The position numbers and the translations under genes were made by a program. The notes under the pieces are model-generated. The model was given only the letters and a program-made list of their open reading frames with translations, was not told where the DNA came from and searched no databases. This document shows positions 1 through 40,624 of a DNA stretch of 40,624 nucleotides, piece after piece; within the stretch, counting starts at the first letter, position 1, and the number at the start of each line of letters is the position of its first letter. Source of the stretch: an uncultured Pseudomonadota bacterium (GTDB lineage Bacteria > Pseudomonadota > Alphaproteobacteria > RF32 > CAG-239); assembly GCA_949295005.1 (NCBI GenBank), contig CASFJL010000012.1, positions 1 to 40,624 of the forward strand, in the 5' to 3' direction.

Positions 1-31
1 CCTTTCCTGTTTAGATTTAGTATAAAAATTT

Positions 32-72
32 CTCCCGAAAATTGCTATCACAATCTTCGGGAGCTTTTTTTT
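32..72 (+). terminator. Rho-independent terminator of an upstream gene
   Basis: An 8-bp perfect stem (32-39 with 56-63) is followed directly by C and a run of T. It should end a transcript entering from the left; the end of that gene is at most the first few bases of the window and cannot be identified. A second weaker hairpin (74-79 with 90-95) precedes another T-run near 112. Confidence 0.8.
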
Positions 73-202
73 ACTGTCCAACTTTCGGGGGACAGATCAA
101 AGTACGGAGTTTTTTTTTGTTTAGAGGCGTTAAAAATTGCTTGTAAGTCTTGGGAAATTTGTATAGCATAAGAACATTATAGAAACAAAAGGCTTATTGA
201 AT

Positions 203-871
203 ATGATTGCAAAATTGCGTGGGGTGGTTGATACCATCGGAGAAGATTATTTTATTATTGATGTGAACGGCGTGGGATATTTGGTTTATGCTTCGGCTAA
301 AACCTTGGCTCGTTTGCACGTGGGTGAGGGGGCTTCCGTTTTGACGGAAACCGTTGTCAGAGAAGATAGTATCACATTGTTTGGCTTTGCCTCAGCCTTG
401 GAAAAAGAATGGTTTATCACTTTAACCAAAGTGCAAGGTGTGGGCGCTAAAGTTTGCTTGAGTATTCTTTCTGCCTTAACACCGTTGCAACTGGCTCAAG
501 CTGTTTCCGCGCAAGATAAAGCCTCGTTTACGCGAGCTAACGGTGTTGGTCCGAAATTGGCCGCGCGTATTGTGACTGAACTTAAAGACAAAATTGTTAC
601 TATTCCGGTAACGGCCACGGCTTCAACTTCTGAGATTGAAAAGGAGCTTAATATGGATGCAGATCAAGAAGTTAATTCTTATGAAGATAGCTTGATTGCG
701 ATGGAAAGCAATACGGCTGATAGTGAAGATGCAATTTCAGCGCTGGTTAATTTGGGCTATCAACGTATGGAAGCTTATCGCGTGGTTAATAAAGTTCAAA
801 GTGAAAATCCAAATGCGGATGTTTCCGAACTTATTCGTTTGTCCTTAAAAGAATTTGCCAAGAAAGATTAA
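203..871 (+). CDS. ruvA: Holliday junction branch migration protein RuvA
   Basis: RuvA is the junction-binding tetramer that loads the RuvB motor on Holliday junctions during recombinational repair. The 222-aa product starts MIAKLRG, the usual RuvA N-terminus of the OB-fold. Helix-hairpin-helix segments follow (VQGVGAKV and NGVGPKLAARI), then an acidic linker and a C-terminal domain III (SEDAISALVNLGYQ) that contacts RuvB. An in-frame TTG lies two codons upstream at 197, but the ATG at 203 fits the family. ruvB follows after 6 bases, so the two are probably co-transcribed. ruvC, often the preceding gene, is not visible because the window begins here. The linker is somewhat longer than in the E. 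coli protein. Confidence 0.97.
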   Translation: MIAKLRGVVDTIGEDYFIIDVNGVGYLVYASAKTLARLHVGEGASVLTETVVREDSITLFGFASALEKEWFITLTKVQGVGAKVCLSILSALTPLQLAQAVSAQDKASFTRANGVGPKLAARIVTELKDKIVTIPVTATASTSEIEKELNMDADQEVNSYEDSLIAMESNTADSEDAISALVNLGYQRMEAYRVVNKVQSENPNADVSELIRLSLKEFAKKD

Positions 872-877
872 TAATCG

Positions 878-1951
878 ATGATGAATGCCGAAAGATTGGT
901 TTCACCTCATGAAACCGAAGATGAAAAAGAAAACGGAATGCCCATAAATTTGCGTCCGCAGAGTTTGGATGATTTTGTCGGACAACGTCAAGTCTGCGAA
1001 AATTTGAAGGTTTTTATTCAAGCCGCCAAGCAACGCGGTGATGCCTTGGACCATGTGTTGCTCTTTGGTCCTCCGGGACTTGGTAAAACCACTTTGGCTT
1101 CCATTGTTGCTAAAGAACTTGGTGTTAATTTCCGTGCTACTTCGGCACCGATGATTTCAAAATCCGGTGATTTGGCAGCAATTTTGACCAACCTCGAAAA
1201 AAACGATGTTTTATTTATTGATGAAATTCACCGTCTTAATCCGGCAATAGAAGAAGTGCTTTATTCAGCGATGGAAGATTTTCAGCTCGATTTGATTATC
1301 GGAGAAGGTCCTTCAGCACGCTCGGTGCGCATTGATTTGCAGCCGTTTACGTTGGTTGGAGCAACAACGCGTTCGGGTTTATTGTCCACTCCGTTGCGCG
1401 AGCGTTTCGGTATTCCGTTGCGTCTTGATTTCTATACACCGGAAGAACTTAAACAAATTGTTATCAGAGGGGCTAATCTCTTAGGTATGCCGATTTCCGA
1501 ATCGGGGGCGATTGAAATTGCTAAACGCTCAAGAGGAACACCTCGTGTTGCCGGCCGCTTGCTTCGTCGTGTGCGTGACTTTGGTGCCGTTTGTAATGCG
1601 GCAAGTGTAGATAACAAAATTGCCGATAATGCTTTGCGTCGCTTGGATGTTGATAACTATGGTTTGGATGCTTTTGACCGCAGATACTTAAGTTGCATTT
1701 TGCAAAATTATGGCGGAGGCCCCGTGGGCGTAGATACCTTGGCGGCCGCTCTTTCAGAAGAACGAGATACCATAGAAGAAGTGATTGAGCCATTTTTGCT
1801 CAAACTCGGGTTTTTGCAAAGAACACCGCGCGGACGTGTGATTTCTGATTTGGGTTGCGAATATTTAGGCATGCCACGGGTGAAAAAATATCGTCCGCAA
1901 GCAGAGCAATTTGATTTGTTGCAAGCCATAGAAGCTGATAATAATGATTAA
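878..1951 (+). CDS. ruvB: Holliday junction DNA helicase RuvB
   Basis: RuvB is the hexameric AAA+ motor that drives branch migration with RuvA. The 357-aa product has Walker A GPPGLGKT at residues 64-71, Walker B DEIH at 115-118, a sensor segment ([18 protein letters not shown]) and an arginine-rich C-terminal winged helix ending in the conserved [11 protein letters not shown]. Two ATG codons stand in tandem at 878 and 881 and either could be used. The length is normal for the family. It lies between ruvA and ybgC, the standard alphaproteobacterial order. Confidence 0.98.
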
Positions 1952-1963
1952 GGAGAAAAAATA

Positions 1964-2407
1964 ATGGGTTATGAAGTTTTGGCACCGCAAGGACAATTTC
2001 ACGGTAAAGTTTTTGCTTTTCCGGCTCGCGTTTATTATGAAGATACCGATGCCGGCGGTGTGGTTTATTACGCCAATTATCTGAAATATGCCGAAAGAGC
2101 CAGAACAGAATTTATTCGTGCACTTGGTGTTAATCAACACGAGGATTTGCAAGCAGAAGATAAATGCGGCTTCATGGTTAAAAATTTAAATATTGAATAT
2201 TTTGCGCCGGCAATTTTAGATGATTTGCTTTCTGTTACATGTGAAGTGATAAATTTGACAGGTGCACGTTTGGAGATGAAACAAGAAATTTATTGTCAGG
2301 ATAAATTGCTTGTTTCGCTCAGCGTTCAGTTGGCTCATGTCAGCTTTTCTCGCAAACGCCCGATACGCATTCCGGAAGCTTTGGTCAATAAAATTGAGAG
2401 TTTGTAA
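1964..2407 (+). CDS. ybgC: YbgC-type acyl-CoA thioesterase (Tol-Pal associated)
   Basis: A 147-aa hotdog-fold thioesterase. The N-terminal signature VYYEDTDAGGVVYYANYLKY carries the catalytic Asp of the 4-hydroxybenzoyl-CoA thioesterase/YbgC family. YbgC genes usually head the tol-pal operon, and family members hydrolyse short- or long-chain acyl-CoA near the inner membrane. The start is set by AAGGAG about 8 bases upstream of the ATG. It is 12 bases downstream of ruvB and its stop overlaps the next start by one base. Unusually, a Nudix gene and an unrelated gene separate it from tolQ. Confidence 0.93.
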   Translation: MGYEVLAPQGQFHGKVFAFPARVYYEDTDAGGVVYYANYLKYAERARTEFIRALGVNQHEDLQAEDKCGFMVKNLNIEYFAPAILDDLLSVTCEVINLTGARLEMKQEIYCQDKLLVSLSVQLAHVSFSRKRPIRIPEALVNKIESL

Positions 2408-2901
2408 TGAGTGAAAACGAGCTTGTTGATGTTATAACCATTGATAGGAAGAAAACAGGCGAAATTTTACCTCGTGGGCAGTTTTTCTCTCAGAAAAAAC
2501 ACTTTTTGAGTGTACATATTTGGATTAAAAACAGTAAAGGTCAGTTTTTGATGCAAAAAAGATTACCGACCAAAAAAGTTGACCCAAATATGTGGTCTAT
2601 TCAAGGCGGGGTGGTTGATGCCGGAGAAACTTCTTTAGCGGCGGCTAGACGGGAGACGTTAGAAGAAATCGGCTTGAAAATTGAAAATCCGGTTTTGGTG
2701 TATCAGAACCCTGAGCCTGACCCGTGGGGCGGTATGGTTGATGTGTGGCTGGCACATTCCGAAGCCAAAATTGAAGATTTGACTTTGCAGTCCAGTGAAG
2801 TTGCCGATGCGCGTTGGTTTGACATGGAAGAATTGAATTCCTATATCAAACAAGGGAAGGTTTCTCCTCATATTCTCTTTGCTTTGCCTTATGTGAAATA
2901 G
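2407..2901 (+). CDS. Nudix hydrolase
   Basis: A 164-aa protein with a complete Nudix box, GGVVDAGETSLAAARRE followed by TLEEIGL, which matches GX5EX7REUXEEXGU and supplies the Mg2+-binding glutamates. Such enzymes hydrolyse a nucleoside diphosphate linked to another group; the substrate cannot be read from sequence. The N-terminal layout (FSQKKHFLSVHIWI, then FLMQKR) resembles the YfcD/isopentenyl-diphosphate-isomerase-like branch. Its ATG overlaps the ybgC stop (TAATG), so the two are translationally coupled. No clear hairpin terminator follows, only an AT-rich stretch with a long T-run. Confidence 0.9.
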   Translation: MSENELVDVITIDRKKTGEILPRGQFFSQKKHFLSVHIWIKNSKGQFLMQKRLPTKKVDPNMWSIQGGVVDAGETSLAAARRETLEEIGLKIENPVLVYQNPEPDPWGGMVDVWLAHSEAKIEDLTLQSSEVADARWFDMEELNSYIKQGKVSPHILFALPYVK

Positions 2902-2949
2902 ATTAATTTTTTTTTTATATTTTGTTTATATATATTATATAATATTTCG

Positions 2950-2978
2950 TTGAAAATTAGACAAAAATATTGTATATT
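2950..2978 (+). promoter_or_regulatory. Sigma70-type promoter for the gene at 3013
   Basis: TTGAAA (2950-2955) and TATATT (2973-2978) are separated by 17 bases, each one mismatch from consensus. The transcript would start near 2985, just ahead of the ribosome-binding site of the downstream gene. A possible TTG start codon at 2950 is in fact the -35 box. Confidence 0.65.
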
Positions 2979-3012
2979 ATTTATTATAAATAACAATGGA
3001 AAGGGAAAAAAT

Positions 3013-3690
3013 ATGATTACACATGAACAAGCAGCGAAAATGTTTGAAGAGCCAACTATAGAGGCCGTTCCTACAGATATGAAAAGAATTGTTATTCCAG
3101 CATATGGTTTTGCTGGAGCTAAAGATGCAAAACGTCAAGAATGGGGTAATGATGGACCTTTTATGGAAGATGTAAAAGGTTTGGTTTTTGAAAACCCAAA
3201 AGATAAAGCTGAACAAGTCTTGAAGCAAAATGATGGTGTTTTGCTTTGTTATGATGCTCCGGGACGTAAAGAAAAAATTGAAACTTATTTAAAAGAAAAT
3301 CCTAAAACTTTTATGACAGCTAATACATTGCAAAAATTTATTGATTATTTAAAAAATGAAGTTGTTAATGAGGGTGGAAAGGCTGATTTGTGGGATAGTG
3401 ATGTTAATTTTGCAGCAAGTTTGAAAGATGCTCCTGCAAAAGAAGATATTAAACCTGGAATGGTCTTTTCTGCAGTTAAGAAAAAAGAAGCTTTGCTAGC
3501 TGTTTTTGTAAAAGAAGGTATCGAGTTTGAGGGGGCTGAAGGAAAAACTCAGACTGCTGGAAAAGGCGGAGCTTATCTTATTAAAGATGGTGCCGGAATG
3601 AGAATGATTCAAAAGGCCGAATTTAATAAAGCTTATTCCATTACTAAAATCCCTAATCAAAACATCAAAGATAATTCGAAAGAAATGTAA
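3013..3690 (+). CDS. Unknown soluble protein, possible PGDYF-like C-terminal domain
   Basis: A 225-aa protein without signal peptide or membrane segment; I do not recognise the full-length family. The start is chosen because GGAAAGGG lies about 9 bases before the ATG and the region upstream is a promoter. The C-terminal part (a segment around FVKEGIEFEG followed by GKGGAYLIKDG and FNKAYSI) loosely resembles small barrel domains that read a GKPGDYL motif before a closing Y-x-x-I strand. The gene has its own promoter and a strong terminator and interrupts the ybgC-tolQ order, like a cargo insertion. Its codons look more AT-rich than those of ruvAB and tolQR. Confidence is high that it is a gene and low for any function. 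Confidence 0.8.
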   Translation: MITHEQAAKMFEEPTIEAVPTDMKRIVIPAYGFAGAKDAKRQEWGNDGPFMEDVKGLVFENPKDKAEQVLKQNDGVLLCYDAPGRKEKIETYLKENPKTFMTANTLQKFIDYLKNEVVNEGGKADLWDSDVNFAASLKDAPAKEDIKPGMVFSAVKKKEALLAVFVKEGIEFEGAEGKTQTAGKGGAYLIKDGAGMRMIQKAEFNKAYSITKIPNQNIKDNSKEM

Positions 3691-3693
3691 AAT

Positions 3694-3726
3694 AAAAGGG
3701 GCTGATTATTCAGCCCCTTTTATTTT
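3694..3726 (+). terminator. Rho-independent terminator after the unknown gene at 3013
   Basis: A 12-bp perfect stem (3694-3705 with 3710-3721) with a 4-base loop; its 3' arm ends in T-rich sequence. It closes the single-gene unit that begins at the promoter at 2950. Confidence 0.88.
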
Positions 3727-3852
3727 GATGAAGGTAGTAATATTTTTTATTGAAAAAAGAGAAATAATTAATTGAATTTTTAATATTTTATGCTAATTCT
3801 TCTAATCAAGAATTTGCAAATTTAATTTTTTAGCTAAAAAAGGTATATAAAT

Positions 3853-4599
3853 ATGGAAACAGAAGCTTTGAACGAAGTGGCAACAAAAGCTGCCGAAATG
3901 TCTATGTGGGATTTGGTCTGGGCATCAGACTTAATTACCAAAGTTGTGATGATTGGTTTGATTTTTGCTTCCGTTTGGTGTTGGGCAATCATTATTGAAA
4001 AAATTGGTACTATTCGTCAAGTTAAGCAACGCTCTCGTAATTTTGAAGAAAAATTTTGGTCCGGCGGTTCTCTCGATAGATTGTATGATTCAATCGGCAA
4101 TCGTCCGCAAGACCCCATGTCAGCCATGTTTGTTTCTGCTATGCGTGAGTGGAAACGCACTAATATTTTGAAATCTAAAACAGACAGAGGTTTGCGCGGT
4201 GTTTCTTTGCAACAACGCATTGAAAAAGCCATGATGGTGTCTATGGATAAAGAGCTCGATGCTTTAGATACACGTTTGGGCTTTTTGGCATCTACCGGTT
4301 CTGTTGCTCCTTTGGTTGGTTTGTTTGGAACCGTTTGGGGTATTATCAACAGTTTTAATGCGATTGCCGCAACACAAAGCAACTCTTTGTCGGCTATGGC
4401 TCCGGGTATTGCCGAAGCTTTGTTTACAACCGCTTTTGGCTTGATTGCCGCTATTCCGGCCGTGGTCGCTTATAACAAAATTTCTTCCGATTTGGATAGA
4501 TATGCCAAACGCTTGGAAAACTTTATGGATGAGTTCTCCAGCATTTTGTCTCGTGAAATTGATGATACGGCTATTAAGGCCGAAATGGCAGGAGAATAG
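3853..4599 (+). CDS. tolQ: Tol-Pal system protein TolQ
   Basis: TolQ is the inner-membrane stator-like subunit of the Tol-Pal machine, which uses the proton motive force to help constrict the outer membrane at division. The 248-aa product has an N-terminal membrane segment (about residues 30-50), a cytoplasmic domain with GVSLQQRIEKAM, and two C-terminal membrane helices with the family motif GSVAPLVGLFGTVWGI and GIAEALFTTAFGL. The ATG follows AAAAAGG. It begins the unit tolQ-tolR-tolA after an intergenic gap of about 125 bases, so it probably has its own promoter rather than reading through the terminator at 3694. Confidence 0.96.
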   Translation: METEALNEVATKAAEMSMWDLVWASDLITKVVMIGLIFASVWCWAIIIEKIGTIRQVKQRSRNFEEKFWSGGSLDRLYDSIGNRPQDPMSAMFVSAMREWKRTNILKSKTDRGLRGVSLQQRIEKAMMVSMDKELDALDTRLGFLASTGSVAPLVGLFGTVWGIINSFNAIAATQSNSLSAMAPGIAEALFTTAFGLIAAIPAVVAYNKISSDLDRYAKRLENFMDEFSSILSREIDDTAIKAEMAGE

Positions 4600-4602
4600 T
4601 TG

Positions 4603-5037
4603 ATGCCTTTTATTCAAAAATCTCGCCGAACTCATCGCGAATATCGTCGCAACTCTGATATTAATATCACCAACTTGATGGATGTGATGATGGTGTTATT
4701 GGTGGTTTTTATGGTGGCAGCTCCGTTGATGACTTCAGGTATTGCACTTGATTTGCCTAAAGTCGGTGGAAAAGCTATGGAAGGAAAAGATACTTCCATT
4801 AACATCAGCGTGGACAAAGAAGGATATTACTATATTGGCAAAACCGAAGTTCCGGCAAATAAAATCGTGGATAAGCTCAAAGCCATTCGTAAAGAAAACA
4901 GTGAACTTACCGTGACAATTTCCGGTGATACGGGGGCGGAATATGGTCGAGTTATCGGCTTGATGGCCATCTTAAAAGAAGCCGGATTTGAAAAAGTGGG
5001 ATTGAAAACGGAACCGAAACCTCATGCAAATCGTTAA
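4603..5037 (+). CDS. tolR: Tol-Pal system protein TolR
   Basis: TolR pairs with TolQ to form the proton-conducting motor. The 144-aa product has one N-terminal membrane helix with the essential Asp in NLMDVMMVLLVVFMVAAP, then a periplasmic ExbD/TolR domain (ISVDKEGYYYIG, later YGRVIGLMAILKEAGF). A TTG overlapping the tolQ stop region at 4600 is possible, but the ATG at 4603 with AGGAG close upstream is the likelier start. The end overlaps tolA by 14 bases, which suggests translational coupling. Confidence 0.95.
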   Translation: MPFIQKSRRTHREYRRNSDINITNLMDVMMVLLVVFMVAAPLMTSGIALDLPKVGGKAMEGKDTSINISVDKEGYYYIGKTEVPANKIVDKLKAIRKENSELTVTISGDTGAEYGRVIGLMAILKEAGFEKVGLKTEPKPHANR

Positions 5038-5980
5038 AGATGAAAATATGGACAAGGCTGTCAAAAAGTCTTTGTTGCTACATTTAATCGTCTTTCTGAT
5101 GATGATAGTCGATTTGCCTTTGTTTTGGTCAAATCGTGCGACATTAAATCAAGTGCCGATTATTGTTGACTTGAAAGATGTGAAAATATCTGAAATGACC
5201 AACTTGCCGCCGAAAGCTAAGTTTGGCAAAGAAGATAAGGCTGCCTCAAAAGTCAAACGCAAGGTTGAGGAAAAATATACGAAAGATGAAGCACGCCAAG
5301 AAGAAGTGAAGTCTAAGGCAAAATCTCAAGAAGAAACCACCGAAACTAAGGAAACTCCAAAGCCGCCAAAACAAGACTTTCTCGTTGCACCGCAACCTAA
5401 AAAGCCGAAAGTTCCGGTGAAGAAGGCTGCCTCCAAGCCGGCTCCAAAACCGCAACCGAAAAAGCCGCAACCTAAAAAAGAGGCTCCCAAGCCTAAAGAT
5501 GAGCCAAAATTGGCTAATCCATTGAAGAGCTTGCTGGCATCTGTTGATGCTTTGGAGAAAGAAACCGGTAATAAGAGCGCAACCGCAACCATTAAAGAAG
5601 GAACAGATGTTGCCAATATGGGGATTGAGGGTGGAACCGGCGGTTCTTATTTCAGCGAACTTTCTATTTCTGAAATTGATGCTATTGCCGGCAGATTGCG
5701 TGCTTGTTGGAACCTTGACCCAGGTGCAATGGGCATAAAAGACATGATTATTGAGGTGCGTGTCTTCCTCAATAAAGACGGAACGGTACGTGATGCCAAA
5801 ATTTTGGATATGTCTCGTTATAATTCTGATAAGGCATTCCGTTCGGTAGCAGAAAGTGCAAGACGTGCGGTTTATGTTTGCCAGCCATATTCTATTTTTG
5901 CTAATCGCTATGCCGATAAGTATGATGTGTGGAAGACAATGCTCCTGCGCTTTAATCCGCTTGATGCCTCTATTCAATAG
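5024..5980 (+). CDS. tolA: Tol-Pal system protein TolA
   Basis: TolA spans the periplasm and couples the TolQR motor to Pal and TolB. The 318-aa product has an N-terminal membrane helix (about residues 16-36), a long Lys/Pro/Glu-rich spacer (about 55-165) with repeated KPQPKK-type units, and a C-terminal TolA/TonB-like domain (GRLRACWNLDPG, then EVRVFLNKDGTVRDAKILD). The spacer is proline-rich rather than a pure alanine/lysine helix. The start at 5024 overlaps tolR; an in-frame ATG at 5048 would remove only eight residues. tolB and pal, which usually follow, are absent: a terminator and an ABC transporter come next. Confidence 0.93.
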   Translation: MQIVKDENMDKAVKKSLLLHLIVFLMMIVDLPLFWSNRATLNQVPIIVDLKDVKISEMTNLPPKAKFGKEDKAASKVKRKVEEKYTKDEARQEEVKSKAKSQEETTETKETPKPPKQDFLVAPQPKKPKVPVKKAASKPAPKPQPKKPQPKKEAPKPKDEPKLANPLKSLLASVDALEKETGNKSATATIKEGTDVANMGIEGGTGGSYFSELSISEIDAIAGRLRACWNLDPGAMGIKDMIIEVRVFLNKDGTVRDAKILDMSRYNSDKAFRSVAESARRAVYVCQPYSIFANRYADKYDVWKTMLLRFNPLDASIQ

Positions 5981-5983
5981 CTC

Positions 5984-6022
5984 AAAAATCCCTTCTGAGT
6001 GGCAGCTATTGGGGATTTTTTT
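5984..6022 (+). terminator. Terminator of the tolQRA unit
   Basis: The arm AAAAATCCC at 5984-5992 pairs with GGGGATTTTT at 6011-6020 across a loop of about 18 bases, with the T-run as its 3' edge. It separates tolA from the ABC transporter gene and supports the absence of tolB-pal from this transcript. Confidence 0.7.
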
Positions 6023-6027
6023 GTGGC

Positions 6028-6056
6028 TTGCTTAAAACCCCAAAATGTGCTTTAAT
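6028..6056 (+). promoter_or_regulatory. Possible promoter for the ABC transporter gene
   Basis: TTGCTT (6028-6033) and TTTAAT (6051-6056) with a 17-base spacer. The -35 box is poor and the -10 box has one mismatch, so this is a tentative call supported mainly by its position between a terminator and a start codon. Confidence 0.35.
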
Positions 6057-6086
6057 AGAGGCTATCTTTTTAGGAAAGGAACTCTT

Positions 6087-7835
6087 ATGACGGTCTTAAA
6101 GCTTATCGGTAAATATCTTGGCAAAGTGAAGTTTTATTTTGTTTTGTCTTTTCTTCTTTATATTGTGAGTTTTTCTTCCGCGCGCATCAATTCTTATTTT
6201 AGTGCGCAACTCGTCGGTTTGGTGGCAGAGTTTGATGCCGATAATATGCCGATTGTCAAAGGTATTTGGCTTTTGGCTGCGTTTGGCATTACCACGATGA
6301 TGGGAAGCTTGTTTCTTTGCTTGGCACATTTTTCTGATGCCAAATTTGAACCCAAGTTTTTGGCCTCCATGCATAAAGATATGTTTATGCAAGTGCACCA
6401 ACATTCTTTGCGCTTTTTTAATGAAGAAAAAAGCGGAAATATTGAAAAAATGGTCTCCTCAATTGCATCAGGGATTTATAGTTTAAAAAGTGTTGCTCTT
6501 GCCTTAGTGATGAATTTGTGTACAGTTTGTGTAACCATTTTGATTATTGCTTTTATGAATTTTTATTTGTCTCTTTTCTTTCTTGCCGTTACGCTGTTCT
6601 TTGCTTGGCTGACAACAAAAATCAGAAAAACCATTTTTAGTAATATGCAAAATGTAACGGAATCTGAGGCAGAGCTTGGCGGTGTGTACATGGATGCGGT
6701 GATGAATGCCGCGACCGTTAAGGCTTTTGCCAATGAAAAATATGAACGCCTTTATTTTTTTCAGCGTTTAAAAAAATGGTTGCGTTTAGACCGAGATGAA
6801 AAATGCACCAGAGCAAAGCTTACTTATCGCAACAATTTTGTTTATGATGCGATGTCCTTAACCTTTTATGTGGCCACATTTTTTGCTTGGAAATATGGCA
6901 CGCTCTCGGTCGCCGATATTGTTTTTATTTTAACCTCGGTTCAAGTTTTGATAATGTCAACCAAAATGCTGAGTTATAATGTTAGCGGTATCTTTCGTGA
7001 CTATGGACAAGTCAAAAGCGGGGTGGAGTTTATCTATGCACCGCATGAGGTTGTTGATGCTCCGAATGCTAAGAATTTGAAATTGCGCAAAGCGGAAATA
7101 AAATTTGAAAATGTTGATTTCGCTTATCCTGATAAGTCTTTGTTATTTAATGGTTTTAATTTGTCTGTTGCTAATGGGCAAAAAATCGGTTTGGTCGGAA
7201 AATCGGGTTCGGGTAAGTCTACGCTCGTCAAACTTTTGGCGCGATATTATGATTTGCAAAAGGGTAAAATCACCATCAATGGCAAAGATATTGCTAAAGT
7301 GACGCAAATGAGCCTGCGCAAAAATATTGCTTTTATTCCGCAAGACCCATTGCTTTTTAATCGTACATTGATGGAAAATATTCGTTACGGTAATGTGAAT
7401 GCAACGGATGAAGAAGTGATGAAAGCTGCTAAAGAAGCATATTGCGATGTCTTTATTAAAGACTTGCCTGACGGCTACCAGTCAAAAGTAGGTGACAAGG
7501 GCGTGTTGCTCTCCGGCGGTGAACGCCAACGTATTGCCATTGCCCGCGCGATATTGAGTAAAGCACCGATTTTGGTTTTGGATGAAGCGACCTCAGCTCT
7601 GGATAGCGAGAGCGAAGTGTATATTCAAAAGTCATTAGCCAAATTGATGAAGGGCAAAACCGTGATTGCTATTGCGCATCGCTTGTCTACGCTTAAAAAT
7701 ATGGACGAGATTGTGGTTTTGCAAAAAGGAAAAATCGTGGAGCAGGGTAGCCAAGCCGAGCTTCTCAAGAAAAAAGGTGTGTTCCATCATCTTTATCAAT
7801 TGCAATCCGAAGGATTTTTGCAGTTTGGAGAATAA
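6087..7835 (+). CDS. ABC exporter, fused membrane and ATPase domains (MsbA/MDR type)
   Basis: A 582-aa half-transporter. The N-terminal two thirds hold about six membrane helices; the C-terminal ATPase has Walker A GKSGSGKST near residue 370, Q-loop IPQDPLLF, signature LSGGERQR near 475, Walker B ILVLDEATSALD, and the H-loop in IAIAHRLST. These residues are complete, so it should be an active homodimeric exporter. The substrate is not readable from sequence; lipid, peptide and drug exporters share this layout. The start at 6087 follows TAGGAAAGGA. It is a single-gene unit with a terminator on each side. Confidence 0.92.
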   Translation: MTVLKLIGKYLGKVKFYFVLSFLLYIVSFSSARINSYFSAQLVGLVAEFDADNMPIVKGIWLLAAFGITTMMGSLFLCLAHFSDAKFEPKFLASMHKDMFMQVHQHSLRFFNEEKSGNIEKMVSSIASGIYSLKSVALALVMNLCTVCVTILIIAFMNFYLSLFFLAVTLFFAWLTTKIRKTIFSNMQNVTESEAELGGVYMDAVMNAATVKAFANEKYERLYFFQRLKKWLRLDRDEKCTRAKLTYRNNFVYDAMSLTFYVATFFAWKYGTLSVADIVFILTSVQVLIMSTKMLSYNVSGIFRDYGQVKSGVEFIYAPHEVVDAPNAKNLKLRKAEIKFENVDFAYPDKSLLFNGFNLSVANGQKIGLVGKSGSGKSTLVKLLARYYDLQKGKITINGKDIAKVTQMSLRKNIAFIPQDPLLFNRTLMENIRYGNVNATDEEVMKAAKEAYCDVFIKDLPDGYQSKVGDKGVLLSGGERQRIAIARAILSKAPILVLDEATSALDSESEVYIQKSLAKLMKGKTVIAIAHRLSTLKNMDEIVVLQKGKIVEQGSQAELLKKKGVFHHLYQLQSEGFLQFGE

Positions 7836-7871
7836 CAAAAAAGCGGACTTCTTTTGAAGCCCGCTTTTGTT
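7836..7871. terminator. Bidirectional terminator between convergent genes
   Basis: A long stem built from ACAAAAAAGCGG and CCGCTTTTGT with an inner ACTTC/GAAGC pairing and a TTTT loop. Both flanks carry A/T-runs, so it can stop the exporter gene on the plus strand and the lipoprotein gene on the minus strand. Confidence 0.8.
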
Positions 7872-7876
7872 GTATG

Positions 7877-8311
7877 TTATTTAATTTTTTCCAGTCTACC
7901 GGTTGCGGTGAGTTTGAAACCACGTTGGGCAAGAGCAAGTTGTCCGGCCTCGTCATAAGTGTAAAAATAAACAAGTTCTCGTTCATTGATGCTATTGGCA
8001 TCGATAGCGGCTTCCGGTATGCCCCAAATGACGGAAATCGGCCAGGTTAGCAGATTGAGAAAACCATAGAGATATTGCTCGCTGTCTCCGGCATTGCCAG
8101 CGGCAAGATAAAAGTTGCCGACACCGGGGAGTAGGTTTAGTGCACCGGCGGCTCCGGCTTTTGCCGGTTTTTTCCAGTTGCCGACAGGTTTGTCGATTGT
8201 AATTCCCTCTGCTTCTAAATTGCGGATGGTTATTCTTTCTTGATGAGAAAGAGAGGTGCAGCCGGAAAGCAAGATTGCCGCGGCGGTGCTTAAACTTAAA
8301 AGTTTGTTCAT
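7877..8311 (-). CDS. Small lipoprotein of unknown function
   Basis: A 144-aa protein with a clear lipoprotein signal: MNKLL, a hydrophobic stretch, then the lipobox LLSGC with the lipidated Cys at residue 18. The mature part contains a glycine/alanine-rich hydrophobic hairpin (AGAAGALNLLPGVGNFYLAAGN) and a second apolar segment around FLNLLTWPISVIWGIPEAA, so it may contact the membrane beyond its lipid anchor. The start is supported by AAAGGA about 9 bases upstream. The gene lies immediately behind the terminator of the structured RNA at 8343-8575, so that element may be its leader. I do not recognise the family beyond lipoprotein. Confidence 0.85.
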   Translation of the reverse strand: MNKLLSLSTAAAILLSGCTSLSHQERITIRNLEAEGITIDKPVGNWKKPAKAGAAGALNLLPGVGNFYLAAGNAGDSEQYLYGFLNLLTWPISVIWGIPEAAIDANSINERELVYFYTYDEAGQLALAQRGFKLTATGRLEKIK

Positions 8312-8342
8312 ACGTCTAACGTCCTTTGCTAAAAGTTTGATT

Positions 8343-8378
8343 TAAAAAGCAAAACCGCCAAGAGAAAACTCGAGGCGG
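8343..8378 (-). terminator. Minus-strand terminator at the end of the structured RNA
   Basis: On the minus strand CCGCC (plus 8374-8378) pairs with GGCGG (plus 8355-8359), with an inner GAG/CTC pair, followed by TTTTGCTTTTT. It lies between the structured element and the lipoprotein start codon, the position of an attenuator or an sRNA 3' end. Confidence 0.75.
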
Positions 8379-8575
8379 GCGGATGTTAGAAAACCGTATA
8401 AACGCAGACGGCCCAGCTTTATTCAGCACGTAGCCTTATTCAGCCGACATCCGCCCACAAATGGACGGAGATCGGCATATTTATTTTTAGTCGTAATGCG
8501 ACGACTGCGTTTATTTAGGGTTTTCTAGGCCCGTAGCAAAACTCTTTTCTAGGGAGCTTTGCTTCCTTAAAACTA
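8343..8575 (-). ncRNA. Candidate structured RNA (sRNA or cis-regulatory leader)
   Basis: This gap has no good reading frame but is far richer in G+C than its surroundings and dense with complementarity. A long helix pairs plus 8387-8407 with 8505-8527 (9 bp and 10 bp around a small internal loop). It encloses a hairpin at 8489-8506 and a 5+6 bp hairpin at 8443-8476, and two near-identical units reading GCTGAATAA on the minus strand. A second 10-bp pairing, 8377-8386 with 8447-8456, would compete with the inner hairpin or make a pseudoknot with the long helix. A 9-bp hairpin lies toward the 5' end near 8536-8562. I could not match it to tmRNA, RNase P RNA, 4.5S RNA, 6S RNA or a named riboswitch by its conserved words. 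The 5' end is a guess. Confidence 0.6.
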
Positions 8576-8610
8576 ATGGTAATATAAAAATAAATCAAGA
8601 TATTTTTGTA

Positions 8611-10032
8611 TCAAATCACATTTTGTTTGCGATTTAGCATTGCGGCCATGGTTAAAGATGTGGTGATAGCGGCATCATTATCTTGTCTGCGGTTAAATAC
8701 GTCTTTGCCTCTTTTTCCGCTGGCGGCATTTTCTAAAACAGTTTTGAACTGTTGAGAACCAAAATTATAACCAAAATGCGAGCCCGTAATATGCCCAATA
8801 TTGTGACCATATTCAGGGTCTGTAATATCAATGAGCTTTTCTTTGTTATTAACTAATGTGAATTTTTCTTCATTTCTCAGAGCAACAACAAAGTTTCTTT
8901 GATCAGGCATTATGGAAACTTTTGCCGGAAGGGTGCTTCCTTCTTGATATTTGCATGTTTCATAAAGCTCAGGGCTGTTCATTTTGCTAAAAGGTTCTTT
9001 TTTGCCGGTGTCATTTGCCTCATTGGAGAAAAAATGCACCCCTGAATAGTTTAAATTTTTGCTCAATGGCAAAAAGCCATAGCTGATTAAGAATAAATTG
9101 TGAAGAGCTTCTTTAGTTTCAGCTTCAGAGTAAACTTGAGAAGAAATTTGTTCCAAGGCAGTGCTAATGCGGTGTGCGTCTGCAGTGCCGGCACAATAAC
9201 TCATAAATGTTAGATTGCTAAAGTTTTGCTTGAGTTGCTCTTTATTATATTTTTTTGCTTGCAATACTTTGCCTTCATTATCAACCTCTATTTGAGAAGA
9301 AATGAAAGGTAGAAAAGCTTGTTTGACTAAGCTTAAGTCTTGTTCTTCAACGTATGTTTCCGGATGCAAAATGGTGCGGATGGTGGAGCTGATTTTGGCA
9401 CAACGAGATTTTTGAATTGGAAAATAGGCAACATATACATCAACATCTTGTCCAAAAACTTGCTTGTTATCCAATGAATGATACATATTTTTATAAAGCC
9501 ATTTTTTTAATTCCGCTTCATTATTTTTGATGCGAAAAGGCATAAATAAAACCAGATTTTTGCGCTTTGGGTTAAGCAGAGTGTGTTGATTGTCTGAGCG
9601 GAGATTTTCAATGCCATCAGATAAATCTAATTTGCAAAAAAGATATCCGGCATTGTCATCAAAATTATGATTATCTCCTTTAATTTGTCCGTTGCAAGAT
9701 ACAACATAATGGCTTGAGGCATCAAACAAGCGCAACATATCTTGGTCACAGGTGAATTTGCTGTCGATATTATGCAAAACTTTTTGAGCATCTCTCATAT
9801 AACCACGCAGAAATAAGGCGTATTGTCTCAGGCTTTTTTCATCTATGGCATATCTTTGCGAATCAATCGGTGGAATGTTAGAAGTTATAAAAAAACAATT
9901 TAGCTCTGATAAAAATTTTTTAACACGCTCTGGTGTTTGTTCATTGTTACTATGGTTGAGAAAAATGCTTTTGTGTAAGACATCTTCTTGCATAGCATTA
10001 TAAAATATTTTGGCAAATGGGTTATTGTTCAT
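8611..10032 (-). CDS. Unrecognised 473-aa protein
   Basis: I do not recognise this family. The protein is soluble, with no signal peptide or membrane helix. The start is taken at MNNNPFAKIF (10032) because an upstream in-frame extension would run across the esterase start on the other strand. Visible elements are a possible nucleophile-elbow-like SYCAGTADAHR near the middle, a beta-rich stretch (VDVYVAYFP), and a His/Gly-rich C-terminus (YGHNIGHITGSHFGYNFG). These could fit a divergent hydrolase fold, but that is speculation. The C-terminus contains an Arg/Asp-rich GKRGKDVFNRRQDND. It is transcribed toward the structured RNA, which could alternatively be its 3' untranslated region. Confidence 0.75.
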   Translation of the reverse strand: MNNNPFAKIFYNAMQEDVLHKSIFLNHSNNEQTPERVKKFLSELNCFFITSNIPPIDSQRYAIDEKSLRQYALFLRGYMRDAQKVLHNIDSKFTCDQDMLRLFDASSHYVVSCNGQIKGDNHNFDDNAGYLFCKLDLSDGIENLRSDNQHTLLNPKRKNLVLFMPFRIKNNEAELKKWLYKNMYHSLDNKQVFGQDVDVYVAYFPIQKSRCAKISSTIRTILHPETYVEEQDLSLVKQAFLPFISSQIEVDNEGKVLQAKKYNKEQLKQNFSNLTFMSYCAGTADAHRISTALEQISSQVYSEAETKEALHNLFLISYGFLPLSKNLNYSGVHFFSNEANDTGKKEPFSKMNSPELYETCKYQEGSTLPAKVSIMPDQRNFVVALRNEEKFTLVNNKEKLIDITDPEYGHNIGHITGSHFGYNFGSQQFKTVLENAASGKRGKDVFNRRQDNDAAITTSLTMAAMLNRKQNVI

Positions 10033-10103
10033 GGTCTTGTATTCTTTTTTTGTTATGTTAATATTCCTATATTCAAGTCTTATATAATTTAGGAGAGTTT
10101 GTC

Positions 10104-10796
10104 TTGTCACATTATGTTCATAAGTGTTACAACAAAGGTAAAACACCTCATAAATTGGTCTTCTTTATTCATGGATATAACGGTTCTGCCGCAGATATTG
10201 ATTATGCCGCGCAGATGCTTTTGGCAAAATTAGATAACGTATGCCTTGTTTTGCCCGAAGCCACAGATGTTTGTGAAAAAAATCCGGAAAAGAAACAATG
10301 GTTCAGTTTGCGTCAGTTCGACTCTCAAGATTTGCGCCGAAATCCTCAAACGTCGGTTGAACAGGTTGTAGATATTTATAATCACGTCGGCGAAGATATG
10401 CTCAAAGTTGCCAGAAATTTGAACCAAATGTTAGATGAAGCACAACAAGAATATCAAATCGGTGATGACAACACATATATCATGGGCTTTTCTCAAGGGG
10501 CAATGCTTGCTATTTTTACTTCCTTAATCAGAAAAAATCCAGTTAAAGCTTGTTTTGCTCTTTCCGGTATTGTTGCCGGAAAAGACGAGTTGGCAAAACA
10601 TATATTGTCTCATCCAAAAGTATTTATGTTTCATGGAAAAGAGGATTTATCAGTACAGTATAAAACTTTAGATTTTTCATTAAACTGGTTGGCAGAGCAT
10701 CATATTCCGGTCACGGATTTTCGTTATGATGGGTTGGCTCATCGCATGATTGATGATGAGATGAAAGTTATTGCTAAGGAAATTTTATCTGACTGA
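10104..10796 (+). CDS. Phospholipase/carboxylesterase-type serine hydrolase
   Basis: A 230-aa alpha/beta hydrolase of the phospholipase/carboxylesterase (Abhydrolase_2, YpfH-like) family. It shows an oxyanion-side FFIHGYNGSAAD, the nucleophile elbow GFSQGA with the catalytic Ser, a catalytic Asp in FHGKEDLSVQ and a His in GLAHRM. Substrates of this family are esters or thioesters and are not predictable here. The start is a TTG at 10104, chosen because AGGAGAG lies 7 bases upstream and no suitable in-frame ATG occurs nearby. It is cytoplasmic, with no signal peptide, and is divergent from the 473-aa gene with a compact shared upstream region. Confidence 0.85.
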   Translation: MSHYVHKCYNKGKTPHKLVFFIHGYNGSAADIDYAAQMLLAKLDNVCLVLPEATDVCEKNPEKKQWFSLRQFDSQDLRRNPQTSVEQVVDIYNHVGEDMLKVARNLNQMLDEAQQEYQIGDDNTYIMGFSQGAMLAIFTSLIRKNPVKACFALSGIVAGKDELAKHILSHPKVFMFHGKEDLSVQYKTLDFSLNWLAEHHIPVTDFRYDGLAHRMIDDEMKVIAKEILSD

Positions 10797-10845
10797 CCTT
10801 GTTTTTTATAAATAAAAAATTATCTCTTAGTTTAGAGGTAATAAA

Positions 10846-11346
10846 ATGATGGTAATATATGTTCATGATAAAATGCAGCAAGGATATTCCTATGAGCTTA
10901 CAGAGCCTATGGGAATGAATTTTGCCGCAGATTTTAAGCCCGAACTCACGCCACAACAAATGTTAGAATTAGGTGTGTTTGAAGGGCATTATCTGAATGA
11001 TTGCCAAAATGAATTTCCGCCAACGTGGTTTGCAAATGCGCGTTTGTCTTTGGATAAACCGGATGAAAAAATTAATTGCTTTCATATAAAGTCACGTCAG
11101 CCTTTGCAAGAATGGCAACGAAAAGGGTGGATTATTGGTCCTGATGTGCGCGGGTGGTTTCAGTGGTATTGTCGCTATTATATGGGAAGACGTCTGCCCG
11201 AAATAGATGCCCTGCAAATTAAACGATGGAAAGCCTTTAAACGCCACAAAGCACAAGTTGAACAAAATTGTCTTGTCGGAGATTTAGATTGTCGTCCACG
11301 TCAGCGTCAAGCTTTGTTGCAGTGGGCTTATAATCCATTTATTTAG
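10846..11346 (+). CDS. Conserved small protein of unknown function
   Basis: A 166-aa protein rich in Trp, Tyr and Arg. The C-terminal half has a dense block of likely conserved residues (GWFQWYCRYYMGRR, RWKAFKRHKAQVEQNC, CRPRQRQALLQWAYNPF). I remember similar hypothetical proteins in diverse bacteria but no assigned function. Two Cys (in QNCLVGDLDC) and the basic helix suggest metal or nucleic-acid contact, which is inference only. Tandem ATG codons at 10846 and 10849 follow AGAGGTA. A small membrane-peptide gene begins 10 bases after its stop. Confidence 0.82.
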   Translation: MMVIYVHDKMQQGYSYELTEPMGMNFAADFKPELTPQQMLELGVFEGHYLNDCQNEFPPTWFANARLSLDKPDEKINCFHIKSRQPLQEWQRKGWIIGPDVRGWFQWYCRYYMGRRLPEIDALQIKRWKAFKRHKAQVEQNCLVGDLDCRPRQRQALLQWAYNPFI

Positions 11347-11355
11347 GAGAGAAAA

Positions 11356-11436
11356 GTGAATTGGGAGAACAGACATAAAATTATTTTCTTGATTGTTTTA
11401 ATTTTGGTTGCATTGGCTTTGGTTTTACTTAACTAG
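11356..11436 (+). CDS. 26-aa single-pass membrane peptide (GTG start)
   Basis: This short frame begins at GTG with TAGGAGAG immediately upstream at normal spacing. It reads MNWENRHK, then about 17 uninterrupted aliphatic residues (IIFLIVLILVALALVLL), then Asn and a stop. A polar, positively charged N-terminus followed by one membrane helix is the usual form of bacterial small membrane proteins. It sits directly behind the 166-aa gene and could be coupled to it. The evidence is the ribosome-binding site and the clean hydrophobic segment; homologues are unknown to me. Confidence 0.6.
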   Translation: MNWENRHKIIFLIVLILVALALVLLN

Positions 11437-11539
11437 TCGTAAAAGATGAAAATTTGGCATTGGATAGTAATTTTGGGGCGATTTTTGCGATTTTAATTAC
11501 ATTTTTATATTAATTTCTAAAAAAATGTAAAATTTTTGC

Positions 11540-11568
11540 TTGACAGTAGTGTTAAAAAAGAGTAAATA
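11540..11568 (+). promoter_or_regulatory. Promoter of the initiator tRNA gene
   Basis: A perfect TTGACA at 11540-11545 is followed after 17 bases by TAAATA (11563-11568), a weak -10. The G-rich bases after the -10 resemble the discriminator of stable-RNA promoters. Confidence 0.5.
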
Positions 11569-11597
11569 GGGGTTGTTCGCGATGAGCAATAACTTAT

Positions 11598-11674
<77 letters not shown>

Positions 11675-11682
11675 AAAAGAAA

Positions 11683-11711
11683 AAAGCCAGCCTTTGAGGC
11701 TGGTTTTTTTG
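11683..11711 (+). terminator. Terminator of the tRNA transcript
   Basis: AAGCCAGCC and GGCTGGTT pair around a short TTTGA loop and run into seven T. It lies 10 bases after the tRNA CCA end. Confidence 0.9.
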
Positions 11712-11742
11712 TTTTTGTATGGCGCGGCTGATTTCTTTTGTC

Positions 11743-12279
11743 TTATTTTACCAAGTGGATGTGTTGGGAGATGTGATTGCCAAACAGCGTGTGATAAAGA
11801 TTGAAATAATCTTTATATTCCAGTTGGCAATTATCAGCTAAAATTTCCATTTCAGTTCCCATCAAATCAACCATAAAGGGTACATTTTGCATACCATTTT
11901 TAAGGTAAAAACTCTTTCTTTTTTGTCTTTGAATTTTATTGTCAGCATCAATATCAACGCGTTCTATTTCTAAGAAAAAACGCTTATCCTTATAGCGTTG
12001 TTTTATATTTTGAAAAGCTTTTGAGCCTATGCCAGAGCTACGTTGATGTGATGAAATGGCAAAGTAATCTAACAAAACCATGTCTTTATGTTTTGCTGTA
12101 ATTGCTAAGCCTAAAAAATCATTATGCTCATTTTCTATGGCCAAAATTTCACTTTGTCCTTTATCTCTTGTTTGCAAGAGAAGAGAGAAGGGCTTTCTTT
12201 CTTCTTTGGGAAAAGCCTCAATATATAAGCTTTGGATTTTATCTAAAAGATTTTTATCAAATGCTTCTGTTAGTTTCAT
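11743..12279 (-). CDS. GNAT-family N-acetyltransferase
   Basis: A 178-aa protein with the GNAT core: LLDYFAISSHQRSSGIGSKAF holds the beta-4 strand and the acetyl-CoA pyrophosphate loop (R-S-S-G-I-G), followed by FFLEIERVD and FYLKNGM. It would transfer an acetyl group to an amine; the acceptor is not predictable. The gene starts 14 bases after the beta-lactamase stop on the same strand, so the two form a small operon. The ATG is preceded by AAGGAGAG. It could be a resistance-type or protein-modifying acetyltransferase, but nothing in the sequence decides. Confidence 0.85.
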   Translation of the reverse strand: MKLTEAFDKNLLDKIQSLYIEAFPKEERKPFSLLLQTRDKGQSEILAIENEHNDFLGLAITAKHKDMVLLDYFAISSHQRSSGIGSKAFQNIKQRYKDKRFFLEIERVDIDADNKIQRQKRKSFYLKNGMQNVPFMVDLMGTEMEILADNCQLEYKDYFNLYHTLFGNHISQHIHLVK

Positions 12280-12293
12280 ATTCTCTCCTTATT

Positions 12294-13169
12294 TTATTTT
12301 AGTTTTTCATAAACAAGTTTGGATACTTGGGCGATGAGATTGGCGTTTTGATCATTACTCATCTTAGAGTTTTTAATCAATACCACGATGTAATAAATTT
12401 CTCCATTAGGAAGAACGATAAATCCGGCATCATTATCGCCGATTTTTACACCATTATCATCTCTGTCTGATGAGCCTGTTTTGTGTCCGATAACAATTTC
12501 ATTCGGTAGTCCGGCTTTGAGCTTATTGTTGCCTGTTTGAGTTTGTTGCATTATCTTTTTGAAAATATCCGTTTGCTTTGAAGAAAGAATTTTTCCATCA
12601 TTAACGGCTTTCAAAAATAAGGCAATATCTTGAGGTCGGGCAACATTTAATTTTTGGTTTTGAATATCTTCGCTCATTTGTTTTTCAGTGGCTTTGATTA
12701 CAATTTGCGGAAAGCTAGCTGATGAAATAAATTGATTGAGATTATCCATGCCGCCTAAATAAGATATAAGAACATCTGTGGCGATATTATCACTTTGTGC
12801 AAGCATGTATGTAAGCAGTTCTTCTATGGTGCTTTGGTAAGGATATTTTTTTATTTTGTCTCTTAGGGGACTATAAGTTTGATAAATCATATCTTGAGAG
12901 ATGATGATAGGGCTATTTAATGATACATTTTCTTTTTCTATCTTGTCTAAAACTGCAGCAGCAACAAAGATTTTGAACACACTCATCATGGGATAAGTCT
13001 CAGTATTGTTTAGAAAAAAGTTTTTATTTCCTTTGATAACAGCCACACCGACATTACAATTTTTGTTTAACAATAAACTTTGTAATTTATATTGCAGGCT
13101 GTTTGTATATGAATAAACAGTGAAACCAAAGGTTGCGCATAAGATAAAAACAAAAATCTTTATTTTCAT
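12294..13169 (-). CDS. Class A beta-lactamase, A2 (CfxA/PER/VEB-like) type
   Basis: A 291-aa periplasmic serine beta-lactamase that hydrolyses the beta-lactam ring. A signal sequence (KIKIFVFILCATFGFTVYS) opens the protein. Catalytic motifs are complete: S63-V-F-K66 (SxxK), S126-D-N128 (SDN), E162 in ATEKQMSED for the deacylating Glu, and K230-T-G232. The segment around E162, lacking the usual ExELN and continuing to QKLN, and the GHKTGSSDRD block match the A2 subgroup that includes CfxA, CblA, PER and VEB. The spectrum cannot be read from sequence. It has its own promoter and a GNAT gene downstream. Base composition resembles the surroundings, so any acquisition was not recent. Confidence 0.92.
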   Translation of the reverse strand: MKIKIFVFILCATFGFTVYSYTNSLQYKLQSLLLNKNCNVGVAVIKGNKNFFLNNTETYPMMSVFKIFVAAAVLDKIEKENVSLNSPIIISQDMIYQTYSPLRDKIKKYPYQSTIEELLTYMLAQSDNIATDVLISYLGGMDNLNQFISSASFPQIVIKATEKQMSEDIQNQKLNVARPQDIALFLKAVNDGKILSSKQTDIFKKIMQQTQTGNNKLKAGLPNEIVIGHKTGSSDRDDNGVKIGDNDAGFIVLPNGEIYYIVVLIKNSKMSNDQNANLIAQVSKLVYEKLK

Positions 13170-13197
13170 ATCATTTCCTTAATTTTAATCAAACCAA

Positions 13198-13226
13198 ATT
13201 ATAAGGTCAAATTTAGAAGCTTTCAA
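13198..13226 (-). promoter_or_regulatory. Promoter of the beta-lactamase gene
   Basis: On the minus strand TTGAAA (plus 13221-13226) and a perfect TATAAT (plus 13198-13203) are 17 bases apart. It lies about 30 bases upstream of the start codon and should be strong and constitutive unless a regulator acts. Confidence 0.72.
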
Positions 13227-13243
13227 TTAAAAAGCTCTTAATA

Positions 13244-13272
13244 CTTGATTTTATTAATTAAATTTTCTATAA
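13244..13272 (+). promoter_or_regulatory. Promoter of the ASCH-domain gene
   Basis: TTGATT (13244-13249) and TATAAA (13267-13272) with a 17-base spacer, back to back with the beta-lactamase promoter. The leader is about 30 bases. Confidence 0.5.
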
Positions 13273-13306
13273 ATATTTTGTTCTATTTATTATGAAAGAG
13301 AAATAA

Positions 13307-13639
13307 ATGCATAAGATGAGCGTAAAAGAAAAATATTATGGCCTTCTTAAATCGGGTATAAAAACTATTGAATTAAGGCTTTTAGATGATAAAAGACAAA
13401 AGATAAAAATTGGAGATGTGATTGAGTTTTCCAATGCATCAAATACAAATGAAATTTTTTTTGCCCAAGTGATTGACTTATATAAAGCTCCTGATTTTGA
13501 AACACTGTGTTTAAAAATAGCTGTTCAACAAGTTGGATTTTTATCACAAGATGAATTATTAAAATCATTAGAAGAATTTTATTCTATTCAACAGCAAAAA
13601 AAGTTTGGGGTTGTTGGAATAGAAGTCAAAATTTTATAA
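13307..13639 (+). CDS. ASCH-domain protein
   Basis: A 110-aa protein covering one ASCH domain, the PUA-like fold proposed to bind RNA or modified nucleosides. Family features are the N-terminal KEKYYGLLKSGIKTIELRLLDDKR, the barrel strand IKIGDVIEF and the closing GVVGIEVKIL. Related small ASCH proteins act as RNA-binding regulators or as amidohydrolases on acetylated cytidine; which applies is not visible. The start at 13307 follows AAAGAGA. It is a single-gene unit between its own promoter and a terminator. Confidence 0.82.
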   Translation: MHKMSVKEKYYGLLKSGIKTIELRLLDDKRQKIKIGDVIEFSNASNTNEIFFAQVIDLYKAPDFETLCLKIAVQQVGFLSQDELLKSLEEFYSIQQQKKFGVVGIEVKIL

Positions 13640-13678
13640 TTTTAGCCTAATTTCAGATTTTTTATTGGTGAAAATATT

Positions 13679-13719
13679 AAAAAAGACAAGAACTTTTGTT
13701 TTAAGCTCTTGTCTTTTTG
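13679..13719. terminator. Bidirectional terminator between the ASCH gene and pflA
   Basis: AAAAAGACAAGAAC pairs with GCTCTTGTCTTTTT with one mismatch and a loop of about 12 bases. A and T runs flank both sides, so it can serve both convergent genes. Confidence 0.8.
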
Positions 13720-13727
13720 TTTCATTA

Positions 13728-14495
13728 TTAAATTTGATGTTCGGCTTGAGAGATTTTTTCTCTTTCTTGTTTATAGGCTTTTACAATCATTTCTCTGGCT
13801 TGAAGGGCTTGCTGCTTGGTTAGAGCAGGGACACCTAAAAGCGGGTATGAAATATTCAAATTTTGATACTTTGGAATGGCCATATCATGGTATGGCAAAA
13901 CATCTAAAGCCGCAATGTTATGTAATTTGGCTAAAAATTCGCCCAGACGAGTTAAATATTTTTCCTTAAAAGTAATCCCCGGGACAACCACATGTCTGAC
14001 CCACATTGGCTTTTTGATATCAGATAAATATTGAGCAAATTCCAAAATATTTTTATTGGTATGTCTGGTTAGTTTTTTGTGTTCTTCATCATCAATATGT
14101 TTAATATCTAATAAAACCAAGCTGGTGTATTTCAAAAGTTCATCAACTTTGGTGGTATCATTTTTATTAAACAGCACGCCTGACGTATCCAGTGCGGTAT
14201 GAATGCCCTTGGCTTGTGCTTTTTTGAACAATTCGGTTACAAAATCCATTTGCAGCATAGGCTCGCCACCTGTTACGGTGATGCCGCCATGACAAAACTC
14301 TTTTACGCCGTCATATTGTTTCAAAACTTCATCGGCACTCATTCTTTGGTTTTCTTTTATATCCCAAGTATCTGGGTTATGGCAATATTGACAACGCATG
14401 GGGCAGCCTTGGGTAAAGACAACAAATCTTATCCCCGGTCCGTCAACTGTTCCGCAGCTTTCTATTGAATGTATATTTCCTAAAATTTCTGACAT
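13728..14495 (-). CDS. pflA: Pyruvate formate-lyase activating enzyme
   Basis: A 255-aa radical-SAM enzyme that installs the glycyl radical on pyruvate formate-lyase. The [4Fe-4S]/AdoMet motif is C31-x3-C35-x2-C38 in TQGCPMRCQYCHNPDTWD. The N-terminal GTVDGPGIRFVVF and GGEPMLQ segments are typical of PflA. Length matches the E. coli enzyme (246 aa). The ATG follows AAGGAG. It is the last gene of the pflB/radical-domain/pflA set, but a terminator lies just before it, so expression depends on read-through or a promoter not evident in the short gap. Confidence 0.95.
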   Translation of the reverse strand: MSEILGNIHSIESCGTVDGPGIRFVVFTQGCPMRCQYCHNPDTWDIKENQRMSADEVLKQYDGVKEFCHGGITVTGGEPMLQMDFVTELFKKAQAKGIHTALDTSGVLFNKNDTTKVDELLKYTSLVLLDIKHIDDEEHKKLTRHTNKNILEFAQYLSDIKKPMWVRHVVVPGITFKEKYLTRLGEFLAKLHNIAALDVLPYHDMAIPKYQNLNISYPLLGVPALTKQQALQAREMIVKAYKQEREKISQAEHQI

Positions 14496-14528
14496 ATTTT
14501 TCTCCTTGATGTATCAATATCCCATAAT

Positions 14529-14562
14529 AAAAAAAAAGCAAGATATAAAATCTTGCTTTTTC
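14529..14562 (-). terminator. Terminator between the glycyl-radical gene and pflA
   Basis: On the minus strand AAAGCAAGA and TCTTGCTTT pair over a short loop and continue into nine T. It should end transcripts from the radical-domain gene, possibly with partial read-through into pflA. Confidence 0.8.
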
Positions 14563-14580
14563 TTAAATTCAATCTGCTGA

Positions 14581-14823
14581 TTAGCCGTTAATAGCAGAGT
14601 GGAATGTTCTTGAAATAACATCATCTTGTTGCTCTTTGGTCAACTTAATGAAGTTTACAGCATAACCAGAAACGCGAACCGTCAATTGCGGATATTGTTC
14701 CGGGTGAGCTTGAGCATCAAGCAAAGTTTCTCTGTTGAATACGTTTACGTTCAAGTGGTGACCACCTTTTTCAACATAACCGTCCAACAAATTAATCAAG
14801 TTTTCTTCTTGTTGAGTAGCCAT
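14581..14823 (-). CDS. grcA: Detached glycyl-radical domain of pyruvate formate-lyase (GrcA/YfiD-like)
   Basis: An 80-aa protein equal to the extreme C-terminus of an ordinary pyruvate formate-lyase: [25 protein letters not shown], then the radical motif RVSGYAV with the radical Gly at residue 53, then [15 protein letters not shown]. coli GrcA (127 aa) carries such a domain as a spare part for damaged PflB. Here the large subunit next to it ends before this region, so this protein should be its obligatory radical partner and the substrate of PflA. The start at 14823 follows AAAGAAAGG; an upstream TTG (14844) is less likely. It has its own strong promoter and a terminator. Confidence 0.93.
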
Positions 14824-14870
14824 TTTTTTACCTTTCTTTATCAATAGTTTCTTTAACGTAACCGTGATTT

Positions 14871-14906
14871 GTGAATAGTGTTACTTAGAGATTATACACT
14901 ATTCAC
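14871..14906. repeat. Inverted repeat over the glycyl-radical gene promoter
   Basis: GTGAATAGTGT (14871-14881) and ACACTATTCAC (14896-14906) are perfect 11-base inverted copies 14 bases apart. The right arm overlaps the spacer and the last base of the -10 box, and the left arm falls just downstream of the start of transcription. This is the arrangement of an operator; in RNA it could also fold, but no T-run follows. Confidence 0.6.
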
Positions 14907-14919
14907 GCCTCACTGTCAC
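14891..14919 (-). promoter_or_regulatory. Strong promoter of the glycyl-radical domain gene
   Basis: On the minus strand GTGACA (plus 14914-14919) and a perfect TATAAT (plus 14891-14896) are 17 bases apart. It lies between the pflB stop and the small gene, so the radical subunit can be made independently of pflB. The leader would be about 60 bases. Confidence 0.72.
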
Positions 14920-14922
14920 TAA

Positions 14923-17004
14923 TTATTTACAAGTGCCTTCGCAGCATCCGCAATCAAGTTGGATATCCAAATCACCCATAAATACTTCATCTTTACCCAA
15001 AGCGTTCGGGATGATGGAGAAGGTGTTTGAAATACCATCTTGAGCATCGTTGAACGGAAGTTTTGCAACGGAAGCCAAAGAAGCTACTGCACCGTGGGTA
15101 TCTCTACCGTGCATCGGGTTTGCGCCCGGAGCAAGAGGAATACCGGCTTTTCTACCATCAGGAGTGTTACCTGTTTTCTTACCATATACAACATTTGATG
15201 TAATGGTCAAAATAGACATGGTCGGAATAGAATTTCTGTATGTGAAGTGTTTTCTAATCATACCCATGAATTTCTTAACGAGGTTAACAGCGATTTGGTC
15301 AACGCGGTCATCGTTGTTACCATATTTCGGGAAGTCGCCTTCAACTTCATAATCAACAACAACACCGTTTTCATCTCTGATGGTTTTAACTTTTGCATAT
15401 TTGATTGCAGACAAAGAGTCAGCAACAACAGACAAACCTGCAATACCGGTTGCGAAATATCTCTTAACGTCTCTGTCGTGCAAAGCCATTTGAGATCTTT
15501 CATAGCAATATTTGTCATGCATATAGTGAATGACGTTCAATGTGTTGACATACAAACCTGCCAACCATTCCATCATGTCTTCATAACGAGACATAACTTC
15601 GTCATAATCTAAGTATTCAGAAGTAATCGGTCTGTATTTCGGTCCGATTTGTTCTTTAGATTTTTCATCGATACCGCCGTTGATTGCATAAAGCATACAT
15701 TTTGCCAAGTTTGCACGAGCACCGAAGAATTGCATTTCTTTACCAACAACCATTGAAGATACGCAGCAAGCGATAGCATAGTCATCACCGTGAGTTACGC
15801 GCATCATATCATCGTTTTCATATTGGATTGAAGATGTTTTGATAGAAATGTGAGCGCAGTATTCTTTGAATGCGTGCGGCAATCTCTTAGACCACAAAAC
15901 AGTCAAGTTCGGTTCCGGAGCTGTGCCCAAGTTTTCCAAAGTTCTCAAATATCTGAATGAGTTTTTGGTAACCAATGGACGGCCGTCGATACCAACACCA
16001 CCGATTGATTCTGTTACCCATGTCGGGTCGCCGGAGAACAATTCGTTGTATTCCGGAGTGCGAGCAAATTTAACCAATCTCAACTTCATAATGAAGTGGT
16101 CAATCATTTCTTGAGCTTGTTCTTCAGTGATGAGACCTTTTTTTAAATCTCTTTCAATGTAAATATCCAAGAAAGTAGAAGTTCTACCCAAGCTCATTGC
16201 AGCGCCGTTTTGCTCTTTAACAGCTGACAAGTAACCAAAGTATAACCATTGGATGGCTTCTTTTGCTGTTTTAGCCGGTTTAGAAATGTCGAATCCGTAG
16301 ATATTACCCAATTCAATCATTTCTTTCAAAGCTCTGATTTGTTCTGCAATTTCTTCTCTCAATTGAATGCGTTCAGGTGTCATTTCACCTTCGAGAGATT
16401 TGAATTGTTCTTGTTTGTCTTGGATTAATCTGTCGATACCATACAAAGCAACACGACGATAGTCACCGATGATACGACCGCGGCCATAAGCATCCGGAAG
16501 ACCGGTAATAATACCAGAGTGACGAGCTGCCTTCATTTCAGGAGTGTAAACATCAAACACACCTTGGTTGTGAGTTTTTCTGTATTTTGTGAAGATTTCA
16601 GAAATTTCGGGATCAACTTCATAGCCATAAGATTTGCAAGAAGTTTCTGCCATTCTGATACCGCCAAACGGTTGCAAAGAACGTTTGAACGGAGCATCTG
16701 TTTGGAAACCAACGATTGTTTCCAAGTTTTTATCCAAATAGCCGGCACCGTGAGATACGATAGAAGACACAACTTTGGTATCCATATCCAAAACGCCGCC
16801 TTTTTCGCGTTCTTTTTTGCTTAATTCGCAGCACATATCCCACAATTTTTTTGTAGCTTCGGTTGGACCAGCCAAAAAGCTAGAATCACCTTCATAAGGG
16901 GTGTAGTTCTTTTGTATAAAATCTCTTACGTTGATTTCTGATTGCCATTTACCGCCAACGAAACCTTCATAAGCAGATTGTGTTTCTGATGTTACTTCTG
17001 ACAT
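14923..17004 (-). CDS. pflB: Pyruvate formate-lyase large subunit lacking the glycyl-radical domain
   Basis: The 693-aa product covers the PFL barrel that splits pyruvate and CoA into acetyl-CoA and formate. The two catalytic cysteines are C413-C414 in IACCVSSM. Landmarks include [16 protein letters not shown] and [21 protein letters not shown]. coli PflB has 760 residues and ends with RVSGYAVRF; this protein stops after [14 protein letters not shown] and then has a unique tail, [18 protein letters not shown], with four Cys in a CxCCxxxC pattern. The missing part is encoded 99 bases downstream. The start at 17004 follows AAGGAGATAAAT. A separate promoter lies about 90 bases upstream. The break point matches a domain border, so this is a gene split, not a random truncation. 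Confidence 0.95.
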
Positions 17005-17052
17005 ATTTATCTCCTTTTTTATAACATCTATAAAATCAAAATCTCTTCAAAA

Positions 17053-17065
17053 AATACAGTGTATT
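17053..17065. repeat. Short palindrome in the pflB leader
   Basis: AATACA-G-TGTATT is a perfect 6-base palindrome around one base, located about 30 bases downstream of the pflB -10 box. It could bind a regulator, but in AT-rich DNA such short palindromes also occur by chance. Confidence 0.3.
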
Positions 17066-17088
17066 ATATAAATTTTTAAATCGCTTAG

Positions 17089-17116
17089 ACTATAGCTATT
17101 TTTTTGATAATGTCAA
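17089..17116 (-). promoter_or_regulatory. Promoter of pflB
   Basis: On the minus strand a perfect TTGACA (plus 17111-17116) and TATAGT (plus 17089-17094) are 16 bases apart. Transcription would give a leader of about 80 bases. The -35 region on the plus strand reads TTGATAATGTCAA, one base short of an FNR-type TTGAT-N4-ATCAA site, so no FNR site is claimed. Confidence 0.65.
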
Positions 17117-17150
17117 ACAAATATCTTCTTTTTTCTTAAAATAAATGCAT

Positions 17151-17179
17151 AAAAAAAGAGGAGTTTATCCTCTTTTTTA
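17151..17179 (-). terminator. Terminator of the coupling-protein gene cluster
   Basis: On the minus strand AAAAAAGAGGA pairs with TCCTCTTTTTT around TAAAC, starting inside the stop codon of the coupling ATPase. The run of T after the stem is seven bases long. Confidence 0.85.
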
Positions 17180-19393
17180 TCTTTCTAGTTCTTCTTGGCT
17201 AAATTCATCATCTCCGTCTTCATTCGGGTCATAGTCTAAACCAAGTTTGGAAAGCATATCATCATTCAAGTCTTCTCTTTGTGCTACAATCCAATCCGGA
17301 ACATTTGGGGAAGGCGGAAGCTTGGCTAATGTTGTCATGTGTTTATCCAAAAACCAACGTGGCGCATCAGCCATAATCGGTCTGTCAATAAAACCTTGCA
17401 TCAGAACAACTTGTTTTAAGGTCGGTAAGCTCAATAGCTCGGTTGTACTGATAACCGGTGTACCTTGTAATTGATAACTTACATTCTTTGAAAATGGATT
17501 TTGACCTTTCGCCGCTCCAAATCCTCCTTCTGTTCTGGAGAATGATGAGGTTTGTACAGTCTTGTTTCCAATCATCTTGGAAAAACGCTGTGCCGTTACC
17601 TCGTTGTTTTGAGATAAAATAACTTTGCAGGCTGTTGTAGAGATAACAGTCTCAAGGTCATCTTTACCATACTTACCTGAAATTTGTCCTAAGTCTTGTC
17701 CAATTAACAGGTATGAAACTTTTTGACCACGCCCAACTGCCGGACCTTCAATAATTGCACTCAATTTCGGCATGGTCGGAAACTCGTCAAGCACAAACAA
17801 TGTTGGAAAAGGTCCCATTTTACCGTCAGACTTGTTAACAAAATTAGGCGGGTTTGCTATCAAATAGTTTGACATTAAGTCAATAAATGTTCCTGAAATC
17901 ACACTCAAAGCCTTCGCATCAACCTGGTTAACTGATAAGTATACAGAAATTGGTTTCCATTGACCGGTAATCGGGTCTTTCATGCCTCTTAAGTCTTTAA
18001 AGTTAATGTCACTAAAGCTGGTTCTGGCTACAACGGCTGAGTTTTTGAAAATACCAATACCGCCAAAACCGGTTGATAATACTGAACCACGCTCTTTATC
18101 AGGCATTGAGCTTAATTGGCTTAATTCTACAATGCATCGTTGAGAATATCCAAATTTTCTGGCTTCTGAAACGGCTTCTTCCAGCAAATCTCTCATCGGG
18201 TCCGCCATGGCTGCCATTTGGTCTCCTTCTTCCAAACGGCGTTTGATATCTTCAGCCTGTTTAATTTGCGCTTCGGTAATCCATTCCAAAATCATAGCAA
18301 TACAAGCTTCTCGACCAACCCAACGCTCCGGTAACAAATTCCATGTCCCAATCGGCAGATAATTATCTATGGTTAAATTGCCAGAACGCAAATTGGCAAT
18401 TGCTCTTGATGCCATTGGATCATGCATCTCCAAATAATATCCTTCCAGAACTTTTTTATCTTCTTCATCTAATTTGCCTTCGCAAATTCGACCGATAAAA
18501 TAGTCATTGGCACGAGCTTTCTCGCACTTAAACGTAATAAAATGCAAAAATCCGGTTAGGGCTGCACGACCTGTTTTTGACCAGTGTGGGTCTGCGCCAC
18601 CTTTAGGATCTTCCACCAAAACATTACACATAGAGTCAATATACATATCTCTATCCGGACCAGGAGCGGGAATAGCCGTCGGTGACAATGGATTCCAACT
18701 TGGATAGTATATACCTTCTGCCGGATTATCTTCAGCACCCCAGTTAATTACAAAAACCGGTCCGACTTTTGCTCTGGCTCCTGTTGTCTGGTAACATAAT
18801 TCCGGTTTTGGATCGTTTACTACAATACTCATTCCGGGTGAGTGGAAAATTGTCGGCATAACGACTCCAACTGTTTTACCTGTTCCCGGAGGAGCGCAAC
18901 ATAGCGTTGATAGGGTTTCATTCATTTTTAATAAATGCCCTTTATAGCGACCAACTACCTGACAAAAACCATCAAGTAATCCCATCTTTTTAATATCGCT
19001 TAATTCTGCCAAACGTGCAGAACCGTGAATGTTTGATTGAAAACGATATGGATTGGTGCAAATACCAAATGCCAATATCGTCGGCAAACTTATAAATGGC
19101 AGTACCGGTAGCCATAAGCTCAATGAAAAACTTCCGTTATAAGCACTAATCTGCTTTATCCAATTCCAATAACGTGAAAATAAATAGTCAGGATGGTTGA
19201 TAACTGTTACAATAAATCTTCCAACATCATTAATACTTTGTTTGGATATGCCTGTTCCGATTAAATAACCTAACGGCATGGATATAATTGCTAAAATTAT
19301 GGTGACGCCAATTGCTGAAAGAACGGTAATTGTCATCCATTTTACCGCATTGTTATATTCTTCCCATTCTTGACCTTTTTTTTCTATTCCCAT
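17177..19393 (-). CDS. VirD4/TraG-type IV secretion coupling ATPase
   Basis: A 738-aa coupling protein, the hexameric ATPase that recruits DNA or protein substrates to a type IV secretion channel. Two N-terminal membrane regions (about residues 20-48 and 88-112) are followed by the family's IHGSARLAE motif (near 122), Walker A APPGTGKT (167-174), Walker B LFVLDEF (532-538) and the conserved VSYLLIGQDLGQI. The C-terminus is acidic (DPNEDGDDEFSQEELE). It is longer than classical VirD4, mostly through inserts between the Walker motifs. It is the last of five same-strand genes; no relaxase or VirB gene is in the window, so DNA transfer is not shown and protein export is equally possible. Confidence 0.93.
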   Translation of the reverse strand: MGIEKKGQEWEEYNNAVKWMTITVLSAIGVTIILAIISMPLGYLIGTGISKQSINDVGRFIVTVINHPDYLFSRYWNWIKQISAYNGSFSLSLWLPVLPFISLPTILAFGICTNPYRFQSNIHGSARLAELSDIKKMGLLDGFCQVVGRYKGHLLKMNETLSTLCCAPPGTGKTVGVVMPTIFHSPGMSIVVNDPKPELCYQTTGARAKVGPVFVINWGAEDNPAEGIYYPSWNPLSPTAIPAPGPDRDMYIDSMCNVLVEDPKGGADPHWSKTGRAALTGFLHFITFKCEKARANDYFIGRICEGKLDEEDKKVLEGYYLEMHDPMASRAIANLRSGNLTIDNYLPIGTWNLLPERWVGREACIAMILEWITEAQIKQAEDIKRRLEEGDQMAAMADPMRDLLEEAVSEARKFGYSQRCIVELSQLSSMPDKERGSVLSTGFGGIGIFKNSAVVARTSFSDINFKDLRGMKDPITGQWKPISVYLSVNQVDAKALSVISGTFIDLMSNYLIANPPNFVNKSDGKMGPFPTLFVLDEFPTMPKLSAIIEGPAVGRGQKVSYLLIGQDLGQISGKYGKDDLETVISTTACKVILSQNNEVTAQRFSKMIGNKTVQTSSFSRTEGGFGAAKGQNPFSKNVSYQLQGTPVISTTELLSLPTLKQVVLMQGFIDRPIMADAPRWFLDKHMTTLAKLPPSPNVPDWIVAQREDLNDDMLSKLGLDYDPNEDGDDEFSQEELER

Positions 19394-19406
19394 CTGTGTT
19401 CCTAAA

Positions 19407-20696
19407 TTATGCTACGTTCCTGATTAATTTTTTTATCTTCTCTGATTTGTCTTTGTCAATGGTTTCTATTGCTTCATCCAACGCTTTTGCAAATGGTTTG
19501 AGTTCTTTTGGTGTGCCGTTATCTATGCGTGTGACATTAATATTTAAATCATTCCATATTTCAAACATATCTTCTGCATTGATAATATTGCCGATTTGTT
19601 CTATGACATATGCCTGCACATCAAAATGATAATCTGATTCTTCTAATTTTTCTATTAGTGCATGTTTGGCTAAACCTATTTTCCTTACAGGAGAAATTCT
19701 GTGTGAACTCTCTGAAAACCACAAAGGTTCTTCATCATTAAATCTTTCTTCATCTGCTAACCAATCTCCAGGATCTTTGTCTATTAAGCATAAACAAATC
19801 TGGTTGGCGGCAATTCCAACAAAATCTATCAGATTATTCTTTATGGTAACTCCGTTGATAACATCATACCCTTTTTGTTTAAGAATATCTGAAACAGAAT
19901 TTCCAGAACTTGATTTGCCTGTCGTTTGAGGTTGATTCTTTTCAGATTTTCCTTTTGTATTTTCTTTTTTGTTATTTTTTTCTTTTTTGTTATTGGTTTT
20001 ATTATTGGGTTTGTTGTTATTGACTTCTGTTGCTGCCGGAGATTCGGTCTTTTCTTCAATAGCGGATTCTTTTTGAGCTTTTTTATCGTCATCAAAAGCA
20101 TCAAAATCAAAGTCAAAGTCTTCTTCATCATCAAATTTAAATAAGGAGTGTTCAAAATTGCTTTTTTCAGCCGGTTGTGCTGATGATAAAACTGGTGTCG
20201 GTAAAGGACTTTGTTGAATAGTACTCGTTTGAGCCGGAATAGGGGTAGGTAAAGTGTTTTCATATATGGAATTATCCATAGGCATTCTAACACTTTTAGG
20301 ACGAATTTCTTTGTATGATTTTTTCTTTTGTACTTTTTTTATGCCTGTTGTTTGGCTGATGATTTTTACTTGTGCAAAGAAAAGCTTTTTAAATAAGTTG
20401 ATGGGATATTTTATTACGGACATTAATAATTTTTCCCAAACGATTAAACTTAATGCAGCCCAACCGGTTAACCATAGCGGAATAAATGTAAGTATAATTA
20501 AGACAAAAGCCCATTCTTTTGCATCTGATATAATCCAGCCCGATAACCATAAATCCCAGGCATATTCCCAATGTTCTTTTCTTAATATGTCAAAACGCCA
20601 GTTTTTGAGCATAATTACTCTTATGCCTTCCAGAAAAAATATGCTCCAGAAAGCTCCAACAGCAATTATTCTTGTTAAAACTAGCAAAGGTTTCAA
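19407..20696 (-). CDS. Membrane-anchored protein with charged linker and globular C-terminus, coupling-protein neighbour
   Basis: A 429-aa protein of unknown family. The N-terminal 105 residues hold two or three membrane segments (around 5-30 and 62-95) and resemble the whole N-terminal half of the next gene upstream. A disordered linker (about 120-270) contains Pro/Thr-rich stretches, an acidic DFDFDAFDDD block and an Asn/Lys-rich block. The C-terminal domain (from GYDVINGVTIKNNLIDFVG to about 429) mixes strands and helices with several Trp; it vaguely recalls nuclease-related (NERD-like) folds, which I cannot confirm. It ends 13 bases before the coupling ATPase start, so the two are very probably co-transcribed. 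Confidence 0.82.
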   Translation of the reverse strand: MKPLLVLTRIIAVGAFWSIFFLEGIRVIMLKNWRFDILRKEHWEYAWDLWLSGWIISDAKEWAFVLIILTFIPLWLTGWAALSLIVWEKLLMSVIKYPINLFKKLFFAQVKIISQTTGIKKVQKKKSYKEIRPKSVRMPMDNSIYENTLPTPIPAQTSTIQQSPLPTPVLSSAQPAEKSNFEHSLFKFDDEEDFDFDFDAFDDDKKAQKESAIEEKTESPAATEVNNNKPNNKTNNKKEKNNKKENTKGKSEKNQPQTTGKSSSGNSVSDILKQKGYDVINGVTIKNNLIDFVGIAANQICLCLIDKDPGDWLADEERFNDEEPLWFSESSHRISPVRKIGLAKHALIEKLEESDYHFDVQAYVIEQIGNIINAEDMFEIWNDLNINVTRIDNGTPKELKPFAKALDEAIETIDKDKSEKIKKLIRNVA

Positions 20697-20755
20697 ATTT
20701 TACTCCTTAATTATGCTTATAATATCTTTTATAATCTATTTTTCTAAAAAAAGCA

Positions 20756-21247
20756 TTATTTTTTATTATATGAGGATAATTTATCTTGCAAGGCTGAACG
20801 AATTTCGTTTACTTCCTCATCTGACGGAGCACTCTTGATTGATTTGCATTTTACCTCTATTTGTTCTTCTATTTTCATTCCTTTTACACCCATGTTTTTT
20901 ATGGTGATATTTGATGTTTCTCCTTCATACTTTGCTATAAGTCTTTGATTGTGTATGGTTATTGGTAAAAGAAGCAATTTGATGTAATTTTGTTTGTATA
21001 AAAACTTCCAACCCAGTATCCATATAGGAAAAAATGATAAAATTAGAATAAAAAGCATATAATCCGAGCCTGATTTTATGCTGCCTCCGGCATTCCAAAA
21101 TTCTTTGATAATTTGCCAACTTGAGATTGAAAATGGATTGAAATTCCAAAAATATATCAGACATATTTTAAACAAACTCACATATATATAGGTCCATATG
21201 CCGCCTATGATGATGTGTTTGAATATGGCTTTTATTTTTTTTAGCAT
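20756..21247 (-). CDS. Membrane protein related to the N-terminus of the adjacent 429-aa protein
   Basis: A 163-aa protein with two strong membrane segments (about 10-32 and 62-80) and a lysine-rich cytoplasmic tail. The spacing and residues of W-N-F near 33, W near 44, the FWNAGG region, and LILSFFPIWILGWKFL match the neighbour's W-R-F, LWLSGW and LILTFIPLWLTGWAAL, so the two membrane parts are probably duplicates. The tail here is short, while the neighbour carries a linker and a globular domain. It lies 3 bases downstream of the 654-aa gene and 59 bases before the 429-aa gene. No function can be assigned. Confidence 0.8.
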   Translation of the reverse strand: MLKKIKAIFKHIIIGGIWTYIYVSLFKICLIYFWNFNPFSISSWQIIKEFWNAGGSIKSGSDYMLFILILSFFPIWILGWKFLYKQNYIKLLLLPITIHNQRLIAKYEGETSNITIKNMGVKGMKIEEQIEVKCKSIKSAPSDEEVNEIRSALQDKLSSYNKK

Positions 21248-21250
21248 CTT

Positions 21251-23215
21251 TTATTCTCTACCTTGAATTTTTAATGGTATTTGAATTTGTTGTTGATTGT
21301 TTCCTCTATTAGGATTGTCAACTTCATAACCATTCAATATTAAATTTTTCATTTTTTGAAAATTGTTTTTTCGATTATTATTTTCTGCATCTTTCATAAC
21401 CAAATTTTCATTTTCAAATTTTAATCCGCTGAGAGTAGCATCTTTCATATCATCAATTGCTTTTTGTTGATTGGCCTCTTGTTGAAGCGTTTGTGGCTCT
21501 TGATGATTTAATTTGCCTCTATATTCTGCAAGTTTGGGATTGGCTTTGGGTTGTTTGCCATTCTCATCATATCTGCCTTTTTTATAATCTTTGGTGCCGA
21601 TTTCAACAGCTTCTTTCATGTCTTTTGACAATGTTCCAAAAATTTTTTCAAAATCTTTAGGCGTGATGGTTTTATTTTTTTGAGCAAATTCCATAACTTC
21701 ATTTTTCAAAATGGAGCCTGCTTCTTGAACGCGCGCATCATATAAATCTTCCGGATTTTGATTTTCATGTGCTCTTTTATCTTGTAATTTATCATCTAAT
21801 AATGATGCTTTGGCATAATTGTCTGCATATTGCGCATATTGTGCTGACATTGTTGCCAATAACGGAGCTGTTTTGTTTATATCTCCGGCTGTTAACAGCT
21901 GTTTGATATCTGTGTTAGAGGCTTTGGCAAAATTTCTGATAGCTTCATTCTTTGCTAAAATTTCTTCAAATTTTCCGGCTTGAGCATCATCTTTAATTGA
22001 TTGTAAATCCAAGCCTTTAACATTGTTTTCCATCTTCTTTGATGATGTTTCTTCAACTTTTTCATAAAATTGTTGCGTATAATCTTTTTCTTTATTTGGT
22101 TTGGGCTTTTCTTCTTTTTCAGGCTTTCTTCTAATGCCGCTGCTTATTTCATTTAAAACACCGTAAAAAACATGATTGCATTTTTCAATGGTCCATTCTG
22201 CAACGGCGTTTATACCTGCAATGAACCATTTTTCAAACATGGCTTTGATAATATCTTCTTCTTTCCAATCAAGTTTTACATCTTCAGGACCATATTGATT
22301 ATCTGTTCCGGTATTAAATTCACCTTCATTTTTTTCTTCTGCTTCTTCTTCATTGATGCGTGTCGTTGGTTTTTGTGAAGAATTTTCTCCCTCATTAATG
22401 ACGGTATTGGCCTTATTCTTTTCTCCTTCATTTATTTTTATTCTTTTGGGTTCAGGTTTTAATTCTCCTGCCAAATATTTATTCCATGCTTTTTGAGCGA
22501 CAATACTTGACATGCCGGCATGCTTGTCTATTTTGCTTAATTTTTCTTTATCTTGCGTATTAATCTCTGTTTTGTTTCCGTTTTCATCATATTTGTATAA
22601 TTTTTTGTCTTTGCTAAATTCATATTTTTCTAATTTACCGTTTTCTTGACATGTTATTATTGAATTTCCTTCTTTATCAAATTCAACAGTTGAGATAACT
22701 TGAGATTTGTCATTTTTTAATATCATTTTTTTGCCGCTAATTTGCGTTTTGTCTTGAAGCGAGTTTATGATATCTTGATTCCCTTGAATCTCAATCTGGT
22801 CTAATCCGTTTAGTCTTAATTCTGTTTTTTGTTTTTCATCTAACTTGAAATTGGTATTGTGTTCAAAGGTAACTTTTTTTGTTTCCATCATTGATTTTAG
22901 GTTATCTATTTTTAAGTCCATGGCGGTGTTCTTATTCTTCATTGCTGAAGATTGGCAAAAATTGTTTATTTTTTCAAAGTCTGCAATATCATACTTGCCG
23001 TTGTTCAATGCGTCCAGATATTCTTCCAATCTTTTATCCAGCATTTCTGGCGTATATGTATCTTGAAAATTTTGCTTAGCTTCCTGATTGTCTGTTTTAG
23101 TCAAATTTTCCCATTGTTGAGCTATATCTTTTAAGCTTATTTCTTCAAGATGTTCTTGTTTTTTGTTTTCTGCATATTTTGCAATTGCTTGTTTTATATT
23201 TTCAGATGTTGACAT
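21251..23215 (-). CDS. Large hydrophilic unknown protein of the coupling-protein cluster
   Basis: A 654-aa, very polar protein rich in Lys, Glu, Asn and Gln, with no signal peptide. An N-terminal helical part is followed by a beta-rich section with Asp-Gly/Asn-Gly turns (about 120-225, e.g. FDKEGNSIITCQENGKLEKY). A low-complexity zone repeats INEGE-type units (about 260-300), an amphipathic helix with four Trp follows (about 315-350), and the C-terminal 300 residues are helical. It could be a cytoplasmic chaperone-adaptor or a substrate of the coupling protein; neither is shown. It is only 3 bases from the next gene, so co-expression is near certain. I do not recognise a family. Confidence 0.78.
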   Translation of the reverse strand: MSTSENIKQAIAKYAENKKQEHLEEISLKDIAQQWENLTKTDNQEAKQNFQDTYTPEMLDKRLEEYLDALNNGKYDIADFEKINNFCQSSAMKNKNTAMDLKIDNLKSMMETKKVTFEHNTNFKLDEKQKTELRLNGLDQIEIQGNQDIINSLQDKTQISGKKMILKNDKSQVISTVEFDKEGNSIITCQENGKLEKYEFSKDKKLYKYDENGNKTEINTQDKEKLSKIDKHAGMSSIVAQKAWNKYLAGELKPEPKRIKINEGEKNKANTVINEGENSSQKPTTRINEEEAEEKNEGEFNTGTDNQYGPEDVKLDWKEEDIIKAMFEKWFIAGINAVAEWTIEKCNHVFYGVLNEISSGIRRKPEKEEKPKPNKEKDYTQQFYEKVEETSSKKMENNVKGLDLQSIKDDAQAGKFEEILAKNEAIRNFAKASNTDIKQLLTAGDINKTAPLLATMSAQYAQYADNYAKASLLDDKLQDKRAHENQNPEDLYDARVQEAGSILKNEVMEFAQKNKTITPKDFEKIFGTLSKDMKEAVEIGTKDYKKGRYDENGKQPKANPKLAEYRGKLNHQEPQTLQQEANQQKAIDDMKDATLSGLKFENENLVMKDAENNNRKNNFQKMKNLILNGYEVDNPNRGNNQQQIQIPLKIQGRE

Positions 23216-23294
23216 ATTACACCTCTTTTGAACTTCTATTTATTATTGTGTATTTTAGCATAAATATTTTGTTTTGTCTATGTTTTTTGGCAAA

Positions 23295-24191
23295 TCATAC
23301 TTTTAATTTTTTTAAAAAATTTCCAAGCTCTTTATTTATTCTGATACCATCTTCCGGTTTGGCTTTTATGAGCCCAAAAAATCTATCTTTAATCTTTTGA
23401 ATTTCAATTGGTGCAAAGGTTGCCGGATTTTGGGTTAACATTTTAAATGCTCCGTCAGCATCGTTCTTAGATGTCTTAAAATAATTTTTGACTAATCTTT
23501 CTGCATCTACGGGATATTCTTCTTTTTGTATGGCTTCTGTATATTTTTTTATTCTTTCAACACGTTTTTGGTGCTCTAATATTATTTCTTTTTCAATCTT
23601 TTTTCTTTTAGCTTTTAAGCGTCTTTTTTCATATGCAATTTCACAGCTTTCAAGTTCAATCAACACCTCAACATAAGATATTATTGCCATTTGCAGGTTC
23701 TCATTATTTTGTTTTTCTGCAAAATTTAATAACTCTTCATCTTTGGCTTGCGGATTTATGGATAAAACTTCTGTCGGATGGGCTTTTATCATAATATCCC
23801 AACCAATTAACATATCAGAGGCTAAGGTTTTTCCAATATAGGGTTTGAATCTGGGCTTTAACATATCTAGTTCAAACTTGAACTTTGGTTCTGTTAAGTT
23901 ATTTTCTTTGCTTATTGCTATGATTGCTCCTGTATAATTTAAATAGGCATTATATAATACATCTTCTTCTTCTGCCAAACCGTTATTTTTTTTGGGTGTT
24001 GTTGGTTCATCTTTATAATCTTGAGCCATGACATCAGTGTCTTCTTCTGTCATTTCGGTAGCAATAAATTCTTTGAGCAGAGCCTCAAATTGAGCGTCAT
24101 CATCTTCTTCTTGTTTATTGATATTTACACTTTTTGTATCATCAACGTCTGAAAGAAGGTTGTCTATTTTTTCTTTATCTGTTTTATCCAT
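23295..24191 (-). CDS. Acidic helical unknown protein, first gene of the coupling-protein cluster
   Basis: A 298-aa soluble protein. The first 75 residues are strongly acidic and likely disordered (EEDDDAQFEALLKEF, TEEDTDVMAQDYKDE). The middle (about 75-190) is helical, and the rest includes a highly basic coiled-coil-like helix (KRRLKAKRKKIEKE, about 195-225). No catalytic motif is seen. It starts the minus-strand series that ends with the coupling ATPase, with a 79-base gap before the 654-aa gene. The start codon has GAAAAGAG upstream. Function unknown; a structural or adaptor role is only a guess from context. Confidence 0.75.
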   Translation of the reverse strand: MDKTDKEKIDNLLSDVDDTKSVNINKQEEDDDAQFEALLKEFIATEMTEEDTDVMAQDYKDEPTTPKKNNGLAEEEDVLYNAYLNYTGAIIAISKENNLTEPKFKFELDMLKPRFKPYIGKTLASDMLIGWDIMIKAHPTEVLSINPQAKDEELLNFAEKQNNENLQMAIISYVEVLIELESCEIAYEKRRLKAKRKKIEKEIILEHQKRVERIKKYTEAIQKEEYPVDAERLVKNYFKTSKNDADGAFKMLTQNPATFAPIEIQKIKDRFFGLIKAKPEDGIRINKELGNFLKKLKV

Positions 24192-24205
24192 GCTCTTTTC
24201 TCGCT

Positions 24206-24490
24206 CTATTTATTTATGTTTATGGTTGAAATAGGTTTGCTATTTGATTGATTATATATAATTATTCTGTCTTCCTTGCCACCACCTGATGCTAATATAT
24301 ATATATAATCATCTTTTATCTTAAAATCTTTAATATAACTTCCGTACGGTTCTTCTAAGTTAACTTTAGCATTAAGTGCAGAAGGGGTTGATGTCTTTTT
24401 GAATAATAACATGATTATGCTAAAACTGCCAATAATCAGTAATAATGTTAAAACAAAAACAATAGACTTTATTAATTTTAATTTATCCAT
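24206..24490 (-). CDS. Small single-pass membrane protein, DUF6476-like
   Basis: A 94-aa protein with one N-terminal membrane helix (IVFVLTLLLIIGSFSIIMLLF) and a short beta-rich outer domain (YIKDFKIKDDYIYILA, GGGKEDRIIIYN). Its form and position, divergent from an rluD-rpoH pair, fit a family seen in many alphaproteobacteria (DUF6476 as I recall it). The start at MDKLK follows AAGGG. A longer frame upstream would run into the rluD regulatory region. It ends 14 bases before the acidic 298-aa gene on the same strand, so it may share transcription with the secretion cluster although it looks like a core gene. Confidence 0.72.
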   Translation of the reverse strand: MDKLKLIKSIVFVLTLLLIIGSFSIIMLLFKKTSTPSALNAKVNLEEPYGSYIKDFKIKDDYIYILASGGGKEDRIIIYNQSNSKPISTININK

Positions 24491-24566
24491 ATTGATACCC
24501 TTGGTTAATCTTCTTGCAAAATTGTATTTTATTTGTATGCTATTTTTGAAGGAGTTGCAATCTAAA

Positions 24567-25538
24567 ATGATTATTAATAATAACATATATACGTCACCAT
24601 TAGTTAATAAAGATTATAAAGGCAACAGAATTGACAAATTTTTGAGTGCTTGTTTTCCTGATTTATCCAGATCGCAAATTCAAAAGTTAATTTTATCAGG
24701 CAATGTGAGTTGTGACGATGTGGTTATTCTTGATAACTCGTTTAAAGTTAAAGAAAATGATGCTTATCAGATTTTTGTTCCTCCGGCTGTTGAGGCTGAG
24801 CCTAAGCCTGAAAATATTCCTTTGAATATTATATATGAAGATAATGATTTGATTGTGGTTGATAAACCTGCCGGAATGGTCGTGCATCCGGCTCCGGGAG
24901 CTTATAACGCAACTTTGGTGAATGCATTGCTGTATCATTGTCAAGATTTGTCCGGAATAGGTGGGGTGAAACGTCCGGGAATCGTGCATCGTATTGATAA
25001 AGACACAAGCGGTTTATTGGTCGTGGCAAAAAATGATTTAGCTCATCGGTTTTTGAGCGAACAGTTCTTTGAACATTCTATTGAAAGAACATATTTTGCT
25101 TTGGTATATAATGTACCTAATCCTCTTAAAGGAAAAATTGTCGGGAATATTGCTCGGAGCTCTTTTGATAGAAAAAAAATGGCCATAGTGCAAACGGGAG
25201 GAAAATATGCCGTGACTAATTATGAAACAATAGAAACTTTTCATAATGCGGCGGCTTTAGTTAAATGTAACTTAGAAACAGGAAGAACACATCAAATCCG
25301 AGTCCATATGTCTTCTATCGGATGCAATTTAATTGGAGATCAAGTTTATGTTAAAAAACAAAAAACGACTCTTAAAGGTTTTGACAATCAAGTAAAGTCT
25401 TTAATTAATTCTTTTCCAAGACAAGCATTGCACGCAACAACGCTTGGTTTTGTTCATCCAACAACCAAAAAATTTATGCAATTTTCTTCTGATTTCCCTG
25501 ATGATTTTTATTCTCTTTGGCAAAACTTAAAGAAATAA
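24567..25538 (+). CDS. rluD: 23S rRNA pseudouridine synthase RluD-type
   Basis: A 323-aa RluA-family pseudouridine synthase. An N-terminal S4 RNA-binding domain (GNRIDKFLSACFPDLSRSQI, about 18-75) precedes the catalytic domain, which has HRIDKDTSGLLVVAKN with the nucleophilic Asp at residue 144 and ETGRTHQIRVH. RluD homologues modify helix 69 of 23S rRNA. The start at 24567 follows GAAGGAG with slightly long spacing; a TTG at 24555 is possible. The pairing with rpoH downstream is a conserved alphaproteobacterial arrangement. Confidence 0.93.
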   Translation: MIINNNIYTSPLVNKDYKGNRIDKFLSACFPDLSRSQIQKLILSGNVSCDDVVILDNSFKVKENDAYQIFVPPAVEAEPKPENIPLNIIYEDNDLIVVDKPAGMVVHPAPGAYNATLVNALLYHCQDLSGIGGVKRPGIVHRIDKDTSGLLVVAKNDLAHRFLSEQFFEHSIERTYFALVYNVPNPLKGKIVGNIARSSFDRKKMAIVQTGGKYAVTNYETIETFHNAAALVKCNLETGRTHQIRVHMSSIGCNLIGDQVYVKKQKTTLKGFDNQVKSLINSFPRQALHATTLGFVHPTTKKFMQFSSDFPDDFYSLWQNLKK

Positions 25539-25572
25539 AGTTGTATTTTTGTGAAATTTTCTAAAAAAACGC

Positions 25573-25600
25573 TAGACAACTTAATATTTTTAGTTATAAT
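25573..25600 (+). promoter_or_regulatory. Sigma70 promoter of rpoH
   Basis: TAGACA (25573-25578) and a perfect TATAAT (25595-25600) are 16 bases apart. The start of transcription would lie about 30 bases before the ATG, in the gap between rluD and rpoH. Confidence 0.7.
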
Positions 25601-25638
25601 CTATTTTATATTATTAGTTGACAGTTCAAGAGGCGTTT

Positions 25639-26514
25639 ATGGGAAAAAATAAGCTTGTTTTGGGATTTGATTTTTCTCCTGAAATTAATTTGGGGCGTTA
25701 TTTGCAAAAAATAAGGTCTTTTCCGATTCTTTCACCTGAAGAAGAATTTTTATTGGCTAATGAATATATAATAAATAAAAGTTCTGCGGCTTCTCAAAAA
25801 ATGCTGACTTCCCATTTGCGTTTGGTTGTTAAAATTGCTGCTCAATTTAGAGGTTATGGATTGCCCTTGGCTGAAATGATTGCCGAGGGCAATATTGGTT
25901 TAATTTTGGCCTTAAATAAATTTAATCCTCAAATGGGATGCCGATTTTCTACTTATGCTATGTGGTGGATTAAGGCTTGTATTCAAAAATATATTCTTTC
26001 TTCTTGGTCTTTGGTTAAAATAGGTACAACGACTGCTCAAAAAAAATTGTTCTTTAACTTGAAAAAAATTAAAGAAAAATTGCAGCTTCTTGATGATACA
26101 GATTTTTCAGATAAAATTATTTTTGAAATTGCTGATTATTTTGATGTCTCTGCTCAAGAAGTTATTAATATGAATGAGAGAATTAAAAATCATGATGGGT
26201 CTTTAAATGTGGTGTTAAAAGATGATGAACAAGGTTCTGAATGGTTGGATTTTGTAGCTGATAAAAAACCTAATCAAGAAGAAGTTTTTAGCGCTCATGA
26301 AGATTATTCTAGAAAAAAGAAAATTTTTGAGGCATCTCTTGTGTGCTTAACTCAACGAGAAAAAGAAATTCTTTTTAAGCGTAGATTGCAAGCAAAAGCT
26401 AATACTCTTGAAAATTTGAGTTTAGAATATGCTATTTCTAAAGAAAGAGTTCGGCAAATTGAATTTAATTCTATTAAAAAAATTAAAAATTTTATTGCTC
26501 AAAATAAAGCTTAA
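25639..26514 (+). CDS. rpoH: RNA polymerase heat-shock sigma factor RpoH (sigma32)
   Basis: A 291-aa sigma70-family factor that directs heat-shock transcription. Region 2 reads HLRLVVKIAAQFRGYGLPLAEM and GCRFSTYAMWWIKACIQKYIL; region 2.4/3 has SWSLVKIGTTTAQKKLFFNL, the RpoH-box sequence that separates it from RpoD. Region 4 ends with SKERVRQIEFNSIKKI. The start at ATG 25639 follows AAGAGG; an in-frame TTG at 25618 lacks a good site. It ends only 4 bases from the end of a convergent membrane-protein gene with no clear terminator between them. Confidence 0.95.
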   Translation: MGKNKLVLGFDFSPEINLGRYLQKIRSFPILSPEEEFLLANEYIINKSSAASQKMLTSHLRLVVKIAAQFRGYGLPLAEMIAEGNIGLILALNKFNPQMGCRFSTYAMWWIKACIQKYILSSWSLVKIGTTTAQKKLFFNLKKIKEKLQLLDDTDFSDKIIFEIADYFDVSAQEVINMNERIKNHDGSLNVVLKDDEQGSEWLDFVADKKPNQEEVFSAHEDYSRKKKIFEASLVCLTQREKEILFKRRLQAKANTLENLSLEYAISKERVRQIEFNSIKKIKNFIAQNKA

Positions 26515-26518
26515 TATT

Positions 26519-27010
26519 TTATGATTTTTGATTGATTTGCTCGTTTATAATATTTTCTCCCCATTCTTCAGAAATTTTATTTAATTGCTTATCTATGGCA
26601 ACTAATCTTCTTTGAGAAGAACTCTTACTCATCATTACAAATAAATTAGGCATTTCATAATATAATACAAATCCCAGCGCTGCTGAACCAAGCATTATTA
26701 TCATATTAAAAACATTTCCAACCAAACTTATGGCATAATCCATTTCCATCTGATTTAACAAATTTACCAAATATACAAATAATCCAGACACGTTAAAACA
26801 CCCTACAATTATAAGTTTGGCCGAATTTTTGGGGTCTATTAACATAATGGTTATTGTGGGAAGTAATCCTACGAATACAACAATCAAAATAGGCAGAGCT
26901 GATGAGGCTATCATGGTTAAAAAAACAGCTAAGAGCATCTTTCTGCCTAAAGACAAAGATTTAAAAGATTGAGATAGGTTGTTTTTTTGACGTGTATTAA
27001 CTTTTTTCAT
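26519..27010 (-). CDS. Multi-pass membrane protein coupled to the pseudokinase gene
   Basis: A 163-aa protein with about four hydrophobic segments (about 25-48, 49-60, 65-88 and 100-122) and a charged C-terminal helix (RRLVAIDKQLNKISEEW). I do not recognise the family. The start is taken at 27010, where ATG overlaps the TGA of the kinase-like gene as ATGA, the usual form of translational coupling; an ATG at 27022 in the same frame is also possible. The coupling implies equal synthesis and probably a physical complex with the preceding membrane-anchored pseudokinase. Confidence 0.8.
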   Translation of the reverse strand: MKKVNTRQKNNLSQSFKSLSLGRKMLLAVFLTMIASSALPILIVVFVGLLPTITIMLIDPKNSAKLIIVGCFNVSGLFVYLVNLLNQMEMDYAISLVGNVFNMIIMLGSAALGFVLYYEMPNLFVMMSKSSSQRRLVAIDKQLNKISEEWGENIINEQINQKS

Positions 27011-29061
27011 TTTGTTATCCATTCAATTAAATTATATGTGAATGAGGCAACCATAGTCATTACAGCCAAAATACTGGTAAACTTTAATGCATTATTTTTG
27101 GCTTCTTCTATTATTTTGTTGCTTTGAGTTAAAATTTTATTCTTTTCATATATCAAAGACATGATTTCTTTTTTTGTTTTTTTGTATTGTTCGTTGTCTT
27201 TGTCTTTTATTTCAGGGTCTTCCAAAGCTTGATAAATCTCTATAATCTTACCGCTCTTACTGACTTTAACCAAGCTTTTTTCAACTTTCTTTTGAGTCTT
27301 TAAGTTATGATAACTTTCTATTATGGGCTTTGATACGCTTGATAACCATTGACCAAGATTGATAACTTGAATTGGACCGTAGTTCTTTTGCATATCAGCA
27401 TATAGTCTGATTATGGCTGAAATTTGTAATGATTCTTTTTGAGAATTTAAATCTAATAAAATTCCATCTATTTTTTTGCCCAATTTGCTTCTTAAAAAAG
27501 CAATCAAATTTTTATCATATGGAAGAATGGTACCTTTTATCGCAGCATAATTTTTATCTAATGCTTTTAATACTCTGGCGGCATTCGTGACATATTCTTT
27601 TCCTATTAACGGACTAAGACAAGGTAAATCATCATCTAGATCATATATAATTCTATCTAATCCATAGCCGATATCATTGCGGTTGATATTGATTTTAACC
27701 TCGGATATGTTGCCGGGGGCTCTAAGGTTCTCTTGTTTGATGTACCAATTTCTGATTAAATCTGAAGAAAATAAATCTTTAAAATTATCATAATTGATGT
27801 TGTGACGAATGCAGTAAAAAATTGCTTTTGACACTCCGTCCGGAAATATGGATATATCTCTTAAATGTATTGGTGCATGAGGGTCTAGCAATAAACAAAA
27901 TTCTGCAATGATAATACCTTGGCTTGACGTCTCATTTATTTGAGAGCAAATTTTCTCTGCTTCAGCATATAAATCTTCATTTTCTAACCCACTTTTTATC
28001 CATTCTGATAGCTTTTTGTTTTTGATTAAATCCCATGCTTCTGTTGGATTTAAATATAAATTATAAGCAACATCTTTGGCAGAGTAGCATTTTTCTCCGT
28101 TTATGGTCAAAGATCTTTTTATCTTTTCTGTTTGAACATTCATTCCAATATATTGGTTTTTGCCTTCTAAAAAGTTGTATATTTGAATGAAATTCCATCT
28201 GGTATTAATATTATCATCCAACATTCCTTTGAACATGTTGTTAAAATTGAGCATATTCGAGGGAAGTTTTTCTTCTGTTGTTAGAGCGGCATACGAGCCT
28301 TTTTTCATTTTGATACGGATTGCTTCTGCTGTACTAACATCACTTAATGGTTCTTTTTCCATCAAAAGTCTTAAGCATGTGGCTCCAATAGCATATAAGT
28401 CATTTTTTTCTGTTCCGTTTCCTCTTCCAAATGCAAATGACATCAAGCTTTCTGTTGTTTCATATGCGTTAGGTTGATAAAATGCCGGAAAACTTGCTAA
28501 GCAATCTCCTAATATTATTTCATTATATTCTTTGTTCTTAAAGAACAAATTGTCCGGTCTTATTGCTCGGTGGGTTAAACCATAGCCTTTCAAGGTTTCT
28601 ACAACCGATATTAAACTTAATATGATAGATTTAAGTTTTTGAGGATTGTTTTTTAAATTTAACTTATCCAAATTATCAAGGACTTTCCCTCCTTGAGGAA
28701 CGGCATAAATTAAAACAACGGTATTTTGATTTTGTTTGGTATCAAATACAATACCATATTCTATTAATTTTAATAAATTTGAATGCTCGATGGATTTGAA
28801 ATAGGGTAAGTATGAATTTCTTGGGCAAGTTTCATTGCTACAGATTAGGGCAAAAAGTTCTCTTCTGTTATCGATTCTATCCGAGACTTTGTACGCACTT
28901 GCACCATTTTGATTAAGCCATGGCAATGGTTGGTTAAAGTGAACTTCAAATCTTTCTTTAACTAAAGTTTTTTTATTTTCCGAATCGGAAAATATTACAT
29001 TTTCTTCATTAACTTGCTCTGTTTTTTCATTTTCTTCTAGTATTTTTTCTTGTTCTGCCAT
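27007..29061 (-). CDS. Membrane-anchored protein kinase-like protein (probable pseudokinase)
   Basis: A 684-aa protein with a Ser/Thr-kinase-like region at about residues 35-300. The catalytic loop reads GLTHRAIRPDNLFF: the HRD aspartate is Ala (H164-R-A) and the Lys position is Arg, while Asn171 is kept. The DFG position reads GDC (185-187) and the helix-F motif is present as DLYAIG. No glycine-rich loop is evident. Without the catalytic Asp, phosphotransfer is unlikely, so a scaffold or sensor role is inferred. About 300 residues of unrecognised helical sequence follow, then a C-terminal membrane helix (SILAVMTMVASFTYNLIEW). The start follows AAGAGAAC. The membrane-protein gene overlaps its stop codon. 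Confidence 0.8.
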   Translation of the reverse strand: MAEQEKILEENEKTEQVNEENVIFSDSENKKTLVKERFEVHFNQPLPWLNQNGASAYKVSDRIDNRRELFALICSNETCPRNSYLPYFKSIEHSNLLKLIEYGIVFDTKQNQNTVVLIYAVPQGGKVLDNLDKLNLKNNPQKLKSIILSLISVVETLKGYGLTHRAIRPDNLFFKNKEYNEIILGDCLASFPAFYQPNAYETTESLMSFAFGRGNGTEKNDLYAIGATCLRLLMEKEPLSDVSTAEAIRIKMKKGSYAALTTEEKLPSNMLNFNNMFKGMLDDNINTRWNFIQIYNFLEGKNQYIGMNVQTEKIKRSLTINGEKCYSAKDVAYNLYLNPTEAWDLIKNKKLSEWIKSGLENEDLYAEAEKICSQINETSSQGIIIAEFCLLLDPHAPIHLRDISIFPDGVSKAIFYCIRHNINYDNFKDLFSSDLIRNWYIKQENLRAPGNISEVKININRNDIGYGLDRIIYDLDDDLPCLSPLIGKEYVTNAARVLKALDKNYAAIKGTILPYDKNLIAFLRSKLGKKIDGILLDLNSQKESLQISAIIRLYADMQKNYGPIQVINLGQWLSSVSKPIIESYHNLKTQKKVEKSLVKVSKSGKIIEIYQALEDPEIKDKDNEQYKKTKKEIMSLIYEKNKILTQSNKIIEEAKNNALKFTSILAVMTMVASFTYNLIEWITK

Positions 29062-29131
29062 GTTTTTGTTCTCTTAATTACTTTAATTTGATATAATCTT
29101 AATATATATATGTTAATAAAGAACAAATAAA

Positions 29132-29160
29132 TTGTGAAAAAAAATTTTATGTATTATAAA
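29132..29160 (+). promoter_or_regulatory. Possible promoter of the PAS/GGDEF-like gene
   Basis: TTGTGA (29132-29137) and TATAAA (29155-29160) with 17 bases between. The -35 box is weak. The gap also holds AT-rich sequence that could serve the divergent pseudokinase gene. Confidence 0.45.
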
Positions 29161-29194
29161 TGTAAAAAATGACATAATAAGATATGGTTGAAAT

Positions 29195-30301
29195 ATGGCT
29201 GATCAAGATAAAATTAATTTTGGACCAAATAACTTAACATTTTTAGAAAGACCTGAGGTCGGTGTGGCTGCTAATGTTGATATTGGATTCTTACAAAAAG
29301 CAGCTGGTATGGGAATTGATCTTGATAGTTTAGAGACCCCTGATGATAGCGGTGTTGCGCAAAAAAATAAAATATTTGCTCCTCAACCGATTCAGTTCGA
29401 TGATAATTTAAATCAAAATATGCCTAAAAGTGTCAGACTCAAAAACGAGTGGGGCACTTTTTCTTTATCTATGAGTGATGCTGTTTTGAAAATTTTTGAA
29501 CTTTCTGACAGACCTTTTATTATTATTCGTGATGATAATATTGTATATATGAATAATACAGCTTTGGCTATTCTTGAAATCTCTAATCTGCAAAGTATTT
29601 CCGGTACAAACTTTTGGAATTATGTTGATAAACAAGATTGGGAAATGTTGGCTCAAAGTATCGGAACAATGCTTACTGACGGTAAATCTGTTCAGGTTCG
29701 TTTGAAAACAACCAAGGAAAGAATTTATAAAATTAATTTACAAGCAATGTATATTGATGATACCGAGCATTTTACATTTGTGTTGGTCGGTGATAGAAAA
29801 GTTAAATATAATCCGGGTGCCGGTTTATATGATGCCGTAACTGGATTGCCTAATTTTTATTTGTTTGAAGATAGAGTCCAGATTGCCGTTAATAATGAAA
29901 AATATAAAGATATTCGTCAAAAAAGAAATATGATGGCCGTTTTAGGTGTCTCTATTGATAATATGGATGAACTTAAAGAGGCTAATATGGTTGACTTTGT
30001 GTTGAAAAAGTTGGCCTCTAAGTTGGTGTTTCGTTTGAAAAAAAGTTATACGGTTGCTCGTGGCTTAAAATATCCTTTCTGGTTTTTGATTAATGATTTT
30101 AACAATGAGCATGACTTGGAAGTTGAATTGGAAAAAATTAAAGCAATTTTTGATGAACTGATTGTTGGTAATTATACTGATTATAGCATTTCAACCAGCT
30201 TTGGTTATAGTGTTTATCCTAACAATGCCAAAACTGCAAACAAGCTTATCGAAACCGCAATTGATGCTATTCGGACTGCGGTAAGATACAAACAAAGTTA
30301 A
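29195..30301 (+). CDS. PAS protein with degenerate GGDEF domain
   Basis: A 368-aa soluble protein. After about 90 unassigned residues comes a PAS-like domain (about 92-205; SDRPFIIIRDDNIVYMNNTAL) and then a GGDEF-fold domain (about 210-366) with DAVTGLPNFYLFEDRV at its start and SISTSFGYSVYPN near its end. The signature itself is lost: where R-x-GGDEF is expected the sequence reads ARGLKYPFWFL, with LKYPF at 291-295. It should not make cyclic di-GMP; binding a nucleotide or partner is possible. It is divergent from the pseudokinase gene, and its stop codon overlaps the convergent methyltransferase stop in a shared TTAA. Confidence 0.85.
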   Translation: MADQDKINFGPNNLTFLERPEVGVAANVDIGFLQKAAGMGIDLDSLETPDDSGVAQKNKIFAPQPIQFDDNLNQNMPKSVRLKNEWGTFSLSMSDAVLKIFELSDRPFIIIRDDNIVYMNNTALAILEISNLQSISGTNFWNYVDKQDWEMLAQSIGTMLTDGKSVQVRLKTTKERIYKINLQAMYIDDTEHFTFVLVGDRKVKYNPGAGLYDAVTGLPNFYLFEDRVQIAVNNEKYKDIRQKRNMMAVLGVSIDNMDELKEANMVDFVLKKLASKLVFRLKKSYTVARGLKYPFWFLINDFNNEHDLEVELEKIKAIFDELIVGNYTDYSISTSFGYSVYPNNAKTANKLIETAIDAIRTAVRYKQS

Positions 30302-31047
30302 TCTGTTTTTATATCATCAAAGCTTTTGCCTTCTCTTAAAATTTGGTGGGCAAGGGGGGTATATTCTCCGTTATCTTGGTGCAAAACAAAACCTGAATGG
30401 ATTTTGGTGGGCGTGCGGTTGTCTTTTTGCGCGCGAATAATTACTCTTTTGGCCGGTTGGTTAATTTTGGAATACAAGGGAATAATTTCTATATGACCAA
30501 GCTTTCCGTGAATTGCGGAAAGAATCTCATCAACAGCTTCTGCTCTGTTAACCATATAAAAATATCCTTTAGGGGCAATCATTTTTATACAAAAATTGAT
30601 CCATTCTTTTAGAGAAAATCCGTGATGATTGTGTGCTAACGCTTTGCTCTTGTTTGGAGAAGGCATATCGTTTTCTGAATATGGCGGGTTGCTTATAACG
30701 TGAGCAAAACTGCAATTTTTAATGAAGTCCGGTTTGTTTTTAATATCACAATGAATATATTTTAAAAAATCAAATCCGTTTTCTTTTGCACTCAAATTTG
30801 ATAATTCTGCCAATTCAGGCTGAATTTCTAAACCTTTTATTTGAATGTCTGAATGACAAAATCTGGATGCTAAACATAATGAAATTGCTCCGGTACCCGA
30901 ACCTACATCCAAAATTTCATCTCCTTTTTTGACGTTTGCAATCATAGAAGATAAAAAAACAGCATCCGTTGAGGCTCTGTATCCGTTTTGAGGTTGAAAT
31001 ATTTTAACTCTCTTGTCTAATAAATAATCTTGAGTATAATCTTCCAT
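30298..31047 (-). CDS. TrmN6/YfiC-like SAM-dependent methyltransferase
   Basis: A 249-aa class I methyltransferase. Motif I is LDVGSGTGAISLCLA, and the NPPY motif typical of amino-group methylation of adenine or glutamine is in VISNPPYSEND. The N-terminus (KIFQPQNGYRASTDAVFLSS) matches the tRNA1(Val) A37 N6-methyltransferase family TrmN6. The expected substrate is tRNA, but this is assigned by family. The stop codon is shared with the convergent PAS/GGDEF-like gene through TTAA, leaving no space for a terminator. Confidence 0.87.
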   Translation of the reverse strand: MEDYTQDYLLDKRVKIFQPQNGYRASTDAVFLSSMIANVKKGDEILDVGSGTGAISLCLASRFCHSDIQIKGLEIQPELAELSNLSAKENGFDFLKYIHCDIKNKPDFIKNCSFAHVISNPPYSENDMPSPNKSKALAHNHHGFSLKEWINFCIKMIAPKGYFYMVNRAEAVDEILSAIHGKLGHIEIIPLYSKINQPAKRVIIRAQKDNRTPTKIHSGFVLHQDNGEYTPLAHQILREGKSFDDIKTD

Positions 31048-31103
31048 AACTGAAATGTCCTTTGTTTTTTATTTGGACTTATCTTAAATGGGAATTTATA
31101 AAA

Positions 31104-31949
31104 ATGCTAGATAATATTTTGTGCTTAAAAGAAAAATTTGATGTCTTTATTTTAGATATTTATGGCGTGATTTGGGGCGGAAAAGAACCTATTAAAGGTG
31201 CTTTAGAGGTAATGTTAGAGCTTAAAAAAGCTCAGAAAAAAGTTATTTTATTGTCAAATTCCACATTGCGCCAAAAACAAGCTGAAGAGTTTCAGGCGCA
31301 AAAAGGTTTTATAAAAGGCATACATTATGATGAGGTTTATACTTCTGGTGAGCTTGTGTATGATACATTTTCGCACGATAAAAGAAAGTTGAAGTATTAT
31401 ACCTTTGCACGTCCTAATCCGGAAGTGTTTCAAAATTCTCCTTATCAAGAAGTTTTTAAGCCTGAACAAGCTGATTTTGTTTATATTGGTTCTCCTCAAG
31501 TTTTGGAAAATGGTGTTTGGAAAGATCAATTGAATATAGAATATTTTGAAAAACAACTAAAACAATTTCATCATCTTGGATTGCCGCTTATTTGTGCTAA
31601 TCCAGATTTGAGAGCTTATGAAGACCAGTATGACGAATCTGTGATAAGACAAGGTACAATTGCCAGATATTATGAAGATTTGGGCGGTGAGTTAGAATAT
31701 TTTGGCAAGCCATATCCTTTGATTTTTGATTTTGCTTTGCAAAATACGCAAGCTGTGGATGATAAAATTATGATGGTCGGAGATACTTTGGAAACAGATA
31801 TTTTGGGAGCTAAAACATACGGCATTAAAACCGCATTGGTTATGACCGGAATTGCCAGAGACCATATGAAGGAAGAAGAATTTTCTTCTATGGAAGAATA
31901 TTGCAAAGAGGTGCAAATTATTCCTGATTACATTGTTAAAACAATATAA
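31104..31949 (+). CDS. HAD-superfamily class IIA hydrolase
   Basis: A 281-aa phosphatase of the NagD-like class IIA group (close to the TIGR01459 type as I recall it). Motif I is FILDIYGVIWGG with the nucleophile at D18; the usual second Asp of DxDGT is replaced, as is normal in this subgroup, which reads D-x-x-G-V. Motif II is LLSNSTLR, and motif IV is MMVGDTLETDILGA. The start at 31104 gives the family N-terminus; an earlier in-frame start would add only 14 unlike residues. Substrate unknown. It is followed by a bidirectional terminator. Confidence 0.87.
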   Translation: MLDNILCLKEKFDVFILDIYGVIWGGKEPIKGALEVMLELKKAQKKVILLSNSTLRQKQAEEFQAQKGFIKGIHYDEVYTSGELVYDTFSHDKRKLKYYTFARPNPEVFQNSPYQEVFKPEQADFVYIGSPQVLENGVWKDQLNIEYFEKQLKQFHHLGLPLICANPDLRAYEDQYDESVIRQGTIARYYEDLGGELEYFGKPYPLIFDFALQNTQAVDDKIMMVGDTLETDILGAKTYGIKTALVMTGIARDHMKEEEFSSMEEYCKEVQIIPDYIVKTI

Positions 31950-31950
31950 A

Positions 31951-31977
31951 AAAATGCGGAAAAACCGCATTTTTTTT
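31951..31977. terminator. Bidirectional terminator between HAD gene and tsaC
   Basis: AAAATGCGG and CCGCATTTT pair around AAAAA with A and T runs on the flanks. It ends both convergent transcripts. Confidence 0.88.
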
Positions 31978-32923
31978 ATTCTTTATAAGAAGCTCTTTTT
32001 ATTCTGTCATTAATCGCCAAACCCAAATCATTTTCCGGAATAGGGGCAATGGCAATGCCTTTGAAATTGCTTTGTTGGTCAGCAAATCTTAAATATGCAA
32101 ATAAGTTTGCCGCTGCTTCTCTTAAATTTGCGCTGGGGCTTAAGTTTATATGTGCGTTAGGCGTGTTGCCAAAACCAATATAAAATTCATCAGCCTTTGG
32201 CTCGGTTACGTTAATTCTTAACTCTCTTGCCGGAGCATAATGTTTTAACAATTGTCCGGGGGCAGAGGGTTTATTGGGATCTCCGTGTGAAATTAAGATT
32301 TTTTCACCGGTATATTCTTCCAGTTCTTCTTTGCTCATTCCGCCGGCTCTTAACATAACAATATCTTTGGTGGTTAAATCAATGATGGTGGTTTCAACAC
32401 CAACGGTGCATCGTCCACCGTCTAAAATCATATCAACTTTATCTCCTAAGCTGTTATAAACATGATGAGCCGTTGTGGGAGATATGCTTTTGAACTTGTT
32501 TGCCGAAGGGGCGGCAATCGGAGTGCCTGATTTTTTGATTAATTCAAGCGCAATTGGGTGGTTGGGCATTCTCACGGCAATATTGGGTAAGCCTGAGCAG
32601 ACTAAATCTAGGGCAGAATTATTGTCTTTTCTTTTCAAAACAAAAGTCAATGGTCCGGGCCAGAAATGTTTGGCCAAATCCATAACACGGCTGTCTGTTT
32701 GGGCATATTCGGGCAAAAAGTCAATATCTGCAATATGAGAGATTAACGGGTCAAAAGTAGGGCGTTGTTTTGCTTCAAAAATATTGGCCACGGCTTTGGC
32801 ATCGTACACGTTGGCACCCAAGCCATAAACCGTATCCGTCGGGAAGGCAACCAAACCGCCGTTTTTTATAACTTCTGCGGCTTTTGCTATGTTTTCCGGT
32901 GTATTTTCAAAAATATTATTCAT
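31976..32923 (-). CDS. tsaC: L-threonylcarbamoyladenylate synthase (Sua5/TsaC family)
   Basis: A 315-aa enzyme that makes threonylcarbamoyl-AMP from Thr, bicarbonate and ATP for the t6A37 modification of tRNA. The YrdC/Sua5 core has PTDTVYGLGAN (29-39), KRPTFDPLI, SGLPNIAVRMPNHP and PIAAPSANKFKSISPT. At 315 aa it is the longer Sua5 form with a C-terminal domain (from GQLLKHYAPARELR), which normally closes over the active site. The start follows AGATAG weakly. It overlaps the SUKH-protein gene by 8 bases, so this essential gene shares a transcript with the HNH/SUKH pair. Confidence 0.94.
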   Translation of the reverse strand: MNNIFENTPENIAKAAEVIKNGGLVAFPTDTVYGLGANVYDAKAVANIFEAKQRPTFDPLISHIADIDFLPEYAQTDSRVMDLAKHFWPGPLTFVLKRKDNNSALDLVCSGLPNIAVRMPNHPIALELIKKSGTPIAAPSANKFKSISPTTAHHVYNSLGDKVDMILDGGRCTVGVETTIIDLTTKDIVMLRAGGMSKEELEEYTGEKILISHGDPNKPSAPGQLLKHYAPARELRINVTEPKADEFYIGFGNTPNAHINLSPSANLREAAANLFAYLRFADQQSNFKGIAIAPIPENDLGLAINDRIKRASYKE

Positions 32924-33332
32924 CTTCTATCTTTAATAAATATTGAATTGCTAAACTTAAATTTGTGTATGTTTGTAACACATCTAGCGTTTCTTTGTCA
33001 ATTATTTGATAAAGTTGTTTTTTTTCATTATAAGCCAAATATTCAAACTCATCATATCCCAAAATGATTATTTCTGATTTATTGGGTAAATCAAGCATAT
33101 CATTTTGAGCAAAAATGTCTAAATAATATGAACGCGGATTGATGCCAAAAATAAAAATACCGTCATATTCAATGGTGTTTATTTGTTGCAAAAATTGAGA
33201 AAATTCTTTAGGAAAATTTGCTATCTTGTTGATTTTTAGGTCTTGCTGAGTGTGGATGATTTGTTCTAAAGTCGCTGGCTTGGCCGTCATTAACAAAGGA
33301 AAGCTTTTTAGTTGTTTTATAAGTTTTTGCAT
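32916..33332 (-). CDS. SUKH-fold (SMI1/KNR4, YrhA-like) protein, probable immunity protein
   Basis: A 138-aa protein with the SUKH pattern: FPKEFSQFLQQINTIEYDGIFIFGINP, then LDIFAQND, IIILGYDEFEYLAYNEK and a closing LQTYTNLSLAIQYLL. The layout matches the YrhA branch. SUKH proteins are the commonest immunity proteins against nuclease toxins in polymorphic toxin systems. Here the preceding gene encodes an HNH-type protein and overlaps it by 16 bases, as expected for toxin and immunity. No membrane segment is present. The immunity role is inferred from fold and context. Confidence 0.8.
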   Translation of the reverse strand: MQKLIKQLKSFPLLMTAKPATLEQIIHTQQDLKINKIANFPKEFSQFLQQINTIEYDGIFIFGINPRSYYLDIFAQNDMLDLPNKSEIIILGYDEFEYLAYNEKKQLYQIIDKETLDVLQTYTNLSLAIQYLLKIEDE

Positions 33333-34549
33333 TTATTTTCCTTTTGAATTTTTAATAGCAAAATATCTTGTATATTTTGCGTTTGTTTTTGGAAAAATTG
33401 AAATTTCTTATTGAATCCGCCAAAGAAAATCATCTTAGGGGACAATTCTACTCTTTTAACCATGCGGTTGTATATTTTTTTGCCTTCTGAATTGCTGTCA
33501 AACATGTGAAGCATAATATGATAGGGGTTTTCAATAATCAGGCACAAATTATCAACAGAATTGGCTAATGCCAAATTTTGTTGATTGTTAATGTCTTTAA
33601 TTGGACGTTTGTGATGAATGTTAAACAAAGGCGGAACGCTGCCTTTGAGTTTCATTTGTGCTATAATCTGATTAATAAAATTTTGGTAACCTCTGTTGTC
33701 ATTCTCTCCACCAGTGTTTATCTGAATTCCCTTCTGGTGCAAAGCATATTCTATGACTTGCCTGTTTGAATGCATATATTCTCTAAACTCATTTTCATAA
33801 TTGGCTATAAAATGTTTGATAAATTTTGATTTTGCATTTTCAAGGGGGAAAATATTATTTTTGTTTTGATAGAGTTTTAACATATAAATCATGTCATAAG
33901 CGTTCAGATGTTTTAGCTCTTGAGGAGTAATGTTCATCGCTTGCATAGATTTAATAAATTGAGGTGCTCTTTTTTGAAAATTTTTGAATTGTTTGATGAA
34001 TTTCCATGATGGAACATCATTCAAATTATAATATTGCTCATCAATAGTTGAGGGGACTTTGTCATTTGCTTCATTTCTTTTTTTGATAAAGAAATTGCTC
34101 AAACATAAATCGCTTGGATAATGAGATAGCCCGTGGAAATCTGTTTTAATCAGAAATTTTTCTTCCGCACTGATAGGACTTGCTTCTCGATTAACAAAAG
34201 TTAATCCTTCTTTTTCCATTAATAACTCAACATGTTGTTTTATTTCGGTATTTTTGCTATGAATGATGTTCTCAATTAACTCGTCTAAATTATAAATTTT
34301 TTGTTGCTGGTTGCGGTATTCAACTGAATTTTTTTTATTATCAGGTAAAAAGAAAAGATCTAATGAATTTTTTAAGCAGAGCAAATTATCTAAGTTTTCT
34401 TGTTCTTCTTTAGTGAGTTTTTCGTTTTTGTTTTTTTTACGGCGTTTTTTATGGGAAATTTGGCTCAAAGCTTTATCCAACACAATCAGATAAATCAAGT
34501 CTTGTGCTGTATTTATGTTAATACCCATATTAGATTGTCTTTTTGCCAT
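33317..34549 (-). CDS. HNH-endonuclease-like protein, candidate toxin of the SUKH pair
   Basis: A 410-aa protein. The C-terminal third has an HNH-like metal site: FNIHHKRPIKD with H312-H313, N334 in NSVDNLCLI, then H344 and H348 in YHIMLHMFD. This is the HHxxP...N...H...H pattern of colicin/HNH-type nucleases. The N-terminal 300 residues are helical and lysine-rich with no known delivery domain and no signal peptide; a basic stretch KKRRKKNKNEK lies at 34-44. Without a secretion domain, export by the type IV coupling protein in the same window is only a conjecture. The start follows AGGACAAAAT. It overlaps the SUKH gene by 16 bases. Confidence 0.78.
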   Translation of the reverse strand: MAKRQSNMGININTAQDLIYLIVLDKALSQISHKKRRKKNKNEKLTKEEQENLDNLLCLKNSLDLFFLPDNKKNSVEYRNQQQKIYNLDELIENIIHSKNTEIKQHVELLMEKEGLTFVNREASPISAEEKFLIKTDFHGLSHYPSDLCLSNFFIKKRNEANDKVPSTIDEQYYNLNDVPSWKFIKQFKNFQKRAPQFIKSMQAMNITPQELKHLNAYDMIYMLKLYQNKNNIFPLENAKSKFIKHFIANYENEFREYMHSNRQVIEYALHQKGIQINTGGENDNRGYQNFINQIIAQMKLKGSVPPLFNIHHKRPIKDINNQQNLALANSVDNLCLIIENPYHIMLHMFDSNSEGKKIYNRMVKRVELSPKMIFFGGFNKKFQFFQKQTQNIQDILLLKIQKENKCKNL

Positions 34550-34694
34550 TTATTTTGTCCTAATGGATTCTTTTTTCTCGAAATATAAAATATTATATAA
34601 TTTTTATTTTGTCTAATTTTCATTTTAAAATTGTTTATAAAAATATACAGTTTTTTTATTTTTTTTGATTATATTATAAAAAAAAGGAGGCCAA

Positions 34695-35351
34695 ATGCTG
34701 GAAATTGCTTTTTCTCAAGATAAAAATCATTTATTTTTAGGACAAAAATGTCCTGTTGTTTCTTTATTTAATCAATTTAATGCTTTTAATTTGGATTCTT
34801 TTTTGATTAAAGCAGATGAAATTATTCAAAAATATGCGAAAGAAAGGGTTGTAATTATTCAGTTGGAAGAAAAATTTGTTAATGATTTTTCTTTAGCTCT
34901 GAGTATTAAATCTTATGACGAAAACACATGCTTGGAAACAGTGGTGTTTGAGGTCGGGGATGCTAATGTTGTTGGAACAAATTATTTGCCCTATATTGCT
35001 TTGAGTAATGCCATTCGCTATATGAGAGATTTGTATCGGATGGATATAAAAGAAGCTTATGCTGATATTGCGCGGTTGGGATATTTGGGGCTGAATATTT
35101 TTAGAGATTTTTTGAATAATCAGATTGTGTTAAAATGGAAAACCCAGCCTTATGAAAAAATTTTTTATGCTCACAACAAAGCGTCTATTTTGGTGTTGGT
35201 GGCAATGATGAAATATTGGGCTATTGCTAAGTCAGAACAATCAATTTTGGCAATTTTGGGCGGAGAAAATGAAGCACAGGCGTATGAAATTCCGGATTTT
35301 TCTTCTGAAGATGAAATGATAAATTATGTTATAAATATGGTGAGGGGATAA
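34695..35351 (+). CDS. Unrecognised 218-aa protein upstream of the M29 aminopeptidase
   Basis: A soluble 218-aa protein, no signal peptide or membrane helix. I do not recognise it. Sequence features are a beta-rich N-terminal half (RVVIIQLEEKFVNDF, TCLETVVFEVGD) and a helical C-terminal half (YMRDLYRMDIKEAYADIARLGYLGL). It has a strong AAAAGGAGG site 5 bases before the ATG. Its stop overlaps the aminopeptidase start by one base (TAATG), so the two are translationally coupled and may work together. Confidence 0.8.
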   Translation: MLEIAFSQDKNHLFLGQKCPVVSLFNQFNAFNLDSFLIKADEIIQKYAKERVVIIQLEEKFVNDFSLALSIKSYDENTCLETVVFEVGDANVVGTNYLPYIALSNAIRYMRDLYRMDIKEAYADIARLGYLGLNIFRDFLNNQIVLKWKTQPYEKIFYAHNKASILVLVAMMKYWAIAKSEQSILAILGGENEAQAYEIPDFSSEDEMINYVINMVRG

Positions 35352-36478
35352 TGCAAAAAGATGTTAGATTAATTCAAATGGCAGAGCAAATTGTTAAGCA
35401 CTCCATTAAGGTAAAAAAAGGTGAAAAAGTTTTTGTGGAAGGTTTTAGTGATTCCGTAAAACCTTTGTTTGATGAAGTTATAAAATTAATTACAAAAGAA
35501 GGCGGTATCCCTTTTTGGTATTTTAATGACAATGCATTTATAAAAAGCTTTGTCGAAAACGCAAGCGCCAAACAGATGAATGAGTTGGGAAAGATTCATG
35601 CTGATTTGATGAAACAATGCCAAGCATATGTTGGTATTAGAGGCTATGATGATATGTTCTTGCTCTCTGACATATCTGAAAAACAAATGCACCTTTATCA
35701 GCAAGAATTTTATAAGCAAGTGCATTTTGAGGTGCGTATTCCAAAAACACGTTGGGTGGTTATGCGTTATCCGAATAATACAATGTCCGCTCTTTCCAGA
35801 ATGTCTACACAAAAGTTTGAAGACTTTTATTTTAATGCTTGCTTGGTTGATTATGACAAAATGGCAAAAGCCATGTTACCTTTGAAAAAACTTATGGATA
35901 AAACAAAAAAGGTTCACATTTTGGCGCCAAATACGGATTTGAGCTTTTCAATTGAAAATTTGAAGGCGGTTGCTTGTGCCGGAGAAATGAATTTGCCTGA
36001 CGGTGAAGTTTATACGGCACCGGTTAAAAATTCCATTAACGGGGTTATCCAATTTAATACGGATACGGTTTATGAAGGGGATTGTTTCTCTAACATTCGT
36101 TTGGAGTTTAAAGACGGCAAAATTGTTAAAGGTACATCTATGGTTAATAACGATAAGTTTCAAAAGCTCCTTGATTTGGATGAAGGAAGCCGTTATATGG
36201 GCGAGTTTGCTTTAGGGGTTAATCCGTTTATTACCAAACCGATGTTGGATATTTTGTTTGATGAAAAAATATCGGGTTCTTTGCATATGGCAATTGGTAA
36301 TTCTTATAATGATGAAACATTTAACGGTAATCGCTCGGCCATTCACTGGGATTTGGTCCTTATTCAAACGGCAGAACACGGCGGTGGTGAAATTTGGTTT
36401 GATGATAAACTTATCCGTAAAGACGGTAAGTTTGTTATTAAAGAGCTTGAAGGTCTAAACCCTGAAAACTTGAAATAA
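35351..36478 (+). CDS. M29-family metallo-aminopeptidase
   Basis: A 375-aa peptidase of the AmpS/PepS/thermophilic aminopeptidase (M29) family, which removes N-terminal residues from peptides in the cytoplasm. Likely metal ligands lie in CAGEMNLPDGEVYTAP (two Glu), GSLHMAIGNSYND (His) and AIHWDLV (His, Asp), the family order. The N-terminal VKKGEKVFVEG is also characteristic. The length fits the family. It is coupled to the unknown 218-aa gene and ends at a bidirectional terminator. Confidence 0.88.
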   Translation: MQKDVRLIQMAEQIVKHSIKVKKGEKVFVEGFSDSVKPLFDEVIKLITKEGGIPFWYFNDNAFIKSFVENASAKQMNELGKIHADLMKQCQAYVGIRGYDDMFLLSDISEKQMHLYQQEFYKQVHFEVRIPKTRWVVMRYPNNTMSALSRMSTQKFEDFYFNACLVDYDKMAKAMLPLKKLMDKTKKVHILAPNTDLSFSIENLKAVACAGEMNLPDGEVYTAPVKNSINGVIQFNTDTVYEGDCFSNIRLEFKDGKIVKGTSMVNNDKFQKLLDLDEGSRYMGEFALGVNPFITKPMLDILFDEKISGSLHMAIGNSYNDETFNGNRSAIHWDLVLIQTAEHGGGEIWFDDKLIRKDGKFVIKELEGLNPENLK

Positions 36479-36482
36479 AATT

Positions 36483-36511
36483 AAAAGCACTCTTTGTAGA
36501 GTGCTTTTTTC
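36483..36511. terminator. Bidirectional terminator between the aminopeptidase and histidine phosphatase genes
   Basis: AAAAGCACTCT and AGAGTGCTTTTTT pair with a minimal TTGT loop. It ends the plus-strand aminopeptidase transcript and, on the other strand, the operon running from 40370. Confidence 0.88.
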
Positions 36512-36515
36512 TTGC

Positions 36516-37094
36516 TTAAAAAATATGACCTTCAATTCTCCAATTGTCATCTTCATATATTAGGTAAAAAGCGGCGCAATTGGCCAATTTATCAAAATCA
36601 TAATTCAGATAATTGAGCATGGCGCCCATTGTGCCCCCGTGGATGGCAATCCCCATTGTGGAAAAATTTTGAGAAGTTAAATTCTTAATTTCTGCTAACA
36701 CTCTGATTAAAGCTTCTTTTTTGCTTTCTCCGTTTGGGAAACGAATGTCAAAATATTGAGGGTTATTCCAATTATTGACAATTTCGGGAACGCTTTTTTG
36801 CAAATCTGCAATTAATTGTCCTTCGGCATCGCCGTAAAAACATTCACGCAAATCATTGCGGACTTCTACCTGAATATTTAAGGCCTGAGCAACCACGTCT
36901 GCCGTATGTTTTGCTCTGATTAAGGGGCTTGAAAAAATTTTTTCCAGACCTTTGTCTTTGAGTTTTTCTATCAAGCCTTGCGCTTGTTTTATGCCATTTT
37001 CATTCAAATCATAATCCATGCCGGAGCCTTGCCAACGTTTTTGTTTGTTAAGCTCGGTTTCTCCGTGGCGAAAAACATAAAAGTCTTTACGCAT
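36516..37094 (-). CDS. Histidine phosphatase (phosphoglycerate mutase-like)
   Basis: A 192-aa enzyme with the RHGE motif at residues 9-12 (FRHGETELNKQKRWQG), where the His is transiently phosphorylated. The second Arg and acid residues are in FSSPLIRAKHTA and LRECFYGDAEGQ, and the second catalytic His is in GIAIHGGTMGAML. Family members are cofactor-dependent mutases or broad phosphatases such as CobC/PhoE types; the substrate cannot be told. The start overlaps the methyltransferase-like gene by 8 bases. It is the last gene of the minus-strand series. Confidence 0.88.
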   Translation of the reverse strand: MRKDFYVFRHGETELNKQKRWQGSGMDYDLNENGIKQAQGLIEKLKDKGLEKIFSSPLIRAKHTADVVAQALNIQVEVRNDLRECFYGDAEGQLIADLQKSVPEIVNNWNNPQYFDIRFPNGESKKEALIRVLAEIKNLTSQNFSTMGIAIHGGTMGAMLNYLNYDFDKLANCAAFYLIYEDDNWRIEGHIF

Positions 37095-37668
37095 TTTTAT
37101 TTTTCCTTTTTTCTTTTAGATCTGCGCCGTTGATTTGCGCCCAAGTGATTGTGGTTTCATTTATTCCTTTTTCCCAGATAAACCATGCAAATTCCATTGC
37201 CGGAGAGCCAAAGCCCAAAAAGTCTACTTTGTTTGGAATAACAATAATTTTTGCCGGTGGAAATTTGGCATAAAGTTTTGCTCTTTTTTTGCCGGTTAAA
37301 TATCTTATGGGCAAAAGCAAGGCCAAACATTTTTTGGAGAGTTTTAACCCTTGTTCGATAAATTCATAAGCTAGCTGAAACGGTGGGTTGGTGATGATGT
37401 TGTCTGCCGTTTTATTTGAGACAAGAAAATCTATTCCGCCTTGTCCATAACCTCTGTCAACCAAATCAGAGCTTTCGACATTAAAATTATGAGAGATTAA
37501 AACCTCAGATAATCTACCGTCACCACAAGCAGGTTCCCAGATTTTTCCTTCAAAATGATAGTTTTCAAGCAAAGCCTCGGTTACATAAGTCGGGGTAGGG
37601 TAAAAGTCCTCCTTTTGGCGCAAATCTTCTACTTTGCGGCCTAATAATTTATATTGCTCGTTTATCAT
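37087..37668 (-). CDS. Phage-type DNA adenine methylase-like protein
   Basis: A 193-aa protein with FYPTP (22-26), the SAM-binding motif WEPACGDGRL (44-53) and the catalytic-type NPPF (94-97). This short form is common in phages and mobile elements as an N6-adenine methyltransferase fragment without a clear target-recognition domain. It could modify DNA or another substrate, and no restriction partner is nearby. It lies 9 bases after the GT2 gene and overlaps the phosphatase gene, so it is embedded in an operon with unrelated functions. Confidence 0.78.
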   Translation of the reverse strand: MINEQYKLLGRKVEDLRQKEDFYPTPTYVTEALLENYHFEGKIWEPACGDGRLSEVLISHNFNVESSDLVDRGYGQGGIDFLVSNKTADNIITNPPFQLAYEFIEQGLKLSKKCLALLLPIRYLTGKKRAKLYAKFPPAKIIVIPNKVDFLGFGSPAMEFAWFIWEKGINETTITWAQINGADLKEKRKNKNA

Positions 37669-37677
37669 ATTTGACCT

Positions 37678-38664
37678 TTATTTTTTTAATTTTATTCTTA
37701 TGCCAAAGATATAAAAATAGATATTTGAAGCATCTGTTGAATATGAAAAAATTTTTTTATAAAAAGGAACTTTGCCAATTTTATATAAAAACTTTTTCCA
37801 ATATTTATTTGGTAAAAATTCTTTTACTTTATTTAAAAATATATCTTTTTCAAAACTGTTTTTGTACTCATATGAAAATGAAGAAATGGCACATAAATAT
37901 AAACTTTCTTCATATTTTTTATCAATCGGACATTGAGTTATAAAAGATTGTATTGCTTCAAATATGCAATTGGAATATTTTCCTCTGGTTGCAGAAATTT
38001 GGGTTGATGTGTTGATTCTATAATAAACCAAAGGTAAATCCAATAAAGCTATTTTTTTTGCCAGATAAATGCTACATAGAGAAAAAGTCATATCATTGCA
38101 ACACTTTAAATTATCAAATTTTATTTGGTTATTAACAATAAAATCTCTTTTATATAATTTAAAAAACGGAGCGTTGCTGAATATATTAAAAATTTGTTTG
38201 GGAAAATCTTGTTTTGAAAAAACACCGGATTTTATTGAAGAAATTTTGGGCCATGAATATTTTTGAGCCTTGGCGGTGTTTTTTTGATTGTCATAAAAAT
38301 AATAACGATAGACAACCATATCTGCTTGTGTTTCTTCAGCTTTTTGATATGCCAAAGATAACATATTTTTTTCAAAAAAATCATCAGCATCTAAGACCAA
38401 AAGATATTTACCTTTAGCTTGTTTTATACCTATATTCCGACTATCTCCGGCGCCTGTGTTGGCTTTGTTAATGATTGTTATTCGATTATCTTGTTGGGCA
38501 TAATCTTCTAAAATGGATAATGATGAATCTTTAGAGCCGTCATTGACGCAGATTAGTTCAAAATTATGAAAATCTTGATTTATAAGGCTATCTATGGCTT
38601 GTTTTAGATATTTTTCTGCGTTGTAAATTGGCATTACAATTGAAATTGCTGGGTTTTTAGACAT
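37678..38664 (-). CDS. Family 2 glycosyltransferase
   Basis: A 328-aa GT-A fold enzyme. The N-terminus ISIVMPIYNAEKYLKQAIDS and ICVNDGSKDSS bind the nucleotide sugar, and LDADD (91-95) is the metal-binding DxD motif. The C-terminal part is basic and hydrophobic (KKFLYKIGKVPFYKKIFSY) and may touch the membrane. It should add a sugar to a surface glycan such as LPS or capsule; donor and acceptor are unknown. It starts just after the GT4 stop (TAAAATG), so the two are coupled. Confidence 0.92.
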   Translation of the reverse strand: MSKNPAISIVMPIYNAEKYLKQAIDSLINQDFHNFELICVNDGSKDSSLSILEDYAQQDNRITIINKANTGAGDSRNIGIKQAKGKYLLVLDADDFFEKNMLSLAYQKAEETQADMVVYRYYFYDNQKNTAKAQKYSWPKISSIKSGVFSKQDFPKQIFNIFSNAPFFKLYKRDFIVNNQIKFDNLKCCNDMTFSLCSIYLAKKIALLDLPLVYYRINTSTQISATRGKYSNCIFEAIQSFITQCPIDKKYEESLYLCAISSFSYEYKNSFEKDIFLNKVKEFLPNKYWKKFLYKIGKVPFYKKIFSYSTDASNIYFYIFGIRIKLKK

Positions 38665-38665
38665 T

Positions 38666-39808
38666 TTACATTCCTAGTTGGTTAAATTTTTTTATAAATT
38701 CTTCTGAACTGAATCTATATAAATTTTGTTGAGCGCATAAAATATATTTTTCTTTATTAAAATTTTGCGAATCTACATCTGATAAAATAGATGCAAGGCA
38801 ATTATAATCTCCTGTCGGATACAAAATTCCGGCTTGTCCTGCTTTTAAAATTTCCTTCGGTCCTTCCGGACAATCGCTTGAAATTGCCAAACAATTAGAT
38901 ATTTGGGCTTCTATCAAAACAGTTGGTAAACCCTCTTTATATGAAGATAAAATTAACGCTTTGGCATTTTGCATCCATTGATATGGAAATTGGCTTGTTC
39001 CATAAAAAATTATTTGATTATCCAACCCTTTTTCTTGGCACATTTTTTGAAAGTGATTTTTTTGTTTGCCATCTCCAATTAAAACCAGCTTGGTTTTTGA
39101 CTTGGTGTTAGTAATAAATTTTTCATATCCCAAAAGCAAAGTGTTGATATCTTTATCCGTATCAATTCTTGAAACATGCACAAAATAGGGTTGCATTTTT
39201 TTTATTTGTTGTTCTTCATTTTGATTAATTGGCGGCAAGCTTAAATCAAAAGGATTATATATTTGATAAATTTTTGATGCATATTTAGGATAATATTGCA
39301 AAAATTGATTTTTAAAATCTTCAGTCAAACAGACAATTTTGTCATATGAAAATAATTTTTTATGTTGAAATTTCTTCTTCTTTTGAAAACCAGAAAAGGC
39401 ACCATGCATCCAGACAATTCTTTTTTGATGTGCTTGTAGAGGGATGTTATATAATAGTGAAGAACCATTTTTAAAATCAATGACGTAATCATATGTATTA
39501 AAATCAGGAATATATTTGGCTATATATCTATTAAGCCAAATGATTAGTTTTGAACGAAGATGCCATAAAAATTTTGAGCAAAAATTTTGTGGCTTTTCAG
39601 ATAATTTTAAATGCCATATTTCTGATGCAAAAATTTGTTGAACATCAGGTGAAATTGTTTGCCAAATATGATTTTTTTCAACCATACCTGTCCATACAAT
39701 GGTTATCTTCCAACCGTTTTTAGATAATGTATTAACGGCTGAAACCAAAACTCTTTCAACCCCGCCTACAATAAAATTTCTTACAAAAAAAATGGCTTTT
39801 TTTTGCAT
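38666..39808 (-). CDS. Family 4 glycosyltransferase (GT-B fold)
   Basis: A 380-aa glycosyltransferase. The N-terminus IFFVRNFIVGGVERVLV is the acceptor-side glycine loop of GT4 enzymes, and the C-terminal donor domain has VHVSRIDTDKDINTLL, KLVLIGDGKQ and the E-x7-E region SSYKEGLPTVLIEAQ. It probably acts in surface polysaccharide synthesis with the adjacent GT2. The start follows AAAGAGG. The nitroreductase gene ends 22 bases upstream on the same strand. Confidence 0.92.
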   Translation of the reverse strand: MQKKAIFFVRNFIVGGVERVLVSAVNTLSKNGWKITIVWTGMVEKNHIWQTISPDVQQIFASEIWHLKLSEKPQNFCSKFLWHLRSKLIIWLNRYIAKYIPDFNTYDYVIDFKNGSSLLYNIPLQAHQKRIVWMHGAFSGFQKKKKFQHKKLFSYDKIVCLTEDFKNQFLQYYPKYASKIYQIYNPFDLSLPPINQNEEQQIKKMQPYFVHVSRIDTDKDINTLLLGYEKFITNTKSKTKLVLIGDGKQKNHFQKMCQEKGLDNQIIFYGTSQFPYQWMQNAKALILSSYKEGLPTVLIEAQISNCLAISSDCPEGPKEILKAGQAGILYPTGDYNCLASILSDVDSQNFNKEKYILCAQQNLYRFSSEEFIKKFNQLGM

Positions 39809-39830
39809 TGAATTGCCTCTTTGATTTTTT

Positions 39831-40370
39831 TTAATAAAAAGTAGCTATGTCTTCAATATTTTTGCGAGCCGGAGCTATTATTTCTTCTTCTGCTCTGTAT
39901 CCAAGTGCAATGACCGATACAATTTCTTCCGTGTTTGGAATATTAAGAATATTTCTCAATTGTTGAGCATCTCTTAACCCTAATATTATACTGTCTATTC
40001 CTAATTCAGCGGCTTTTAAGAGCAAAAAGGCGTTTTGCAATCCTAAATCATAGCACCCCCAGCCGTTTCCCAGTTCATTATCCGGTGCGCCGTTTTTATC
40101 AAATCCGGATCTGTTTTTGACAAAGCTTGTCACAATTAATGTGTTTACATCTTTGGTCACAATTTGATTTTGAGGCAATAGGGCATTCCGCACTTCTTTT
40201 AATTTTTCTTCATCAAAAACAACATAATAACGTCCGGTTTGAGAATTTTTCCAAGATGGAGCTTGTTGCGCAAATTTTAATAACTCTACAATTTGTTCTT
40301 TGCTTATTTTTTTATCTGCTTGATATTTACGAACACTTCTTCTTCTTAAAGCAATTTCATCTAAATTCAT
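39831..40370 (-). CDS. Nitroreductase-family flavoprotein
   Basis: A 179-aa FMN-dependent oxidoreductase of the nitroreductase family. The N-terminal LRRRSVRKYQADK binds FMN phosphate, and AQQAPSWKNSQTGRYYVV and GIDSIILGL belong to the fold. Natural substrates of such enzymes (quinones, nitroaromatics, flavins) are not predictable. The start at 40370 is chosen for AAGGAGC directly upstream and for the family N-terminus; a longer frame to 40496 adds 42 unlike residues. It opens the operon that continues with the glycosyltransferases. Confidence 0.9.
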   Translation of the reverse strand: MNLDEIALRRRSVRKYQADKKISKEQIVELLKFAQQAPSWKNSQTGRYYVVFDEEKLKEVRNALLPQNQIVTKDVNTLIVTSFVKNRSGFDKNGAPDNELGNGWGCYDLGLQNAFLLLKAAELGIDSIILGLRDAQQLRNILNIPNTEEIVSVIALGYRAEEEIIAPARKNIEDIATFY

Positions 40371-40565
40371 GTTTGCTCCTTTTATAAAATTTGTTATTTT
40401 TCTTAGAAAAGCACAAAATTTTGATAAAATCAATGAATTATTCTTTACAAAGAAAAAACTTTTCATAGCATAACATCGTTTGTATGGAGCAGGCAACGGG
40501 AATTTCTAGTTTGTTTTGTAACATTTGGGCTCTACGTCAAAAATGGGGGCAAAAGCAGTACTCAA

Positions 40566-40587
40566 GATTATAAAAAGTATTATAATC
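40566..40587. repeat. Inverted repeat over a probable promoter at the window end
   Basis: GATTATAA (40566-40573) and TTATAATC (40580-40587) are perfect 8-base inverted copies 6 bases apart. The right arm contains TATAAT at 40581-40586, a good -10 box for the gene starting at 40621, although no fitting -35 box is seen at 17 bases. This looks like an operator over a core promoter. Confidence 0.4.
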
Positions 40588-40620
40588 AGTTCACCACAAA
40601 CCTATTTTGGAGGACTGCTA

Positions 40621-40624
40621 ATGC
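40621..40624 (+). CDS. Start of a further gene (partial, start codon only)
   Basis: An ATG at 40621 follows TTTTGGAGGACTGCTA, with GGAGG at ideal spacing, and a probable -10 box lies at 40581-40586. Only the first codon is in the window, so nothing can be said about the product. Confidence 0.5.

Follow-up and report, generated by a model that had tools for sequence, protein, structure and literature searches.

Organisation of the leader locus

The window, that is the whole stretch of 40,624 nucleotides analysed here, carries a structured region between two ORFs of the minus strand, a lipoprotein ORF without a match in Pfam or NCBIfam and, upstream of the structured region, a 511-aa ORF (8611-10146) with no Pfam match. 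On this strand, the structured leader is followed by an intrinsic terminator, a spacer of 16 nt, a ribosome-binding site (RBS) and the lipoprotein gene, whose RBS and start (AAAGGACGTTAGACGTATG) lie 16 nt past the terminator (Table 1). This is the arrangement that an earlier note, made from the sequence alone, had described as a lipoprotein ORF placed directly downstream of a structured stretch. The note had also seen a GC island in AT-rich DNA, and indeed the GC content of the core is 0.48 compared to 0.35 in the whole window, a value attained by 2.6% of 157-bp windows, although the adjoining lipoprotein gene is equally GC-rich (0.49). The 233-nt stretch is more stable than 200 of 200 shuffles on both strands (z = -6.2 on the plus and -6.5 on the minus strand). 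The plus-strand RNA folds well too, but gene, terminator, and promoter-like hexamers are all on the minus strand, which is the functional strand of the leader RNA. Elsewhere on the minus strand, a 291-aa ORF (12294-13169) has by eye the look of a class A serine beta-lactamase, with motifs SVFK, SDN, and KTG.

Table 1. Features of the leader locus (positions in the window)
Feature	Position	Strand	Basis or remark
Conserved leader core (covariance model R1, 151 positions)	8377..8533	-	E = 5.8e-28 in own genome; 182 distinct copies gathered
Candidate -35 element TTGATT of the leader's promoter	8593..8598	-	60-65 nt upstream of core; -10 not clear in window copy
Small hairpin P0, 5' of core	8536..8562	-	Window fold; mean z -2.2 over 120 copies
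5' strands b1 (8527-8519) and a1 (8514-8505) of 19-bp helix	8505..8527	-	Covariation
Hairpin P2	8489..8506	-	Covariation of columns 39/55
Hairpin P3 of fold I, with segment B in its 3' arm	8443..8476	-	Covariation
Segment B (GGGCGGATGT)	8447..8456	-	Partner: P3 5' arm (fold I) or 8386-8377 (fold II)
Two GCTGAATAA units around inner hairpin of fold II stem P2	8416..8444	-	Sequence
Fold II stem P3 (GCCGT/ACGGT), variable a' strand 8407-8398 in its loop	8393..8412	-	Covariation
Strand b', 3' partner of b1	8387..8395	-	Covariation
Anti-RBS TCTAACATCC	8381..8390	-	9/10 positions complementary to RBS GGACGTTAGA
Intrinsic terminator, CCGCC...GGCGG then T-rich tail	8344..8378	-	Fold; T-run after 176/182 copies
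RBS region AAAGGACGTTAGA of lipoprotein gene	8315..8327	-	Sequence
144-aa lipoprotein ORF, lipobox LLSGC	7877..8311	-	ORF list, lipobox; putative target of leader

Upstream of the core, promoter-like hexamers are concentrated at set distances over 180 copies of the leader, the TTGACA-like ones with a maximum at 55-59 nt (63 versus 5 in shuffles) and the TATAAT-like ones at 30-39 nt. Start codons lie mostly about 40-65 nt past the core, leaving no space for a second promoter, and this spacing suggests that the downstream gene is transcribed by, and would depend on, read-through of the terminator.

Copies of the leader and their downstream genes

In the genome of the window, BLAST returned three further matches, two of them true copies and the third the terminator region only, giving three leader copies in total; in a wider BLAST search, 20 of 53 genomes carried copies. 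A covariance model built from 30 copies detected the leader in 124 of the 152 genomes of the window's family. The total, summed over two result tables, is about 400 copies, with up to 54 per genome; each of five copy-rich genomes had 20 to 54 on rescoring. In these genomes (G137 with 54 copies; G104, G105, G107, and G109 with 20-31), the leader together with a secreted-protein gene has undergone a massive expansion; in G137, the downstream genes encode mostly BspA-type LRR proteins and are spread over many contigs. Tandem leaders about 90-150 nt apart were also observed (L064:201-350 and 505-660; L116:2001-2155 and 2242-2355). Sampling 385 genomes for the wider class gave 18 positives, four from the window's own family and the others scattered over other families. 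The named records with copies are metagenome-assembled genomes of gut Alphaproteobacteria, including 'Azospirillum sp. CAG:239', and a literature search found no earlier description of the leader in this bacterial group.

The downstream ORFs tend to encode exported or membrane-bound products, since 136 of 173 (about 79%, by a simple heuristic and with no genome background) have an N-terminal signal peptide, a lipobox or a membrane segment. Pfam analysis of 124 downstream ORFs revealed BspA-type LRR proteins (15), outer-membrane beta-barrels (8), opacity porins (7), PEGA (6), Chlamydia PMP repeats (5), and EcoRI methylases (4), as well as HTH repressors. Genes of EcoRI-type adenine methylases stand behind the leader in several genera (L018, L069, L074, and L110).

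Carriage by phages or plasmids was considered and set aside. Plasmids gave no match to the leader, and the model did not confirm any of seven viral contigs that showed the DNA pattern, nor the pattern matches in Bacteroidota, Acidobacteriota, Bacillota, and others. The one exception is MT836653.1, a 9-kb scaffold from human faeces (unverified, 'Bacteriophage sp.'), with a full leader copy (L344:577-725) that precedes an 890-aa autotransporter-like ORF; two serine recombinase-like ORFs lie nearby, and a mobile element may here carry the leader along with its gene. This scaffold and the many scattered copies per genome are what would be expected of a dispersed repeat or mobile element sitting before genes by chance, a reading that we consider highly improbable given the constant place of the leader before ORFs with a matching RBS, the promoter-like hexamers at a fixed distance and the covariation of two competing folds.

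Two mutually exclusive folds and complementarity to the RBS

The earlier note had proposed a structured RNA with mutually exclusive pairings, and its elements were recovered in the window: the 19-bp long-range helix consists of 9 bp (8527-8519/8395-8387) and 10 bp (8514-8505/8407-8398), the repeated unit GCTGAATAA occurs at 8444-8436 and 8427-8419, and the 10-base segment 8456-8447, here named segment B, is complementary to a local partner within 8476-8463 and also to 8386-8377 beside the terminator. We define fold I as the 19-bp helix plus hairpin P3, and fold II as a three-stem structure, similar to C4 and sRNA-Xcc1, with the pairings of B with the anti-RBS strand, UCGG/CCGA, and GCCGU/ACGGU.

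Covariation was evaluated in alignment A3, made of 88 distant copies. In fold I, 485 cells are changed on both sides, compared to 132 in shuffles, and 99.1% of cells are paired, a percentage biased towards fold I because A3 was aligned to the fold I model. Nearly all four Watson-Crick pairs are seen at each of seven positions of a1/a', a diversity beyond what alignment to the fold I model alone could yield. Fold II, which is absent from the alignment model, shows 89 doubly changed cells against 18 +- 3.5, with none of 500 shuffles as high. The UCGG columns covary with both of their alternative partners. The compensatory changes in relatives, which the note had named as the test, thus extend to both the 19-bp helix and the 10-bp pairing, indicating that both mutually exclusive folds are maintained in evolution. 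In many copies, the P2 loop GCAY can in addition pair with RUGC just 5' of P3 (cells paired 77-91% in alignment A2, weaker in A3), a possible pseudoknot.

Folding predictions gave fold I in 113 of 115 terminated leaders, while in isolated 3' domains, the C4 stem P1 is formed in 98 of 115. In the terminated RNA of the window copy, fold I has a much lower predicted energy than fold II (-90.0 versus -70.6 kcal/mol). The read-through RNA has a predicted best fold of -98.6 kcal/mol without the anti-RBS/RBS pairing and of -94.4 when this pairing is forced. Both energy predictions for the window copy count against the model of control proposed below.

AACAUCC, the leader segment adjoining the terminator, is the complement of the next gene's RBS, GGAUGUU; over the full length of the window pair there is a single mismatch. 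Across lineages, compensated anti-RBS/RBS pairs were found (AACACCC/GGGTGTT, AGCATCC/GGATGC, and TAACTCCC/GGAGTTA), many of the AACACCC copies being paralogues. Complementarity extends to the adjacent base in 55 of 113 copies versus 36 expected, a value reached in 0 of 10,000 shuffles and uncorrected for relatedness. Within the scanned region, a GGATG-like RBS is present in 138 of 182 copies and lacking in about 44. As judged from sequence comparison, this complementarity with covariation between lineages is new here. In genome G137, AAGGATGTT occurs 31 times at 12 nt or less from an ATG, mostly just behind leaders, and 0 times in the reversed control; in the window's own genome, it occurs near an ATG 4 times (control, 1), with 2 of the 4 sites behind leaders. 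For the most part, the RBS motif is found next to leaders.

Complementarity to the RBS, which the earlier note had missed, is a better account of the architecture than the riboswitch-like reading put forward there. The anatomy does fit a riboswitch, as two exclusive folds with terminator and RBS as outputs are present together with strongly conserved nucleotides outside the paired regions, and the GAAUAAGGC/AAUAAGCC region plus P2 with its possible pseudoknot could form a pocket through which the folds respond to a metabolite. A ligand-binding riboswitch is nevertheless distinctly unlikely in our view, considering that the downstream genes have cell-envelope location in common and no metabolic pathway, that the 3' half of the RNA resembles antisense RNAs and not a riboswitch, and that no ligand candidate emerged.

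Kinship with antisense RNAs and a candidate mechanism

Antisense RNAs of the C4 type are familiar as devices of phage immunity and as small RNAs whose targets are unclear. In phage P1, C4 has three stems, an a1b1 strand in the precursor and a downstream target RBS with a2 and b2; phage C4 is cleaved by RNase P at the 5' end of P1. A further small RNA, sRNA-Xcc1, is about 90 nt long.

At gathering thresholds, Rfam assigned no family to the window stretch, in agreement with the earlier note, which had matched it to no named RNA. A permissive search, however, showed a kinship that the note had not: the 3' half of the minus strand scored 35.5 bits with sRNA-Xcc1 (RF02221; E = 1e-4, gathering cut-off 53) and 22.3 bits with C4 of phages P1 and P7 (RF01695; E = 0.053, gathering cut-off 45), in the layout of a C4 antisense RNA. 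The best sRNA-Xcc1 score among the copies, 51.7 bits (L163), is still below 53, so direct identification through Rfam yielded only sub-threshold matches. Beyond these scores, the three-stem fold P1/P2/P3 of sRNA-Xcc1 is present as fold II, which covaries, and the upstream a1b1 strand complementary to a' and b' that characterises the C4 precursor is present as the 19-bp helix. With C4, the window RNA shares three stems, a' and b' loops, the upstream strand, and a putative target RBS downstream in the same transcript; it differs in being chromosomal and multi-copy, with no phage antirepressor downstream, and in that its covarying complementarity to the RBS uses the P1 strand plus b', an a2 copy downstream of the leader being absent. 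A c4-a1b1 motif was listed by Weinberg and colleagues (PMC2864571).

Of 398 genomes sampled from the phylum, 39 have sRNA-Xcc1 at a score above the cut-off. In 27 such loci elsewhere (L209-L238), an upstream strand pairs with a'b' in 21 (p <= 0.01) and a b2-SD-a2 copy precedes the ORF in 12 (p <= 0.05), which is the a1b1/a2b2 scheme of phage C4; some of the ORFs behind them resemble phage antirepressors by eye. These observations suggest that a longer leader with two folds is represented by no more than its 3' half in the 87-nt sRNA-Xcc1 model of Rfam. The window class is distinguished from them by its anti-RBS in stem P1 plus b', the lack of a2 and targets that are mostly envelope genes. Full-length homology between the two was rejected, as model R1 reached an E of only 0.012 at best. 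In Xanthomonas integrons, sRNA-Xcc1 has been found upstream of symE (PMC12444791).

Two described systems are close to the window leader. IsrK of the Salmonella prophage Gifsy-1 occurs in two forms, a short RNA that stops at a terminator and a read-through mRNA whose alternative structures mask the RBS, and the short RNA activates its own read-through mRNA in trans (PMC4825925). Compared by description, IsrK resembles the window leader in its terminated short RNA, read-through message, and RBS-masking structures, and differs as a single prophage locus with activation in trans; by analogy, it shows that such a leader can be both a short RNA and a two-structure read-through mRNA. The Acinetobacter baumannii group 1 C4-like sRNAs are multi-copy and chromosomal, with 21 in one strain and a variable a' loop, like the window class; in the available part of that source, which also summarises C4 antisense RNA, they are described as sRNAs with open targets, and no leader role or RBS pairing is described (PMC5320573).

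We regard it as probable, on the strength of these comparisons, that a C4/sRNA-Xcc1-type antisense RNA acts here as the leader of an envelope gene and controls its translation in cis, possibly together with read-through. The leader would be transcribed from its own promoter-like hexamers and end at the intrinsic terminator, the gene being reached by read-through. In fold I, the 5' strands a1 and b1 would capture a' and b' and segment B would close a local hairpin, so that the anti-RBS core AACAUCC, unheld by B, could pair with the RBS of the gene (putative OFF state). In the C4-like fold II, B would pair with the anti-RBS strand and the RBS would therefore be free (putative ON state). The balance may be shifted by cleavage or capture of the 5' part, by trans action of the short RNA of the kind known from IsrK, or by a protein or ligand. 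A C4-type RNA would then be the leader of many host envelope genes, for BspA-type LRR, outer-membrane, and autotransporter-like proteins and lipoproteins, with switch, anti-RBS, and RBS all visible by covariation, and surface-protein regulation in uncultured gut Alphaproteobacteria becomes directly testable.

The RNA might instead act mainly in trans, the terminated form or its C4-like 3' half targeting its own read-through message, as in IsrK (PMC4825925), or other messages, with the variable a1/a' strands as address. This would agree with the description of sRNA-Xcc1 and of the A. baumannii C4-like RNAs as sRNAs (PMC2996969, PMC5320573), and with the variation of a1/a' among copies of one genome, where 6.7 of 7 positions pair in cis and 3.5 between copies. 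We consider it unlikely: a trans regulon through a common RBS motif was rejected, leaderless sites being near chance in the window's own genome (2 sites, control 1), and the divergence of a1, at roughly the fourfold-site rate, can be explained without a selected address code. Diversifying selection on a1/a' was discarded on the same comparison, a1 identity being close to fourfold-site identity.

Within control by the leader of its own gene, a selected address code in a1/a' is possible from the sequences. Tentatively, and as a rather unlikely extension, each locus may have a private RNA address (a1/a') through which the short RNA acts only on its own read-through message, making dozens of insulated, self-addressed antisense switches for surface proteins per genome; if true, these private-address switches would be made of an RNA type used in phage immunity.
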